Part shown: positions 1-64,000 of the stretch, one piece after another | Position numbering within the stretch: position 1 is the stretch's first letter | Layout: every line of letters begins with the position of its first letter | From: Plesiomonas shigelloides | GTDB taxonomy: Bacteria; Pseudomonadota; Gammaproteobacteria; Enterobacterales; CAMTGL01 | Assembly: GCF_900087055.1 (NCBI RefSeq) | Contig: NZ_LT575468.1 | Location: 1,426,001 to 1,490,000 of the forward strand | DNA: 64,000 nucleotides | Direction of reading: 5' to 3' | The notes under the pieces: model-generated | Database searches by the model: none | What the model was told of the DNA's origin: nothing | The model's input: only the letters and a program-made list of their open reading frames with translations | Translations under genes and position numbers: made by a program

Positions 1-281
1 CCACCGGTGATCACCACATGCTTGGCGGTATAGCCCTGCTCGGTAAACAGCGTTTGTAAATCGCTGATGGTCATTGAGCACCAGCTGGCCGAATCTTCAG
101 TTTTTAAGATCAGCGCGGGATCAGACAAGCGTTGATCGGCATCAAGCTGCCACGTGTGTTTGGTATCACACCAGCTGCATTCCACCGGACAGCCCTGCAA
201 ACGGACAAAAATTGCAGGAACGCCGGTATATACCCCTTCACCCTGCAGCGTCTGAAATACTTCATTAATCGGATACAGCAT
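1..281 (-). CDS. queE: 7-carboxy-7-deazaguanine synthase QueE (partial, 5' part only)
   Basis: This is the first ~93 codons of QueE; the gene runs off the left edge of the window. QueE is a radical-SAM enzyme that converts 6-carboxy-tetrahydropterin to 7-carboxy-7-deazaguanine in queuosine biosynthesis. The visible N-terminus begins [16 protein letters not shown] and continues into the cluster motif CPVECSWC, giving Cys31, Cys35 and Cys38 for the [4Fe-4S] cluster, followed by DTKHTW. These segments match E. coli QueE closely from memory. The ATG is the complement of bases 279-281. The last visible residues read HVVITG, just before the family's GGEP motif, so nothing suggests a defect in the visible part. 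It is transcribed leftward, divergent from the acyl-CoA synthetase gene. Confidence 0.93.
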
Positions 282-599
282 CTGGATCAATAAGCCTGTG
301 GTTGAATAGTCTGAGCACAAGTCGCGGATTATCGCAAACCCATCGCCCCCTGACTACCGTAACCTGCTGGTTGTGCTCTAGGCCGATGGCGGCTTGCACT
401 ATGCATGCCCATGCTTAGTGGTGAGATGAGAGCAAGTTACCGAATAAATCGCAACCTGATTCGAGTCAGCTAACGGATAGCGGAAAGAGCGTGAAAAACC
501 GTTGTGACTCATTGCCATAAGTAGATTAATGGTGATTATAATGTTAAATAAAGATTAACCATGAAGTCGATTTTACCACACCAGTGATCGGGGGCATTT
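282..599. other. Intergenic region between divergent queE and acyl-CoA synthetase genes
   Basis: This 318-bp stretch has no convincing ORF. It must hold the promoters of both divergent genes. The best candidate for the rightward gene is a TATAAT at 537-542, with a weak TTGCCA at 512-517 as a -35 element; the 19-bp spacing is longer than ideal. The DNA becomes AT-rich from about 515 to 580. I saw no FadR-type palindrome, although the downstream product suggests one might be expected. Confidence 0.4.
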
Positions 600-2246
600 A
601 TGAGTATCATCAGAAAACAACCGCTGGAAATGCTCTACTACTGGGAATCGCATCGTCCAGATGAAACCTATCTGCGCCAGCCGGTTAATCGTCATTTTAA
701 TTGCTACTCGTGGAAAGAAGTGGCACGTCAAGCGCGGGTGATTGCCAGCGCACTGCGTGGCTTGGGGCTTGCACCGGGCGATCGGGTAGCTTTGCTCTCG
801 AAAAACTGTGCCGAATGGTTTATTGCCGATTTCGCCATGATGATGGGCGGGTTTGTCAGTGTTCCTATCTATCCAACGGCGAACAGCGAAACCATTCGCT
901 ATGTGCTGGAGCACTCCGAGAGTAAAGCCATTTTTATCGGCAAATTAGATCATCCAGAAAATGTCGAAGCGGTATTGCCGCCGGACATTTTACGTATCGC
1001 TTTCCCGTATCCGACCGCGCCTTGCCAGTATCAGTGGCAAGCGCTACTTAATGATTTCCTGCCACTGGAAGAAAGTCCGATCCCTGAGCCGGAAAGCTTG
1101 ATGTCACTGGTGTATACCTCTGGCAGTACCGGTCGGCCTAAGGCGGTGATGCACAGCCACGAGCGCTTTGGCTGGGCGGCTAAATCGGTGGCGCAAACCG
1201 TGCAATTAGGCCCGAATGATCGCGGTTTTTCTTATCTGCCGCTGTCTCACATCACTGAGCGGGTGTATATCCTCGGTGGCAGCTTATATGGCGGTTGTAC
1301 GATTTCGTTCCCTGAGTCGCTAGATACGTTTGTTGACGACATCAAGGCCACGGCACCAACTATCTTTATCTCTGTACCGCGGCTGTGGTCAGCATTTCGT
1401 TCGCGCATCTTGGAAAAAATGCCGGAAGAGAAGTTGGAGCGTCTGCTGTCTATTCCGCTGGTCAATAACCTGATTAAGTACGTCATCCAACGCAAATTAG
1501 GCTTGCACCGCGCCCGCGTGTTGGGCTGCGGCTCCGCGCCGGTTGCGCCATCGCTTCTGCATTGGTATCACCGTTTGGGGATGAATATCACCGAAGCGTG
1601 GGGGATGACGGAAAACTTAGCCTACGGCACCATCAATTATCCATTCCGCGCCGATAAAATTGGCTCAATTGGCCATGCCTCGAAAGGGGTGGAAGTGATG
1701 TTGTCGGAGGAAGGCGAGATCATGACCCGCAGCCCCGGCACCATGTTGGGCTATTATCTGGATGACATCTCAACCGCTTTGGCGATTAAAGATGAGTGGC
1801 TGTATACCGGCGATCTGGGCGAAATTGATGCGCAAGGCTATGTGCGAATTACCGGTCGCTTGAAAGACATCTTTAAAACCGAAAAAGGCAAATATGTCTC
1901 GCCGGTGGTGTTGGAAGCTAAACTGGCTTCGTTGGAGATTATTGAGCAGTTGTGTGTGATTGGCAGCGGCTTACCGCAGCCGGTGGGCTTGGTGCAACTG
2001 TCAGCCAGTTCGCTGGCGCTGCCGCGGGAAATGTTAGCCAAAGCGTTGACCGAACATCTAGAAAGCGTGAATGCACAGCTCGAACCGCACGAGGTATTGA
2101 GCGGGATTGCGGTGATTTCCGAGCCGTGGACTATCGACAGTGGCGATCTGACCCCGACACTGAAATTACGTCGGCACAAGGTCGAACAGCGCTATAACGA
2201 GGCGGTCCGCCAGTGGTCGAAAGGCGAGAAGGTGCGCTGGTTGTAA
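600..2246 (+). CDS. AMP-forming long-chain acyl-CoA synthetase family protein
   Basis: The 548-residue product belongs to the ANL (AMP-binding) superfamily, most like the long-chain acyl-CoA synthetase (FAA1-type) branch. Such enzymes activate a fatty acid with ATP to an acyl-adenylate and then an acyl-CoA. The adenylation motif is seen as YTSGSTGRPKAVMHSH near residue 175, followed by the A5-type motif AWGMTENLAYG near 330 and the hinge region YTGDLGEIDAQGYVRITGR near 400, with KDIFKTEKGKYVSP carrying the conserved C-terminal lysine region. No signal peptide is apparent. A GGGGG run lies 7-8 bases before the ATG. The gene stands alone, followed by mlc after about 100 bp. Which acid it activates cannot be told from sequence; it is not clearly orthologous to fadD. 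Confidence 0.88.
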   Translation: MSIIRKQPLEMLYYWESHRPDETYLRQPVNRHFNCYSWKEVARQARVIASALRGLGLAPGDRVALLSKNCAEWFIADFAMMMGGFVSVPIYPTANSETIRYVLEHSESKAIFIGKLDHPENVEAVLPPDILRIAFPYPTAPCQYQWQALLNDFLPLEESPIPEPESLMSLVYTSGSTGRPKAVMHSHERFGWAAKSVAQTVQLGPNDRGFSYLPLSHITERVYILGGSLYGGCTISFPESLDTFVDDIKATAPTIFISVPRLWSAFRSRILEKMPEEKLERLLSIPLVNNLIKYVIQRKLGLHRARVLGCGSAPVAPSLLHWYHRLGMNITEAWGMTENLAYGTINYPFRADKIGSIGHASKGVEVMLSEEGEIMTRSPGTMLGYYLDDISTALAIKDEWLYTGDLGEIDAQGYVRITGRLKDIFKTEKGKYVSPVVLEAKLASLEIIEQLCVIGSGLPQPVGLVQLSASSLALPREMLAKALTEHLESVNAQLEPHEVLSGIAVISEPWTIDSGDLTPTLKLRRHKVEQRYNEAVRQWSKGEKVRWL

Positions 2247-2353
2247 ACTTGGTCACGCTTCAACGATAGCGGGGTTGACGCTGTTCCTTAAAGCCAACAC
2301 CATGACGGCTTAATTATTTCGAGGTATGAAATACCCTGTCGGAGTGGACTAAA

Positions 2354-3571
2354 ATGGCGGAAGGGCACAATCCCGGACATATCGATCAAATAAAACAAAT
2401 TAATGCCGGAGCTGTGTATCGCCTGATTGATCAGTTGGGACCCATTTCCCGTATTGAGTTATCGAAGCAGGCTAATCTGGCTCCGGCCAGTATTACCAAA
2501 ATTACCCGTGAGTTGTTGGATGCGCACCTGATTAAGGAAGATGAATTCCAAGAGCCGGGTAGCCGTGGCCGCCCAGCGGTCGGGTTGATTTTGGATACGG
2601 AAGGCTGGCATTTTCTCTCCGCGCGTCTTGGACGCGGCTATCTCACCCTCGCATTGCATGAGCTGAGCAGCGAACTGCTGATTGAAGAGCGGCTGGATAT
2701 TATTGAGCGCGAGCAATCGGCTTTATTAAAGCGTTTAGTCAGTGAAATTGACCTGTTCTTTACTCGTCATCAGGACAAACTGGAGCGTTTGAGTGCCATT
2801 GCCATTACGTTGCCCGGTGTCATTGATGCGACGCGCGGTATTGTGCACCAGATGCCGTATTACCATGTGAAGGATATGCCGCTGGCGGCGGAGCTGGAGC
2901 AAAAAACTGGTCTGCCAGTGCTGCTGCGCCATGATGTGTGTGCGTGGACGATGGCCGAAGCGCTGTTTGGGCCTTCACAAGGCTGTCAGAACGTGGTTCA
3001 GCTAAGTATCAATCATGGCGTCGGCGTTGGGGTGATGATTGATGGCAAACTGATCCACGGCCAATACCGTAATCTGATTGAAGCTGGCCATATTGTGGTT
3101 AACCCGCAAGGGGAGCCGTGCGAGTGTGGGCATCGTGGCTGTCTGGAAACGGAAATCAATATTCAAGCCTTGCTGCGTAAAGCGCGGCAGCGTTTAGAGA
3201 GCGGCGAAGAGAGCGTGTTGCGACATCAGACACTGAACGTGTCGAACCTGTGCCAAGCGGCATTAAACGCTGATGCGCTGGCGCTGAATTTGCTTACCGA
3301 AGCGGCGGAGCGCATTGGTGTGCTGCTCAGCATGTTGGTGAACCTGTTCCATCCAGAAAAAGTACTGTTTGGTTCACCGTTGAGTCAGGCGCAGTCCATT
3401 ATGTTTCCGGTGATTATGCGTACGTTGGAAGCCAATGCCTATCCACTGTATACGCAAAACCTCACGTTGGAGCCAACCCGTTTTTATAACGAAGGCACCA
3501 TGCCGGGGGCGGGGTTGGTGAAAGAGTCGCTCTACAGTGGCGTGCTGTTAACTAAACTGCTGGAAGGTTAA
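2354..3571 (+). CDS. mlc: ROK-family transcriptional repressor Mlc
   Basis: The 405-residue protein matches E. coli Mlc over its whole length from memory, including the N-terminal helix-turn-helix segment (GHIDQIKQINAGAVYRLIDQ, then ASITKITRELLDAHL) and the ROK domain. The ROK zinc site is visible as CECGHRGC (Cys256, Cys258, Cys263), with His246 in EAGH upstream. In E. coli, Mlc represses ptsG, ptsHI, malT and its own gene, and is titrated to the membrane by the glucose permease EIICB. The paralogue NagC is the main alternative, but the N-terminal segment fits Mlc better. The ATG follows a GGAG about ten bases upstream. The gene converges on the heme operon, separated from it by a strong hairpin terminator. 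Confidence 0.9.
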   Translation: MAEGHNPGHIDQIKQINAGAVYRLIDQLGPISRIELSKQANLAPASITKITRELLDAHLIKEDEFQEPGSRGRPAVGLILDTEGWHFLSARLGRGYLTLALHELSSELLIEERLDIIEREQSALLKRLVSEIDLFFTRHQDKLERLSAIAITLPGVIDATRGIVHQMPYYHVKDMPLAAELEQKTGLPVLLRHDVCAWTMAEALFGPSQGCQNVVQLSINHGVGVGVMIDGKLIHGQYRNLIEAGHIVVNPQGEPCECGHRGCLETEINIQALLRKARQRLESGEESVLRHQTLNVSNLCQAALNADALALNLLTEAAERIGVLLSMLVNLFHPEKVLFGSPLSQAQSIMFPVIMRTLEANAYPLYTQNLTLEPTRFYNEGTMPGAGLVKESLYSGVLLTKLLEG

Positions 3572-3674
3572 TCACGCGCTATTCGTGCCGTGCTTACTAC
3601 CGGTAGCTCACTAAATAGCTGACTAAATAGTTCGCTAAATATACAGAAAGTACTTTCACGCAGCAGAAATGAGA

Positions 3675-3718
3675 AAAAGGTGGATGGCATAAGGATGCTG
3701 TCCACCTTTTGTATTTTT
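3675..3718. terminator. Bidirectional terminator between mlc and hugD
   Basis: AAAAGGTGGA at 3675-3684 pairs with TCCACCTTTT at 3701-3710, with partial extra pairing inside. The stem is followed by a T-rich tail on the plus strand and preceded by A residues, so it could end both mlc and the leftward heme operon. Confidence 0.8.
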
Positions 3719-3765
3719 AACGCTCAATTTTGTCGCCTGCGCTGCGTTATCGTTATGTTGGCGCG

Positions 3766-4569
3766 TTAGCTGATATGCAGTCGTCCGGTTTCTGGATGAC
3801 GGAACACCTGCGCGTCGAAAGCGAAAATTTGCTTAATACACTCAGCAGTCAACACCTCTTCTGGTGAGCCATCGGCCTGAATCTGCCCATGATTGAGCAG
3901 CAATACCCGATCGGCATAGCGCGCCGCCAGATTTAAATCGTGCAAAATCACCAGTACCGCATCACCCTGTCGCGCACGGCGCTGCGCCGTTTGCAGCGTC
4001 TGATGCTGGTGGCTTAAATCCAGTGCCGATGTCGGTTCATCCAACATTAAGAGTTTCGGTGCGGCGGCGGTGGGCTCGCGCTCGGTCTGCGGCGAGTCGG
4101 CCATATACTCATCGAGCTGCGCGAGGACGCGTGCAAAGTGAATGCGCTGTTTCTCCCCGCCGGAGAGCACGGTATAGGCGCTATCGGCGAGATGTTCCGC
4201 CCCGACCGCTTGCAGGCAGCGCTGGATGATGGCCTCATCGGCGATTTTGCCTGATGCATGCGGCAGACGGCCTAACGCCACCACTTCACGGGCTAAAAAC
4301 GAAAATGACAGCGCCGAGCTTTGCGGCAAGATGGCCATCCGGCGGGCGAGTATTGGCGCTGGCCACTGCGACTGCGGTTGGCCGAACAAGCGGATCTCGC
4401 CTTGCGCCGCCATTTCGCCACTGATGCACTTGAGTAAGGTGGATTTACCGGTGCCGTTGGGGCCGAGCAGTACGGTGAGCTCACCGGCTCGCAAGTCTAA
4501 CGACAGCTGCGATAAAATCTGGCGTCGACCACGTTGTAAGGTCAGATTACGCAATTCGACCACGGTCAT
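3766..4569 (-). CDS. hugD: Heme ABC transporter ATP-binding protein HugD
   Basis: This is the ATPase subunit of the heme importer, equivalent to HmuV. The 267-residue product has Walker A LGPNGTGKST, the ABC signature LSGGEKQRIHFARVL, Walker B LLMLDEPTSALD and the H-loop VILHDLNLAARY. A short acidic insert between signature and Walker B (DEYMADSPQ) resembles the spacer I recall from HmuV proteins. A longer reading frame extends upstream to 4713, but I chose the ATG at 4569: it overlaps the hugC stop as ATGA and has an AAGGAG ribosome site upstream, whereas the extension lies wholly inside hugC. It is the last gene of the tonB-exbB-exbD-hugB-hugC-hugD operon and works with HugC to move heme from HugB into the cytoplasm. 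Confidence 0.93.
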   Translation of the reverse strand: MTVVELRNLTLQRGRRQILSQLSLDLRAGELTVLLGPNGTGKSTLLKCISGEMAAQGEIRLFGQPQSQWPAPILARRMAILPQSSALSFSFLAREVVALGRLPHASGKIADEAIIQRCLQAVGAEHLADSAYTVLSGGEKQRIHFARVLAQLDEYMADSPQTEREPTAAAPKLLMLDEPTSALDLSHQHQTLQTAQRRARQGDAVLVILHDLNLAARYADRVLLLNHGQIQADGSPEEVLTAECIKQIFAFDAQVFRHPETGRLHIS

Positions 4570-5627
4570 GCGGCGCTCCTTTTTTGTTGGATCAGCAGCC
4601 AGATAAAAAACGGTGCGCCGAGCAGCGCGGTGATGATCCCAACCGGAATTTCTGCCGGTGCCGCCAATTGGCGCGCCAGTAAGTCTGCCAGCAGCAATAA
4701 GATTGCGCCACACAGCGCACTCAGCGGCAGCAAATTACGATAATCTGGGCCGCACAGCATGCGTACCAGATGGGGCACGATCAGACCGATAAACCCAATC
4801 ATCCCTGAGACTGACACTGAAACGCCAATACCCACCGCACAGCCGATGATCAAGCGACGTTTGAGCCGCTCGACATTCACGCCCAGATGCCGTGCTTCGG
4901 ACTCCCCCAGCAGCAGGGCATTGAGCGCAGGGGCTTGTCGATAAAATCCGACCAGCAATACCAGCAGGGTGAGGCTACTGAGCAGTAAGGTGTCCCAACG
5001 GGCACCGGCGAGGGAGCCCATCTGCCAAAGCGACAGATCGCGCAGTTGCTGATCATCGGCCAGATAGCTCAACAATCCCAGACCGGAAAATGCGATAGCG
5101 CCAATGGCCACGCCGGCCAATAACATCATGTTGACCGAGGTGCCAAACGGTGTGCGCCCGATACGGTAGACCAGCAGTGTGGTCAGCATCCCACACAAAA
5201 ACGCACACAGCGCGGTATAACCGAGCGACAACCAACCCAGACTGAAACCGGCGATACTCAAACCGGCCAGCGACACGCCGGCAGGAAGCAAAACAATCGA
5301 CAATCCCGCCCCCAGCGCCGCGCCGCCACTGACACCGATAATGCCCGGATCAGCCAAGGGGTTACGAAAGAGCCCCTGCAACACCGCGCCCGCCAGTGCC
5401 AAAATTCCCCCCACACTGATGCACAGCAGGGTGCGCGGCAGACGGATGGTCTGAATAATCAATTGCTGTGTGCTCAGATCGTTGGCGTGGCTCGGTAACG
5501 AAAGCAGCGCCTGCAGGCTCTCACTTAACGGCAGGCGCACCGGACCGGTGGCAATTGACAGCAGCAACATGAAGCTCAGCAGCAGCAATCCACTGCTACC
5601 GAGCAAAGAGAGTTTCAGTCGTAACAT
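4566..5627 (-). CDS. hugC: Heme ABC transporter permease HugC
   Basis: The 353-residue protein is a FecCD/HmuU-type permease with multiple hydrophobic segments consistent with about ten transmembrane helices. Family hallmarks include RLPRTLLCISVGGILALAGA near the N-terminus, NPLADPGIIGVSGGAALGA, and the C-terminal block GMIGFIGLIVPHLVRMLCG, which forms the ATPase-coupling loop. It should form a homodimer in the inner membrane and pass heme from the periplasmic protein HugB to the cytoplasm, driven by HugD. It starts 12 bases after hugB and its stop overlaps the hugD start, which suggests translational coupling. Confidence 0.93.
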   Translation of the reverse strand: MLRLKLSLLGSSGLLLLSFMLLLSIATGPVRLPLSESLQALLSLPSHANDLSTQQLIIQTIRLPRTLLCISVGGILALAGAVLQGLFRNPLADPGIIGVSGGAALGAGLSIVLLPAGVSLAGLSIAGFSLGWLSLGYTALCAFLCGMLTTLLVYRIGRTPFGTSVNMMLLAGVAIGAIAFSGLGLLSYLADDQQLRDLSLWQMGSLAGARWDTLLLSSLTLLVLLVGFYRQAPALNALLLGESEARHLGVNVERLKRRLIIGCAVGIGVSVSVSGMIGFIGLIVPHLVRMLCGPDYRNLLPLSALCGAILLLLADLLARQLAAPAEIPVGIITALLGAPFFIWLLIQQKRSAA

Positions 5628-5639
5628 CGGGCGTTCCGC

Positions 5640-6575
5640 TTACTGCTGATTCAGGTGATTGGCCAGACGCTGGGCTTCGCTCAAGGTGCTCAGGCCGATA
5701 CCACCAATCAACGCTTTACCGTTAATCGGTAGCACCGCTTTATTGCGTCCAGCCGGTGTGTTTTGCAGTAACGGTTGTTTGGCCAGCAGAGAGTCGGCAT
5801 CGTCAGTCCAATTGCGCTCGCTGACCACAATCAAATCCGGCTGCATGGCCAGCAGACTTTCGGCTGACACCGTTTGGTAATTACGCACCGAAGCGGCCGG
5901 ATTCACGGCGCCGGCTAAGGTCAGCAGAGTATCGGCGGGAGTATTGCCGCCAGCAATCATCGGCGGGCGACCATCATGCAGCAGCAGATACACGGCTTTG
6001 AGCGGTTTGCCGTGTTGCTTGCTCTGCAACTGAGCACGCGTTTGTGCGAGTTGTTCGAGCTGTCGATCGATTTTCGTCTGCAGTGTTTGGCCTTCGGCTT
6101 CTTTATGCAGCAGGGCAGCAATTTGCGTCACTTGCGCTTTGAGCGCTTCTGGTGTGGTATCGGACTGCAACACGGTCAGGGGAATTTTGGCCTGTTGCAG
6201 CGCTGTCAGCGCCGAGGCCGGCGCCATTTCATCTGAGCCAATCACATAATCAGGGCGCAGGGCAAGCATGCCTTCGGCTGGTAATTGACGGATATAGCCC
6301 AGTGTTGCGGCTTTGCTGTCGGCAGGAAGACGGCTGCTGCTATCAACACCTACCAGTACATCGCCAGCGCCCAGCGCCACAATAATTTCTGTCACATTAC
6401 TACCGGCACTGATCACGCGCGTTGGCGCGGTCTGTGGCGCAATAGGTGGTGTGGCAGAAGCTGCAACTGGATGTGTGCTCATGGCCGCGCTATCGGTAGG
6501 TGCTGCGTGCAAAGTAACGGTTGGCAGGCTGAGGCAAGCCAGCAGGGCGTAGTGAGAAAGGCGCATCTGTTTCAT
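5640..6575 (-). CDS. hugB: Periplasmic heme-binding protein HugB
   Basis: The 311-residue product begins with a clear Sec signal peptide (MKQMRLSHYALLACLSLP, cleavage probably after TLHA) and continues as a cluster-A periplasmic binding protein like HmuT. Segments typical of this family are RVISAGSNVTEIIVALGAGD, LPADSKAATLGYIRQLPAEG with ALRPDYVIGSDE, and the C-terminal ERNWTDD. Some residues near the N-terminus of the mature protein (PVAASATPPIAPQTAP) form a Pro/Ala-rich spacer of unknown role. It binds heme released by the HugA receptor and delivers it to HugCD. Its ATG overlaps the exbD stop by four bases, so it is coupled to the energizing genes upstream. Confidence 0.92.
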   Translation of the reverse strand: MKQMRLSHYALLACLSLPTVTLHAAPTDSAAMSTHPVAASATPPIAPQTAPTRVISAGSNVTEIIVALGAGDVLVGVDSSSRLPADSKAATLGYIRQLPAEGMLALRPDYVIGSDEMAPASALTALQQAKIPLTVLQSDTTPEALKAQVTQIAALLHKEAEGQTLQTKIDRQLEQLAQTRAQLQSKQHGKPLKAVYLLLHDGRPPMIAGGNTPADTLLTLAGAVNPAASVRNYQTVSAESLLAMQPDLIVVSERNWTDDADSLLAKQPLLQNTPAGRNKAVLPINGKALIGGIGLSTLSEAQRLANHLNQQ

Positions 6576-7003
6576 TCTGATCCCTTGGTTAAAATCTGCG
6601 CGGCAGGAATGTTCTGTCGCTGCAGGAAATTGAGTAAATTCAATAAGCGTTCAGTACTGGCATCGCGATCGGCGGCGATAATAATCTCTGGCTGAGCGCC
6701 GGAGGTATGCGGCTGGGCGCGTGCGGTCAAAATGGCGTTGCTGAAGGCATCCCAATCCGTGAATTTTTGCTCGTCCAGCGCCCAGTAAGGCGCATCGGCA
6801 AACAGGTGTAATGTCAGACTTTCCGGTACCGTTTGTGCCGGTTGGGTGCTATCAGCCACTTCCGGTAAGGTGATGTCCATGCTCTGAATACGCACATTGG
6901 CGGTCAGCAATAAAAACACCAGTACGATAAAGATGATGTCGAGCAACGGGGTGAGATCTATCCCAAGGCTGCTGCTTTCTGGCGCTGAGCGATCGCGGAT
7001 CAT
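6572..7003 (-). CDS. exbD: TonB-system energizer subunit ExbD
   Basis: The 143-residue protein has the ExbD layout: a short cytoplasmic tail, one transmembrane helix (residues about 17-37) beginning at the DLTPLLDIIFIVLVFLLLT segment, whose aspartate corresponds to the essential membrane Asp of ExbD, and a periplasmic domain. With ExbB it uses the proton gradient to energize TonB. It overlaps both exbB (start) and hugB (stop) through ATGA junctions. Its place in the heme operon indicates dedication to heme uptake, although it could also energize other TonB-dependent receptors. Confidence 0.92.
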   Translation of the reverse strand: MIRDRSAPESSSLGIDLTPLLDIIFIVLVFLLLTANVRIQSMDITLPEVADSTQPAQTVPESLTLHLFADAPYWALDEQKFTDWDAFSNAILTARAQPHTSGAQPEIIIAADRDASTERLLNLLNFLQRQNIPAAQILTKGSE

Positions 7004-7659
7004 GACGTGAAATCCTCACACAGCGGGATCCCTTCTAGCCACAAGTTGTATTGGTTCATGCCGTGTTCGGCGCCGTTAATCAGCCGATCAATCCATAAGC
7101 TGAACAGCTGTGCACCCACCAGTGCCGGTAGCGCAATAAACAGCCCGGCGGCGGTGGTGTACATTGCAACGCCTAAACCATCGGCCAGCAATGCAGGAGT
7201 CACTGGACTGTTGCTCGCGCCGATATCCTGAAACATCTGAATCAAGCCCAAAATGGTGCCCAGCAGACCCAGAAGTGGGCTGATGGCGGCAAGCAGATTA
7301 AGTAATTTCAGACCACTACTGAGCTGACGGCGCTTAGATTGCAGCCAGATCGCAGCAATTTCTTCGCGTAAGGCTTTATTTTCGTTGCGATGCGTTAGCA
7401 GCAGTGCGACCCCTTGCAGTAATAACGAGCGGCGTTGCTGCAACGATTGCTGCATCGTATCTAGCTGGCTGGCCGATACGCTATTCAGGGTATTGCTATG
7501 CCCAGGTAACAGCTGCGCGGCCAGATGATGTTGGCCAAGTCGACCGGCTTGCAGCAGGCGAAACAGCCGATCCAGTAAAATCACGCCGGTCAGAAAAGAG
7601 CAGGTCAGCAGCGGCCACATCATGCTGCCGAGTTGGTGTTCAAGTTGCGCAAGAATCAT
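7000..7659 (-). CDS. exbB: TonB-system energizer subunit ExbB (MotA/TolQ/ExbB family)
   Basis: The 219-residue protein shows the three transmembrane helices of the family and the conserved core LNLLAAISPLLGLLGTILGL, followed by the third helix segment ALLADGLGVAMYTTAAGLFIALPALVG in two parts. It forms the pentameric proton channel with ExbD at its centre. It lies 66 bases after tonB on the same strand and overlaps exbD by four bases. The length is slightly shorter than E. coli ExbB (244), as is common for the smaller ExbB proteins linked to heme loci. Confidence 0.92.
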   Translation of the reverse strand: MILAQLEHQLGSMMWPLLTCSFLTGVILLDRLFRLLQAGRLGQHHLAAQLLPGHSNTLNSVSASQLDTMQQSLQQRRSLLLQGVALLLTHRNENKALREEIAAIWLQSKRRQLSSGLKLLNLLAAISPLLGLLGTILGLIQMFQDIGASNSPVTPALLADGLGVAMYTTAAGLFIALPALVGAQLFSLWIDRLINGAEHGMNQYNLWLEGIPLCEDFTS

Positions 7660-7725
7660 GGTTTACAGCCTGTTTAAGTCTAAATAGAAGTGGGTGTACG
7701 TAATTTTGTGTCTTAATGGCAGCGT

Positions 7726-8574
7726 TTAAGTCAGCTCAAAGCGCACGGGAATTCGCACCACATGGCTGACACCTTGGCCGTTGATTTCTTGTGGCAAGAA
7801 TTGCCATCCCTTTACGGCTTTCAATGCCGAGCGATCCAGTAGGGGGAAACCGCTACTTTTCAGCAGTACGACTTGCAATTGCTCGCCTTGAGTTCCCAGT
7901 TTCACTTCCAGCAATACGGTGCCTTCTTGACGGCGCATGCGTGAGGCTTTCGGGTATTCCGGCGCCGAAGGGGGAACGCGAAAACGCGGTTCACTGCTGC
8001 TGCCACGGGCTTGTGCGGTAGAGGCTGGTGCTGCACGGGAGGCTGTGTTCGGTGCTCCGCCCGCTGACTGCGTGGTGGCCAAGGAGTGAGCGGCAGTCGT
8101 GCTCGTGTTAGCCGCGACAGGGTTGTGCTGTTCTGTGTTGTCTGTTGATTTTCTCGCTGTCTTTTTAACTGTCTTTTTTGGAGCTTTTTCTTCTGGAATT
8201 TTCGGCGCTATTTTTTTAGGCGCAGGTTCTTTTTTCAAGACCGGTTTAGCTTGCTTGGGTTTAGCTTGCTCGGTTTTTGCTGTTTCAGCGGCTTTGGCTG
8301 GCACGGCGCTCGGGTCAACGACTTTTTTCGGTTCAGTCTTTTGTGGCGCAGGCTGTACGTCGGCTGCGGCACCGCTTTGTGCGCCGGTGGCGGCCAAATT
8401 GAGCACCAATGCGGGACCTGCACTGAGGGAGACCAAGGTGACGGCTCGGGTTTGGGTTGGCTGCAGTCCAAACAGCAGTAAGGCGGCGTGGGCCGACATA
8501 CATAAACCTGACGCCAGTAAAAGGCGTTTATTGCGGCGAAGGTGAGCGCCAGCAGTAAGCAACGTCAGCGGCAT
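7726..8574 (-). CDS. tonB: Energy transducer TonB
   Basis: The 282-residue product is built as a classic TonB: an N-terminal membrane anchor (residues about 18-36, ASGLCMSAHAALLLFGLQ), a long Lys/Pro/Ala-rich periplasm-spanning region (residues about 75-145), then a Ser/Thr/Ala-rich stretch, and a C-terminal TonB domain with YPKASRMRRQEGTVLLEVKL and GWQFLPQ. It carries energy from ExbBD to the HugA receptor across the periplasm. It is the first gene of the leftward operon and diverges from hugA, with the Fur-box-like site between them. The linker uses Lys-Ala-Pro repeats rather than the Glu-Pro/Lys-Pro runs of E. coli TonB. Confidence 0.93.
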   Translation of the reverse strand: MPLTLLTAGAHLRRNKRLLLASGLCMSAHAALLLFGLQPTQTRAVTLVSLSAGPALVLNLAATGAQSGAAADVQPAPQKTEPKKVVDPSAVPAKAAETAKTEQAKPKQAKPVLKKEPAPKKIAPKIPEEKAPKKTVKKTARKSTDNTEQHNPVAANTSTTAAHSLATTQSAGGAPNTASRAAPASTAQARGSSSEPRFRVPPSAPEYPKASRMRRQEGTVLLEVKLGTQGEQLQVVLLKSSGFPLLDRSALKAVKGWQFLPQEINGQGVSHVVRIPVRFELT

Positions 8575-8667
8575 GGGTAACTCCGGTCTTCCAGACTTAT
8601 CAGCAAAGAAAACAGTCAGTAATCAAGAATGGCTGCACTATACATTTTGATGATACCTGAGATCAAA

Positions 8668-8682
8668 TGAAAATTATTTGCA
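8668..8682. promoter_or_regulatory. Fur box in the tonB-hugA divergent promoter
   Basis: TGAAAATTATTTGCA matches the 7-1-7 Fur consensus TGATAATNATTATCA at 11 of 14 defined positions. The following CATTCGCATTCA adds further half-site-like hexamers. It lies about 85-100 bp upstream of hugA and about 95-110 bp upstream of tonB, well placed to repress both operons when iron is plentiful. Confidence 0.75.
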
Positions 8683-8766
8683 TTCGCATTCAATGATCGG
8701 TTACGCTTCGCCACCGCTAACACATTGCTTGTTTTTCCTCTTTTCATCATGAACTAAAAGGAATTA

Positions 8767-10833
8767 ATGCCAGTGGCCAACCATCTGCAATCTTCCGGTC
8801 GACTGTCCAGCGCGACAGCCGCGATGACCGCTAAACACACCGGCTTTAAACGCTCAGCACTGAGTCTGTTAATTCTGAACAGTGTCGCGGTTTCATTTGC
8901 CGCCAACGCCGCACCGGCTGAGCCTCAGACTCAGCTCAATGAAGTCCTGGTTACGGCAACCCGTGAAAATAAAGCGCTGTCGCAAGAAACGCGCTCGGTT
9001 GCGGTGGTGACGCAGGCACAAATTCAGCAACAACAACCGGCCAGCGTGGCAGAAGCTCTGAAATACATTCCTAACGTGGATGTCAGTGGCGGTCCGCGCG
9101 CTAATGCGCAAAGCCCGTCAGTACGGGGTTTAAGTGGCAACCGCATTTTGCAGGTGGTGGATGGCGTGCGTCAGAACACCACCTCAGGACACCGTGCGAC
9201 TTACTTCATGGATCCTGAAATGTTGTCATCCATCGAAGTGATCAAAGGGCCGACCAGCTCCCTGTGGGGCAGTGGCGCACTGGGTGGCGTGGTCGCGCAG
9301 CAAACTATTTCCGCCCCCGATATGCTGCAAGGCGATCAGAGTGTGGGTGGCTATCTGAAACAAGGTTACGCCAGCGCCAATGATGAAACCAAAACCAGCG
9401 GTGCCGTGTATGGCCTGTTGGGGGACTCCGTCGATTTCCTGCTGAACGGCTACTACGCCGATGCCAATAACCTGCGTTTGGGGAACGGCGAGCACCTGAC
9501 TGATTCGGCCTATCGCAATCAGGGGGGGTTAGCCAAATTGGGCTGGCAGGCAGATGACGCGCAGCGTCTGGAGCTGTCAGTTCGCCAAGCCGAAACCCAT
9601 CAGAATGCACCGAGTAACCCATCACAGATGGTCAGCACCTCGGTGCCGCTGGTGCAGCAGAAAACCCGTGATTTCAATACCACCTTGGATTATCGCCTGA
9701 ATCCAACCGATAGCCGTTGGTTGGACGCACGCGTTACTGCCTATGTGAACAAAACGGAATTTGATGAATATCGCGTCACGAAAAAGCAAAGCGATAAGGT
9801 GGATTACCGCACACTGGGTATGAATATCAGTAACCATTCGCAGTTTGATCTGCTGAGCCTGACCTATGGCGGCGATATTTATGAAGATAAAACCCAAGGC
9901 GAGCGGGAAGGGAAGAACCGTCCGATTCCAGCCGATGGCCGCAGCAAAGTCTGGGGCAGTTATGTTCAGGCCGATATTCCATTAGGTAGCCAGTGGAACC
10001 TGTTACCGGGTCTGCGTTATGACCACTTTACCGCCGAAGACAAGAATATTGCCGGCTCCGAGCGTAGCGAAGATCACTTGTCGCCATCCGTTGGCCTGCG
10101 CTGGGCGGCGACCGATTGGCTGACTTTAAACGCGCGTTACGACGAAGCGTTCCGTGCACCAAGCATGGAAGAGATGTACACCACCGGTACTCACTTCTGC
10201 ATGGGCCCGATGGGCTGCAACGTGTTTAAAGCCAATCCCGATTTGAAACCGGAAACCGCCAAAAACAAAGAAATCTCAGCACAGATGCGCTTTAACAACG
10301 TGCTGGCTGACGATGAGTTAGCGTTTGGCGCGACATATTTCCATAACAACGTCAACAACTACATTGATCAGCAGGTCAACATGTTCACCACCCAATACGT
10401 GAACGTGACCGATGCGCGTTTGCGTGGCGTTGAGTTAGACGCGCGTTATAACTGGCGCGATCTGGAAACCAGCCTGAGCTATGCCCAGACAGAAGGGCGG
10501 GACAAGAAAACCAACCAGCCACTGAATAACATTCCGGCGCATAAGTGGGTATTGGGCGTGAGCCACTACTTTATGGATCGCGACTTGAAAGCGGGCGTGA
10601 ACGTCAGCCATTACGAATCACAAGATGAATTGCCATCTAACGTGACCAATGTGTATCCGTCCTACACCTTGGTGGATCTCTATACCACTTGGCAGCCACA
10701 AACGGGCGCGTTCAAAGCAGTCAAAGTGGATGTGGGTATCGATAACGTGACTGACGAATATTACCGTCAGGCCTTTGACCAGCTCTATTCCGCCGGTCGT
10801 AACTTTAAGGTTGGTGTGCGGTATTCCTTCTGA
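8767..10833 (+). CDS. hugA: TonB-dependent heme receptor HugA
   Basis: The 688-residue outer-membrane receptor binds and imports heme. A signal peptide precedes a probable cleavage after AANA (residue ~49); the TonB box follows as NEVLVTAT (58-65), then the plug domain with GVRQNTTSGHR and IEVIKGPTSSLWGSGALGG. Heme-receptor hallmarks are FRAP at 462-465 and NPDL at 490-493, with His476 between them in the region where heme receptors carry the ligand histidine. The protein ends in VGVRYSF, a typical beta-barrel C-terminus with terminal Phe. The ATG at 8767 has an AAAAGGA site four bases upstream; the internal ATG at 8824 lacks one, although it would give a more standard signal peptide. The stop overlaps hugW. 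It is energized by the divergently encoded TonB/ExbBD. Confidence 0.95.
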   Translation: MPVANHLQSSGRLSSATAAMTAKHTGFKRSALSLLILNSVAVSFAANAAPAEPQTQLNEVLVTATRENKALSQETRSVAVVTQAQIQQQQPASVAEALKYIPNVDVSGGPRANAQSPSVRGLSGNRILQVVDGVRQNTTSGHRATYFMDPEMLSSIEVIKGPTSSLWGSGALGGVVAQQTISAPDMLQGDQSVGGYLKQGYASANDETKTSGAVYGLLGDSVDFLLNGYYADANNLRLGNGEHLTDSAYRNQGGLAKLGWQADDAQRLELSVRQAETHQNAPSNPSQMVSTSVPLVQQKTRDFNTTLDYRLNPTDSRWLDARVTAYVNKTEFDEYRVTKKQSDKVDYRTLGMNISNHSQFDLLSLTYGGDIYEDKTQGEREGKNRPIPADGRSKVWGSYVQADIPLGSQWNLLPGLRYDHFTAEDKNIAGSERSEDHLSPSVGLRWAATDWLTLNARYDEAFRAPSMEEMYTTGTHFCMGPMGCNVFKANPDLKPETAKNKEISAQMRFNNVLADDELAFGATYFHNNVNNYIDQQVNMFTTQYVNVTDARLRGVELDARYNWRDLETSLSYAQTEGRDKKTNQPLNNIPAHKWVLGVSHYFMDRDLKAGVNVSHYESQDELPSNVTNVYPSYTLVDLYTTWQPQTGAFKAVKVDVGIDNVTDEYYRQAFDQLYSAGRNFKVGVRYSF

Positions 10834-12185
10834 TGATGATTGATTTATCTGTTTTGGATGACTCCATTCTGGGCCATCACAGCCCAGACCCTCTCGCGTA
10901 CGCCTTTACCGGCAAACGTCAGGCACATGCCGGAGGCAGCGGGCGACCGCTGCCTCCTCCGGCGGTGCAAGGGCAACTGCAGCAGTTATTGATGCAAGAC
11001 ACGCCGGCGATTCGTCCGCGCTGTTTGTACATCCATATCCCGTTTTGTCGGGTGCGCTGCACCTTTTGCTCGTTCTTTCAGTATGCCGCCAGCCCTGCGC
11101 TGGTGGCCGAATATTTCGCGGCGCTGAGTGAAGAGCTAAAACGCAAAGCGGCGATGCCGTGGACACAAGCCGCACCGTTTTCCGCTGTATACATTGGTGG
11201 CGGTACGCCGACGGATCTGACTGCCGAGCAAATCTTTGCCCTCGGCCAGCTGATTAAATCGCATTTCCCGCTGACCGACGATTGTGAGATTACGCTGGAA
11301 GGCCGTCTCAATCGCTTTAGCGATGAGAAATACCACGCCGCAGTTGATGGTGGCGTGAATCGTTTCTCGTTCGGGGTGCAGAGTTTCGATACCGATGTTC
11401 GGCGTAAAGCCAAGCGGCTCGATCCACGCGAAAAGTTGCTGGAGACCGTGAGTCATCTGGTGGCGCTGGACCGCGCGCCGATTATCGTCGATCTGATGTT
11501 TGGTTTACCGCATCAATCGGCCACGGCGTGGCAGCAAGACCTGCAGGACTTCCTACACAGCGGCGCACACGGGGTGGACCTGTATCAGCTGATTGAGATG
11601 CAAGGCACTCCGATGGCGCGTTTGGTGGAGGAGAACCGTCTGCCGGCACCGGCCGCGACACCTGAAAAATCGCGTATGTACGCCCAAGGCGTCGCGTTTA
11701 TGCAGCAGCACGGCATTCAGCAAATCAGTGTCAATCACTGGACGCGCGATGCACGCGAACGCAGCCGCTACAACCATCTGGCGAAAACGACCGCCGATGT
11801 GTTGCCGGCGGGGGCTGGCGCGGGTGGCTTTATTGACGGCTTTGCCCTGATGCAAACTCGCGATCTTGAGAGCTATCACCAAGCCATCCGCGAAGAGCGT
11901 TATCCGGTGGTGATGATGATGAGCCCTAATCCGCAGCATGCGCTGCACTGTGCTATTAAGGCCGGTTTTGATCGTGGCCGACTGCAACGCAGCGAGTTAG
12001 ATAGCCTAAGTGGTATGGCGCTGTATGACTACGTCAGCCCACTCTTAACACAGTGGCAAGAGCGAGGGCTGTTGGCGTTAGAGGCAGACCAAGCGCGTCT
12101 AACCACGGCCGGTAGTTTCTGGAATATCAACATGGCACAAGGGCTGATTAACGCATTGCGTTTATCGCCGCCCTTAGCCGCCTGA
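10833..12185 (+). CDS. hugW: HugW, radical-SAM heme utilization protein (HemN-like, HutW family)
   Basis: The 450-residue protein is a radical-SAM enzyme of the HemN/HutW group. The cluster motif is CRVRCTFC (Cys72, Cys76, Cys79) in HIPFCRVRCTFCSFF, followed by GGGTPTDL and a typical (beta/alpha) barrel pattern including FGVQSFD and DLMFGLP. Related ChuW and HutW proteins are implicated in heme use; ChuW of E. coli O157 opens the porphyrin ring anaerobically by a radical methylation, so an oxygen-independent heme-degrading role is plausible here. It is not expected to be a true coproporphyrinogen dehydrogenase. The start ATG overlaps the hugA stop; a second ATG follows immediately, and either may be used. 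No strong ribosome site is visible, so coupling to hugA is likely. Confidence 0.9.
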   Translation: MMIDLSVLDDSILGHHSPDPLAYAFTGKRQAHAGGSGRPLPPPAVQGQLQQLLMQDTPAIRPRCLYIHIPFCRVRCTFCSFFQYAASPALVAEYFAALSEELKRKAAMPWTQAAPFSAVYIGGGTPTDLTAEQIFALGQLIKSHFPLTDDCEITLEGRLNRFSDEKYHAAVDGGVNRFSFGVQSFDTDVRRKAKRLDPREKLLETVSHLVALDRAPIIVDLMFGLPHQSATAWQQDLQDFLHSGAHGVDLYQLIEMQGTPMARLVEENRLPAPAATPEKSRMYAQGVAFMQQHGIQQISVNHWTRDARERSRYNHLAKTTADVLPAGAGAGGFIDGFALMQTRDLESYHQAIREERYPVVMMMSPNPQHALHCAIKAGFDRGRLQRSELDSLSGMALYDYVSPLLTQWQERGLLALEADQARLTTAGSFWNINMAQGLINALRLSPPLAA

Positions 12186-12292
12186 GTTGCCTGTTACGGC
12201 TATTTTGTCCCCTTTTTCTGACCTGATGTGGTGCGCCCCAATTGCGCTCTCATCGGGTCGCAATGAAACCTGAATGAATACGGAGAGAAAAC

Positions 12293-12889
12293 ATGTCTCA
12301 TACGGATGTACTGGCTGACACCGCACCTAAAGCTGATGCAGTCACGAAAAATGATGCCGTTCACAGCGAATTGTGCCGGCAATTGGCGGAGCTGTCAGAA
12401 AAAGAGATGAGTGCCAGCACACAAGAGTTAGCTGCGCGCTTTGGCGTCAGTGAATATCAGCTGGTTGCCGCACTGCCCGAAGAGATGGCGGTGATGGCGC
12501 ATGGTAGCTGGGCGCAATCGCTGCTGGAAGAGCTGACCGGTTGGGGCCAACTGACCACCATCGTGGAGTCCGAAGGCAGCATTTTTGAATTCAAAGGGGC
12601 ATTCCCTGCCGGTAAACCGGGGCACGGCTATTTCAACCTGTACTCCAAAGAGGGAACCGGTTTGCATGGCCACCTGCTGTTATCGCAAGTTTCGCACATC
12701 GCGTTGCTGGCCAAACCGTTTATGGGCAAGGCCAGTTATAGCCTGCAATTCTTTGCTGCTAACGGCCGCACTATGTTCAAAGTGTACTTAGGTAGAGACA
12801 AACAGCGTCAGCTGTTGCCGGAACAAGTTGCGCTGTTTGAGCAGCTGCGTGTGCGCTTGATTGCCCAGCCGCAGCCGGCAGCAGAGTAA
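12293..12889 (+). CDS. hugX: HugX, intracellular heme carrier (HutX/ChuX family)
   Basis: The 198-residue protein belongs to the HutX/ChuX/HuvX family of cytosolic heme-binding proteins, which in Vibrio hand heme to HutZ. After an acidic, poorly conserved N-terminus (about 25 residues) there is a helix-turn-helix-like segment TQELAARFGVSEYQLVAAL that is typical of the family, then the beta-rich heme-binding core with IFEFKGAFP, GYFNLYSKEGTGLHGHL and SYSLQFFAANG. A GGAGAG ribosome site precedes the ATG. It lies 107 bp after hugW and 182 bp before hugZ on the same strand. Confidence 0.9.
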   Translation: MSHTDVLADTAPKADAVTKNDAVHSELCRQLAELSEKEMSASTQELAARFGVSEYQLVAALPEEMAVMAHGSWAQSLLEELTGWGQLTTIVESEGSIFEFKGAFPAGKPGHGYFNLYSKEGTGLHGHLLLSQVSHIALLAKPFMGKASYSLQFFAANGRTMFKVYLGRDKQRQLLPEQVALFEQLRVRLIAQPQPAAE

Positions 12890-12983
12890 TCGCGCTCGCT
12901 TAAGTGACATCGCTCTTAAGTGGCATCTATCGGGTTGGATACCTCGCGTTTAGCTGGCTCGGCGTTCCGCCGGGCCAAACAAC

Positions 12984-13002
12984 GCGAATGATAATAAAAA
13001 TC
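12984..13002. promoter_or_regulatory. Candidate Fur box upstream of hugZ
   Basis: GCGAATGATAATAAAAATC matches the 19-bp Fur consensus GATAATGATAATCATTATC at 14 positions, including an unbroken AATGATAAT. It is about 70 bp before the hugZ start. This suggests that hugZ has its own iron-regulated promoter in addition to read-through from hugA. Confidence 0.5.
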
Positions 13003-13071
13003 GACAACGTGAATAGCCTTATCAGGGCAGTAAATTAGACTAATAAGTATTGAATGAAGGAAGACATTGTC

Positions 13072-13611
13072 ATGACCAACGAACGTCAAGAGCGTCTGCA
13101 AAATCGCCTGCAACCAGAAATCACTGAGTTTCGTAACGAATGCCGCACCGTGGTGCTGGCGACCGTGGATGCCGATGGCATGCCGAATGTCAGCTACGCG
13201 CCCTTTGTGCAACTGGCGGATGGCTATTATGTGCTGATTTCAGAAATTGCACGGCATGCGCGCAATTTACAGCAGGTGCCGCGTACGTCGTTGATGATGA
13301 TTGAGGATGAAAGTCAGTCGCGCCAGCTGTTTGCCCGTAAGCGTCTGACGTTCGATGCGCGTGTTGAGAAAGTGGCGCGTGATACGGCAAGCTGGCAGGA
13401 GGCTGTTGCGGCGCTGGAAGCTCGTCACGGTGATATCGTGGCCAATTTGTCGCAAATGGCAGACTTTATCCTGTTCCGCATGGTGCCAGAGCAAGGTCTG
13501 TACGTGAAAGGATTTGGTCAGGCGTTCCAAGTCAGCAGTGATGATTTGGTGGATGTGGTGCATTTGCAAGAAGGGCATAAAACGGTGTCCGGCGAACCAG
13601 TTAAAGCCTGA
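13072..13611 (+). CDS. hugZ: HugZ, heme utilization protein (HutZ-type split-barrel)
   Basis: The 179-residue product is a HutZ/HugZ-family protein with the pyridoxamine-5'-phosphate-oxidase-like split-barrel fold; Vibrio HutZ binds heme and degrades it oxidatively, releasing iron. Conserved blocks are MPNVSYAPFVQLADGYYVLI, EIARHARNL, MMIEDE, LFARKRLTFDA, GLYVKGFGQAFQVS and the C-terminal HLQEGH, which contains histidines typical of heme-binding members. An upstream in-frame ATG at 13054 lacks a ribosome site. I chose 13072 because AAGGA lies about ten bases before it and the N-terminus (MTNERQERLQNRL) then aligns with Vibrio HutZ. It probably receives heme from HugX. Confidence 0.92.
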   Translation: MTNERQERLQNRLQPEITEFRNECRTVVLATVDADGMPNVSYAPFVQLADGYYVLISEIARHARNLQQVPRTSLMMIEDESQSRQLFARKRLTFDARVEKVARDTASWQEAVAALEARHGDIVANLSQMADFILFRMVPEQGLYVKGFGQAFQVSSDDLVDVVHLQEGHKTVSGEPVKA

Positions 13612-13755
13612 GGCTGACTCACCACCGCGCTACTCGCCACAGTGCAACTCACCTCATACATGACATAAATGGCATACATAATTGCCATCATGCGTGCACA
13701 GGGCGAGGCTTGGGGTAGGCGGTTGAAGTGTGAAACACATTAACTCAATGTAAGA

Positions 13756-13798
13756 CAACGGCGGCGCTTTCATAGGTCGCCGTTGCTTTCTCATTTTT
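13756..13798 (+). terminator. Probable terminator downstream of hugZ
   Basis: CAACGGCG (13756-13763) pairs with CGCCGTTG (13778-13785) across a 14-base loop and is followed by CTTTCTCATTTTTT. The remainder of the 495-bp region from 13612 to 14106 holds no convincing gene; its right part contains a short ERIC-related palindrome, annotated separately, and the deoD promoter. Confidence 0.65.
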
Positions 13799-14007
13799 TC
13801 CTTCCTCTGAATCGCTCATTTATCCGGTGATTTGGCTGCAATGCGGAATAAAATCCGTGAAATGAGAGGCCGATCCGCCAGACAGGACATATGTCCTCTG
13901 CAACGCAGTCAGCGCAGCCGTACACTGCGACCATGTTCGCGCTACCGAGTTATGTATCTGCTCTTTCGTGTTTTTTATTCGTGTTTTTTAGCAAAGCAAA
14001 CACGCTG

Positions 14008-14058
14008 TATACCCAAACAACTTGCCGCCTACCTGCAGCTTCAAGTCGAAAGGGTATA
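14008..14058. repeat. Short ERIC-derived palindromic element (internally deleted)
   Basis: This 51-bp unit begins TATACCCAAACAA and ends AAAGGGTATA, the two terminal sequences also found on the full ERIC at 35080-35207. Its inner part, CTTGCCGCCTACCTGCAGCT, corresponds to the reverse complement of the left half of that element. The central inverted core (GTGAATCCCC ... GGGGTGA) is missing. It looks like an ERIC whose left tip was joined to an inverted copy of its left half. It ends 48 bp before deoD, inside the probable leader. Confidence 0.75.
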
Positions 14059-14106
14059 GATAACCGGTAGATACGCACCGAATTGGTTGTAAGAGGAATG
14101 AAGTAA

Positions 14107-14814
14107 ATGACAGCACATATCAATGCTCAGCCAGGTGATTTTGCCGAAACCGTGATTATGCCGGGTGACCCACTGCGCGCCCGCTATATTGCTGAAACTT
14201 ATCTGACCGACGCCCGTGAAGTGACCAATGTCCGTAACATGCTCGGTTACACCGGCTTTTATCAAGGTCAGCGGATCTCAGTGATGGGCCACGGTATGGG
14301 GATCCCTTCCATGGTGCTGTACGCCCATGAGCTGGTGAATGATTTTAACGTCAAGCGAATCATTCGTATCGGAAGCCTAGGTGCGACCCAGCGTGATGTG
14401 CAGATGCGTGATGTGATTCTGGCGGTAGCCGCCGGTACTGACTCACCAACCAACGCCAAGCGCAGCGCCGGATACCACATGGCTACCTCCGCAGATTTCA
14501 ACCTGCTGCACCGCGCCTACACCTTAGCGAAGGAGAAGGAGATCCCTGTGCGTGCCGGTAACGTCTTTACTGGCGATCTCTACTACGATCCAGACGAAAA
14601 TCTGATCCCTGCGCTGGAGAAATTTGGCGTACTGGGTATCGATATGGAAGTGGCCGGTCTGTATGGTCTGGCGCATCAGCAGGGTATCGAAGCGCTGGCG
14701 ATCCTCACTGTGTCTGACCACTGTCTGACAGGCGAAGAGACCACCGCCGAAGAGCGTCAGTTGTCATTCAATCACATGATTGAGTTGGCGCTGGAGACGG
14801 CCTTGTCCTGCTAA
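14107..14814 (+). CDS. deoD: Purine nucleoside phosphorylase DeoD-type
   Basis: The 235-residue protein aligns with E. coli DeoD along its length: HINAQPGDFAETVIMPGDPL at the N-terminus with the phosphate-binding GDPLRA, the VMGHGMGIPS block, VKRIIRIGSLGA in place of the VGSCGA block, and the C-terminal purine-site segment LTVSDH with AERQ. It cleaves purine (deoxy)ribonucleosides with phosphate to free base and sugar 1-phosphate, and should be a cytoplasmic hexamer. It is not in a deoCABD operon here, so it could be a second DeoD copy. An MFS transporter follows after 72 bp containing a 7-bp hairpin (TATCGCG 14817-14823 with CGCGATA 14831-14837). The ATG has a GAGGAAT site upstream. Confidence 0.9.
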   Translation: MTAHINAQPGDFAETVIMPGDPLRARYIAETYLTDAREVTNVRNMLGYTGFYQGQRISVMGHGMGIPSMVLYAHELVNDFNVKRIIRIGSLGATQRDVQMRDVILAVAAGTDSPTNAKRSAGYHMATSADFNLLHRAYTLAKEKEIPVRAGNVFTGDLYYDPDENLIPALEKFGVLGIDMEVAGLYGLAHQQGIEALAILTVSDHCLTGEETTAEERQLSFNHMIELALETALSC

Positions 14815-14886
14815 TTTATCGCGCTAATGTCGCGATAGCTAAGGTCGCCATATCGTACCCTTCAACATCAGTACGGGATAATAACA

Positions 14887-16065
14887 ATGAAAAACAAACT
14901 CTCACTTACCGCCATCAGTTTCTTGGCAAACTTTGTTATGGCCGGGTTTGCCACCCAGTTTGGCATGCTGATAGAGCCGATTGCTGCAAAATTTGCTGCG
15001 CCGGTGAACGATGTGGCGGCCATTTTCTCGCTGCTTAATGGCGGCGCTCTGGCGGGCACCATCGCCGCCTTCTTCCTGATTGAAAAAATCGGTATCAAAC
15101 GCATTACCTTGCTCAGCTATACACTGATTGCGCTTAGCGCCTTGACCCTGCATCTTACCGGATCGCTGGCCGTCGTGATGGCTGCTATGACCGTGATCGG
15201 TTTTTGCGGCGGTGTTGGCTTGTGTATTGCCGGTACCATTGTGGTGGCAGTATGGAAAGATAAACTGCAAAGCACCATGCTGGTGGTACAAGACGCCACC
15301 TTTAACGTGGCAGGGGTTGTATTCCCACTGGTGACCACCTATACGCTGACGCGTTCTATGTCATGGAGCTACAGCTACCTGACCGTGGGTGGTGTAGCGC
15401 TGGTAACCATGCTGATTGCCGCGCTCACTAACTTCCGCCGCTGCGAGCAAAGTGCCGAAAGCTGTGATAACGCCAAATCGGAGTGGAATTTTGGCCTGTT
15501 AAGCGGTGGCTTTGGTTTGTTCTTGGGCATGCTGGCGCTGTATACCTTCCTGACATGGGCGCCGCTGTTCGTTAAGCAAAAGTTCGACATTCCGTTTGAA
15601 GATGCCGGCAACATCATCACGCAATATTGGGCTGCCGCCTTGCTGGGTGCATTGGCGTCTACTGCCATTGTAACGCGCGTCAAGATCCATCACTTCTTGC
15701 TGGCAGTGATTGCGCTGGCACTGGTGATCACCACCTTGATTGTGAACACGTCTGATGTGGGCATGCTGTCTTACTACACCTACGGCTACGGTTTTGTCTG
15801 CGCAGCGCTGTATAACGCCTTTATCGCTTATGGCGTGTCGTTTGTGCGTCAACCAAGCAGTAAGAACGTGTCGTATATTTTGATCAGCGGCAGTGCCGGA
15901 GCCATGTTCAGCCCCGCAATCAGTGCGGTGTTTGAAAAAGTGATTGGTTTGCAAGCGGTGATGTACGCTATCCCAATGCTGTACGCGGTGATCTTGTTGA
16001 TGCTGCTCGGTTCATTCCGTCTGCATAAAGCCGCTTCGCCAGAGCCGCAGCAGGTCGCGAACTGA
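14887..16065 (+). CDS. Major facilitator superfamily transporter, TsgA-like
   Basis: The 392-residue protein has about twelve hydrophobic segments, typical of an MFS permease. Its overall organisation (SLTAISFLANFVMAGFATQ, a GFCGGVGLCIAG glycine-rich helix, and a central cytoplasmic loop around residues 180-198, FRRCEQSAESCDNAKS) is most like TsgA and relatives. It probably shares a transcript with deoD, separated by 72 bp and a small hairpin, so a nucleoside or base is a reasonable guess as substrate. That guess rests on context only. A strong terminator follows. The assignment to MFS is firm, the subfamily less so. Confidence 0.8.
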   Translation: MKNKLSLTAISFLANFVMAGFATQFGMLIEPIAAKFAAPVNDVAAIFSLLNGGALAGTIAAFFLIEKIGIKRITLLSYTLIALSALTLHLTGSLAVVMAAMTVIGFCGGVGLCIAGTIVVAVWKDKLQSTMLVVQDATFNVAGVVFPLVTTYTLTRSMSWSYSYLTVGGVALVTMLIAALTNFRRCEQSAESCDNAKSEWNFGLLSGGFGLFLGMLALYTFLTWAPLFVKQKFDIPFEDAGNIITQYWAAALLGALASTAIVTRVKIHHFLLAVIALALVITTLIVNTSDVGMLSYYTYGYGFVCAALYNAFIAYGVSFVRQPSSKNVSYILISGSAGAMFSPAISAVFEKVIGLQAVMYAIPMLYAVILLMLLGSFRLHKAASPEPQQVAN

Positions 16066-16098
16066 TTTAAGCTTGCAATGCGATAACTGCAAAAAACA

Positions 16099-16126
16099 AA
16101 CACCGGCTTTTGGCCGGTGTTTTTGT
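16099..16126 (+). terminator. Intrinsic terminator after the MFS gene
   Basis: AACACCGGC (16099-16107) pairs with GCCGGTGTT (16113-16121) around a five-base loop and is followed by TTTTG. It ends the deoD-MFS unit and, read on the other strand, could also end the leftward gene at 16237. Confidence 0.9.
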
Positions 16127-16236
16127 TAGGGAAGGGATGAAAAGCCAGTGTGAACGCATGCTATCTGCATCACTGCATAATCACTGCATAGGTGATAGCT
16201 ACGCGGTTAACACTTCACCGTACACCACAGGAGTAG

Positions 16237-16911
16237 CTAGAGCGCCAGATAACGCTTAAGGGCGTCGATATCCGTGATACTGAGCCTTTGCTTGCTGCGC
16301 TCCACCAATCCTAAGTCAGTCAGCTCTTTTACGGCGCGGCGATAAACGCGATCGGTTGTCCCGAAACGTTCGGCTTCCATATAGCTTTTGGTAAAACCGC
16401 CGACAGGGAAATCCCGCAGATATTGCTGGTACAGATCGTAAGCCACGTTATAAGCGATAGGATAGAGCATGCGATGGATTAGAATATTCACCGTATCCTG
16501 ATAATCGATCGCAATGGCGCTGGCAAAGAACAGGGCGACTTGTGGATTTTTCACCAACGCCTGCTGCAATTTATCGGCGCAGATAAAGGCCACCGTCAGC
16601 GTCTCTTCGGCGATGATATCAAGCTGACAGCGATAGCCGCTAAAAAACTCCATCTCCCCGAAAACCTGATAATCGCACTCCATGGTGCCGAGCTGAAAGC
16701 TGCGCCCATTTTGCGCGGTGTAACCGATCGACACCTTACCGCTTCGCACCAGTGTCAGATAATTTAGCTGTTGCCCCTGACTCATCAGCGGCGACTTTTC
16801 TTCGATGATTTTCTCTTCAGAAATACAGCTAAGCACCACCTGCTCAATCAAGGAATGATTATCTTGCCAGTGATCCTGAAAGCGTCCTTTGTGTAAGGGT
16901 TTTAATTGCAT
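16237..16911 (-). CDS. Crp/Fnr-family transcriptional regulator (YeiL-like)
   Basis: The 224-residue product has a cyclic-nucleotide-binding-like domain (residues about 20-120: YLTLVRSGKVSIGYTAQNGR, then FGEMEFFSGYRCQLDIIAEE) followed by a long dimerisation helix and a C-terminal winged helix (RVYRRAVKELTDLGLVERSK as the recognition segment). The layout resembles E. coli YeiL, a Crp/Fnr member encoded near nucleoside-uptake genes. No N-terminal Fnr-type cysteine cluster is seen, so oxygen sensing by a cluster is unlikely. It converges on the deoD-MFS unit, which it might regulate; that is only inference from position. A GAGAG ribosome-site-like sequence precedes the ATG. Confidence 0.8.
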   Translation of the reverse strand: MQLKPLHKGRFQDHWQDNHSLIEQVVLSCISEEKIIEEKSPLMSQGQQLNYLTLVRSGKVSIGYTAQNGRSFQLGTMECDYQVFGEMEFFSGYRCQLDIIAEETLTVAFICADKLQQALVKNPQVALFFASAIAIDYQDTVNILIHRMLYPIAYNVAYDLYQQYLRDFPVGGFTKSYMEAERFGTTDRVYRRAVKELTDLGLVERSKQRLSITDIDALKRYLAL

Positions 16912-16964
16912 GCTTGCTCTCGGTTATCCGCGCCTTTGCGTCGGTTTACTGCTCTAATGCTCAA

Positions 16965-18107
16965 TCACTCACGCACTTTACGGCGCAATTTCAATTGTAA
17001 ATTGGTGCGAGGAATACAGCTACAGGCCAAAATTTTATCCCCGCGTACGGCTGAGTTGGTCAGCGCAGTCACTTCACCCGACAACAGCGTAACACGGCAT
17101 GTGCCACACAGTCCTGCGCGGCATGATGACGGAATAGGCACATTGTGTGCTTCCAGCTGATCGAGCAGGGTGTGATGATTGTTGCCGGTAAACGCGATAT
17201 CTCCGCTGGCAATTCCGTGGGTTTCGATTAACACCGAATGCAGCGGTTCCAGACGCTCTTCGTGTGTATGCGCCGGTAGTGGATGGGCATTATCCGGATA
17301 AACGCGCGGCTCTGCGGTTTCCAGCACTTCGACCGGCATATCTAAACGCACCAAACCTTGATTACGGGCAATCAGGTTTTGGCCAAAATCGACATCATTA
17401 CCGTAGCGGCGAAATTGGGTCAGCGTATGCAGCGGCTCGCGTTGGTTATGTAGCGTACCATCGGCCGGATTCACCGTCGTTAGAATGCAACGGCCACAGG
17501 GTTGGACCACATCAAAAATCACCTCGCCAATGCGGATCACCTTCCAGCTATCTTCAGCAAATGGCTCAGTATCGCGCACCACCAAATTCGGGCGGAACTG
17601 GCGCATTGTAAGAGGCTGTGAGCAGCGCTGCTGTAAAGCGTCAAGGGAGGCAGCAGAAATCAGCAGTAGCGGATAACCATCGGCATACGAGAGCGGTTGC
17701 TCGGCGTGACCTTCCACCCGTCGTTCGGAATGAAAGCCGGTCCAGCGCAAACAAAGTGTGCGTCCGAGTTTCTCACTCAACCACAGATTCACCGTCTCTG
17801 GCGCTACCAATGAGGCGAAATGGTTTCCCCACACTTCGGAAGGGGCTCGCTGGGTAAAATCGCGATAAAATACCGCGATACTGTCGCCATCCGGACTATG
17901 AATCACCACGCCATCAGGTAACAGCGCCGTCTGGAACAACACCAATTGCGGCATCTCACGCGCGGTCACAAAGCGCCCATCGGGATCGGCCAGCATCATC
18001 ATGCGATCAAACGCCAAGCCACTTTCCACCACTTGGGCACTGGATACCTCAATGCCGCGGGTGGATTTGATGGGGTGTACATAAATCTCAGACAGCGAAG
18101 GTTTCAT
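16965..18107 (-). CDS. ycbX: YcbX-type MOSC/2Fe-2S protein
   Basis: The 380-residue protein has three parts: an N-terminal MOSC beta-barrel domain (LSEIYVHPIKSTRGIEV), the MOSC domain with the cofactor-ligating cysteine in VVQPCGRCILTTV, and a C-terminal plant-type 2Fe-2S ferredoxin (CRAGLCGTC, later ACSC). E. coli YcbX is a molybdenum-cofactor enzyme that reduces N-hydroxylated base analogues, with CysJ as electron donor. An upstream extension to 18143 exists, but I chose the ATG at 18107 because AAAGGA lies at good spacing before it and the protein then begins as in other YcbX proteins. The moa genes that make its cofactor lie in the same window at 58-61 kb. Confidence 0.9.
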   Translation of the reverse strand: MKPSLSEIYVHPIKSTRGIEVSSAQVVESGLAFDRMMMLADPDGRFVTAREMPQLVLFQTALLPDGVVIHSPDGDSIAVFYRDFTQRAPSEVWGNHFASLVAPETVNLWLSEKLGRTLCLRWTGFHSERRVEGHAEQPLSYADGYPLLLISAASLDALQQRCSQPLTMRQFRPNLVVRDTEPFAEDSWKVIRIGEVIFDVVQPCGRCILTTVNPADGTLHNQREPLHTLTQFRRYGNDVDFGQNLIARNQGLVRLDMPVEVLETAEPRVYPDNAHPLPAHTHEERLEPLHSVLIETHGIASGDIAFTGNNHHTLLDQLEAHNVPIPSSCRAGLCGTCRVTLLSGEVTALTNSAVRGDKILACSCIPRTNLQLKLRRKVRE

Positions 18108-18396
18108 TACAGAGATCCTTTCCGGGTTAAAGAGTCTGCGCAAAATTAAGGTGTTACCGGTTTGATTAAAATACTGACTGGCGCAGTGATGACCGCCTGT
18201 ATCATCCGGATGCTAGGCAGTGTATGCAAGCACGCGCAACGCGAAAAGAGCGCTTTCACACGCGGCAACAGAACACACAGAACAGAAACATCAGTGCGTG
18301 ATGTTAGGCTCGGTTATGTTGGTTTGTGTGTTTAAAAGGCACAGCTTGTTGGTTTAGATTATTTTTCTTTAACGAAAGAACAAAATAATATAATAA
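18108..18396. other. Non-coding region upstream of ycbX
   Basis: No supportable ORF is seen between the ycbX start and the cspD terminator. The right part (18340-18400) is strongly AT-rich. It should hold the leftward ycbX promoter. I see no clear operator. Confidence 0.4.
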
Positions 18397-18421
18397 AAAA
18401 GCAGACCTAAAGTCTGCTTTT
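18397..18421 (-). terminator. Intrinsic terminator of cspD
   Basis: AAAAGCAGAC (18397-18406) pairs with GTCTGCTTTT (18412-18421) around a five-base loop. On the minus strand the stem is followed by a T-rich tract, as expected for ending cspD. Confidence 0.9.
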
Positions 18422-18446
18422 TTGAATGACACAGGAAAGCCGCCGA

Positions 18447-18674
18447 TTATTTAATCAGCTCAGCTTCTGTCGAGGGGACAATGATATTGGTTGCATGACA
18501 ACCTTTGGGGCCGCGGTGCATTTCGAATTGCACCTCTTGTCCTGCTTTAAGCGTACGATAGCCATCCATTTGGATGATGGAATAGTGGGCGAAGATATCG
18601 TCACCACCATTGCTCGGACAGATGAAACCAAATCCCTTGGCATTGTTGAACCACTTAACAGTACCCGTTTCCAT
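18447..18674 (-). CDS. cspD: Cold-shock-like protein CspD
   Basis: The 75-residue protein is a single cold-shock domain with RNP1-like KGFGFI and RNP2-like DIFAHY, and the CspD-specific stretch IQMDGYRTLKAGQEVQFE. CspD is a stationary-phase, single-strand nucleic-acid-binding inhibitor of replication in E. coli rather than a cold-induced chaperone. The open frame continues upstream to 18782, but the ATG at 18674 gives the exact family N-terminus (METGTVKWFNNAKGFGF) and has GAGG immediately upstream. It diverges from clpS, as in E. coli. Confidence 0.95.
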   Translation of the reverse strand: METGTVKWFNNAKGFGFICPSNGGDDIFAHYSIIQMDGYRTLKAGQEVQFEMHRGPKGCHATNIIVPSTEAELIK

Positions 18675-18915
18675 ACCTCTACATCCCTCGAGTGATACCA
18701 TACAGACATACCCGTGATGTAAAACAACAAATTCGGCCATCAGAGACAAAAAGCCACTGATTGGTCGAAATATACACACCACTTAGCGATACACTCTAGT
18801 AGAATTGATCGTAACGTCAAGGCGACAAAGGTCGCATTGAGGATGTCTTCACTAAAATTTCACCGAAATTAACATTTCATTCGCATCCGATGACCGTAAA
18901 GACTACGATAGAGTT

Positions 18916-19233
18916 ATGAGTAATTTAGACTGGATTGGAATTGATGAGCTCGTCAGGGACGAAGAAAAAACAACGGTTAAGCCACCGTCTATGTATAAGG
19001 TTGTACTGAACAACGATGACTATACCCCGATGGATTTTGTTATCGAAGTGTTGGCTAAGTTCTTCAGCTTGGACATAGAGAAGGCGACACAATTAATGTT
19101 GACTGTGCACTATCAGGGTAAAGCAATTTGTGGCATTTTTACTGCTGAGGTAGCAGAGACAAAAGTTGTGCAAGTTAATCAGTATGCCCGTGAGCACGAC
19201 CATCCATTGCTGTGTTCAATGGAAAAAGCCTGA
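18916..19233 (+). CDS. clpS: ClpA adaptor protein ClpS
   Basis: The 105-residue adaptor recognises proteins with Leu, Phe, Tyr or Trp at the N-terminus and delivers them to ClpAP. The core is seen as [20 protein letters not shown], containing the NDDYTPM substrate-pocket segment, followed by [20 protein letters not shown] and the C-terminal [13 protein letters not shown]. It is separated by 74 bp from clpA on the same strand. Aat and Bpt, which create the N-terminal signals ClpS reads, are encoded about 3 kb away. Confidence 0.96.
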
Positions 19234-19307
19234 CACCGGAAAACTGAAAAGTTAACTGCTGTTAGCCATGCTCCCGGCATCTATCTCGGCGTCTAGGGGA
19301 GGTGCCT

Positions 19308-21611
19308 ATGCTCAATAAAGAACTTGAATTAAGTCTGAACCTCGCATTTGCCAAAGCGCGTGAGCAACGGCATGAGTTCATGACCGTCGAGCACCTTTTG
19401 CTCGCACTGATTGATAACAGTTCAGCCCGTGAGGCATTGGAAGCCTGCTCCGTCAATCTGGATATGCTGCGTAACGATCTGTCGGTGTTTATCGAACAGA
19501 CCACACCACTCATTGCCGAAGAAGACAGTGAGCGTGAAACGCAGCCGACCTTAAGTTTTCAACGAGTACTGCAGCGTGCGGTTTTCCACGTGCAGTCTTC
19601 CGGTCGTAGTGAAGTCTCCGGCGCTAATGTGCTGGTGGCTATCTTTAGCGAACAAGAATCTCAGGCCGCTTACCTGCTCAAAAAATACGATGTCAGCCGT
19701 CTGGATGTCGTGAACTTCATTTCGCACGGCATTCGTAAAGAAGCACCTAATCAAAGCAATTCCACCGGTAGCAGCAGTGCACCGGGCAATGCTGCGTCGG
19801 CCGCCAATTCTGGCGAAGAGGGCGAAGAGCGTCTGGAAAGCTTTGCCACTAACTTAAACCAGCTGGCCCGTGTCGGTGGTATTGATCCGCTGATTGGCCG
19901 CGATAAAGAGCTGGAGCGTACCGTTCAGGTATTGTGCCGTCGTCGTAAAAATAACCCGCTGCTGGTTGGTGAGGCTGGGGTGGGTAAAACAGCGATTGCC
20001 GAAGGTCTGGCCTGGCGGATAGTGGAAGGCGATGTACCGGAAATCATGCTCAACTGCGTGATTTACTCACTGGATATTGGCTCGTTGTTGGCGGGTACCA
20101 AATACCGTGGTGATTTTGAAAAACGCTTTAAAACCATCTTGCGTCAACTGGAGCGGGAAGAGAACGCCATCCTGTTTATCGATGAAATTCATACCATCAT
20201 CGGTGCTGGGGCGGCCTCGGGTGGACAAGTGGATGCCGCGAACCTGATTAAACCGCTGCTCTCGGGTGGTAAGATTCGGGTGATGGGCTCTACCACGTAT
20301 CAGGAATTTTCGAATATCTTCGAAAAAGACCGTGCTCTGGCGCGTCGCTTCCAGAAGATTGATGTGATTGAGCCGTCAGTAGACGAAACCACGAAGATCC
20401 TGATGGGCTTGAAGCCAAAATATGAAGCGCACCACGATGTTCGCTATACCAGCAAAGCGATCCGTGCTGCGGTGGAGCTGTCCGCTAAGTACATCAATGA
20501 GCGCCATTTGCCGGATAAGGCGATTGACGTGATTGACGAAGCCGGTGCTCGTTGCCGTTTAGCTCCAGCCGGCAAACGCAAGAAAACCGTTAACGTCAGC
20601 GACATTGAATCGGTAGTGGCGCGTATTGCCCGCATTCCAGAAAAATCAGTCTCTTCCAGTGATCGCGATATTCTGCGCTCGTTGGATGACAAGCTGAAAA
20701 TGCTGGTCTTTGGTCAAGATAAAGCCATTGAAGTGCTGACTGAAGCCATCAAGATGAGCCGTGCAGGGCTGTCACAAGATAACAAACCGGTGGGTTCATT
20801 CTTGTTTGCCGGCCCAACTGGGGTGGGTAAAACCGAAGTTACCGTACAGCTGGCGCGCGCCATGGGGATTGAGCTGCTGCGCTTTGATATGTCCGAATAC
20901 ATGGAGCGTCACACTGTCAGCCGCCTGATTGGTGCGCCTCCAGGTTATGTCGGCTTTGATCAGGGCGGTTTGCTAACCGATGCGGTGATCAAGCATCCTC
21001 ATTCGGTGGTTTTGCTGGATGAAATCGAAAAAGCGCACCCTGATGTCTTTAACCTGCTGTTGCAGGTGATGGATAACGGTACGCTGACCGACAACAATGG
21101 CCGTAAAGCGGATTTTCGTAACGTCGTGTTGGTGATGACCACCAACGCCGGTGTGCAGGAAACGCAGCGCAAATCCATTGGCTTCAAGCAGCAGGACAAC
21201 AGCATCGATGCCTTGGGCGAAATCAAGAAGGTGTTCTCGCCAGAGTTCCGTAACCGTCTGGACAACATCATCTGGTTTAACCATCTGACACCGGAGATCA
21301 TTCATCAGGTGGTCGACAAGTTCATCGTGCAGCTGCAAGCACAGTTGGATGCTAAAGGCGTCTCGATGGAGGTCAGCGCCGAAGCCCGCAACTGGTTGGC
21401 AGAGAAAGGTTATGATCAGGCGATGGGCGCACGTCCTATGAGTCGTGTGATTCAGGATAACCTGAAAAAACCACTGGCGAACGAACTGCTGTTCGGTTCA
21501 CTGACGCACGGTGGCGTGGTGAAAGTCGGGGTGGATACAGAAGGCAATGTGCTGACTTATCAGTTTAGCAGTGCCAGTACTCGCCGCGAAGAAGAGGGCA
21601 TGGTGCATTAA
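19308..21611 (+). CDS. clpA: ATP-dependent Clp protease ATP-binding subunit ClpA
   Basis: The 767-residue AAA+ unfoldase contains the N-terminal double repeat that binds ClpS (residues 1-140), a linker rich in Ser/Gly/Asn (about 148-170), AAA module 1 with Walker [14 protein letters not shown] and Walker [10 protein letters not shown], and module 2 with [10 protein letters not shown] and [11 protein letters not shown]. Near 610-620 is the ClpP-binding loop region (QRKSIGF carrying the IGF-like tripeptide). A GTG at 19302 lies two codons upstream in frame; I chose ATG 19308, which has GGGGAGG five bases before it and matches the E. coli start MLN. It partners with ClpP, which is not in this window. 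Confidence 0.97.
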
Positions 21612-21637
21612 TCATTACAAAGATTAATCACGTGATC

Positions 21638-21704
21638 GGCTCTTGTGCAGGAGCAAGAGCCAACGTCAAGACATAAAAAAACCCGGAGCAATCCGGGTTT
21701 TTTT
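21638..21704. terminator. Bidirectional terminator between clpA and infA
   Basis: AAAAAACCCGGA (from 21675) pairs with TCCGGGTTTTTTT (21692-21704) around a GCAA tetraloop, giving poly-U tails on both strands for convergent clpA and infA. A second hairpin just before it (GGCTCTTG 21638-21645 with CAAGAGCC 21654-21661) has no T-tract and may stabilise the clpA 3' end. Confidence 0.9.
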
Positions 21705-21714
21705 ATAACCGCGA

Positions 21715-21933
<219 letters not shown>

Positions 21934-22033
21934 CTATTCCTCGTTAAGGCTTACAACCTGAATAATAACCGGCAGATAATGCCGAAAAACGTCGATAGTG
22001 TAAAGGCAACAGGGCATTAAAGCTGGTTAAAAC

Positions 22034-22753
22034 TCAGCATTCATTGACCCACTGCCAACCTGTCTGGGTTAATTCCTGTGCCGGACGGAAGCGTTTTTTA
22101 TAAGACATCGCCCTGCAGGCATCAACTTGATAACCGGGATAGACCCAGCGTTTTCCACTCTGTTTTGACCATTCCAGCTGTTTCATCAGCATCGCAACAC
22201 CCGGTGAGTGGGCGCTCAGATCCGGATCAAAAAAGGTATAGCAGGCACTGAGTGCATCAGGTAATACATCTGTCACTGCTACCGCGACCAGACGATCCTC
22301 CAGATACATACAAAGATAAGCCACATCGAGCCACTGACATTCCGCAAAGGATTCAAACTGCGCTTTATCCGGCGGATACATACTGCCGCCAGCGTGACGG
22401 GCACTGATGTACCTGGCATACAGAGCGAAAAACTCAGGCGGTAGTTTATCATAAATTCGCCACGAGGCCGCACTCCAATATTTCATTGCCCGTTTTTGTG
22501 AACGGGAAGGGCTGAACTGTAGCGTACTGATCCGCAGGGATTTACACGCCGAACACGCCGGACAGTGTGGTCGATACAACGATTGTCCATTGCGCCGAAA
22601 TCCGGCGGTCAACAATTGGCTGTAACCGTCAGGCGTTAGCCACTGCTCATCGAAGATAACGCCGACTTGCTCGGTCTCTGCCGGCAGATAGCTGCAGGTG
22701 CTCGGCGGGCTGAGCCACAACTGGATACAATGTGAAGTCTGTGATTCGGGCAT
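22034..22753 (-). CDS. bpt: Aspartate/glutamate leucyltransferase Bpt
   Basis: The 239-residue protein is a member of the Ate1/Bpt family. Bpt transfers leucine from Leu-tRNA to proteins with N-terminal Asp or Glu, turning them into ClpS/ClpAP substrates. The N-terminal cysteine motif is seen as CPACSACKSLRIS, and later blocks include RAMKYW, HAGGSMYPP and YPGYQVDACRAMSYKKRFRP in part. E. coli lacks this enzyme, although it is common in Vibrio and other gammaproteobacteria. The gene sits 40 bases after aat on the same strand, so the two aminoacyltransferases are probably co-expressed. The original family name is arginyltransferase (Ate), but the bacterial branch uses leucine. Confidence 0.92.
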   Translation of the reverse strand: MPESQTSHCIQLWLSPPSTCSYLPAETEQVGVIFDEQWLTPDGYSQLLTAGFRRNGQSLYRPHCPACSACKSLRISTLQFSPSRSQKRAMKYWSAASWRIYDKLPPEFFALYARYISARHAGGSMYPPDKAQFESFAECQWLDVAYLCMYLEDRLVAVAVTDVLPDALSACYTFFDPDLSAHSPGVAMLMKQLEWSKQSGKRWVYPGYQVDACRAMSYKKRFRPAQELTQTGWQWVNEC

Positions 22754-22793
22754 AGTGTTTGTCTTGATTCAAAAGGTCGCTGCACGTGCGGCA

Positions 22794-23555
22794 TTAATCG
22801 GGCGTTCGGCTCTGAATATCGCCAGATGGCATTGGCGGTTTTCCGTTACGCGATTCAAAACGGTAGGCCAATTCACGCGGCTGCCAGAAAGAGGCCGGTA
22901 ATGACTGTGTCTGATGTTCGACTAAAATTCGCTGAAAATCGCTACGTGGCAGACTCACGGCGCCCAGCGAGGCCAAATGGGGATTCATCACCTGACAATC
23001 AATTAGCGTGCCACCAGCCTGATAAAAGGCCTGATTAAACGTGAGTAACGCCGTTTTGGAGGCGTTATCCTGTAACGAAAACATCGATTCGCCACAAAAT
23101 ACCTGCCCGATCGCCACCCCATACAATCCCCCCACCAACGTATCGCCTTGCCAGACTTCGATGGAATGTGCGATGCCTAAGTGATGCAGGCGCACATAAG
23201 CGGCCTGAATTTGATCTGAGATCCACGTTTCGCCGCTGCGTACATCCGCACAGTGGTGAATGACATCACTAAAGGCGCGATTTACGGTGACGCGAAACGG
23301 TGATTTTTTCAGCCACTTGCGCATACTGCGATTGGGTTGCAGCTGTGCGGGAAAAAATACCGCGCGTGGATCGGGCGACCACCAGAGTATAGGTTCGCCG
23401 GGGTTAAACCATGGGAAAATGCCATGGCGATAGGCATTCAGTAAGCGCTCGACACTCAGATCGCCACCAAAGGCAAGCAAGCCGTTCGGATCGGTGAGCG
23501 CCGAATCGATGGGCGGAAAATCTGTATTCTCAGCAGAAAGTGCATGCAGCCACAT
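22794..23555 (-). CDS. aat: Leucyl/phenylalanyl-tRNA--protein transferase Aat
   Basis: The 253-residue enzyme adds Leu or Phe to N-terminal Lys or Arg, producing N-degrons for ClpS. Family blocks include FPPIDSALTDPNGLLAFGGD, YRHGIFPWFNPGEPILWWSP, DPRAVFFP and GLYGVAIGQVFCGESMFS. It precedes bpt in the same operon. The residues after 240 (SRNGKPPMPSGD) are a variable tail. In E. coli, aat sits next to infA and cydCD as here. Confidence 0.96.
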   Translation of the reverse strand: MWLHALSAENTDFPPIDSALTDPNGLLAFGGDLSVERLLNAYRHGIFPWFNPGEPILWWSPDPRAVFFPAQLQPNRSMRKWLKKSPFRVTVNRAFSDVIHHCADVRSGETWISDQIQAAYVRLHHLGIAHSIEVWQGDTLVGGLYGVAIGQVFCGESMFSLQDNASKTALLTFNQAFYQAGGTLIDCQVMNPHLASLGAVSLPRSDFQRILVEHQTQSLPASFWQPRELAYRFESRNGKPPMPSGDIQSRTPD

Positions 23556-23790
23556 GGTGCTTCTCTGTTACCACACTGAAATTGTTAACCTAACTGGAAC
23601 GTCTTACCAAACAAGCGGTTAACCGGCGCTATAAAATAAAAGCGCCGTTGTTTAGCGTAAGAGCGCGACGCGGTAAATTTCCCCACTACTATGAACAGAT
23701 ATGACCAGACTCATGTATGGCCAGACCCATGACCAAGCCATAGCAAAACCGTAGCAAGAATGATTGCAAAACGGCAGTGGGGATCGCAAG

Positions 23791-25542
23791 TTACAGGCGT
23801 TGGTGCAGCTGATAATAACGCCCTTGTTGGGTCATCAGTTCGCTGTGGCTACCTTGCTCGATGATTTGGCCTTCTTCCATCACGCAGATCCGGTCATATT
23901 GATCCAGTCCGCTTAGACGGTGGGTAACGGCAATCACCGATTTACCGCGGCTATGCGTTTCTAGCAGCGCTAAGATCTTATGCTCAGTATCGGCATCAAG
24001 CCCTTCTGTTGGCTCATCGAGCAGCATCAGGGGCGCGTTGTGCAGCAAGGCGCGGGCAATGCCTAAACGGCGCTGTTCACCACCAGACAGAGGACGACCG
24101 CCGTCACCCAGCCACATATCCAGCCCTTCACCGTCCAGTAAGGTGTCGAGGCCAACATCACGCAGCACATCACTTAAGTGCGCGTCACTGGCGCGTGGGT
24201 CGCCCAGCAGTAAGTTTTGGCGCAGGGTAGCGCTAAAAATGTGTACGCGCTGTGAGACCACTGAAATTGCTTGGCGCAGTTGGCTTTCCGGTAACAAACG
24301 GATATCGGTGTCACCTAACGCAATAGAGCCATGCTGCGGGTCATAGGCGCGCGTCAGCAAATTGAGCAAGGTCGACTTACCACAGCCGGTTTTTCCCAGC
24401 AGAGCGATCCGCTCACCCGCAGCAAGATGCAAACTGACATCGCGCAGAACCGGTTGGTCTGGCGTATAACCGAAAGTGACATGCTGGATATTCAGTTGCA
24501 GCGCCGGATTGGCAGCTGTTTCACCCGCACAGGCTTTATCTTCTGGCTCAGTTACAAACTGCACTGGCGGCGTTTGTGAAATCACATCTTGCACGCGCTC
24601 CGCTGAGGCCATGACTTGTCCCAAATGCAAGAAGGCAGAGGCTACCGGAGCCAGTGCTTCGAAAGCCGCTAAGGTGACGAACACAAACAGCGCCAGTAAT
24701 GCTCCCGGATGCGGATTGCCACCGACATGATCGGCGGCTAGCCACAGCATCAGAACGGCGGTTAGGCCGGACGCCAGTACCACCAAACTTTGTGACCACG
24801 CAGCAAGCGAGGCTTCTTGTGCCTGACGCTGCTGCCATTGACGCTCGGTCGCATCCAGTTGCTCACGAACACGGCGCAGGGCGCCGAATAACACCAGCTC
24901 CGCATTGGCTTGCAACCATTCCACCAGTTGCACCCGATAGCGGCTGCGCTGCGCGGTAATATCGCGTCCGATCGGTTTACCGGCATGGTAGAAAATCACC
25001 GGCAGGATCAGCAGCAAGGCCAGCATAATGCCACCCAAGGTCAGCGCCAGACGGGTATCCAGCAACGAGAGCAGCAAAGTGGTACTGCCGATCACCACCA
25101 AGGCGGAGAGCAAGGGAGAGATCAGTCGCAAATAGATGTGATCGAGGGTATCGACATCCGCCACCAAGCGGTTTAACAGCTCGGTACGACGAAAACGCGC
25201 CAGACCACCCGGTGACAGCGGGATCAAACGGCTAAAGCAGAACACCCGCAGACGCGTTAGAACACGAAACGTGGCATCGTGCGAGACTACACGCTCAAAG
25301 TAGCGGGTCGCGGTACGGCCAATGGCCAAGCCACGCACCCCGCCCGCAGGCAGCATATAGTTGAAAGTTTTAGCGGCGATAGTCATCCCCGCTAGCGCAG
25401 AGGCAGCAAGGAACCAGCCAGACAACGCCAACAGGCCGATACTGGCACCTAGTGCCAGTATCGACAAGAGGATGCCGAGGGTCATGCGGATCCAGTGACG
25501 GCGGTATAAAACAAGAAATGGCAGTAATACACGCACGGTCAA
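23791..25542 (-). CDS. cydC: Glutathione/cysteine ABC exporter subunit CydC
   Basis: The 583-residue half-transporter has a six-helix exporter domain (residues about 1-310) and a nucleotide-binding domain with Walker A LLGKTGCGKSTLLN, signature LSGGEQRRLGIARALL and Walker B LMLLDEPTEGLD. CydDC exports cysteine and glutathione to the periplasm and is required for assembly of cytochrome bd. Its start overlaps the cydD stop by four bases. A 6-7 bp hairpin (about 23624-23647) lies downstream, without a clear U-tract. Confidence 0.95.
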   Translation of the reverse strand: MTVRVLLPFLVLYRRHWIRMTLGILLSILALGASIGLLALSGWFLAASALAGMTIAAKTFNYMLPAGGVRGLAIGRTATRYFERVVSHDATFRVLTRLRVFCFSRLIPLSPGGLARFRRTELLNRLVADVDTLDHIYLRLISPLLSALVVIGSTTLLLSLLDTRLALTLGGIMLALLLILPVIFYHAGKPIGRDITAQRSRYRVQLVEWLQANAELVLFGALRRVREQLDATERQWQQRQAQEASLAAWSQSLVVLASGLTAVLMLWLAADHVGGNPHPGALLALFVFVTLAAFEALAPVASAFLHLGQVMASAERVQDVISQTPPVQFVTEPEDKACAGETAANPALQLNIQHVTFGYTPDQPVLRDVSLHLAAGERIALLGKTGCGKSTLLNLLTRAYDPQHGSIALGDTDIRLLPESQLRQAISVVSQRVHIFSATLRQNLLLGDPRASDAHLSDVLRDVGLDTLLDGEGLDMWLGDGGRPLSGGEQRRLGIARALLHNAPLMLLDEPTEGLDADTEHKILALLETHSRGKSVIAVTHRLSGLDQYDRICVMEEGQIIEQGSHSELMTQQGRYYQLHQRL

Positions 25543-27356
25543 ATCTCCTGATTACGGTTGGCTAGCATGGCGGCAAAAGGGCCATCGCTACTGCTCAGCG
25601 TGGCAAAATCACCTTGCTGAACCAGCTTGCCATGATCCATCAGCCAGATTTGATGGCAATTGCGCACATCCTCCAGCCGGTGGGTGATCATAAAGGTGGT
25701 GCGCCCTTGGGCGGCGTGCGACAGCGCTTGCATTACCAACTGCTCACTGCGTGCATCCAGACTGGCAGTTGGTTCATCCAGCAGCAAAAATTCGCCACCA
25801 CGCAGTAGCGCACGCGCCACGGCAATCCGCTGCGCTTGACCGACAGATAATCCTGCACCTTCATCGCTGACTGGGGTATCCAGCCCTTGCGGCAGACGGG
25901 CGATAAACTCATCCGCGTGCGCCGATGCGGCGGCGCGCTGAACCTCGGCCTCTGATGCGTGTGGTGCGCCGAGCAGAATATTGTCGCGAATCGTCCCTTG
26001 CAGCAGACGCGGATTTTGTCCGACCCATGCCAGATGGTCGCGCCAGCTTTGCGGATCAAGCTCGCTTAGTTCTTGGCCGTTAACCTTGAGTGAACCGCGA
26101 TAGGGCAGAAAGCCCAGCAGCACATTCATCAGTGACGTTTTCCCTGCGCCACTGCGCCCTACGAGCGCAATCTGTTCGCCAGCTAAAATCCGAAAATCGA
26201 GCGGACCGGCCAACACCGTTCCTTGTGGCGAGAGGATCTCCAGATTTTGTGCCCAGATATGCGGCATATCGGATGCGTGCTCGGCGCTTGGCTGGCTGTT
26301 TTCATGCGCTGAACCATCTGCACGCGCTTGGTACGGTTTATCTCCCTGGGCGGGTGTTTGCGCTTCTGCTGACAGGAAATCGACCAGTGTTTCGGCTGCG
26401 CCAACCGCTTGGGCTTTAGCATGATAGAAGGTGCCTAAGTCACGCAGCGGTTGGAAAAACTCTGGAGCTAAGATCAGGACCAGAAAACCGGCAAACAGGG
26501 TGATGCCCTGACTGTAATGGCCAAAGTTCAGCTCACCCAGATAGGAAAAACCAAAGTACACGGCAACAATGGCAATGGAAACGGAGGTAAAGAACTCCAG
26601 CACGGCCGAGGACAGGAAGGCCATGTACAGCACTTCCATGGTGCGCTCACGAAAATCCTCCGCATCATGGCGGATATGATTGACTTCTGCGTTTGCGCGG
26701 TTGAATAAACGCAGCGTTTCCAAACCGCGTAAGCGATCTAAAAACGAGCCACTCAGGCGAGCCAGTGCTTGAAAGTTACGCCGGTTAGCATCGGCGGCGC
26801 CCATCCCAACCAGTGCCATGAAAAATGGGATCAGTGGGGCAGTGACCAACAAAATCACCCCTGCCGCCCAGTTAATGGGGAAGACCACGCACAGCACGAT
26901 CAGCGGGATAAACACGGCCAGATACATTTGCGGCAAATAGCGCGCAAAGAAATCCTGCATGTTTTCCACTTGCTCCAGCACCATGCTGGCCCAACTGCCA
27001 GCGGGTTTGCCGTTGATCCACGCTGGCCCCAGTTTTTCCAACCGGTCAAGTACCAGTGAGCGAATTTGGCGACGCACTTCCATCCCGCAGTAAAAGGCGC
27101 AGCGTTCGCGCAAGCGCGTGATGATCGCGCGTAGTACCACGGTGCCAACCAGCATCAGGAAATAGCGGGTCAGAGAGTCGCGCGGTTGTTGCAAGATAAT
27201 CAGGTCATTAAGTAAAACGGCCAGTAACCAGGCCTGTAATGCGATGAGTAATCCGGAAACCACACCCAGCAGCATGGTCAGGCTTTGCCAGCGGCGTGCC
27301 AATTTACTCTGCTGCTTTAGCCAGCGAGTCAGCTCGCGTTGTTTGTTTTTATCCAT
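25539..27356 (-). CDS. cydD: Glutathione/cysteine ABC exporter subunit CydD
   Basis: The 605-residue partner of CydC has an N-terminal six-helix domain and an ATPase domain with LVGRSGAGKTSLMN, signature LSVGQAQRIAVARALL and FLLLDEPTASLD. The signature is LSVGQ rather than the canonical LSGGQ. A hydrophilic insert of about 40 residues between the membrane and ATPase domains (SAEAQTPAQGDKPYQARADG and onward, near residues 335-370) appears longer than I recall from E. coli. The ATG at 27356 begins the two-gene operon. Confidence 0.95.
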   Translation of the reverse strand: MDKNKQRELTRWLKQQSKLARRWQSLTMLLGVVSGLLIALQAWLLAVLLNDLIILQQPRDSLTRYFLMLVGTVVLRAIITRLRERCAFYCGMEVRRQIRSLVLDRLEKLGPAWINGKPAGSWASMVLEQVENMQDFFARYLPQMYLAVFIPLIVLCVVFPINWAAGVILLVTAPLIPFFMALVGMGAADANRRNFQALARLSGSFLDRLRGLETLRLFNRANAEVNHIRHDAEDFRERTMEVLYMAFLSSAVLEFFTSVSIAIVAVYFGFSYLGELNFGHYSQGITLFAGFLVLILAPEFFQPLRDLGTFYHAKAQAVGAAETLVDFLSAEAQTPAQGDKPYQARADGSAHENSQPSAEHASDMPHIWAQNLEILSPQGTVLAGPLDFRILAGEQIALVGRSGAGKTSLMNVLLGFLPYRGSLKVNGQELSELDPQSWRDHLAWVGQNPRLLQGTIRDNILLGAPHASEAEVQRAAASAHADEFIARLPQGLDTPVSDEGAGLSVGQAQRIAVARALLRGGEFLLLDEPTASLDARSEQLVMQALSHAAQGRTTFMITHRLEDVRNCHQIWLMDHGKLVQQGDFATLSSSDGPFAAMLANRNQEI

Positions 27357-27691
27357 GATGTGTGCAGTGTCTTAACCTACGGGGTTCTGGCTCATGACGT
27401 GTCTACTTTGATGACTGGGTGGGTTTGACTCACCACACCGGCGTCGTATCAAAGTGTTATTGCTAAGCTTTGGGGTAAAAGCTCGCACGCCAAAAACGCA
27501 AAACCGAAAAACAACCTCTGCAAAAGACGAGATCCAATGCACCGGCCGTAAATACATAAACGGGAGCAAACTGCTCCCGTTTGCAGGAGGCGTATTCGTT
27601 ATTTGAACTTAATGCGCAATGGTGTATGTGCTACACAGCATGTGTACACATGCATTACATATGCGCATAGTGAGCACAAATAGCGCACCAA
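27357..27691. other. Intergenic region between trxB and cydD with probable trxB terminator
   Basis: No gene is supported in this 335-bp stretch. A hairpin, AAACGGGAGCA (27558-27568) with TGCTCCCGTTT (27572-27582), is followed on the minus strand by TATGTATTT and is a plausible trxB terminator. The cydD promoter should lie between 27357 and about 27540. Confidence 0.55.
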
Positions 27692-28744
<1,053 letters not shown>

Positions 28745-28808
28745 CTACGCTTCGCCACTGGGCGAAACCCAGAGCGAAGCATCACGAGGGAAGGGCAAAT
28801 CAGCGCTG

Positions 28809-29936
28809 TTACGCGCGTGCGGCATTGAGGATTTGACTCAGTGGGGTAAAGCTACGCTCTTGGCTACGCGCCACCGGCTCAGAAATCAATTGGCCACGGT
28901 ACACACTCAAACCGTTGGCCAGATGTGGATTAGCGCGCATGGCCGCGATGGCTCCTTGATTAGCCAATGCCTGCACGAAAGGTAGCGTGGCATTACACAG
29001 CGCTTGGGTTGCAGTTCGGGCAACCGCTCCCGGCATGTTGGCTACACAATAATGAATAATGCCTTCTTCGGTATACAGAGGTTCGGCATGCGTGGTCGGG
29101 CGTGAAGTAGCAAAGCAGCCGCCTTGGTCAATGGCGACATCTACCAGCACCGAACCGCGCTTCATCAGACGCAAATCTTCGCGTGATAACAGTTTGGGCG
29201 CGGTTGCGCCGGGGATTAGCACCGCGCCAATCACCAAATCCGCCTCTTGGATATGCGTCTGAATCAATTGGCTGGAAGGGATCAGCAGTTTCACGCGCCC
29301 AGCAAACTCGCTATCTAAACGGCGTAATGTTTGGATATTGTTATCAAACAGCGTGACATCAGCGCGTAGGCCACAGGCCATACGCGCGGCATTAGCACCC
29401 ACCATGCCACCGCCAAAAATCACCACGCGACCGGGTTCGGTACCCGGAACGCCGCCTAATAACACCCCAGAGCCGCCTTGTGCCGTTTCTAGCGCATGCG
29501 CACCTGCTTGTACTGACATGCGCCCAGCAATTTCTGACATCGGTGCTAACAGGGGTAAACCACCGCTATTATCAGTAACGGTTTCGTAAGCGATGCAAAT
29601 TGCATCGCTTTGCAATAAATCGTGCGTTTGCTCCAGATCGGGAGCCAGATGGAGATAGGTAAAAAGCAGTTGTCCGGGTCTGAGTTTGGTACGTTCTACT
29701 GTTTGTAGCTCTTTTACTTTGACAATCATCTCTGCATTTGCGAAAACATCATCTGAGGAAGAAACGATACATGCTCCCGCAGCAATGTAATCTTTATCGG
29801 TAAATCCGATATGAGTGCCAGCATGGGATTCAACAAGGACTTGGTGCCCGTCGGCAACCAGTGTTCTGACTCCCGCAGGGATCATGCCAACGCGATATTC
29901 ATGGTTTTTGATTTCTTTCGGGATGCCGATAATCAT
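28809..29936 (-). CDS. ald: Alanine dehydrogenase Ald
   Basis: The 375-residue enzyme catalyses reversible oxidative deamination of L-alanine to pyruvate and ammonium with NAD. It begins MIIGIPKEIKNHEYRVGMIP, contains the catalytic-lysine region MIVKVKELQ and the His in FTYLHLAPD, and the dinucleotide fold VVIFGGGMVGANAARMA. It diverges from lrp across 153 bp. E. coli has no such gene at this place; the Ald/Lrp pairing fits the common bacterial arrangement in which an Lrp-type protein controls alanine catabolism, although here the neighbour is the global Lrp itself. Confidence 0.95.
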   Translation of the reverse strand: MIIGIPKEIKNHEYRVGMIPAGVRTLVADGHQVLVESHAGTHIGFTDKDYIAAGACIVSSSDDVFANAEMIVKVKELQTVERTKLRPGQLLFTYLHLAPDLEQTHDLLQSDAICIAYETVTDNSGGLPLLAPMSEIAGRMSVQAGAHALETAQGGSGVLLGGVPGTEPGRVVIFGGGMVGANAARMACGLRADVTLFDNNIQTLRRLDSEFAGRVKLLIPSSQLIQTHIQEADLVIGAVLIPGATAPKLLSREDLRLMKRGSVLVDVAIDQGGCFATSRPTTHAEPLYTEEGIIHYCVANMPGAVARTATQALCNATLPFVQALANQGAIAAMRANPHLANGLSVYRGQLISEPVARSQERSFTPLSQILNAARA

Positions 29937-30089
29937 CTGAAACCCTCATGGTTAATGGTGAATCAGGCGGTGTAATAACAGAAACGCTGGTTATGTTGCT
30001 AGTATATAACGAGTAGGTTGGCAGAGTGTTTCTTTTTTCGAGCTCAAGCAGCAATTAATTCACGCAAGGACGTAAACGGGTGGAACAAA

Positions 30090-30584
30090 ATGGTAGAGAA
30101 TAAAAAGCGGCCAAGCAAAGATCTCGACAGAATCGATCGTAATATTCTGAACGAGTTACAAAAGGACGGGCGTATCTCCAACGTTGAATTATCAAAGCGA
30201 GTGGGTCTGTCACCAACCCCGTGTCTTGAACGGGTTCGGCGTTTAGAGCGTCAGGGTTTTATTAATGGCTATACTGCATTATTGAACCCGCATTATTTGG
30301 ATGCATCCCTGCTGGTGTTTGTGGAAATTACCCTGAACCGTGGGGCAGCCGATGTATTTGACCAGTTCAATGCGGCGGTACAAAAGCTAGAAGAGATTCA
30401 GGAATGCCATCTGGTATCCGGTGATTTCGACTACTTGCTGAAAACCCGTGTGCCAGATATGTCGGCATACCGTAAGCTGCTGGGGGAAACCCTGCTGCGT
30501 CTACCGGGCGTTAACGACACCCGAACTTATGTGGTAATGGAAGAGGTCAAACAGACTAACCGTCTGGTGATTAAAACCCGTTAA
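30090..30584 (+). CDS. lrp: Leucine-responsive regulatory protein Lrp
   Basis: The 164-residue protein is nearly identical to E. coli Lrp by memory. It has the N-terminal helix-turn-helix DRIDRNILNELQKDGRISNV with LSKRVGLSPTPCLERVRRLE and the C-terminal RAM ligand-binding domain (LVFVEITLNR, LVSGDFDYLLKTRVPDM). The frame is open upstream to 30018, but the ATG at 30090 is preceded by GGGTGGA and yields the standard N-terminus MVENKKRPSKDLDRID. It acts as a global regulator of amino-acid metabolism, and divergent ald is a likely target. Confidence 0.97.
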   Translation: MVENKKRPSKDLDRIDRNILNELQKDGRISNVELSKRVGLSPTPCLERVRRLERQGFINGYTALLNPHYLDASLLVFVEITLNRGAADVFDQFNAAVQKLEEIQECHLVSGDFDYLLKTRVPDMSAYRKLLGETLLRLPGVNDTRTYVVMEEVKQTNRLVIKTR

Positions 30585-30623
30585 GCATGAGAGATGCAAA
30601 ACAAATTCAGCTTGGTTAAAATA

Positions 30624-30639
30624 CTGGTCATTCATCCAG
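30624..30639. promoter_or_regulatory. LexA-box-like site upstream of ftsK
   Basis: CTGGTCATTCATCCAG has the CTG-N10-CAG skeleton of a LexA box with symmetric CTGG/CCAG ends. It lies 75-90 bp before the ftsK start and just before the lrp terminator. E. coli ftsK (dinH) is an SOS gene with a LexA box upstream, so conservation is plausible. The inner bases deviate from TATATATA. Confidence 0.5.
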
Positions 30640-30645
30640 ACTGAA

Positions 30646-30680
30646 ACGCTCGAGCGGCTTTTGCCGCTCGGCGTATTTTT
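30646..30680 (+). terminator. Terminator of lrp
   Basis: CGAGCGGC (30651-30658) pairs with GCCGCTCG (30663-30670) around TTTT; ACGC and GCGT extend the stem with one bulged T, and ATTTTT follows. Confidence 0.9.
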
Positions 30681-30713
30681 GGTCTTTAGCTATTGCCTCC
30701 TGGAGAGACATAC

Positions 30714-33700
30714 TTGAGCCAGGTACTTGTGGAAAAGAAAATCAGAAACAGTAAAAAACTGAGTGGATTGCACCGCATCATGGAAGCGATTCTGATTGTC
30801 GGTGTTGTGTTTGCGGTTTATATGATGGTGGCCCTGCTCAGCTTTGATCCCACAGATCCCAGCTGGTCTCAGGCCTCGTGGCATGATGCAGTCAAAAATA
30901 TTACCGGCAGTGTCGGTGCATGGATTGCCGATGCGTTATTTTTATCTGTCGGAGCACTGGCCTATACCATACCTCCTATTTTAGTGATTGCGGCTTGGGT
31001 ATTATTTCGCCGCCGCAGTGACGATGAACGCTTTGATTTTCTCAATTTGGCATTACGCCTGATTGGCGTCGTATTACTGATTGGCGCGTCCTGTGGATTA
31101 GCCGCGATCAGTGTCGATGATTTCTATTATTTCCCGTCCGGTGGTTTTATCGGTGCGGCCATCAGTGATTACACTGTCCCTTGGTTTTCCCGTATTGGCG
31201 CTACGCTGATTTTGCTGTGCGTGTGGGCGGCGGCGGTGACTCTGTTTACCGGTTTGTCATGGCTAACGTTGGCGGAAAATATTGGTTCAGCCATCTTAAA
31301 TCCAGTGGCTTTTATTACCAATGGTGCGCGCAGTCGTAAGCAGCAAGCGGAAGACGAGGAGTTCGTTGCTGATGATGATGTTGACGATCTGCCGCCTGCG
31401 GATGAAGATGATATTTTGCTGGGTAAGCAAGAGCCGACAATACCGCCGATGCGTCCTCTTAGCGCTTATGATGATGAGAGCGAATTAGATGCGGCGCCGA
31501 CTCCGAGCGGTAATCGTGCGGATAAAAGTCAGGCGGCAACGCCAGCAAACCAACCTCAGCACGCTCAGCCAGTGGCGGCTGCCGCTATTGCTGCTGGCGC
31601 GGCTACCGTAGCGCCGGCGGTGCAGGCTGCGGCAAGCAGTGCGATGACAAATGCACATGCTACAGCTCCGCACATTACAGCGACGAACACTACGCCTAAC
31701 CATAGCGTGGCGCAGAATCTGGCTGCAAACAATGCACCTGCGGTGCATAGCTCTGTAATCCGTAAGCCAACGGTTTCTTTCTCGGCGGCGGATGATGAGC
31801 AGGGCAGTGACTATACGCCGGTATCGATGTTTACCGATGCTAGTAACAACGCGAATACGAATAGCGCCAATAATAGCGCGCCAGCGCATCATGCGGTGCA
31901 TCAAGGCGTAAGCATCAATGCGAATTCTGAAATCAATTCTGCAGCGAGCCAAGACGCGAACGACGATAACTGGTTTGAACCGAAAATTGATTTCGCTGGT
32001 CTTGATGATTTGATCAAGCAAGAAGAGCCGGTTAATCCTCGGGCTGCAGAGTCAAGTTCTGCACCAGCGCATCAGTCTAACCAAGCTGCGGGAATGTCTA
32101 CTTCGGCATTTTCACGCAAGCCGGGCAGCGTTGATGCAGCTTTTGACGTAGACGATGTGTTGCCGTCATTTGGCTCTGCGCTAGCAGATGATCCATTTAT
32201 GCCAGCGTCTGGCTCGGCGTCTGCGGGTCTGCAAGCCGCCTCTCTGGCGGGGATGGTTGCTGCAGGTGCCGCTTCAGCTGCAACCTCTGCACCGGCAGCT
32301 GCGGCAACGGCGTCTGCTGTTGCTGGTGGAGCGACCGCGTTTGGTTTCGCTGATAGCGGTGCTAGCGATACTGAGACGCCTGCTGCGCGTCCGCAGGTGA
32401 AACCAAATGTGCCTGAAATGCCACGTCCGAATCCGGTGAAGATCCCGACCCGTCGCACGTTAGCATCGCTTGGCATTAAGTTGCCGTCTGAGCGTATGGC
32501 TGAGCAGCGTGAACGTGAGATGTTGGAGCAACGGGAGCGGGAGCAGGCCGAGCGTCAACGCGCGGAAGAGGCGTTGGCGAAAGAAAAATCCCTGATCCCT
32601 GGCGTAGAAATTCCTACTTTCTTTAATGCGTTGGAAGATGATACCTCGGCGTTTTCGTTCAGTGCTCGTGATGACGAGCCTCAGGTGAGCGTGCGTCCAG
32701 CCTCTGCTGCAGAGGAGTCTAATGCTGCAGGCGCGGCGAGCGAGATTTCGCCAGCCTTGTCTACTTCACCGGTCTCGCCAGCGGCGAATGCTGCGGCAAG
32801 CTCTTATGCAGCGCGTGGTGCACAAGTGGCCGAAGACGATGACGAAGATAGCCGTATGCCATCATTCTCAGCCATTCAAGATGATCGTGATGAATCGGCA
32901 GCAAACGAGCGATTTGCGGCTGACGCGCAAGCTGATGACGATGAGTCAGATGAAGACGCGCAGTTTAATGCTCGGTTACGCGCCGAATTTGAAGCACGTG
33001 AACAAGAGCGCCTGGCGCGTGCGGTGGAAGCGGTACGTCGTCCTTTGCAGACGGAAACCTCCGCGTTAGTGCGTCCACAGACAAGCCGTGAGCCTGTTGC
33101 GCCAACACATGCGACAAGCAATTCGATGACGCATACCGCGGCGCCGTTTACCTTTGAGCCGGTGCGTGAAGAGCCGACCATGGATGACTCGGTGAATGAT
33201 GTGGCTGCTGGTGAGCCTGCTGCTGCACCACACGCTTTTGCATCAAAACCGTCGACATCGAGCGCATCGGCATTCATGCCGGCTACAGAGTCTGCGGCGG
33301 CTTTTACTCCGGCAGGGAAGGCTGAACCGGAGCAGGATGACGCAAACGACGAGGCAAACAGTGAACAGCAATTCCATGCCGCTGAAATTATGCGGATGCG
33401 CAAGCGCGCAGAGCAGGAGCACATGGCTTTTTTGCACCCGTTCCTGATGCCACAAGAAGATGTGATGCCAAAGCCGACTACACCGTTGCCGACGCTGGAT
33501 CTGCTGGCTGAGCCACCGCGTAACAATATGCCGGTGAGCGAGCAAGAGCTGGAGATGACGGCGCGCTTGGTGGAAGCGCGTCTGAACGATTACCGCATCA
33601 AGGCTGATGTGGCCGAGATCTCTCCGGGGCCTGTGATCACGCGTTTTGAACTGGATCTGGCGCCGGGTGTGAAGGCGGCGCGCATCTCCAACCTGTCACG

Positions 33701-34961
33701 TGACTTGGCGCGAGCGCTGTCAACAACGGCGGTGCGGGTAGTGGAAGTTATTCCGGGTAAATCTTATGTGGGATTGGAGTTGCCGAATAAAGATCGCCAA
33801 ACCGTTTACCTGCGCGAAGTGCTGGACTGCGACAAGTTCCGTCAAAGCGCATCACCACTGACCGTTGTGCTGGGTAAAGACATTGCTGGCGATCCGGTAA
33901 TTGCCGATTTGGCGAAGATGCCGCACCTGCTGGTGGCGGGTACTACCGGTTCGGGTAAATCGGTCGGCGTGAACGCCATGATCTTAAGCATCTTGTATAA
34001 AGCGACGCCAGATGAGGTGCGCTTTATCATGATCGACCCGAAAATGCTGGAGCTGTCAGTCTACGAAGGTATCCCACATCTGTTGACCGAAGTGGTCACC
34101 GATATGAAAGATGCCGCCAATGCGCTGCGTTGGTGCGTGGGTGAGATGGAGCGTCGTTATAAACTGATGTCGCTGCTCGGCGTGCGTAATATCAGCGGCT
34201 ATAACGATCGGGTGGTGGAAGCGGAGAAGATGGGCCAACCAATCCCTGATCCGTTGTGGCGTCCGGGCGATAGCATGGACCCAATGCCGCCAGCGCTGAC
34301 CAAACTGCCCTACATCGTGGTGATGGTGGATGAGTTCGCCGACCTGATGATGGTGGCCGGTAAGAAGATTGAAGAGCTGATTGCGCGTTTGGCGCAAAAA
34401 GCACGCGCCGCGGGTATCCACTTGGTGCTGGCAACGCAGCGTCCGTCAGTGGATGTGATCACCGGTCTGATTAAGGCCAACATCCCAACCCGGATTGCGT
34501 TTACCGTATCCAGCAAAATTGACTCGCGCACCATTTTGGATCAAAGCGGTGCTGAAAGTCTGCTGGGGATGGGGGATATGCTCTATCTGCCGCCGAACTC
34601 ATCTATCCCTGAGCGGGTGCATGGTGCTTTTGTACGCGATCAGGAAGTGCATGCGGTCGCCCAGGATTGGAAAGCGCGTGGTCGTCCACAGTATATCGAT
34701 GCCATTTTGGCCGGCGATAGCAGTGAAGGCGGCAACGGCTACGACAATATGGATGAAGAGCTGGATGCCCTGTTTGATCAGGCGGTACAGTTCGTTACGG
34801 AAACGCGCCGTGGCTCTGTCTCTGGCGTACAGCGTAAATTCAAGATTGGCTACAACCGCGCGGCGCGGATCATCGAGCAGATGGAAGCGCAGGGGATTGT
34901 GAGTGCGCCGGGCCATAACGGTAACCGTGAAGTGCTGGCTCCGCCGCCAATCAGAGATTAA
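30714..34961 (+). CDS. ftsK: DNA translocase FtsK
   Basis: The 1415-residue protein couples cell division to chromosome dimer resolution. The N-terminal ~185 residues hold four transmembrane helices of the division domain ([19 protein letters not shown] and others). A long Ala/Asp/Glu/Gln-rich linker spans about residues 200-930. The C-terminal motor has Walker [13 protein letters not shown] (about 1076), Walker [14 protein letters not shown], and the gamma domain [20 protein letters not shown] with [19 protein letters not shown] chose TTG at 30714 as start: GGAGAG lies six bases upstream, and the reading MSQ matches the TTG-initiated E. coli protein. It is about 86 residues longer than E. 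coli FtsK, by my recollection of 1329, mostly in the linker. Confidence 0.96.
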
Positions 34962-34980
34962 AACGTTAACGGTACATAGC

Positions 34981-35039
34981 GCGGCCAGTGCTAATACCTA
35001 GCCTTGATAAAATCGAGCGTAGGTAATAGAGCTGGCCGT
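34981..35039. repeat. Nested 59-nt hairpin downstream of ftsK
   Basis: Three nested complementary segments occur: GCGGCCAG (34981-34988) with CTGGCCGT (35032-35039), TACCTA (34995-35000) with TAGGTA (35020-35025), and CTTGAT (35003-35008) with ATCGAG (35012-35017) around AAA. No U-run follows, so simple intrinsic termination is uncertain. It may be an mRNA 3'-end stabiliser or a small repeat. It is followed 40 bp later by an ERIC element. Confidence 0.6.
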
Positions 35040-35079
35040 TGCACAATTTCGCATCTCATGCGGCACACTAAATGCAAAC

Positions 35080-35207
35080 TATACCCAAACAACGTGAAGT
35101 TGCAGGTAGGCGGCAAGTGAGTGAATCCCCATGAGCATAGGCAAACTATGTGATTGGGGTGAACGAACGTAGTCAACACCGCTGCAGCTTCAAGTAGGAA
35201 GGGTATA
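35080..35207. repeat. ERIC (IRU) palindromic repeat, full length
   Basis: This 128-bp element has the ERIC termini TATACCCAAA and GGGTATA and the central inverted core GTGAATCCCC ... TTGGGGTGAACG, matching the enterobacterial repetitive intergenic consensus. It sits in the 382-bp gap between ftsK and lolA, which otherwise contains only the hairpin at 34981-35039 and the lolA promoter region. If transcribed with ftsK it would fold into a long hairpin. Confidence 0.92.
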
Positions 35208-35343
35208 CATGGTCTAAGTGTGCTAGCGATAAATGTTCAACATGATGATGCGCTATACGATTATGAGTGCGCAGTGCGTGCGTTAACCGACGTTTAAACG
35301 GTGACCGCTGACACTGGCCTTGATGGCAATGAAGGGAGTGACA

Positions 35344-35955
35344 ATGAAAAAGTGGTTTATCACCTGCGGTATTGTTCTCGGCATGATGTCATCCACGGCA
35401 TGGGCTGATGCCCGTTCTGATTTGCAGAGCCGACTGGGAAAAATTAATTCATTTAGCGCCTCGTTTGAACAGACTGTGACCGGTCCAAGCGGCGCGGCGA
35501 TCCAACAAGGCGAAGGCAAACTGGCGGTGACACGCCCGAATCTGTTTCGTTGGGAAGCTAAAACGCCAGACGAAAGCCTGCTGGTGACTGACGGCAAAAC
35601 CTTGTGGTTTTTCAATCCGTTTGTTGAACAAGTCACGATTAGTAATCTGAAAGACGCGACCAGCAATACACCGTTTGTCCTGCTGACGCGTAACAATCCT
35701 TCCGACTGGGCTAAATACAACATCACCCAGAAAGGCGATCAGTTCACGCTTAAGCCTATTAAGTCTGATGGCAACATGAAGCAGTTTGACCTGACTGTCA
35801 CTCCGGCTGGAGTGATCAAAGGTTTCTCAGTGGTGGAAATGGATGGTCAAAAGAGCCAGACCGTTTTGAATCGCTTCTCTACATCGGCGGTGAGCAAGTC
35901 ACAGTTTAGCTTTACTGTCCCGAAAGGGGTTGAGATTGACGATCAGCGTAACTGA
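35344..35955 (+). CDS. lolA: Outer-membrane lipoprotein carrier protein LolA
   Basis: The 203-residue periplasmic chaperone carries lipoproteins from LolCDE to LolB. A signal peptide (MKKWFITCGIVLGMMSSTAWA, written here to residue 21 less the last residue, cleavage before DARSDL) precedes a LolA domain with SFSASFEQTVTGPSG, KPD-like RPNLFRWEAKTPDES and DGKTLWFFNPFVEQVTI. Upstream in-frame ATGs at 35320 and beyond lack a ribosome site; ATG 35344 has AAGGGAG before it. Order ftsK-lolA-rarA-serS matches E. coli. Confidence 0.95.
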   Translation: MKKWFITCGIVLGMMSSTAWADARSDLQSRLGKINSFSASFEQTVTGPSGAAIQQGEGKLAVTRPNLFRWEAKTPDESLLVTDGKTLWFFNPFVEQVTISNLKDATSNTPFVLLTRNNPSDWAKYNITQKGDQFTLKPIKSDGNMKQFDLTVTPAGVIKGFSVVEMDGQKSQTVLNRFSTSAVSKSQFSFTVPKGVEIDDQRN

Positions 35956-36122
35956 TAGGTCACCATTGCCGCGCTCCGAGTGATATGGCTTGGTTGTTCA
36001 TTGGTTGTTGTCATAAACACTGTGAACAACATTGCGATCAACAACCTAGCGCGGCAAACCAGAGCTACAAATACTGGTGACAAGTAAAACGCGGAAAAGA
36101 ATTCAGCAAATAAGGCTGCGTG

Positions 36123-37463
36123 GTGAGTAATTTATCTTTGGATTTTGCGGCAGATTTTCAGCCGCTGGCCGCACGGATGCGTCCGCAGACACTGGATCAG
36201 TATATTGGTCAGGCTCACCTGCTCGCGCCGGGAAAACCGTTGCGCCGTGCGGTGGAGGCCGGTCATCTGCACTCGATGATTCTGTGGGGGCCTCCGGGTA
36301 CCGGAAAAACCACCTTGGCAGAAGTGATTGCGCGCTATGCCAATGCCGATGTCGAGCGCGTGTCGGCGGTAACATCGGGTATCAAAGAGATCCGTGAAGC
36401 GATTGAGCGTGCTCGGCAAAATCGCGATCGGGCGCGGCGTACTATCTTGTTCGTCGACGAAGTGCATCGCTTCAATAAAAGTCAGCAAGATGCGTTCTTG
36501 CCACATATCGAAGATGGCACGATCACGTTTATTGGTGCGACGACCGAAAACCCGTCTTTTGAACTCAATAACGCACTGCTATCTCGTGCGCGGGTTTATC
36601 TGCTCAAATCCCTCACCGAAAACGATATTCTGGCAGTGCTTGAACAAGCCATGCAGGATAACGTGCGCGGTTTAGGCGGCCAGAATATTGAACTGCCGCC
36701 TGACACGGCTTTAGCGTTGGCGCAGCTGGCGAACGGCGATGCGCGAATGTCCCTTAATTGCCTAGAGCTAATGGTGGATATGGCCGCCGAGCAACCGGAC
36801 GGGCGCAAAATTCTGACTTCAGAGTTACTGCGCGAGGTTGCCGGTGAGCGCAGTGCGCGCTTTGATAATAAAGGCGACCGCTATTACGACCTGATTTCTG
36901 CCCTGCACAAATCCATTCGCGGCTCTTCTCCGGATGGTGCGCTCTATTGGTATGCCCGTATTTTGACTGCCGGTGGTGATCCGCTCTATGTCGCACGGCG
37001 TTTGTTGGCGATAGCTTCGGAAGATGTGGGCAATGCTGACCCGCGTGGGATGCAAGTGGCGATCGCCGCATGGGATTGCTTTACGCGTGTTGGACCGGCG
37101 GAAGGCGAGCGAGCCATTGCTCAGGCGATTGTGTATTTGGCCTGTGCGCCGAAGAGCAATGCAGTGTATACCGCATTCAAAGCGGCGTTAGAAGATGCGA
37201 AACAGCATCCAGATTACGATGTGCCAGACCATCTGCGCAATGCGCCAACGCGATTGATGAAAGAGATGGGGCTCGGCGCGGAATACCGTTATGCCCACGA
37301 TGAACCGAATGCTTATGCAGCCGGAGAGAGTTATTTCCCTCCGCAATTGCAGGGTACGCGTTACTATCATCCGGTTGCGCGTGGGCTGGAGAGCAAGATT
37401 GCTGAAAAATTATCCTGGCTGACTCAGCAGGATCAAAATAGCCCGATAAAACGCTATCAGTAA
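36123..37463 (+). CDS. rarA: Replication-associated recombination protein RarA (MgsA)
   Basis: The 446-residue AAA+ ATPase resembles clamp-loader subunits and acts at stalled replication forks. Motifs are Walker [19 protein letters not shown], Walker [17 protein letters not shown], sensor [12 protein letters not shown] and the C-terminal tetramerisation region with [10 protein letters not shown] and KSNAVYTAF. Two GTG codons are adjacent at 36120 and 36123; I chose 36123 because it gives MSNLSLDF, as in E. coli, and has AAGG seven bases upstream. Confidence 0.95.
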
Positions 37464-37524
37464 CTTAGCCTTTGCGTTAATGTGTGTAATATAGGGTGCA
37501 GGTCTGCACCTGTTAGTCTTTTAA

Positions 37525-38856
<1,332 letters not shown>

Positions 38857-38903
38857 TCCCACCATGCTGTATCGCCCAACATAGGGCGCAGTATCGAAAT
38901 ACT

Positions 38904-38929
38904 AAAAACCCGCTACGGCGGGTTTTTTT
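38904..38929 (+). terminator. Terminator of serS
   Basis: AAAAACCCGC pairs with GCGGGTTTTTTT around TACG (stem core 38909-38913 with 38918-38922), with a long T-run. The rest of the 321-bp gap to 39177 has no gene but carries overlapping inverted repeats, reported as a finding. Confidence 0.93.
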
Positions 38930-39177
38930 ATGCCTACGTTTTATTTGTTCAGTTTGTAGTTTGCTCAGGGGCCAGCCAGTGAAAAGCTGCTGATAGCAGC
39001 TTATCGAGATGCTGCTATCCCCTTGCTAACCAGTGGCAAATTGTCAGAGCCTGACTACCCTTACCACATAGGCTCGGCAGTAAAATCGGACTGTGTCAGG
39101 CGCATTCATCGGCTTACACATTCTGGTGCGATAGCTGCGTTTAGCAATAGTCGCGTTTTGCGATAGGGGAAGCGAAG

Positions 39178-40002
39178 ATGAATGATCCAGATTTCTTTCT
39201 AGGCACCGACAGCACCGTTCTGTGTGGTTTATTGCTGGCGTTGATGCTGCTGGCATCAGTGATTGGCTTTACGGTCGGGCGCTTGCGCCACAGTGAAGAT
39301 GATACCAATGGTGCGACGGTGCAAATTGAATCTGCGCTATTTGGTCTGCTCGGGCTATTGCTGGCGTTTACGTTTGCAGCCGCGGCGAGCCGTAACGAAA
39401 CGCGCAAAGAGCTGATGGTGGATGCCTCTAACGCCATTGGTACGGTCTATTTGCGTACGTTTCTCTACGAACCACAAACTGGAAGTACGCTGCGGGTGCA
39501 TCTGAAAGACTATCTTGACCAGCGCATTGCGTATTATGACGTGCGCAGTGATATTGCTGCGATTCGGCAGGTATTAGCCAAAACCGATCAGCTACAAAAT
39601 CAGTTGTGGGGGCAGGTGATGCAGGCATCACGTCAACAGGAGCATTATCTGGCATCGATGCAGATGATCCCGGCGATGAATGAGATGTTTGATTTGGCCA
39701 GCAGCCGCCTCTCGTATGATCGCACGCATATCCCCGATATTTTGCTGATAGTCCTCACTATTCAGGCTCTGGCGGCGGCATTTGCGAATGGCTATAACAG
39801 TTCAAAGAGTCGGCACTTTAACTTCTTTGCGTCGATTGGTTTTGCACTGCTCACGGTGATGGTGGTGTACCTGATTTTGGACTTGGATAGACCGCGGCGT
39901 GGCATCCTGAATTTAGATGTGCAGCAGCAACTGTTTACGGAGCTAAGGAGCAAAATGGATGCGGATGCCAAATTAGCTCTGCCTTTCTCAAAGCCGCAGT
40001 AA
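39178..40002 (+). CDS. DUF4239 (bestrophin-like) membrane protein
   Basis: The 274-residue protein appears to belong to the DUF4239 family of bacterial bestrophin-like proteins of unknown function. It shows two hydrophobic helices at the N-terminus (about 14-36 and 51-70), a long hydrophilic, helix-rich segment (about 75-185, with LRVHLKDYLDQRIAYYDVRS), and two more helices (about 188-208 and 213-234), ending in a polar tail. This 2+2 arrangement with a central soluble domain is typical of the family. A GGGGAAG site precedes the ATG. It lies alone between serS and the UmuD-like gene. Channel activity cannot be inferred from the sequence. Confidence 0.75.
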   Translation: MNDPDFFLGTDSTVLCGLLLALMLLASVIGFTVGRLRHSEDDTNGATVQIESALFGLLGLLLAFTFAAAASRNETRKELMVDASNAIGTVYLRTFLYEPQTGSTLRVHLKDYLDQRIAYYDVRSDIAAIRQVLAKTDQLQNQLWGQVMQASRQQEHYLASMQMIPAMNEMFDLASSRLSYDRTHIPDILLIVLTIQALAAAFANGYNSSKSRHFNFFASIGFALLTVMVVYLILDLDRPRRGILNLDVQQQLFTELRSKMDADAKLALPFSKPQ

Positions 40003-40149
40003 CCTAAAAAATATGCTTACGCTCAAACTGTTGCAACGGTTTGCGGATGAGCAGCTTGAGGGTTGGGGTGTATTCATATCAGTAATGAGTGAGTCACTTC
40101 GGCAAGTATAGGTGGGCGGATATGCTACTGTATGAACTGGATAACAATA

Positions 40150-40165
40150 CTGTATATCCATACAG
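40150..40165. promoter_or_regulatory. LexA box 1 upstream of the umuD-like gene
   Basis: CTGTATATCCATACAG is a perfect CTGT-N8-ACAG LexA box, flanked by A/T. A weaker half-site (CTGTATGAACTGGATA, 40128-40143) lies just upstream. Confidence 0.88.
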
Positions 40166-40215
40166 AAAAATGTAAAATTAGGCTTGCAACGAAAGCGGAT
40201 AGTGCTTATCTTATA

Positions 40216-40231
40216 CTGTATAAGTATACAG
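40216..40231. promoter_or_regulatory. LexA box 2 upstream of the umuD-like gene
   Basis: CTGTATAAGTATACAG is a second perfect CTGT-N8-ACAG site inside a near-complete 20-bp palindrome (ATACTGTATA ... TATACAGT). It ends 16 bp before the start codon, so it overlaps the probable transcription or translation start region. Confidence 0.88.
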
Positions 40232-40247
40232 TGCTTGAGAGGCTATC

Positions 40248-40688
40248 ATGGAACTGAGCATTTCCCGACCCGATGATCTGTTCACCTACCGTCCAGTGGC
40301 ATTTTTTAATGATACAGAGTCGTCGTTATTGTCCTCACCGTCTTTGGTGTCTGGCCGGCAGCGTCTTGATCTCAACTTACACTGTATCAAACGACCGGAT
40401 GATACCTTTTTCGTCCGTATCAGCGGTCTGTCGATGGTCGACTCAGGCATTCGTCCAGGCGATATTCTGGTCGTAGACCGTATTTTAGCGCCGAAAAAAG
40501 GTGATTTGGTGGTGATGATGGAGCAAGGCGAAGTCGTGGTGTATGAGTTGCAGGTAAAACCTGAACTGAAATTGCTATCACTGAGCGCCGATCACGCTGA
40601 TCGCGTGGGTATGGAAAGTCTGTCTGAATTGCAGCAGATGGGGCAAGTGGGCATTGTGACCAGCATTATCCATCATATCCGCCAGTGA
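40248..40688 (+). CDS. UmuD-like S24-family protein, catalytic lysine missing
   Basis: The 146-residue protein aligns with UmuD: DLFTYRPVAFF near the N-terminus, then RQRLDLNLHCIKRPDDTFFV, SGLSMVDSGIRPGDILVVDR and the beta-rich core. The nucleophile serine is present (Ser62 in GLSM). The general-base lysine is not: where UmuD has VKKLQ, this protein has VYELQ (Tyr99-Glu100). The usual Cys-Gly or Ala-Gly cleavage dipeptide is also absent from residues 20-40. Self-cleavage is therefore doubtful. Two perfect LexA boxes and a GAGAGG ribosome site precede the ATG, so it should be strongly SOS-induced. No umuC follows; nth lies convergent. A role as a polymerase-V regulator or dominant partner is possible but unproven. 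Confidence 0.82.
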   Translation: MELSISRPDDLFTYRPVAFFNDTESSLLSSPSLVSGRQRLDLNLHCIKRPDDTFFVRISGLSMVDSGIRPGDILVVDRILAPKKGDLVVMMEQGEVVVYELQVKPELKLLSLSADHADRVGMESLSELQQMGQVGIVTSIIHHIRQ

Positions 40689-40742
40689 TGTGTAACATGT
40701 TTAACGAAATGCGTGGCACAGGGAAGGCGGTAAGCGTACTAG

Positions 40743-40804
40743 CACCTAGTATTTAGATACTAGGTGACTGGTAGATACCGGTATTGCTCGGTGCGAGTAC
40801 CGCC
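40743..40804. repeat. Inverted repeats between the umuD-like gene and nth
   Basis: CACCTAGTAT (40743-40752) and ATACTAGGTG (40757-40766) form a perfect 10-bp stem around TTAG. Next to it, CGGTA ... CTCGGTGCGAG ... TACCG (about 40779-40802) can form a second hairpin, and GGCGGTA (40726-40732) is complementary to TACCGCC (40798-40804), so the whole region could fold as one unit. There is no poly-U tail on either strand. Confidence 0.55.
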
Positions 40805-40871
40805 AGAAGTAAGACTGGCCTTGTGTCCTACGGGGGTAGCGCCTGTAAAATCTGTGAGGCCTTTGACGCAG

Positions 40872-41504
40872 TTACTCGGTCTTTTCCTTGAATTCACACA
40901 AGTCTTCGATGATGCACGAGCCACAGCGTGGTTTACGGGCGATGCAGGTATAACGCCCGTGCAGAATCAGCCAGTGGTGCACATCCAGCTTAAATTCAGC
41001 AGGGACGACTTTGAGCAGCTTTTGCTCCACCTCATTGACGTTTTTACCCGGTGCAAATCCAGTACGATTAGAGACGCGGAAAATATGCGTATCGACTGCA
41101 ATGGTCGGCCAACCAAAGGCGGTGTTCAGAACCACGTTAGCCGTTTTGCGGCCAACGCCCGGCAAGGCTTCCAGTGCTTCACGATCCTCTGGTACTTCCC
41201 CTTGATGCTGCTCTAACAAAATCCGGCAGGTCTTGATGACATTTTCTGCCTTGCTGTTAAATAGCCCAATGGTTTTGATGTATTCCTTGAGCCCATCTAC
41301 GCCCAAATCCAAGATAGTCTGTGGTGTATTGGCGACCGGATAGAGTTTATCGGTCGCTTTATTCACACTTACATCGGTGGCTTGCGCCGACAGCATCACC
41401 GCTATCAACAGCTCAAACGGCGTACTGTATTTCAGTTCAGTGGTAGGTTTGGGATTCTCTGCCCGCAGGCGTTCTAAGATCTCGATCCGTTTCTTCTGAT
41501 TCAT
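40872..41504 (-). CDS. nth: Endonuclease III
   Basis: The 210-residue DNA glycosylase/AP lyase removes oxidised pyrimidines. It has the helix-hairpin-helix ALPGVGRKTANVVLN with the catalytic lysine, the catalytic aspartate in VDTHIFRVSNR, and the C-terminal [4Fe-4S] motif C-X6-C-X2-C-X5-C seen as CIARKPRCGSCIIEDLC. It is the last gene of the rsx operon (24 bp after rsxE), the same order as in E. coli. Confidence 0.97.
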   Translation of the reverse strand: MNQKKRIEILERLRAENPKPTTELKYSTPFELLIAVMLSAQATDVSVNKATDKLYPVANTPQTILDLGVDGLKEYIKTIGLFNSKAENVIKTCRILLEQHQGEVPEDREALEALPGVGRKTANVVLNTAFGWPTIAVDTHIFRVSNRTGFAPGKNVNEVEQKLLKVVPAEFKLDVHHWLILHGRYTCIARKPRCGSCIIEDLCEFKEKTE

Positions 41505-41528
41505 TACTGCCGCTTTAGCTGTGTTTGA

Positions 41529-42230
41529 TTAATGACAACTGTGAATTTTCTTCAGATCGTCCGCCGAAGCTGAAGGTGCTGGCGTGGCAGCGCGATTTTT
41601 CATGCGCTGATCGATCATGTATTTGGCCGCCAGCATCAAACCTAAGCCGATAAATGCGCCAGGAGGCAAGATGGCCAGCAGGAAACTGTTATCCAGATGG
41701 AAGACCTCAATGCGCAGCACTTTGGCCCATGAGCCCAGCAGTAAATCGGCACCATCAAACAGCGTCCCTTTACCGATGATTTCACGCAGGCTTCCCAGCA
41801 CAAATAAAGCTAAGGTTGCGCCTAAACCGGTAGCGAAACCATCGAGTGCCGAGTCTGCCACGTTGTTCTTGGCGGCAAAGGCCTCGGCACGACCGATCAC
41901 GATACAGTTGGTGACGATCAGCGGGATAAAAATCCCCAGTGATTGGTACAGACCAAACGCATAGGCGTTGATCAGTAGCTGTACTGCTGTAACCACTGAT
42001 GCGATGATCATGACGTAAATCGGGATCCGAATTTCACTCGGCACCCACTGGCGAATCGCTGAAATCACTACGTTGGTACAAACCAGCACCAACATGGTGG
42101 CCAGACCCAGCCCCAGTGCGTTAGTTGCGGTTGAGGTCACGGCCAAAAGAGGGCACAGACCGAGCAGTTGAACCAGTGCCGAGTTATTCTTCCACAGACC
42201 TTGAACGAGAATGTCACGTGAATTGTTCAT
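41529..42230 (-). CDS. rsxE: Electron transport complex subunit RsxE
   Basis: The 233-residue membrane protein is the RnfE/RsxE homologue, with about six hydrophobic helices and family blocks [16 protein letters not shown] and [20 protein letters not shown]. Together with RsxA it forms the paired membrane core near the Fe-S site. A GTG two codons upstream (42236) is in frame; ATG 42230 has GGAG at good spacing and starts [13 protein letters not shown]. The C-terminus has an Ala/Pro/Ser stretch ([16 protein letters not shown]). Confidence 0.93.
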
Positions 42231-42257
42231 ATACACTCCGGTGATGCTGGCCGTGAA

Positions 42258-42887
42258 TTATTCGCCACAATCAGGTTGCTGAGTAAACAGTGCCTGACCA
42301 TGGTGACGGACATAAATCAGCGTGTTCTTCACGCCACCGACAACGGCGCGTGGGGTGATTGTCGCGCCGGTAAATTGGTCGAACATGCCGCCATCTTTGC
42401 GTACCGCCCAACGTGGGTCGTTATCGTCATGCAGCACTTTGTCTTTAAAGCTTAAGATCCAATCAGAGATCCGCAGATCGATTTTATCCCCTAAGCCCGG
42501 TGTTTCGTGGTGTTCGAGCACGCGAACCCCCAACGATTCGCCACTGAGGGTTGCGCCAACCATCAACTGAATTGCACCGGAATAGCCGTTCGGCGCGGTG
42601 CTTTCGATAGCCAGAGCCACCGGTTTACCATCTAAACGCGCCAGATAGGCTTTGTGTGGGACGGCTGAGCCGAGCAGGGCGGGATCAGTTACCATGACGC
42701 ACTCTTTGAGAGGGTCATTGTTGTACAGGTTAGACGGCAATACCTGATTGAGCAGGATCTTTTGCTGCTGCTTGGTTTGTTCGGCGATGCGATCTGCCGT
42801 AAGCAGATTGACTACTACGACAGTGCCAACGGCAATCAAGGCAAAGACGGCCAGCGTAATACCGTGCCGGCGCATGGTTGGTAACAT
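42258..42887 (-). CDS. rsxG: Electron transport complex flavoprotein RsxG
   Basis: The 209-residue periplasm-facing subunit has an N-terminal membrane helix ([18 protein letters not shown]) and the covalent-FMN motif [10 protein letters not shown], where a threonine carries the flavin. It belongs to the Rsx/Rnf complex, which in E. coli keeps SoxR reduced. It sits 28 bp upstream of rsxE and 10 bp downstream of rsxD. Confidence 0.94.
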
Positions 42888-42896
42888 GGAGACTCC

Positions 42897-43943
42897 TTAG
42901 CGTCCGTATACGCGTGGCTGGGTATAGTGGTCAATCAGTGGCACGGCCATGTTGGCGATCAGCACGCCAAAGGCGACGCCGTCGGGGTAACCGCCGAGAG
43001 TCCGGATCAGGTATACCATCAGTCCGACCACGGCACCAAAGATCAAACGACCGCGGAAGGTCGTAGATGCGGTCACTGGATCGGTAGCAATGAAAAACGC
43101 ACCGAACATGGTTGCACCTGAGAACAATTCAAACAGCGGCGTGCCGCTTGCATCAGGCGCGACCAGCCAACCGATCGTAGAGGCAATGGTCAGCGTCAGC
43201 AGGAAACTGACGGGGATCATCCACTGGATGGTTTTGCGGAACAGCAGATACAGACCACCGAGCAAAAAGCCGATGTTGACCCACATCCAACCTAAACCGG
43301 CAAAACTGCCGAAGATCGGTTTTTGCATGATTTCGTGGGCAGTCAGACCGTTTTTCAAGCTGGTTTTCAGCGTGTCGAGCGGGGTGGCTTGTGTCACGCC
43401 GTCGATGTCCAGCATCAGCTGATGCAAAGTATTCCCTTCACCGGTATGGCCGGTGAAGATGACGTTCAAGCAATCCATAAAGCTGACTGGTTCGCTTTGT
43501 AATCCCAGAACCGGTAACCACGAGGTCATCTGTACGGGAAAGGAGATCAACAAGACAACATAGCCCACCATCGCTGGGTTAAACAGGTTTTGCCCTAAGC
43601 CACCGTACAGCTGTTTGGCAATAATGATGGCAAACAAGGTACCGATGACAATGATCCACCAAGGTGCGAGTGGTGGGATGCAGATCCCAAGCAACAGACC
43701 GGTAAGCGCTGCCGTACTGTCTTGCAGGGTTTTCCACACTGGCTTTTTGCGTAGCAGCAGCACTGCGCTTTCTGCGAGTACGGCCACCACGATGGCTAAT
43801 AGGATTTGGATCAGGTTACCCCAGCCAAAGAAGTAGCACTGCGCAGCGACACCCGGAATACAGGCAAGCATCACCTGCCGCATTATGACGTTAGTGCTGC
43901 GGTGGTTATGCGTGTAAGGGGAGCTTGCTATTTTGAAAACCAT
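42897..43943 (-). CDS. rsxD: Electron transport complex subunit RsxD
   Basis: The 348-residue protein has about nine hydrophobic helices and the flavinylation segment [10 protein letters not shown], in which the threonine is the expected FMN attachment site. Other family blocks are [20 protein letters not shown] and [20 protein letters not shown]. Its ATG follows directly on the rsxC stop. Confidence 0.94.
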
Positions 43944-46499
43944 TTATTCCTCACTCGCCTGAGTTTTTGCTTGTTCCTGTGCCGCTTTACGCGCTTTAGC
44001 GCGAGCAATGGCAGCAGCTACCGCCGCTTTACGTGGATCAACCGCTTCCGTAGTGGCATCGCTTGGCGTTGCCGTGCTTTCCACATTCGGCGCTACAGTT
44101 GCCGGCTCGGTGTGATTAACTGCGGAAGTGGTATCAGCACCTTGCTCTTGCGCGGCTTTACGCGCTTTAGCGCGAGCAATGGCAGCAGCTACCGCCGCTT
44201 TACGTGGATCAACCGCTTCGGCAGTGGCATCGCTTGGCGTAGCCGCGCTTTCGGCATTTGGCCCTTCGGTTGCCGGTTCACTGTGATTAACGGCTGCTGT
44301 GATATCAGTACCTTGCTCTTGCGCGGCTTTACGCGCTTTAGCGCGAGCAATGGCAGCAGCTACTGCGGCTTTGCGTGGATCAACTGCTTCCGTAGTGGCA
44401 TCGCTTGGTGTTGCCGTGTTTTCGGCATTCGGCGCTTCGGCTACCGGTTCGTTGTGATTAATGACGGCAGTGGTATCAGTACCTTGCTCTTGCGCGGCTT
44501 TACGCGCTTTAGCACGAGCAATAGCGGCAGCTACCGCCGCTTTACGTGGATCAACCGCTTCGGCAGTGGCATCGCTTGGCGTTGCCGTGCTTTCAGCATT
44601 CGGTGCTACGGTTGCCGGTTCGTTGTGGCTAGCTGCAGCTGTGGTATCAGCACCTTGCTCTTGCGCGGCTTTACGTGCTTTAGCGCGAGCAATAGCAGCC
44701 GCTACCGCCGCTTGGCGTGGGTCGGTGTTCTCACTGCTGTCTGCTACACCAGACGCTGGTGCTGTTGATGACTCCGCATTTTGTTGCGCAGCTTTACGCG
44801 CACGCTGTTCTCGCGCCAGTTGTTTGCGCGCTTCGCGTGCGGCCGCCATGGAGTCATCGGCAACCACAGGCGCACTTTCAGCATCCGGCGTCAGTGGACG
44901 TAATTGTTGAATCGGTTGTGCATCAGCTGACGGTACTGTTGATTCTGGCGCGGCGCTTTGTGCTTGTTTGGCTTTAATACGCGCCAATACCGCTTGTACC
45001 GGATCAACACCTTCGCTGCTGGTTTGTGAGGCGCGACGAGCTTGCGCGGCTTGTTGGGCACGCTGTTCGCGCTCTTCTTTTTCGCGTTGCAGACGTTGTT
45101 GCTTGGCTTCAAAGCGCTGTTTAGCGATTTCAGACTTACGCTCTTCGCGGCGAATCTCCCACAGCTCTGCTTTTTCTTGGCGGTAGTACTGCACCAGCGG
45201 GATGTTGCTCGGGCAAACATAGGCACACGCACCGCACTCGATACAATCCATAATGTTGTATTGGCGCGCTTTGTCATGCTCTTTACCACGGCTGAACCAG
45301 TACAGTTGCTGCGGCAGCAGATTAACCGGGCAGGCATCCGCACAGGAGCTGCAACGGATACAGGCCTGCTCGGCATGCTCTTCGCCAAATTCTGCAGCGC
45401 CAGGCGCCAAAATACAGTTGGTGATCTTCACCACGGGAACGTCCAGATGCGGCAAGCTAAAGCCCATCAGTGGACCACCGATGATGATCTGCCCATTCCC
45501 AGCGGTGCGGCGATAACCCGCGTGGCTCAGCAAGTGCTGCACCGGCGTACCTAAGCGCGCCCAAATGTTACCTTTGTCGTGAATGGCATCACCGGTCAGG
45601 GTAACGACACGCTCGATCAGTGGCTCACCTTCGATAATGGCGCGCTTAATGGCAAAAGCGGTACCGACGTTTTGCATCAACACACCGATCGCCGAGGAGT
45701 GTTTGCCTTTAGGCACTTCCATCCCCGTGAGGATCTTGATGAGTTGCTTGGCACCACCAGACGGATATTTCGTTGGAATAATGCGCAGCTGAATATCTTC
45801 GCTGCCATCAAGGCTTTTACGCAGGCTTTCGATGGCTAGGCTCTTGTTATCCTCAATACCAATGACGACCTGCTCAGGGCGCAGAATATGGCGCAGGATC
45901 CGAATCCCTTCGATGATTTCATCGGCGCGATCTTGCATTAAACGATCGTCAGCGGTGATATAAGGCTCACATTCTGCGGCGTTGATGATCAGCAATTTGA
46001 TCAGGTTTGCGCCGCCGGTGAGTTTGGCTGCGGTAGGGAAGCCAGCGCCGCCAAGACCGGCAATACCTGCCGATCGAATCTTGGCAATCAACTGTTCAGG
46101 GGTGAGCAGATGATAATCTTCAATCTGTTCGCGTTCGACCCACGTGTCGTTGCCATCTGGCTCAATCACCACGCAAAGATCGCTGAGTCCAGAAGGATGC
46201 GCGATGGTGCGCGGCTCGACTGCGATAATCGTACCTGAGGTCGGGGCATGAACGGGCAATATGCGTCCGCCACCATGATACTGCGTCAGCGGCTGTCCTT
46301 TGAGAACCTTTTCACCGGTTTTAACAATCAGATTGCCAGCTTGACCCGCGTGCTGTTGCAGTGGCACGACATAATAGGGCGCCAGATCGATTCGGCGAAT
46401 CGGAGTATTGTTGGATTGTGACTTCATTTCCGGCGGATGGATCCCACCGTCAAAATCCCAAATACGGCCGCTCTGGATGGCCTTAATCACACTGGACAT
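43944..46499 (-). CDS. rsxC: Electron transport complex subunit RsxC with repeat-rich C-terminus
   Basis: The 851-residue peripheral subunit has an N-terminal domain (residues 1-60), an NADH/FMN-binding domain ([30 protein letters not shown]), an SLBB domain and two [4Fe-4S] motifs ([12 protein letters not shown] and [12 protein letters not shown]). After about residue 445 comes a long charged coiled-coil-like tail, ending in five copies of a 23-residue Ala/Arg/Lys unit with a 57-residue period. RsxC is proposed to accept electrons from NADH and pass them to RsxB and the membrane core. E. coli RsxC has a similar but differently built tail. Confidence 0.95.
43971..44723 (-). repeat. rsxC: 171-bp tandem repeats coding the RsxC C-terminus
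   Basis: The block [20 protein letters not shown] followed by QEQ occurs five times at an exact 57-codon spacing, with 34-residue acidic/Thr/Ala spacers ([17 protein letters not shown]) between. The repeats are nearly identical in DNA over much of each unit, so they should be prone to copy-number change by slippage or recombination. Confidence 0.93.
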
Positions 46500-46502
46500 A
46501 AC

Positions 46503-47063
46503 TTAACTAACGACCTTTACTGGAATGGTGTTCAGATCCCACTTCCATGTGTCGGGGGTCACACTGACCGGCTGCATTTCAATGCAATCCGTCGGGCAGG
46601 GGGCAACACACAGATCACAGCCGGTGCAGAGATCAGAAATAACGGTATGGACTGACTTAGTCGAGCCAATGATGGCATCAACCGGACAGGCCTGAATACA
46701 TTTGGTGCAGCCGATGCACTGTTCTTCGTGAATAAAGGCGACAAATTTGCGTGGCTCGGCATTCTCTGCGTTCGCATCTGCAGCAGGAGGCTCAACGCCC
46801 AGCAAGTCAGCAATTTTCAGTACAACTGCTTCGCCACCTGGGGCGCACTTGTTGATTTGCTCACCATTGCTGACCGCCTCGGCATACGGGCGGCAGCCAG
46901 GATACCCACATTGCCCACACTGGCTTTGCGGTAAAATCGCATCGAGTTGATCGACGATCGGATCGGCTTCAACTTTAAACTTGATGGAGGCGAAACCCAG
47001 TAATACGCCAAACAGCAGCGCTAGCCCGATCAGTGCTAACACGGCCCAAAACAGAGTCATCAT
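46503..47063 (-). CDS. rsxB: Electron transport complex ferredoxin subunit RsxB
   Basis: The 186-residue protein has an N-terminal membrane anchor (residues 4-24), an Fe-S domain with [15 protein letters not shown] and two [4Fe-4S] ferredoxin motifs, [12 protein letters not shown] and [12 protein letters not shown]. It relays electrons from RsxC to the membrane subunits. It is spaced 3 bp from both rsxA and rsxC. Confidence 0.96.
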
Positions 47064-47066
47064 TTT

Positions 47067-47645
47067 TTATTTAACCAGTCCGGTAAAGCCCATAAACGCC
47101 AGCGACATCAGTCCGGCGGTAATCAATGCAATCGATGAGCCTTTAAAAGGGGCCGGAATATCGGCCAATGCAATACGCTCGCGCAGTGCGGCAAACAAAA
47201 CCAATACCAGAGAAAAGCCCACCGCAGCGCCAAAGCCATACACGATAGACTGCATAAAGTTATGAGCCAGATTGGTGTTCAGCAGCGCGACACCCAGCAC
47301 CGCACAGTTGGTGGTGATTAGCGGCAAGAAAATGCCCAACAGGCGATATAACGCAGGGCTACTTTTACGCACCACCATTTCGGTGAACTGCACGACAACG
47401 GCAATAACCAGAATAAATGAAAGGGTACGCAGATAACCGATGCCAAACGGGATCAGAATAAAGCGATCCATCAGGTATGAGCATACCGATGCTAGCGTCA
47501 TAACAAATGTGGTGGCTAAGCCCATTCCTATGGCCGTTTCCAGCTTTTTCGATACGCCCATAAAAGGACACAAGCCGAGAAACTTGACCAAGACAAAGTT
47601 ATTAACGAGCACTGTTCCGATGAGCAGCAAAAGATACTCAGTCAT
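47067..47645 (-). CDS. rsxA: Electron transport complex subunit RsxA
   Basis: The 192-residue protein is highly conserved, with about six helices, [20 protein letters not shown] at residues 20-39 and [15 protein letters not shown] in the middle; the two cysteines are expected to bind the membrane Fe-S centre shared with RsxE. It is the first gene of rsxABCDGE-nth. The 162 bp upstream should hold the operon promoter. Confidence 0.96.
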
Positions 47646-47738
47646 CCGGTCTACCTTTCATGATAAAAAACCGAGGTATTATCGGCAATTATAACTCTGC
47701 CGACAACCGGACAATCGATTTCGCCCTAATAAGCGGAC

Positions 47739-47771
47739 AAGAAACACGCACCATAAAGGCACGTGTTTCTT
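47739..47771. terminator. Hairpin between the GGDEF/EAL gene and rsxA
   Basis: AAGAAACACG (47739-47748) is perfectly complementary to CGTGTTTCTT (47762-47771) around a 13-base loop. The downstream tail on the minus strand is not U-rich, so it may be a weak terminator of the upstream gene or part of the rsxA leader. Confidence 0.4.
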
Positions 47772-47807
47772 AGGGGATAGGCTGAAATTATGATAATTAT
47801 CAGTTTA

Positions 47808-49376
47808 TTAACTTACCATACGCAACAATTCGGAATCTTGCACTGGTTTGGGCTTCGCCACGATATAGCCTTGAATCGCATCCACTCGCAGATGCGCTAG
47901 CATGGTTTTGTCTTCCTGCTTTTCCACATTTTCTGCAATGATTTTGGTGCCTAAACGGTGCAGCGTATCGATAAATAAACGTAATACCTGCTGCAAAGAT
48001 TTGTTGGCTTCAATATCACGGGTATAGCGTGGGTCGAGTTTCACAAATGATGGCTTATAACGTGACAGCAACGCTAACCCATCGAGCTGTTGGCCAAAAT
48101 GACACAAACATACCCGCACCCCATGTTGGTGCAGTAACGTGATCAGTTTGCCGGCATTGTCAGGATAGGTCTGGATTGCTTCCGTTTGGATCTCCATCAC
48201 CAAGTGTGGCGTGACGGCAGGGTTTTTCTCCAGATACTGGGTTAACCAGTGTAAAAACTGCGGCTCGTTGATGGTATGAAAGCCTAAGTTAACCGCCAAA
48301 ACCCCATCACCTTTGAAGCCTTGCAAAATGCTGGTGATCTTGGTCAGCAGCATCATATCCAGCTGTGCCATACGACCATGATATTCGGCCATCGCGATCA
48401 CTTTGTCGGTCGACATCGCCCCTTTGGAGAAGGTAAAGCGCGAGAACAGCTCATGATATTTCGGCATGCTGTCATTCACGCTCAGCGTGGTCTGGATATT
48501 GAACTCCACATCCGCATTGGCGATTTGCTGATCTAGCTCGCTAAACCAGTCATCCACTTGAGGCTGTTCGGTATGATCAACTTGCCAACAGCGATGGGGC
48601 AGTGATGAGACAATGCGCAGGCTCTCTTCTGCTTGACTCAGTGCGGCACCCCACTGGTTGCCGTAGAAAGAGATAAACGCGATATTGGCGGCTCGTGTGA
48701 TTTGGTGGCGTTGCGCCAGTTGTTCCAGCGCTTGGGCGCAGCGCTCAGCAAGACGTTCGGGCTGCTCAATTTGGTGCGCTGAGGCGACCCACGCGAACAT
48801 CGCACCTTCAAAGCGGTATAACTGTCCAAGTGGCAGACCATGCAGAGTTAATTGTTCTGCGATCTCTTGAATGAACAGATCGCCGAGTTTGGATCCTCCG
48901 CGTTGATTAAGCTCAGTCAGAGGCGTGGCGTGGATCAGCGCTAACCAGTGCTTAGCCCCGTTTTCAGGCAGTAACGAGAGCTGATGAATGAAGCTCGCAC
49001 GATTTGGTAAGCCGGTGAGTGGGTCGCGGTTTACGTCTTTAGCAATCAGGTCGAGGCGATGCTCCAACTCGGTTTTTTCTTGTCGCCAACCTTGCGCATA
49101 TTTTGCCGCTAATTTCGCTTCTGGAATTTCGCCGGCACTGGCAGCCATATTCAGACTTTGCTCCAGCTTAATCAAACGTTCAGAAGCGTTTTTCTGGTTT
49201 TGCATTATTTCCAGAGTGAGTAATGTGCCACAAATAAGCAATATTGCAGGAATGCTAATGCTTAAAGACAATGAATATGCACTTTGAATATAAACAACAC
49301 CTGTGGTTAACACAAAACACAAGAGAGCACGCCAAATAGCAGCTGAACGGGACAGGGCTATATTCATCGAATTCAT
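47808..49376 (-). CDS. CsrD-like protein with degenerate GGDEF and EAL domains
   Basis: The 522-residue protein has two N-terminal hydrophobic segments (about 14-32 and 38-56), a short coiled coil, a GGDEF-like domain starting at DPLTGLPNRASFIHQ (about 118) and an EAL-like domain (about 285-520). Both active sites look lost: the GGDEF loop reads RFEGAMF, the EAL motif reads MEIQTEA, and the metal-binding DDFGTG motif reads CHFGQQ; the terminal AEGVET and QGY motifs survive as AENVEK and IQGYIVAKP. This pattern matches CsrD, which needs no catalysis but promotes RNase E decay of CsrB/C RNAs. It is shorter than E. coli CsrD (646). It may be a CsrD/MshH relative or another c-di-GMP effector. Confidence 0.8.
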   Translation of the reverse strand: MNSMNIALSRSAAIWRALLCFVLTTGVVYIQSAYSLSLSISIPAILLICGTLLTLEIMQNQKNASERLIKLEQSLNMAASAGEIPEAKLAAKYAQGWRQEKTELEHRLDLIAKDVNRDPLTGLPNRASFIHQLSLLPENGAKHWLALIHATPLTELNQRGGSKLGDLFIQEIAEQLTLHGLPLGQLYRFEGAMFAWVASAHQIEQPERLAERCAQALEQLAQRHQITRAANIAFISFYGNQWGAALSQAEESLRIVSSLPHRCWQVDHTEQPQVDDWFSELDQQIANADVEFNIQTTLSVNDSMPKYHELFSRFTFSKGAMSTDKVIAMAEYHGRMAQLDMMLLTKITSILQGFKGDGVLAVNLGFHTINEPQFLHWLTQYLEKNPAVTPHLVMEIQTEAIQTYPDNAGKLITLLHQHGVRVCLCHFGQQLDGLALLSRYKPSFVKLDPRYTRDIEANKSLQQVLRLFIDTLHRLGTKIIAENVEKQEDKTMLAHLRVDAIQGYIVAKPKPVQDSELLRMVS

Positions 49377-50699
49377 TTTCTCTTTAACAGAATACAGATG
49401 ATTTTATTATATCAGCCTATTGAGCTTTATTATTTTATGCCCTGAATTGTTGCGTGACGCCGCTCGCAAACTTCTCTGATATTTTTCAGGGATATTACAT
49501 ATCAGCCCGTCACGATATGATGTGAGCCCAAAAATCCTTTTTTCTGTCGATAGCCGTTTGTCGGCTTCGATTAAATGCTGCTAGCGCTAGCCGATGATGT
49601 GCAGTTGCTATTGTCGCGCTGTCTATTTCGTGAGCCGTTATCCAATTTCCCTTTGTGGGCTGTAACAAAACTGTAAAGCGAGAGCGTGATTCGTTGCTTT
49701 GGCGTGATTTGTCAAGCCTTAAACTGTCGCGAAGACGGATTTTATCAACTGATTAATTTGTTGATATAAAACAATATTTATTGTGTTGACTTCTGTTTTT
49801 TTCTGTTGTTCGCTAAAAGTTATCCACTAAATCTGTGGATAAGTGTGTGGGCTATATTTAGACAATTCCATACAGCCCACGTTTTCTCTGGGTTAAGACA
49901 CCTCGACGCTTTTTGTCAGACACAGCTGTAAGAACGAGGTGAGGAACGTGTAATTTTTCTGTGATGTAGCGCACAGCAGTGGCGTCTTTTTGACCCTGCG
50001 CTGTCAGTATACAGACATGCATGTCGGCTGTGTCTGCTAACCCGTTAGTTAACGCGAAAAGTAATCGGTTACAGCGCCGGACAACAAAATAAAGAGGGAA
50101 CTATTTGATGGTAAATTGAGCAGGTGATTAAGCAAAGGTTGGCCATAGCATTATGTTTGTGGGTGCAAATGAGCGCTACTGTTTATTGCTCACCAATTTT
50201 GAGTTCTGTTTTTTGTTTACTAAAGGGCAAACTCAATAAGTAATTATGGGTAATAATTACGTTTTAATGACAGCCATATTTAAATTTGATAACGCGCATG
50301 ATTGCATATCGAATAATGCAATATTGTAGAAAATAATAATTCGTACATTGTCCTGCGTAAGGTATATCTATAACAGGATTTCCTTTCAACGGTTTTTGAC
50401 TGCGCGCAGATGTGCAGAAGCAGATGTGCAGAAGAGGATAAGAGAAAGAGATTACAAAGGCACTGAGTGTGTAAAACGCACCGACGAGGCTACGATTTGG
50501 CCGCAAAAATTTCCCCGTGCTGGCTGTATTTGGGCTTTTATCATCAGTGGCTCGCCAGGGTAAGGTTTGTGGGGATGCTGCTGGCTGAGCAAATCATCGC
50601 GCCGTGTAAACCAGCGATGGGATAGCGCTCGAATTTCTGCGGGGAGCCGCGCATAATACCGTTATATCCGAGACAAACGAGATGATATAGCAGGTAGGT
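49377..50699. other. 1.3-kb non-coding region between the CsrD-like gene and uvrB
   Basis: No ORF here is convincing. The region is AT-rich in parts (49740-49860 and 50220-50345). Recognisable elements are a stem GCTAGCGCTAGC (49580-49591), a DnaA-box pair (49820-49842), and an exact 14-bp tandem duplication (CAGATGTGCAGAAG at 50407-50420 and 50421-50434). A near-match TTGACTTCTG occurs near 49788, but I cannot assign a -10 element. A small RNA or long 5' leader of uvrB is possible. Confidence 0.5.
49820..49842. promoter_or_regulatory. Inverted pair of DnaA boxes
   Basis: TTATCCACT (49820-49828; one mismatch to TTATCCACA) is followed after five bases by TGTGGATAA (49834-49842), a perfect DnaA box on the other strand. 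DnaA binding upstream of uvrB has been reported in E. coli, so the location is suggestive even though it is about 860 bp from the gene. Confidence 0.6.
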
Positions 50700-52718
50700 A
50701 TGAGTAGAAACTTTGAGCTGGTATCTGAGTTTGCACCCGCAGGCGATCAGCCGGAAGCGATCCGCCAGTTGATCGATGGCCTCGACGCAGGGCTGGCGCA
50801 CCAGACCTTGCTGGGGGTAACCGGCTCCGGTAAGACCTTCACCGCGGCAAATGTAATTGCTAGCCTTAATCGGCCCACCATGATCTTGGCGCCGAATAAA
50901 ACCTTGGCTGCTCAGTTGTACGGCGAGATGAAAGCCTTCTTCCCGCATAACGCCGTGGAATACTTCGTTTCCTACTACGACTACTATCAGCCAGAAGCTT
51001 ACGTGCCGAGTACCGATACCTTTATCGAGAAAGATGCGTCGATCAACGATCACATCGAGCAGATGCGTTTGTCTGCCACTAAAGCGCTGATGGAGCGACG
51101 TGATGTGGTGGTGGTGGCTTCGGTGTCGGCGATTTATGGTCTGGGCGATCCTGATTCCTACCTGAAAATGATGTTGCACTTGCGCCGTGGCGATACGCTG
51201 GATCAGCGTTTTATCCTGCGTCGTTTGTCGGAGCTGCAATACACCCGCAACGATCAGGCATTTCAACGCGGGACTTTCCGTGTGCGTGGCGAAGTGATTG
51301 ATATTTATCCGGCAGAATCAGACGAGCATGCGGTGCGTGTGGAGCTGTTTGATGACGAGGTTGAACGCTTGTCATTGTTTGACCCGCTGACAGGGCAAGT
51401 GCAGCAGGATGTTGCGCGCTATACCGTGTATCCAAAAACTCACTATGTAACACCCCGCGAGAAGATCTTAGAGGCGATCGAGAAGATCAAGGTCGAGCTG
51501 GTCGAGCGTAAGCAGGTCTTGCTGGATAACAACAAGTTGCTGGAAGAGCAGCGCATCAGTCAGCGTACGCTGTTTGATATTGAGATGATGAATGAGCTGG
51601 GATATTGCTCGGGCATTGAAAACTATTCGCGCTACCTTTCTGGCCGTAATCCGGGCGAGCCGCCTCCAACCTTGTTTGACTATCTACCTGCCGATGGCTT
51701 GCTGATTATTGATGAGTCACACGTTACGGTGCCGCAAATTGGCGCTATGTATAAAGGTGACCGTTCGCGTAAAGAAACGCTGGTGGATTATGGTTTTCGC
51801 CTACCATCGGCGTTGGATAACCGTCCGTTGAAATTCGATGAGTTTGAGGCGCTGGCTCCGCAGACCATTTATGTATCGGCCACGCCGGGGGCGTATGAGC
51901 TGGAGAAATCTGGCGGCGAGGTGATCGAGCAAGTAGTGCGTCCGACGGGCTTGCTGGATCCGGTGGTGGAAGTGCGTCCGGTAACCACTCAGGTGGATGA
52001 TTTGCTGTCGGAGATCCGTTTGCGCTCGGCGATTAATGAACGGGTACTGGTTACTACGCTGACCAAACGCATGGCCGAAGATCTGACCGAATATCTGGAA
52101 GAGCATGATGTGAAGGTGCGCTATCTGCACTCAGATATTGATACTGTCGAGCGGATGGAGATCATTCGCGACCTGCGTCTTGGCCTGTTTGACGTGCTGG
52201 TGGGAATTAACCTGCTGCGTGAGGGGCTGGATATGCCGGAGGTATCGCTGGTCGCGATTCTGGATGCGGATAAAGAAGGCTTCTTGCGCTCCGAACGTTC
52301 ATTGATTCAGACTATTGGTCGTGCGGCGCGTAACCTTAACGGTAAGGCGATTTTGTACGGTGATAGGATCACGCCATCAATGGCGCGCGCTATTGGTGAA
52401 ACAGAGCGTCGTCGTGAGAAACAACAAGCGTTTAACGAACGTAACGGGATTACGCCGCAAGGGCTGAATAAAGCCGTGGCCGATATTCTGGATGTCGGAG
52501 GGCGCGTTAGCAATAAAGGTCGCCAGAAATCCAAAGGCCGTAAAGTGGCCGAGTCTGAGGCTAGCTATCAGGTGCATTCGCCAGCAGAAGCAGAGCAGAA
52601 GATGCGAGAGCTGGAGCAGCAGATGTATCAACATGCGCAGAATCTGGAGTTTGAGGAAGCGGCGGCGATCCGCGATCAGCTGCAGGCACTGCGAGAGGCG
52701 TTTATCAAAACCTCTTGA
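50700..52718 (+). CDS. uvrB: UvrABC system protein B
   Basis: The 672-residue helicase-like subunit loads onto damage and forms the pre-incision complex. It has Walker [15 protein letters not shown], the flexible beta-hairpin [12 protein letters not shown], domain blocks [24 protein letters not shown] at about 339-342, helicase motif [11 protein letters not shown] and a C-terminal UVR coiled coil ([20 protein letters not shown]). An AGGTAGGT site precedes the ATG. The terminator hairpin at 52748-52786 follows. I found no CTG-N10-CAG LexA box in the 450 bp before the start. Confidence 0.97.
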
Positions 52719-52747
52719 TGCGTGATGTGTGAATAGTGAGACGCATA

Positions 52748-52786
52748 AAAAAGGCATTGTTGGTTATCCCGACAATGCCTTTCTTT
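52748..52786. terminator. Terminator between uvrB and yvcK
   Basis: AAAGGCATTGTTGG pairs with CCGACAATGCCTTT (one G·T pair) and is flanked by A- and T-rich sequence, suitable for both convergent genes. Confidence 0.88.
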
Positions 52787-52832
52787 TATCTGCTGTCTAA
52801 ATGTCAGTGGGCTTAAGCGTTAATGTGCAACA

Positions 52833-53762
52833 TCAATTCAGCGGATTGATTTGCAGTGCTTGCTCGATCGCCTGCTTGAGCAAGTTGCGATCGTGACGAT
52901 ACGGAATATCGTCAGCTTCCAATTGAGTTTGAACGATGCGACGTTTTGGACCATCCTCATCACGCAACACGCTGACATCAATATGCGGACCGACAATCAC
53001 ACCAGTAATGCAACGACGGCCAATGTGGCGCTCGATAATCTGCAGTTTCTCCGCGATATTCAGCTGTGCCGCCGGACTGTGCTCTTTGGCCAGATTGCCG
53101 ATATACAGCACATGGGCTGCGGTGGCGTTAGACAGCGCAGTTGCGATCTCACGGTTAAGCAGAGGCGGCAGCAGGCTAGTCATAAAGCTGCCCGGGCCAA
53201 TTAAAATCAAATCAGCGCGTTCAATGGCGGTAATGGCTTCACGGGTGGCACTGACTTCCGGCACCAATTGCAGTGATACCGGTAATTCGGTGAGTGCATC
53301 GATATTGACCTCACCAAACACGGACATACCATCGGCACAGACGGCGGCCAAGTCGACAGGTTCTTCCGACATCGGGATGATGTGCGCATCCACTTTCAGT
53401 AAGCGGCGCACCAGATTGATGGCATCTAACGGGCGGACGCTCAAGTCATCCAGCGCCTTGAGCATCAAATTCCCCAGATTATGGCCAGACAGTTCACCTT
53501 CGCCGGCAAACCGATATTCAAACATGGCTGACGCAATAGTCGGTTCAGTGATCAACTGGTTAATACAGTTACGGGTATCTCCCCATGCGATGCCGCCTTC
53601 AGAGGTGCGGATCCGGCCGGTGGAGCCGCCGTTATCGGTGGTAGTGACAATACCGGTAAGGCGGTGACCTAAAAAGCTCAGCGACGAGAGGACACGGCCT
53701 AGACCATGTCCGCCACCAATGGCTACCACATGGTTCAGATCTGCAAGCATCGGGTTACGCAT
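52833..53762 (-). CDS. YvcK/YbhK family protein (CofD-like, putative gluconeogenesis factor)
   Basis: The 309-residue protein belongs to the YvcK/YbhK group, which has the CofD-like fold. In Bacillus, YvcK is needed for growth on gluconeogenic sources and for cell shape, binding UDP-sugars; the role in gammaproteobacteria is not settled. Core motifs are [49 protein letters not shown] and [16 protein letters not shown]. The frame is open further upstream, but ATG 53762 gives MRNPMLADL, matching E. coli YbhK. No clear ribosome site is visible. uvrB-ybhK-moaA are neighbours in E. coli. Confidence 0.9.
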
Positions 53763-53887
53763 AAGTTTTATTATTTCTTGAAGAGGTAAGAGTAAAGATA
53801 CTCGAAGTGGCGTAACCTTAAAAAACAATCCGGCAAAACACAATCCAGAATATTGATTTACCGCACGTTCTGCCTTGTATCTGCCGG

Positions 53888-54094
53888 TTATTTAATCCGT
53901 TCGTTGGGCAATAATTCCAGATGGCCTTCGGCATCGAAATACCAACCCTTGATAATTCCATGTGATGACATGTCCTGAAATCCGGCTAATACCTCTTTAG
54001 CTTCGACAAGAGCTTCGGCATCGCTGTAACCATGCATGCGCTTGAGATATTTGGCAATGTCGGTGAGACCGGCAGACTCAGTGATATTGCTCAT
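53888..54094 (-). CDS. Small uncharacterised protein (68 residues)
   Basis: I do not recognise this family. The product is acidic and helix-rich at the start ([20 protein letters not shown], then [20 protein letters not shown]) and ends with a strand-like [18 protein letters not shown]. It has no signal peptide or membrane helix. A TTG 15 bases upstream would give five more residues, but ATG 54094 has GGAGG at eight bases. Good ribosome site and balanced codon use support a real gene. It lies between yvcK and the YnaI channel, 200 bp from a terminator. Confidence 0.7.
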
Positions 54095-54223
54095 GGTGTT
54101 TACCTCCAAGACGGTGATGGAGTAAATCGAGGGCGTTATTGTGAGTTAGTATGATCGCAATCAATCAGATTGCCAGTCAGCGCACCAGAATATCTCTTTT
54201 AATACAGTCTGTTAGGTTATAAA

Positions 54224-54257
54224 AAAACAATGCCGACCTGAAGGCCGGCATTGTTTT
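54224..54257 (-). terminator. Terminator downstream of the YnaI-type channel gene
   Basis: AAAACAATGCCG (54224-54235) pairs with CGGCATTGTTTT (54246-54257), with CCT/AGG extending the pairing inside. On the minus strand a run of T follows, consistent with ending the channel gene. Confidence 0.92.
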
Positions 54258-54295
54258 AACGTAAATTGTTTTAGCGCAAAATGCGTGGGTGACGT

Positions 54296-55330
54296 TTATT
54301 CTTTTTCCAGATACAGCGTTTGACTTGGGAATGCCATATCTGCGCCGCGAGCGTGCACGATATCGATGATATCCAAGTACACATCTTGCTGAACTTTCAG
54401 CCAATCCGCCCACACCGTGGTTTTGGTGAAGCAATACACCATGATGTTGATGGAGGAGTCCGCGAACTCGTTCATGTACACCAGCAGTGTCTGGGTGGTA
54501 TCGATATCCGGATTGTTCTGCAGCATGGTGCGGATGTCATCGACAATCACGCGAACCAACTTGGCGTCTTCATAGCGCAGGCCAATCTCGGTTTTGATGC
54601 GGCGGTTAGTCATCCGCCCCGGGTTTTCCACGCTGATAGACGAAAATACCGAATTCGGCACATACAGCGGACGATGGTCGAAGGTATTAATCTTGGTTAG
54701 ACGCCAACCAATCTCGGCTACGGTGCCTTCAATATTGCGGTCTGGCGAGCGGATCCAATCTCCCACATTAAATGGGCGATCGAAGTACAGCATGATGCCA
54801 GAGAAAAAATTGCTGATGATGTCTTTACCGGCCAAACCGATGGCGATACCGCCGACACCACCGAAGGTCATCAAACCAGACACGCTCAGGCCAAAGTGTT
54901 GACCGGCCATCAGAATCAGGATCAGCACGGTCACGGATTTCAACAGGCGTGAAATGGCCTTGGAGGTCGTGATGTCATTGCCTTTGGCGATCAGTGAGGC
55001 CTCGATTTGGCTAATCAGGGCAAACACATACTTAATGGTGATAGCCGAGAGCAAGATAACATTCGTTGTGCTGATCCAACCGGTGTAGAGCTCGGTAAAG
55101 TGATGCAGCAGTAAGTAAATGATCTCGGTAACCGTGAGCGCGATGATGCCCCATAGCACGATAGAAGAGATGCAGGTGATCACTGCGGTGACCGTTTTGC
55201 GTCGATGACGGCCACTGTGCTTACGCTTGAGGAAAAAGAACCATAAGGCCAGAGCGGCCAGTGAGATGACTGCCAACGTGGCAAGGTCAATCATGAATTT
55301 GGAGTGAAACAGGGAATAAACCGAACTCAT
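54296..55330 (-). CDS. MscS-family mechanosensitive channel, YnaI-like
   Basis: The 344-residue protein closely follows E. coli YnaI (343 residues) by memory. It has five predicted helices: four in residues about 12-150 and the pore-lining TM3 region with [20 protein letters not shown], then the MscS beta domain [20 protein letters not shown] and the C-terminal vestibule with [27 protein letters not shown] and [13 protein letters not shown]. It should open under membrane tension and protect against hypo-osmotic shock with low conductance. It stands alone on the minus strand. In E. coli this gene is not next to uvrB. Confidence 0.93.
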
Positions 55331-56102
55331 ATCTGTCTAGTAGTCTTAAATTTGTGAATGTTATTTACTGGTATCTGATATGTCACTTATCAGGCCGGGA
55401 TCGGAAAATACCTGCGACTGAAAAGGGTTTATTCTAGCGTCTGGTTTTTAAAATAAAATGGAAGAAAGGATAAGATTTGTAAAGTGCGAAAAAGTCTGCG
55501 GTAGTAGAGTACTGCAAAGATCAAAAAAACAACATGCTGCTATCAAATAGATTACTACGTTCATTCTTATATGGCCTTAGCGGATACCGTTCAGAGGCGA
55601 GCAGTATAGCGGAGTGGCGTGAATGCAGGCTTTTTGAGAGATACAAATCCGGTAAACAAGTACGTCAAAATATGACTTCATTGTCTAATTATGAGCCGCA
55701 TGATTATTTCCTGTGAGGTAAGTGAGTTAGCATACTGATAATCAAGGGGGATTTATAAAATCCGCATATTTGTTTTGCCCGTTATTATCAATGCTGTGAT
55801 GATGAATATTGTGTTTTAGAATGAAGTTATCGCTATTCAATTGGCATGATTAATTAATCATAATCGGCATAGTATTTTAATTTTGCGATGGGATACATGT
55901 ATGCGCGTAACCCCTTGGTATCAGTCTGGTGTAAGAAATTCGTTGATATCGTGTAAGCACAAGAGGGGCTGTGCATAATGCTGAAGAAAACAGCCTGCGT
56001 TTCTTCCATGTTGTCTTATCGAGTATGTGCTATGTGTGCTGCTTTACACCGATAAGTTGCTTACGCAAGGCTGTATGTGATGAACCTGTGAGGGCTGCAA
56101 GC
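55331..56102. other. AT-rich 772-bp region without supported genes
   Basis: The region upstream of the YnaI-type gene contains a 60-codon ORF (55534-55716) with no ribosome site, which I do not accept. A perfect 16-bp palindrome, ATGATTAATTAATCAT, lies at 55846-55861. The base composition between 55440 and 55900 is more AT-rich than in the neighbouring genes. It must contain the channel promoter at its left end. Confidence 0.4.
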
Positions 56103-56360
56103 CTAATTGGCCATTGGCGCAGGTTGATCTGGGGTTACCGATGACTCATCGCTGCTGGAGGAGTCGGAATAATCGGATTCGGCACCACTGCTGTCATTAC
56201 AACGCTCAGAGCCACTCCATGGTGTGTCATTGTCATCGGTATTGCGTACATTAGTGCAAGGCTCAGTGCTGTTGTCTTGTGTCTGTTCTGGTTCGGCGGC
56301 AAGTAAGTTACCAGAGAGCCCAAGCAGTAATGCTAGGCTGAGAGCTGCATATTTCATCAT
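56103..56360 (-). CDS. Small secreted Ser/Asp-rich protein (85 residues)
   Basis: I do not recognise a family. The N-terminus is a clear signal peptide (MMKYAALSLALLLGLSGNLL, cleavage probably after LAA), leaving an acidic mature peptide of about 60 residues with two cysteines (PCTN and RCND) and the low-complexity stretch SDYSDSSSSDESSV. A GGAG lies six bases before ATG 56360; an open frame upstream is unlikely to be used. The two cysteines could form one periplasmic disulfide. It is transcribed away from mntH, across a 442-bp divergent region that also contains the Fur box. Confidence 0.6.
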   Translation of the reverse strand: MMKYAALSLALLLGLSGNLLAAEPEQTQDNSTEPCTNVRNTDDNDTPWSGSERCNDSSGAESDYSDSSSSDESSVTPDQPAPMAN

Positions 56361-56802
56361 TGATTCTCCAGTAAAAACGGCTAAGGGTGTACCGCAGTGC
56401 TCCGTCTCTTTTGGGTAGAGAAAAAAGTGACTCAGCAAGAGGCGTGAACTCACGGAGCGGCATAGATCAGTATAGATAGGATGTAGCGTTTTATCCCAAA
56501 ACATAATGGAACGTTGTGTTTTAATGCTGATATAAAGAGAGTGATAGAGCCTGTAACCTTACTTTAGTCGGCATTCGAAGTAAGCCTGCCATTGAGCGAG
56601 TTGTGTATCAGTTGTGTAGAGAGTCGGTAATTGGTCGGTAATCGTAGGCAGTGGACGATAGAAGTGCGCCATACGCTCAGTACTACAGACATCTAGCGAG
56701 ACATATCCCGAGATAGCGGGACATCGGTCGATACAATAATTGCTATTGATAATCATTATCATTTGATGTGTAATGCAGATCTCATGCAAGGGAGATCGGC
56801 TC
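56361..56802. promoter_or_regulatory. Divergent region upstream of mntH with Fur box and inverted repeat
   Basis: At 56742-56760, GCTATTGATAATCATTATC matches the 19-bp Fur consensus at 17 positions, including a perfect GATAATCATTATC. An inverted repeat, TCCCG (56706-56710) and CGGGA (56717-56721) spaced by six bases, lies just upstream; it does not fit the E. coli MntR box as I recall it. An ORF in the opposite strand here (56559-56855) is not accepted. Confidence 0.75.
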
Positions 56803-58050
56803 ATGACTACATTACCAGTTGCAGTACCCGCACCTCGGCGGGCTAGAAAAATCAAACTCGCTCTGATGGGGCCTGCTTTTATTACCGCGATTGGCTACAT
56901 CGATCCGGGTAACTTCGCCACCAACATTCAAGCCGGCTCTACATTTGGCTACCAGTTGCTGTGGGTGGTGGTATGGGCTAATGCCATGGCGATGCTGATT
57001 CAGCTGCTTTCTGCCAAGCTGGGTATTGCAACGGGTCAGAACTTAGCCGAGCACATTCGAGCAAGCTACCCGCGTCCGCTGGTGTGGTTTTACTGGATTC
57101 AAGCCGAGCTGATTGCCATTGCCACTGATTTGGCTGAATTCATCGGCGCCTCAATCGGTTTCAAGTTGTTATTTGGTGTATCGCTGTTTGATGGCGCAAT
57201 TTTGACCGGTCTTGCTACTGTATTGATTCTGGCTTTGCAGCAACATGGGCAAAAGCCGCTGGAAATCGTCATCGGACTGTTTTTAATGTTTGTGGCGGGG
57301 GCTTATGTCTGTGAGTTGATTTTCTCCCGCCCAGATATCGCCGAGTTGGGCTGGCACATGGTGAAACCACAATTGCCGGATCAAAACGCACTGGTTTTGT
57401 CTGCCGGTGTATTGGGGGCGACTATCATGCCGCACGTGGTATACCTGCACTCAGCGTTGACCCAACGGGGCAGTCGTGAAGATCGCAAAGAGCGTTATGC
57501 AGCGACTAAAATGGATGTTGCGGTTGCGATGACCATCGCCGGTTTTGTGAACATCGCCATGATGGCGGTAGCGGCTGCGACTTTCTACTCTGCTGGTCAC
57601 ACCGGTATTACGGAGTTGGAGCAAGCGTACCAGACTTTGCATCCATTGCTGGGTGAAGCTGCGGCAGTGATCTTCGGCTTAAGTTTGGTTGCGGCGGGTT
57701 TGTCATCCACCGTGGTGGGGACTTTAGCTGGACAAGTGGTGATGCAGGGCTTTGTGAACTTTAGCATTCCACTGTGGGTACGCCGCGCGGTGACTATGCT
57801 GCCATCTTTTATCGTGATTTGGTGTGGGATGAACGCTACTCACGTGTTGGTGATGAGTCAGGTATTCCTCAGCTTTGGTATTGCACTGGCCTTGATTCCA
57901 TTGCTGCGCTTTACCGGTGATCGCCAATTGATGGGGGATTTAACTAACAAGCCCCTGACACAAGCCGCTGGTCGTCTGATTGCGGTAGTGGTGATTACCA
58001 TAAACTTGTATCTGCTGGTGACTACGTTTACCGGATTTAGCGGCTTTTAA
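56803..58050 (+). CDS. mntH: Proton-dependent manganese transporter MntH (Nramp)
   Basis: The 415-residue Nramp-family importer takes up Mn(II), and Fe(II) less well, with protons. It carries the metal-binding DPGN in [18 protein letters not shown] and the second site [17 protein letters not shown] (Met and Ala/Pro of TM6), with the eleven-helix pattern of the family. ATG 56803 has AGGGAG nine bases upstream; the in-frame ATG at 56773 adds ten residues but lacks a good site. A near-perfect Fur box upstream implies repression by iron-loaded Fur. In E. coli mntH is elsewhere, so this placement next to moa is particular to this lineage. Confidence 0.96.
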
Positions 58051-58110
58051 TGCCCAAATGAGGCACAGATAACGTACAAAGCGCCACTCCTAACGCGTTA
58101 AGTTCCATCC

Positions 58111-58142
58111 AAAGCCGCACAGCATGAGGTGCGGCTTTTTCA
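58111..58142 (+). terminator. Terminator of mntH
   Basis: AAAGCCGCAC (58111-58120) pairs with GTGCGGCTTT (58129-58138) around an eight-base loop and is followed by TT and CATTTT. Confidence 0.88.
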
Positions 58143-58383
58143 TTTTCGGCTATTGATTTGATAAAGCGCAGTAATCGCCTGAATTGCTGTATAAAACAGC
58201 ACTTGCCCTAAGAGAGTGTGATTACCAAAACAATATTCCACATTCTCATTGTCAGTTCGGGGACGCTTTATTTACAATGCGAAGAGACGTTATTTTATTG
58301 TGGTTATGTCGTAACGCACACTCAACGCAGTGGACATTGCCGCCAAAAACTCCGAAGCCGCTTTTGCCTACGTTCTGCAGCAG

Positions 58384-58486
58384 GCTGACTCATTCAGGCA
58401 CACAGAATAGGGCATGACGGCCGTAGCACAGATGATGCTACCGGGTTCGGTGAGAAATTACCGGGCCTCCCGACATTGGAAAGGTG
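58384..58486 (+). ncRNA. Moco RNA motif (molybdenum-cofactor riboswitch candidate) before moaA
   Basis: The 110 bases before moaA contain the elements I recall from the Moco RNA motif found before moaA in enterobacteria: GACTCATTCAGGC, ACAGAATAGGGCATGA, GGCCGTAGC pairing with GCTAC (58423-58427 with 58436-58440), GGTTCGGTGAGAAATTACC and GGGCCTCCCGACATTGGAAA. The last part holds the probable ribosome site GGAAAGG (58478-58484), so ligand-induced folding could hide it. Between the mntH terminator and this element (58143-58383) lie the promoter region and an imperfect CGTTA(N19)TAACG repeat. Confidence 0.85.
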
Positions 58487-58493
58487 TTTTCAG

Positions 58494-59474
58494 GTGCAGC
58501 AACTCAAAGACACGTTTGACCGCGGGTTCTATTACCTGCGTTTGTCGATCACAGATGTCTGCAACTTTCGTTGCAGCTATTGCCTGCCGGACGGTTATCG
58601 GCCGCAGGCGAATACCTCATTTCTGCGCGCCGATGAAGCTCGCCGGATTGCTCAGGCCTTTATTGCGCTGGGCACAGACAAGATCCGTCTGACCGGTGGA
58701 GAGCCGACATTGCGTCGCGACTTTATCTCTATCGCCTCTTCAATTAGCGAATTGCCGGGTTTACGTGCCTTGGCGGTGACCACTAATGGCTATCGTATGG
58801 CCCGTGATGTCCCGCTGTGGAAAGAGGCTGGCATTACGTCGGTGAATGTCAGTCTAGACAGTCTCGACCCACGCCAATTTCATCAAATCACCGGTGAAAA
58901 TCGCTTTAGCCAAGTAATGGCGGGCATTGATGCCGCTTTCGATGCCGGCTATCCGCAAGTGAAAGTGAACACCGTGCTGATGAAAGGCTTAAATGATCAT
59001 CAGCTGGATCAGTTTCTGGCGTGGATCCGCCATCGTCCGTTGCAGTTGCGTTTTATCGAGCTGATGCAAACCGGCGAGATGACTTCGCTATTTCGTGACC
59101 ATCATATTTCTGGCGCGGTGATCCGCGACAAGCTGCTACTCAATGGCTGGCAGCTTAAACCGCGCAGCTACAATGCCGGTCCGGCGCAAGTCTTTACGCA
59201 TCCCGATTATCAGGGCGAAGTTGGCCTGATCATGCCGTATGAGAAGGATTTTTGTGCCAGCTGTAACCGGTTACGGGTTTCGGCGACCGGAAAACTGCAT
59301 TTGTGCCTGTTTGGTGATGATGGCATCCCGCTGCGTGATTTGCTGGAGGATGACCGCCAATTACCTTTACTGCGCCAACGCGTGCAAGATGCTCTACTGC
59401 ATAAAAAGCAGAGCCATTTCTTGCATGAGGGCAATAGCGGTCAGACACCACATTTGGCGTCGATCGGCGGGTAA
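58494..59474 (+). CDS. moaA: GTP 3',8-cyclase MoaA
   Basis: The 326-residue radical-SAM enzyme starts molybdopterin synthesis by converting GTP to a cyclic intermediate. It has the N-terminal cluster CNFRCSYC (Cys23, Cys27, Cys30), [12 protein letters not shown], the C-terminal cluster [18 protein letters not shown] and the essential double-glycine end IGG. I chose GTG 58494 because the protein then begins [20 protein letters not shown], as in E. coli, and GGAAAGG lies at good spacing. An upstream TTG at 58476 overlaps the ribosome site. It heads moaABCDE-modABC. Confidence 0.95.
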
Positions 59475-59683
59475 GTCGTGCATGTCATTGCCGCTGTCGG
59501 TAGTCAGTCAGGCTAGCGCTGAATCAAGCTTTAAAAAACACGATAAAACCCGATTTAAAACCAAGTAGATACAAAACGCAGTGAATAAAGCGTACTGAAT
59601 AAAAACGTACTGCAAAAAGTCATGATCGGGCAGGCAAGGCTGCCTTATCACACAACATCGCATTCATCATGAAGGAGTTACCC

Positions 59684-60196
59684 ATGGGACACGCCCACGC
59701 TGAATTTATGCCAGCCAGCATTGCTGTACTGACTGTGTCAGATACCCGCACCGAAGAGAACGATACCTCTGGCCAGTATCTGGTTGAGGCGGCGCTGGCC
59801 GCAGGACACCGTCTGGCAGACAAGCGCATCGTGAAAGATGACGTGTACCAGCTGCGCGCTGTGGTTTCACAGTGGATTGCCGACCCAAGCGTGCAGGCTA
59901 TTTTGGTCACCGGCGGTACCGGTTTTACTTCCCGCGATTCTACCCCAGAGGCACTGCGCCCACTGTTTGATAAAGAAGTGGAAGGCTTCGGTGAGTTGTT
60001 CCGTCAGATTTCTTATCAGGAAATTGGCACCTCTACGATCCAATCGCGTGCGCTGGCCGGTTTTGCGAACCACACTGCCATTTTCGTGATGCCGGGCTCT
60101 ACGGGCGCTTGCCGTACTGCGTGGGAAAAGATCATTGCTGATCAGCTGGATGCGCGTCATCGCCCATGTAACTTCATGCCGCATCTGCAGCAGTAA
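59684..60196 (+). CDS. moaB: Molybdenum cofactor biosynthesis protein MoaB
   Basis: The 170-residue protein is a MogA/MoaB-type molybdopterin-binding protein; in E. coli its role is unclear but it may adenylylate molybdopterin. Motifs are LTVSDTRTEENDTSG, LVTGGTGFTSRDSTPEAL, GSTGACRTAWE and HRPCNFMPHL. An in-frame ATG at 59669 is ignored because AAGGAG lies eight bases before ATG 59684. The 209-bp gap from moaA is larger than elsewhere in the cluster and has no gene. Confidence 0.95.
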   Translation: MGHAHAEFMPASIAVLTVSDTRTEENDTSGQYLVEAALAAGHRLADKRIVKDDVYQLRAVVSQWIADPSVQAILVTGGTGFTSRDSTPEALRPLFDKEVEGFGELFRQISYQEIGTSTIQSRALAGFANHTAIFVMPGSTGACRTAWEKIIADQLDARHRPCNFMPHLQQ

Positions 60197-60224
60197 TTTC
60201 GCCTACACGTAAAAGGACAGGAGC

Positions 60225-60707
60225 ATGACTCAATTAACTCACCTGAACGAACGGGGCGAAGCCAATATGGTGGACGTTTCAGGTAAAGCGGAAACCGTGC
60301 GTGAAGCCAGAGCGCAAGCCTGCGTTGAAATGCACGCAGAAACGTTGGCCATGATCGTGGAAGGGCGTCATCCGAAAGGGGATGTGTTTGCCACCGCGCG
60401 TATTGCCGGCATCATGGCCGCCAAACGTACGTGGGAACTGATCCCACTGTGCCATCCACTGCTGTTATCCAAAGTGGAAGTACAGCTGGAAGCCCAGCCA
60501 GAGCGTAATCGGGTGAGAATTGAGAGTGTGTGTCGTCTGACCGGCAAAACCGGCGTAGAGATGGAAGCGTTGACCGCCGCCTCGGTGGCAGCGCTGACCA
60601 TCTATGACATGTGCAAAGCCGTACAAAAAGACATGCAGATCACCGATGTGCGTCTGCTGTCTAAAACCGGCGGTAAGTCCGGGACATTCACCGCGGAGGC
60701 ATCATGA
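60225..60707 (+). CDS. moaC: Cyclic pyranopterin monophosphate synthase MoaC
   Basis: The 160-residue enzyme acts after MoaA to form cyclic pyranopterin monophosphate. Motifs are [37 protein letters not shown] and [20 protein letters not shown], which contain the active-site residues of the family. Its stop overlaps the moaD start by four bases. Confidence 0.97.
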
Positions 60708-60949
60708 TTCGGGTGTTATTTTTTGCGCAGGTGCGCGAGTTGACCGACACCGGTGAAATTGAGGTGGCTGAAACCTATGCCACGGCTGAATTATTGCGTG
60801 CGGCTTTGGCGGCGCGGAGTGAGCGCTGGGCATTGGCGCTCGATAAAGAAAATCTGCTGGTGGCTGTTAACCAGACGCTGACGTCATTGTCTCACCCGCT
60901 GCAAGACGGGGATGAAGTGGCCTTTTTCCCACCGGTTACTGGAGGTTAA
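60704..60949 (+). CDS. moaD: Molybdopterin synthase sulfur-carrier subunit MoaD
   Basis: The 81-residue ubiquitin-like protein ends in VTGG; the terminal Gly is thiocarboxylated and delivers sulfur to the MoaE active site. The start [13 protein letters not shown] and the block [14 protein letters not shown] are typical. It overlaps moaC (ATGA) and lies 4 bp from moaE. Confidence 0.95.
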
Positions 60950-60953
60950 GCAG

Positions 60954-61421
60954 ATGCAGGTACAGGAAACCCGAATTCGGGTCAGTGAAGACGATTTTGA
61001 TATTGCCGCCGAATACACGTGGCTAAATCAGGACGACAGCTGTGGCGCGGTGGTGACCTTTACCGGCAAAGTGCGCAATCACAGTCAGCAAGGCAGCGTG
61101 AACGGCCTGCACTTGGAGCATTATCCGGCGATGACCGATAAAGCCCTGCACGACATTATCAGTGAAGCGCGTGCACGTTGGCCGTTAGGTCGTGTCAGCC
61201 TGATTCATCGCGTGGGTGAGCTCGGCAGCGGTGAGCAGATTGTGTATGTCGGGGTCAGCAGTGGCCACCGCTTGGCGGCATTCGCGGCAGCAGAATTCAT
61301 CATGGATTATCTCAAGGTGCGGGCACCGTTTTGGAAAAAAGAGCAGATGCCAGACGGCGCGCGCTGGGTGGAAGCCAAAACCAGTGATCAGGAGGCAGCA
61401 CGCAGATGGCAAAGCGAATAA
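60954..61421 (+). CDS. moaE: Molybdopterin synthase catalytic subunit MoaE
   Basis: The 155-residue subunit forms a heterotetramer with MoaD and converts cyclic pyranopterin monophosphate to molybdopterin. Seen motifs are GAVVTFTGKVRN, LEHYPAMTDKAL, RVSLIHRVGEL and APFWKKEQMPDGARWVEAK, with the lysines that form the active site. The frame is open upstream to 60912, but ATG 60954 has GGAGG upstream, inside the end of moaD. Its 3' end overlaps modA by 16 bases. Confidence 0.95.
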   Translation: MQVQETRIRVSEDDFDIAAEYTWLNQDDSCGAVVTFTGKVRNHSQQGSVNGLHLEHYPAMTDKALHDIISEARARWPLGRVSLIHRVGELGSGEQIVYVGVSSGHRLAAFAAAEFIMDYLKVRAPFWKKEQMPDGARWVEAKTSDQEAARRWQSE

Positions 61422-62185
61422 GCACACAGGTGATCTACAACAGACTACACAAAGGGCGCGTTGCGGCCAGCACATTGGCTGTGGTGGCGCTATTTAGCCT
61501 GTCACCGGCGAATGCGGCCACGTTGAAAGTGGCGGTTGCGGCGAACTTTAAGCCCACATTAGAACAGTTGGCGACGCAATTTCAGCAGCAAACGGGCGAT
61601 CAGGTTGCCATCTCGTCAGCCTCCAGCGGTGTGCTATATCAGCAAATTGTGAATGGTGCGCCGTTTGATCTGTTCTTGTCGGCGGACAGTGAACGCCCAG
61701 AGCGTTTAGAAAAGGAAGGGCGGATAGTCTCTAACTCGCGCTTTACTTATGCTCGTGGCCAGTTGGCGCTATGGAATACCGGTACACCAGTGGGGACCGA
61801 TCCTAAGCTGTGGCAGGGGAAATTAGCCATCGCGAATCCACGAACGGCGCCTTACGGTGCGGCTGCGCAATACTGGTTAGAGCAGAATGGGGCGTGGAAT
61901 ATTGCCGGCCTGACGCTGGTCACCGGAGCCAATATTGCCCAGACGTATCAATTTGTGCAAACCGGCAATGCGCCCATGGGGCTGGTGGCTTATCCGAATG
62001 TGAAAATGGCCCATCCGCAAGGGCAAGTTTGGTTGCTGCCCGCCGATGCGTACCCGGCCATTGAACAGCAGGCGGTGATTCTGGCCTCGAGCTCGCAGCC
62101 GAAGGCGGCCAAGGCTTTTGCCGACTTTCTGCGTAGCGATGCCGCCCGTAGCCTGATTGAGTCGCATGGCTATTTGGCGCAGTGA
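61406..62185 (+). CDS. modA: Molybdate-binding periplasmic protein ModA
   Basis: The 259-residue protein has a long, basic signal peptide (MAKRISTQVIYNRLHKGRVA onward, cleavage after PANA) and the ModA fold: TLKVAVAANFKPTLEQLATQ, ISSASSGVLYQQIVNGAPFD and ANPRTAPYGAAAQYWL, whose serines and the later Tyr bind molybdate or tungstate. A GGAGG site precedes the ATG inside moaE. The overlap joins Moco synthesis and molybdate uptake in one transcript. Confidence 0.94.
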   Translation: MAKRISTQVIYNRLHKGRVAASTLAVVALFSLSPANAATLKVAVAANFKPTLEQLATQFQQQTGDQVAISSASSGVLYQQIVNGAPFDLFLSADSERPERLEKEGRIVSNSRFTYARGQLALWNTGTPVGTDPKLWQGKLAIANPRTAPYGAAAQYWLEQNGAWNIAGLTLVTGANIAQTYQFVQTGNAPMGLVAYPNVKMAHPQGQVWLLPADAYPAIEQQAVILASSSQPKAAKAFADFLRSDAARSLIESHGYLAQ

Positions 62186-62208
62186 GGTAGCGCGCGTGGG
62201 AGGCGATG

Positions 62209-62889
62209 ATGTCGGAGGCTGATTGGCTGGCGGTTCGTCTTACCTTACGGCTGGCCGCGACCACCACGTTGATCTTGATGCTGCTGGCGCCATCGTTGGC
62301 GTGGTGGTTGGCGCGAAGTCGTTCGCGTATTCGTCCGCTGATTGAATCATTGGTCGCCTTGCCCTTGGTGCTGCCGCCGACAGTGCTGGGTTTTTACCTG
62401 CTGCTGGCCTTCTCACCTCGCTCATTGCCCGGTCATTGGTGGCTGGAGATGACTGGCCATACTCTGGCGTTTTCATTCACCGGTTTGGTGCTGGCTTCCG
62501 TGATTTATTCGTTGCCTTTTGCGGTACAACCCTTACAAAGCGCGTTTGTGAATATGGGGGATAAAGAGCTGGAAGCGGCGGCAACTCTCGGTATGGGGCG
62601 TTTGGCCCGTTTTCGCCATATTGTGGTGCCGATGGTGCTACCGAGCTTCATCATCGCTGCAACTTTGAGCTTTGCCCATACCTTGGGGGAGTTCGGCGTG
62701 GTGCTGATGATTGGCGGTAATATTCCCGGTCAGACGCAGGTGCTGTCGATTGCGCTTTTTGATCATGTGGAAGCGATGGATTACCAAAGCGCACATTATC
62801 TGGCCGGTGGGCTCTTACTGTTTTCCGTGGTGCTGCTGACTTTGGTGTATGGCGTGCTGCAAAAACGTCAGCAAAGGCGGTTTCAGTAA
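62209..62889 (+). CDS. modB: Molybdate ABC transporter permease ModB
   Basis: The 226-residue inner-membrane permease has about five helices and the coupling loop AATLGMGRLARFRHIVVPM, equivalent to the EAA motif, with LGEFGVVLMIGGNIPGQTQV in the later part. Two adjacent ATG codons (62206 and 62209) exist; the second has better spacing to GGGAGG. The stop overlaps the modC start. Confidence 0.93.
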   Translation: MSEADWLAVRLTLRLAATTTLILMLLAPSLAWWLARSRSRIRPLIESLVALPLVLPPTVLGFYLLLAFSPRSLPGHWWLEMTGHTLAFSFTGLVLASVIYSLPFAVQPLQSAFVNMGDKELEAAATLGMGRLARFRHIVVPMVLPSFIIAATLSFAHTLGEFGVVLMIGGNIPGQTQVLSIALFDHVEAMDYQSAHYLAGGLLLFSVVLLTLVYGVLQKRQQRRFQ

Positions 62890-63956
62890 TGTTGCAGGTT
62901 GATATCACGCATACGCTGCCGGATTTTAGCTTGCAGGCCGCCTTTACACTGCCGGAGGAGGGAATCCACGGCATCATCGGCCACAGCGGTGCCGGTAAAA
63001 GTACGTTGCTGCGCATTCTGGCGGGTCTAACTCCGGCGCAGCAAGGTCAGATCTACTGTGGCGAGGTGTGCTGGCAAAACGGCACGCAAAGTTTACCGCC
63101 CGAGCAGCGTTCGGCAGGCATGGTGTTTCAAGATAGCCGTTTGTTTCACTGGTTAACGGTACAGGAAAACCTGCAACTGGCCGCGCGTTTTGCGAAACGA
63201 AATAGCCCTGAACCGGCGCAATTGGCCGAGCGACTAGGGTTTAGCGCGTTGCTGGATATGCCCGCCCGAGCGTTATCCGGCGGGCAAAAACAGCGGGTGG
63301 CGCTGGCTCGCGCGTTGATGGCCACGCCACGCTGGTTGTTGCTCGATGAGCCTTTGTCAGCACTCGATCATCATGCACGTCAGCTTTTACTGGATGAGAT
63401 TGCCGCCTTAAGTCGTGAACTGGCTTTGCCGATGTTGTATGTCAGCCATACGATGGAAGAGGTCGTCACGCTTTGTCGTCAGGTGGTGCTATTGCATCAA
63501 GGCCGCGTGGAAGCCACAGGCTCACCGGTGAGCTTATTTGCCGATCCGGCGCTATCACTGGCGCAGCACCCTGATGCGGCTGTGCTGCTCGAAACCACTG
63601 TCAGTGGTTATGATCATGATGGACGACAAATCTTAGCCAGCTGTGGCGGCCAAACTTTACGTATCCCCGGTGATATTCGAACGGATGCGCGTTTACTGCT
63701 GCGCGTGATGGCGCGGGAAGTGATCTTATCGCGCGCACCTTTGCACGGCTCAAGCCTGCAAAATGCCTTACAGTGCCAAGTGACTTGTATCGGTCTGCCG
63801 CAACAGGGCATGGTGATGGTGCAACTGAGCTGTGCCGGACAACCGTTGCTGGCACGTATTTCCTATCGCGCACTCAGTCAACTGGACTTGCATTTGCACG
63901 ATACCGTATTGGCTTACATTAAAGCTGCCGGTTTGGTGGATGGAGGCACTGTCTAG
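62889..63956 (+). CDS. modC: Molybdate ABC transporter ATP-binding protein ModC
   Basis: The 355-residue ATPase has Walker A GHSGAGKSTLL, signature LSGGQKQRVALARAL, Walker B LLLDEPLSALDHHAR and the H-loop YVSHTMEEV. The C-terminal third (about 230-350) forms the MOP-like regulatory domain that senses molybdate in some relatives (ILSRAPLHGSSLQNALQCQV). It starts on the modB stop (TAATG). The last 44 bases of the window contain no further gene. Confidence 0.95.
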   Translation: MLQVDITHTLPDFSLQAAFTLPEEGIHGIIGHSGAGKSTLLRILAGLTPAQQGQIYCGEVCWQNGTQSLPPEQRSAGMVFQDSRLFHWLTVQENLQLAARFAKRNSPEPAQLAERLGFSALLDMPARALSGGQKQRVALARALMATPRWLLLDEPLSALDHHARQLLLDEIAALSRELALPMLYVSHTMEEVVTLCRQVVLLHQGRVEATGSPVSLFADPALSLAQHPDAAVLLETTVSGYDHDGRQILASCGGQTLRIPGDIRTDARLLLRVMAREVILSRAPLHGSSLQNALQCQVTCIGLPQQGMVMVQLSCAGQPLLARISYRALSQLDLHLHDTVLAYIKAAGLVDGGTV

Positions 63957-64000
63957 CAAGCGAGCTCGTGAATTAGCGAAATAGTAAAAATCATCCAATT

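Follow-up and report, generated by a model that had tools for sequence, protein, structure and literature searches.

A UmuD-like protein family of Plesiomonas and Pasteurellaceae that appears to have lost self-cleavage

We analyzed a stretch of 64,000 nucleotides of Plesiomonas shigelloides DNA, referred to here as the window, and found that a UmuD-like protein encoded in it, which we call pseudo-UmuD, is the Plesiomonas branch of a family otherwise seen in Pasteurellaceae. Pseudo-UmuD is the product of a working gene, and the sequences of the clade argue strongly that it is non-cleavable. Uncut UmuD of E. coli is mostly regarded as a precursor, whose cleavage switches the cell to mutagenic repair. 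The whole family, including its Haemophilus influenzae member, has apparently abolished this step and retained the uncut form alone; a stage that is usually brief seems to be the form in which the protein works. We put forward, tentatively and as somewhat less than an even chance, that pseudo-UmuD serves nearly all Pasteurellaceae and Plesiomonas as an SOS effector, a former self-cleaving switch that has become a permanent, cleavage-proof control of replication, acts through the N-terminal arm and needs no Y-family polymerase.

Gene, LexA boxes and predicted fold

A preliminary description of this locus had started the feature at position 40128. That position is the beginning of a weak third LexA half-site, and the start codon of the pseudo-UmuD gene lies at 40248. 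The gene and the boxes upstream of it are as follows.

40128..40143, no strand assigned: third, weak box-like sequence, CTGTATGAACTGGATA, of which only the left half is recognizable, missed by consensus scans
40150..40165, no strand assigned: LexA box 1, CTGTATATCCATACAG, exact core CTGT-N8-ACAG
40216..40231, no strand assigned: LexA box 2, CTGTATAAGTATACAG, exact core CTGT-N8-ACAG
40248..40688, + strand: pseudo-UmuD open reading frame (S24 fold, self-cleavage residues lost), ATG start, 146 amino acids; from Pfam and NCBIfam matches, alignment to UmuD and an AlphaFold model with the UmuD'/LexA fold

The two perfect LexA boxes reported earlier (40150-40165 and 40216-40231) stood, while the weaker site could be recognized in its left half only. 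When the window was scanned with a 20-base LexA consensus, allowing up to 3 mismatches, boxes 1 and 2 were the only matches in the 64 kb, where 0.02 would be expected by chance. Of 95 distinct upstream regions of family genes, 87 had a CTG-N10-CAG box between −150 and +60 relative to the first ATG, and 51 had at least two, compared with a LexA-type box in 1.8% of 1,557 control windows.

The Pasteurellaceae copies appear to be annotated “ImpA,” after a plasmid UmuD homologue. Because there is one UmuD-like gene per Pasteurellaceae genome, the “impA” genes of H. influenzae and Pasteurella multocida very probably belong to the pseudo-UmuD family. In published arrays, P. multocida “ImpA” was induced 4.55-fold by enrofloxacin, alongside lexA, recA, and recN (PMC2966327), and impA is among the listed SOS genes of H. 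influenzae (PMC6957337). The two boxes of the window gene, the conservation of such boxes upstream in the family and the induction of the P. multocida gene all agree with the SOS control proposed earlier for this locus. LexA would repress the gene through the two boxes, and DNA damage would release its expression. The name ImpA implies a cleavable mutagenesis protein and an ImpB polymerase, neither of which is present with pseudo-UmuD, and our results suggest that it is a misleading annotation across Pasteurellaceae.

The UmuD homology of the product was borne out, in that it has an S24 fold and its best sequence and PDB matches were UmuD. It matched Pfam Peptidase_S24 with an E value of 4.5e-15 but scored below the cut-offs of the NCBIfam models, reaching 79.3 bits against the UmuD model PRK10276 (cut-off 110) and 47.6 bits against the HumD equivalog model (cut-off 120). 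The protein has no LexA-type N-terminal DNA-binding domain; its S24 core follows only about 40 residues, most of them disordered. AlphaFold models of the window protein and of the H. influenzae protein had mean pLDDT values of 74.9 and 75.6, respectively, with about 84 to 93 in the core and a low-confidence arm in both (about 32 to 60). These models matched UmuD', RecA-bound UmuD and the LexA C-domains, from which pseudo-UmuD is predicted to fold like UmuD' and the C-terminal part of LexA. The window model matched UmuD' (1ay9) with a Foldseek E value of 2.3e-7 and RecA-bound UmuD (8gmt) with a VIA Z score of 9.8 (rmsd 3.4, 96 aligned), and the H. influenzae model matched 1umu_B with a Z score of 11.1 (rmsd 3.4, 105 aligned). 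At lower Z scores, the Foldseek/VIA list also included signal peptidases and Raf1, which we read as sharing a common fold only.

Active site and cleavage site across the family

Alignment of the window protein to E. coli UmuD places Ser62 at the position of Ser60 and Tyr99, followed by Glu100, at the position of Lys97. The corresponding positions in the window are as follows.

40314..40361, + strand: linker, codons 23-38 (Cys24-Gly25 cleavage site in UmuD), without an [AC]-G dipeptide
40431..40433, + strand: Ser, codon 62, at the place of UmuD Ser60; the sister species has Gly and Pasteurellaceae have Asn, Asp, or His
40542..40547, + strand: Tyr-Glu, codons 99-100 (UmuD Lys97-Lys98); Tyr or Phe in 94 of 94 family sequences, Lys in 13 of 13 canonical UmuDs

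Loss of the catalytic lysine, with Tyr99-Glu100 in its place, and the lack of a cleavage dipeptide had both been noted in the window protein, whose arm holds no [AC]-G at all, and both extend to its relatives. Among 94 distinct family sequences, the Lys97 column is Tyr in 91 and Phe in 3, and an [AC]-G dipeptide was found in the arm of none, as against all 13 canonical UmuDs of a control set. The Ser60 column holds Asn (76 sequences), Asp (10), His (6), Gly (1), or Ser (1), while Ser and Lys are both present in 13 of 13 controls. The sole serine is that of the window sequence. The preliminary description was thus right to place Ser62 at the Ser60 position of this copy, but not to regard it as a kept nucleophile, since the residue is already Gly in the sister species. 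A second active-site lysine was looked for and no conserved one was seen: the Lys/Arg columns conserved in the family, at residues 39 and 48 of the window protein, lie away from the Ser/Lys region. A Lys does occur two residues before the Tyr in the Pasteurellaceae branch that diverges most, but there the Ser is gone as well. The inability to self-cleave that was suspected for the window protein is therefore backed by the whole clade, with Lys and dipeptide absent from 94 of 94 sequences and Ser from 93 of 94, and, judged from these sequences, is highly probable. Because the Lys, the dipeptide and, family-wide, the Ser are lost, RecA should be unable to turn pseudo-UmuD into a UmuD'-like activator.

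Distribution, selection and the N-terminal arm

Of 139 Pasteurellaceae genomes, 137 carried pseudo-UmuD in a search with a profile built from four members. A scan of the genome collection returned 54 loci, one from Plesiomonas and nearly all others from Pasteurellaceae; the sampling of Plesiomonas comprised one species besides one metagenome-assembled genome (two sequences). No members outside Plesiomonas and Pasteurellaceae were found at E ≤ 1e-25 among 369 Gammaproteobacteria genomes, and the high-scoring outsiders that were inspected among 394 genomes of the order were canonical UmuDs with Ser and Lys. One record titled Pseudomonas stutzeri (NCTC11607; L062) carries a Rodentibacter/Haemophilus-like copy beside an sstT-like gene and is probably mislabelled. 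The family was monophyletic with respect to canonical UmuD (support 100/99), and Plesiomonas was sister to Pasteurellaceae, a split at which the tree tool warns of long branches meeting. At 51 of 53 Pasteurellaceae loci the gene shares a divergent neighbor, an sstT-like symporter gene named from its sequence. Gene order common to Plesiomonas and Pasteurellaceae was sought and none was found; at one Rodentibacter locus, serS lies several kb from the pseudo-UmuD gene. A mobile origin was rejected, as there was no phage match and the plasmid matches listed were UmuD/ImpA annotations of less than 60% identity.

Purifying selection was indicated by a median dN/dS of 0.08, taken over the 59 pairs whose dS lay from 0.1 to 0.9. 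The loss of the catalytic residues, a Ser column that differs between lineages, and the presence of a frameshifted copy in one species and a rearranged copy in another might be taken as signs of a decaying, functionless UmuD duplicate. This is extremely improbable, given a dN/dS of about 0.08, frames that are intact in nearly all of the 139 genomes and the conservation of operator and gene position. These two Pasteurellaceae copies, L121 and L114, look broken: the copy in G398 is frameshifted, and in that of G384 unrelated sequence has taken the place of the 5' half, close to a truncated match to dinB.

The N-terminal arm, which a normal UmuD discards, carries a motif under tight selection.

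40287..40313, + strand: arm motif YRPVAFFND, codons 14-22, near-invariant in 93 sequences; aligned with UmuD 12-20 (T14/L17/F18)

The family consensus is Y-x-P-[MIL]-P-[FL]-[FY]-x-D, with Tyr in 89, the first Pro in 92, the second Pro in 90 and Asp in 91 of the 93 sequences. Mean column entropy of the motif is 1.03 in Pasteurellaceae versus 1.95 in canonical UmuD, and the order is reversed in the cleavage-site linker (1.85 versus 0.91), which is shortened from 16 to 7-10 residues in 83 of 91 Pasteurellaceae sequences. Both Plesiomonas sequences retain a 16-residue linker. The motif does not fit the canonical clamp-binding Q-x-x-L-F; in E. coli UmuD, T14, L17, and F18 hold the arm on the globular domain (PMC5342242). 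The position of UmuD Asn41 in the dimer interface, a change of which gives monomeric UmuD (PMC5342242), is invariant in the family, and dimerization is therefore probably kept.

Candidate functions and known relatives

Full-length UmuD of E. coli binds the Pol III alpha subunit and the clamp and disrupts the alpha-beta contact, an effect weakened by deletion of its first 17 residues (PMC5342242), and it restrains DinB and UmuC (PMC5342242, PMC3901139). We consider it quite possible, only just short of an even chance, that pseudo-UmuD is a permanently uncut UmuD that acts through its arm on the clamp/Pol III and, where present, DinB. Like E. coli UmuD2, the arm may dock on the replisome (the beta clamp or Pol III alpha), and on DinB in genomes that have it, and the docked protein may slow DNA synthesis or keep it in check while the SOS response lasts, without a later mutagenic switch. 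Against a locked, uncleaved regulator of the replisome stand the low model confidence of the arm, a motif unlike the canonical clamp-binding one, the narrow sampling of Plesiomonas and the retention of Ser62 in the window copy. In addition, the checkpoint activity of E. coli UmuD was reported jointly with UmuC, a protein missing from most Pasteurellaceae.

Y-family polymerases were found in 133 of 139 Pasteurellaceae genomes, nearly always as a single gene of DinB size. Only 2 of the 139 have a gene of UmuC size, and it accompanies a true umuD that is distinct from pseudo-UmuD. A search for PF00817 found no Y-family polymerase in six Pasteurellaceae genomes (G439, G440, G245, G445, G459, and G283), among them H. 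influenzae HI-5290, H. aegyptius NCTC8502, and Lonepinella koalarum, all of which keep an intact pseudo-UmuD copy. Because these six carriers have none, a target outside the Y-family polymerases is needed; a role confined to DinB or to UmuC is unlikely, and the replisome or RecA has therefore to be considered. A dedicated manager of DinB, which would bind Pol IV, suppress frameshift mutagenesis as E. coli UmuD2 does and replace the lost UmuDC, would suit the near-ubiquity of DinB-sized polymerases in Pasteurellaceae and the known UmuD2-DinB interaction (PMC3901139). It would also suit the one genus, matching Aggregatibacter (G358, G148, G367, and G401-G404), in which dinB is a close neighbor of the pseudo-UmuD gene, about 3 kb away or less and on the opposite strand. 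Yet H. influenzae, H. aegyptius, Lonepinella, and others have an intact copy and no Y-family polymerase, and constraint in the Haemophilus group is undiminished, as strong as elsewhere (dN/dS of about 0.05 to 0.10), which makes this reading rather unlikely.

Canonical umuDC, searched for across the Plesiomonas genome, was found at about 913 kb. Its UmuD has Cys-Gly, Ser, and Lys, and the same genome encodes one DinB-sized and one UmuC-sized Y-family polymerase, LexA, and two phage-repressor-like S24 proteins. The preliminary description had offered restraint of Pol V or of the beta clamp, or mixed dimers with a cleavable UmuD encoded elsewhere, as examples of what the protein might do. As a dominant-negative partner, pseudo-UmuD would form mixed dimers with the cleavable UmuD of its own genome and restrain Pol V. 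The co-occurrence of canonical UmuD and UmuC and the kept dimer-interface Asn are in line with this for Plesiomonas, where mixed dimers or Pol V restraint may be an added role. They cannot be what the family does in general, since UmuC and a second UmuD are both missing from most Pasteurellaceae carriers, and six lack Y-family polymerases altogether. As the explanation of the gene, a dominant-negative partner is decidedly improbable.

Alternatively, a dead UmuD could sit uncut in the groove of activated RecA filaments and compete with LexA or with recombination partners, as a damper in SOS feedback. SOS-induced dampers are a known regulatory logic. Such a ligand requires no polymerase, which fits the six carriers that lack Y-family enzymes, and the predicted fold is close to that of RecA-bound UmuD and LexA (8gmt, 8gms). 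UmuD crosslinks to RecA at positions 34 and 81 (PMC5342242), and conservation of the stretch 76-96, which includes position 81, is lower in the family (mean entropy 1.85) than among canonical UmuDs (1.03), which leans mildly against a RecA ligand. The near-invariant arm motif would also be left unexplained, and we regard this reading, too, as unlikely.

Among known proteins, pseudo-UmuD is closest to UmuD itself, the regulatory subunit of Pol V (NF007621/PRK10276, PF00717), with which it shares the S24 fold, the arm, LDLN, the dimer-interface residues and LexA-type boxes. It differs in having no Lys97, cleavage dipeptide or umuC partner, in the family-wide loss of Ser60, in scoring below the UmuD model cut-off and, in Pasteurellaceae, in its shortened linker. 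It is a natural counterpart of the engineered non-cleavable UmuD variants (S60A or K97A), which are likewise full-length and fixed in the uncut state; unlike these, it has lost the cleavage site as well, its arm motif is strengthened, and it has evolved and been kept for its own sake. HumD, the UmuD' homologue of phage P1 (NF051876), is another member of the UmuD family without self-processing. HumD, however, is UmuD'-like and has no arm, whereas in pseudo-UmuD the arm is the conserved part. UmuDAb of Acinetobacter still self-cleaves. It resembles pseudo-UmuD in being a UmuD homologue turned to regulatory use, but it represses DNA-damage genes through an N-terminal domain of its own (PMC4807011), and pseudo-UmuD has no DNA-binding domain. 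We found no published description of a family-wide loss of UmuD self-cleavage; key papers on the H. influenzae SOS regulon lay outside this search, and priority is uncertain. Should it pay to keep the uncut form by itself over so long a time, and without a translesion polymerase, its separate checkpoint role would be directly testable in a simple background. Our results also suggest that the Pasteurellaceae damage response follows different rules.

In the window, the pseudo-UmuD gene is solitary, with a Bestrophin-like gene upstream (39178-40002, +) and nth downstream on the other strand; as described previously, no umuC adjoins it, nor is there one elsewhere in the window. The names nth and serS were assigned from sequence. 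The Bestrophin-like gene sits between serS and the pseudo-UmuD gene; it is absent from the sister Plesiomonas species (L007), in which the pseudo-UmuD gene directly follows serS. Elsewhere, the window holds a match to Rfam V_AS5 (Vibrio RNA AS5) at 35079-35203 (+), barely over the gathering score and here in a Plesiomonas genome, and a molybdenum-cofactor (Moco) riboswitch aptamer at 58338-58502 (+; 72.3 bits). An RnfC-like protein encoded at 43944-46499 (−) has a C-terminal part made up of several near-identical alanine-rich repeats, which are a candidate for strain-to-strain variation in repeat number.
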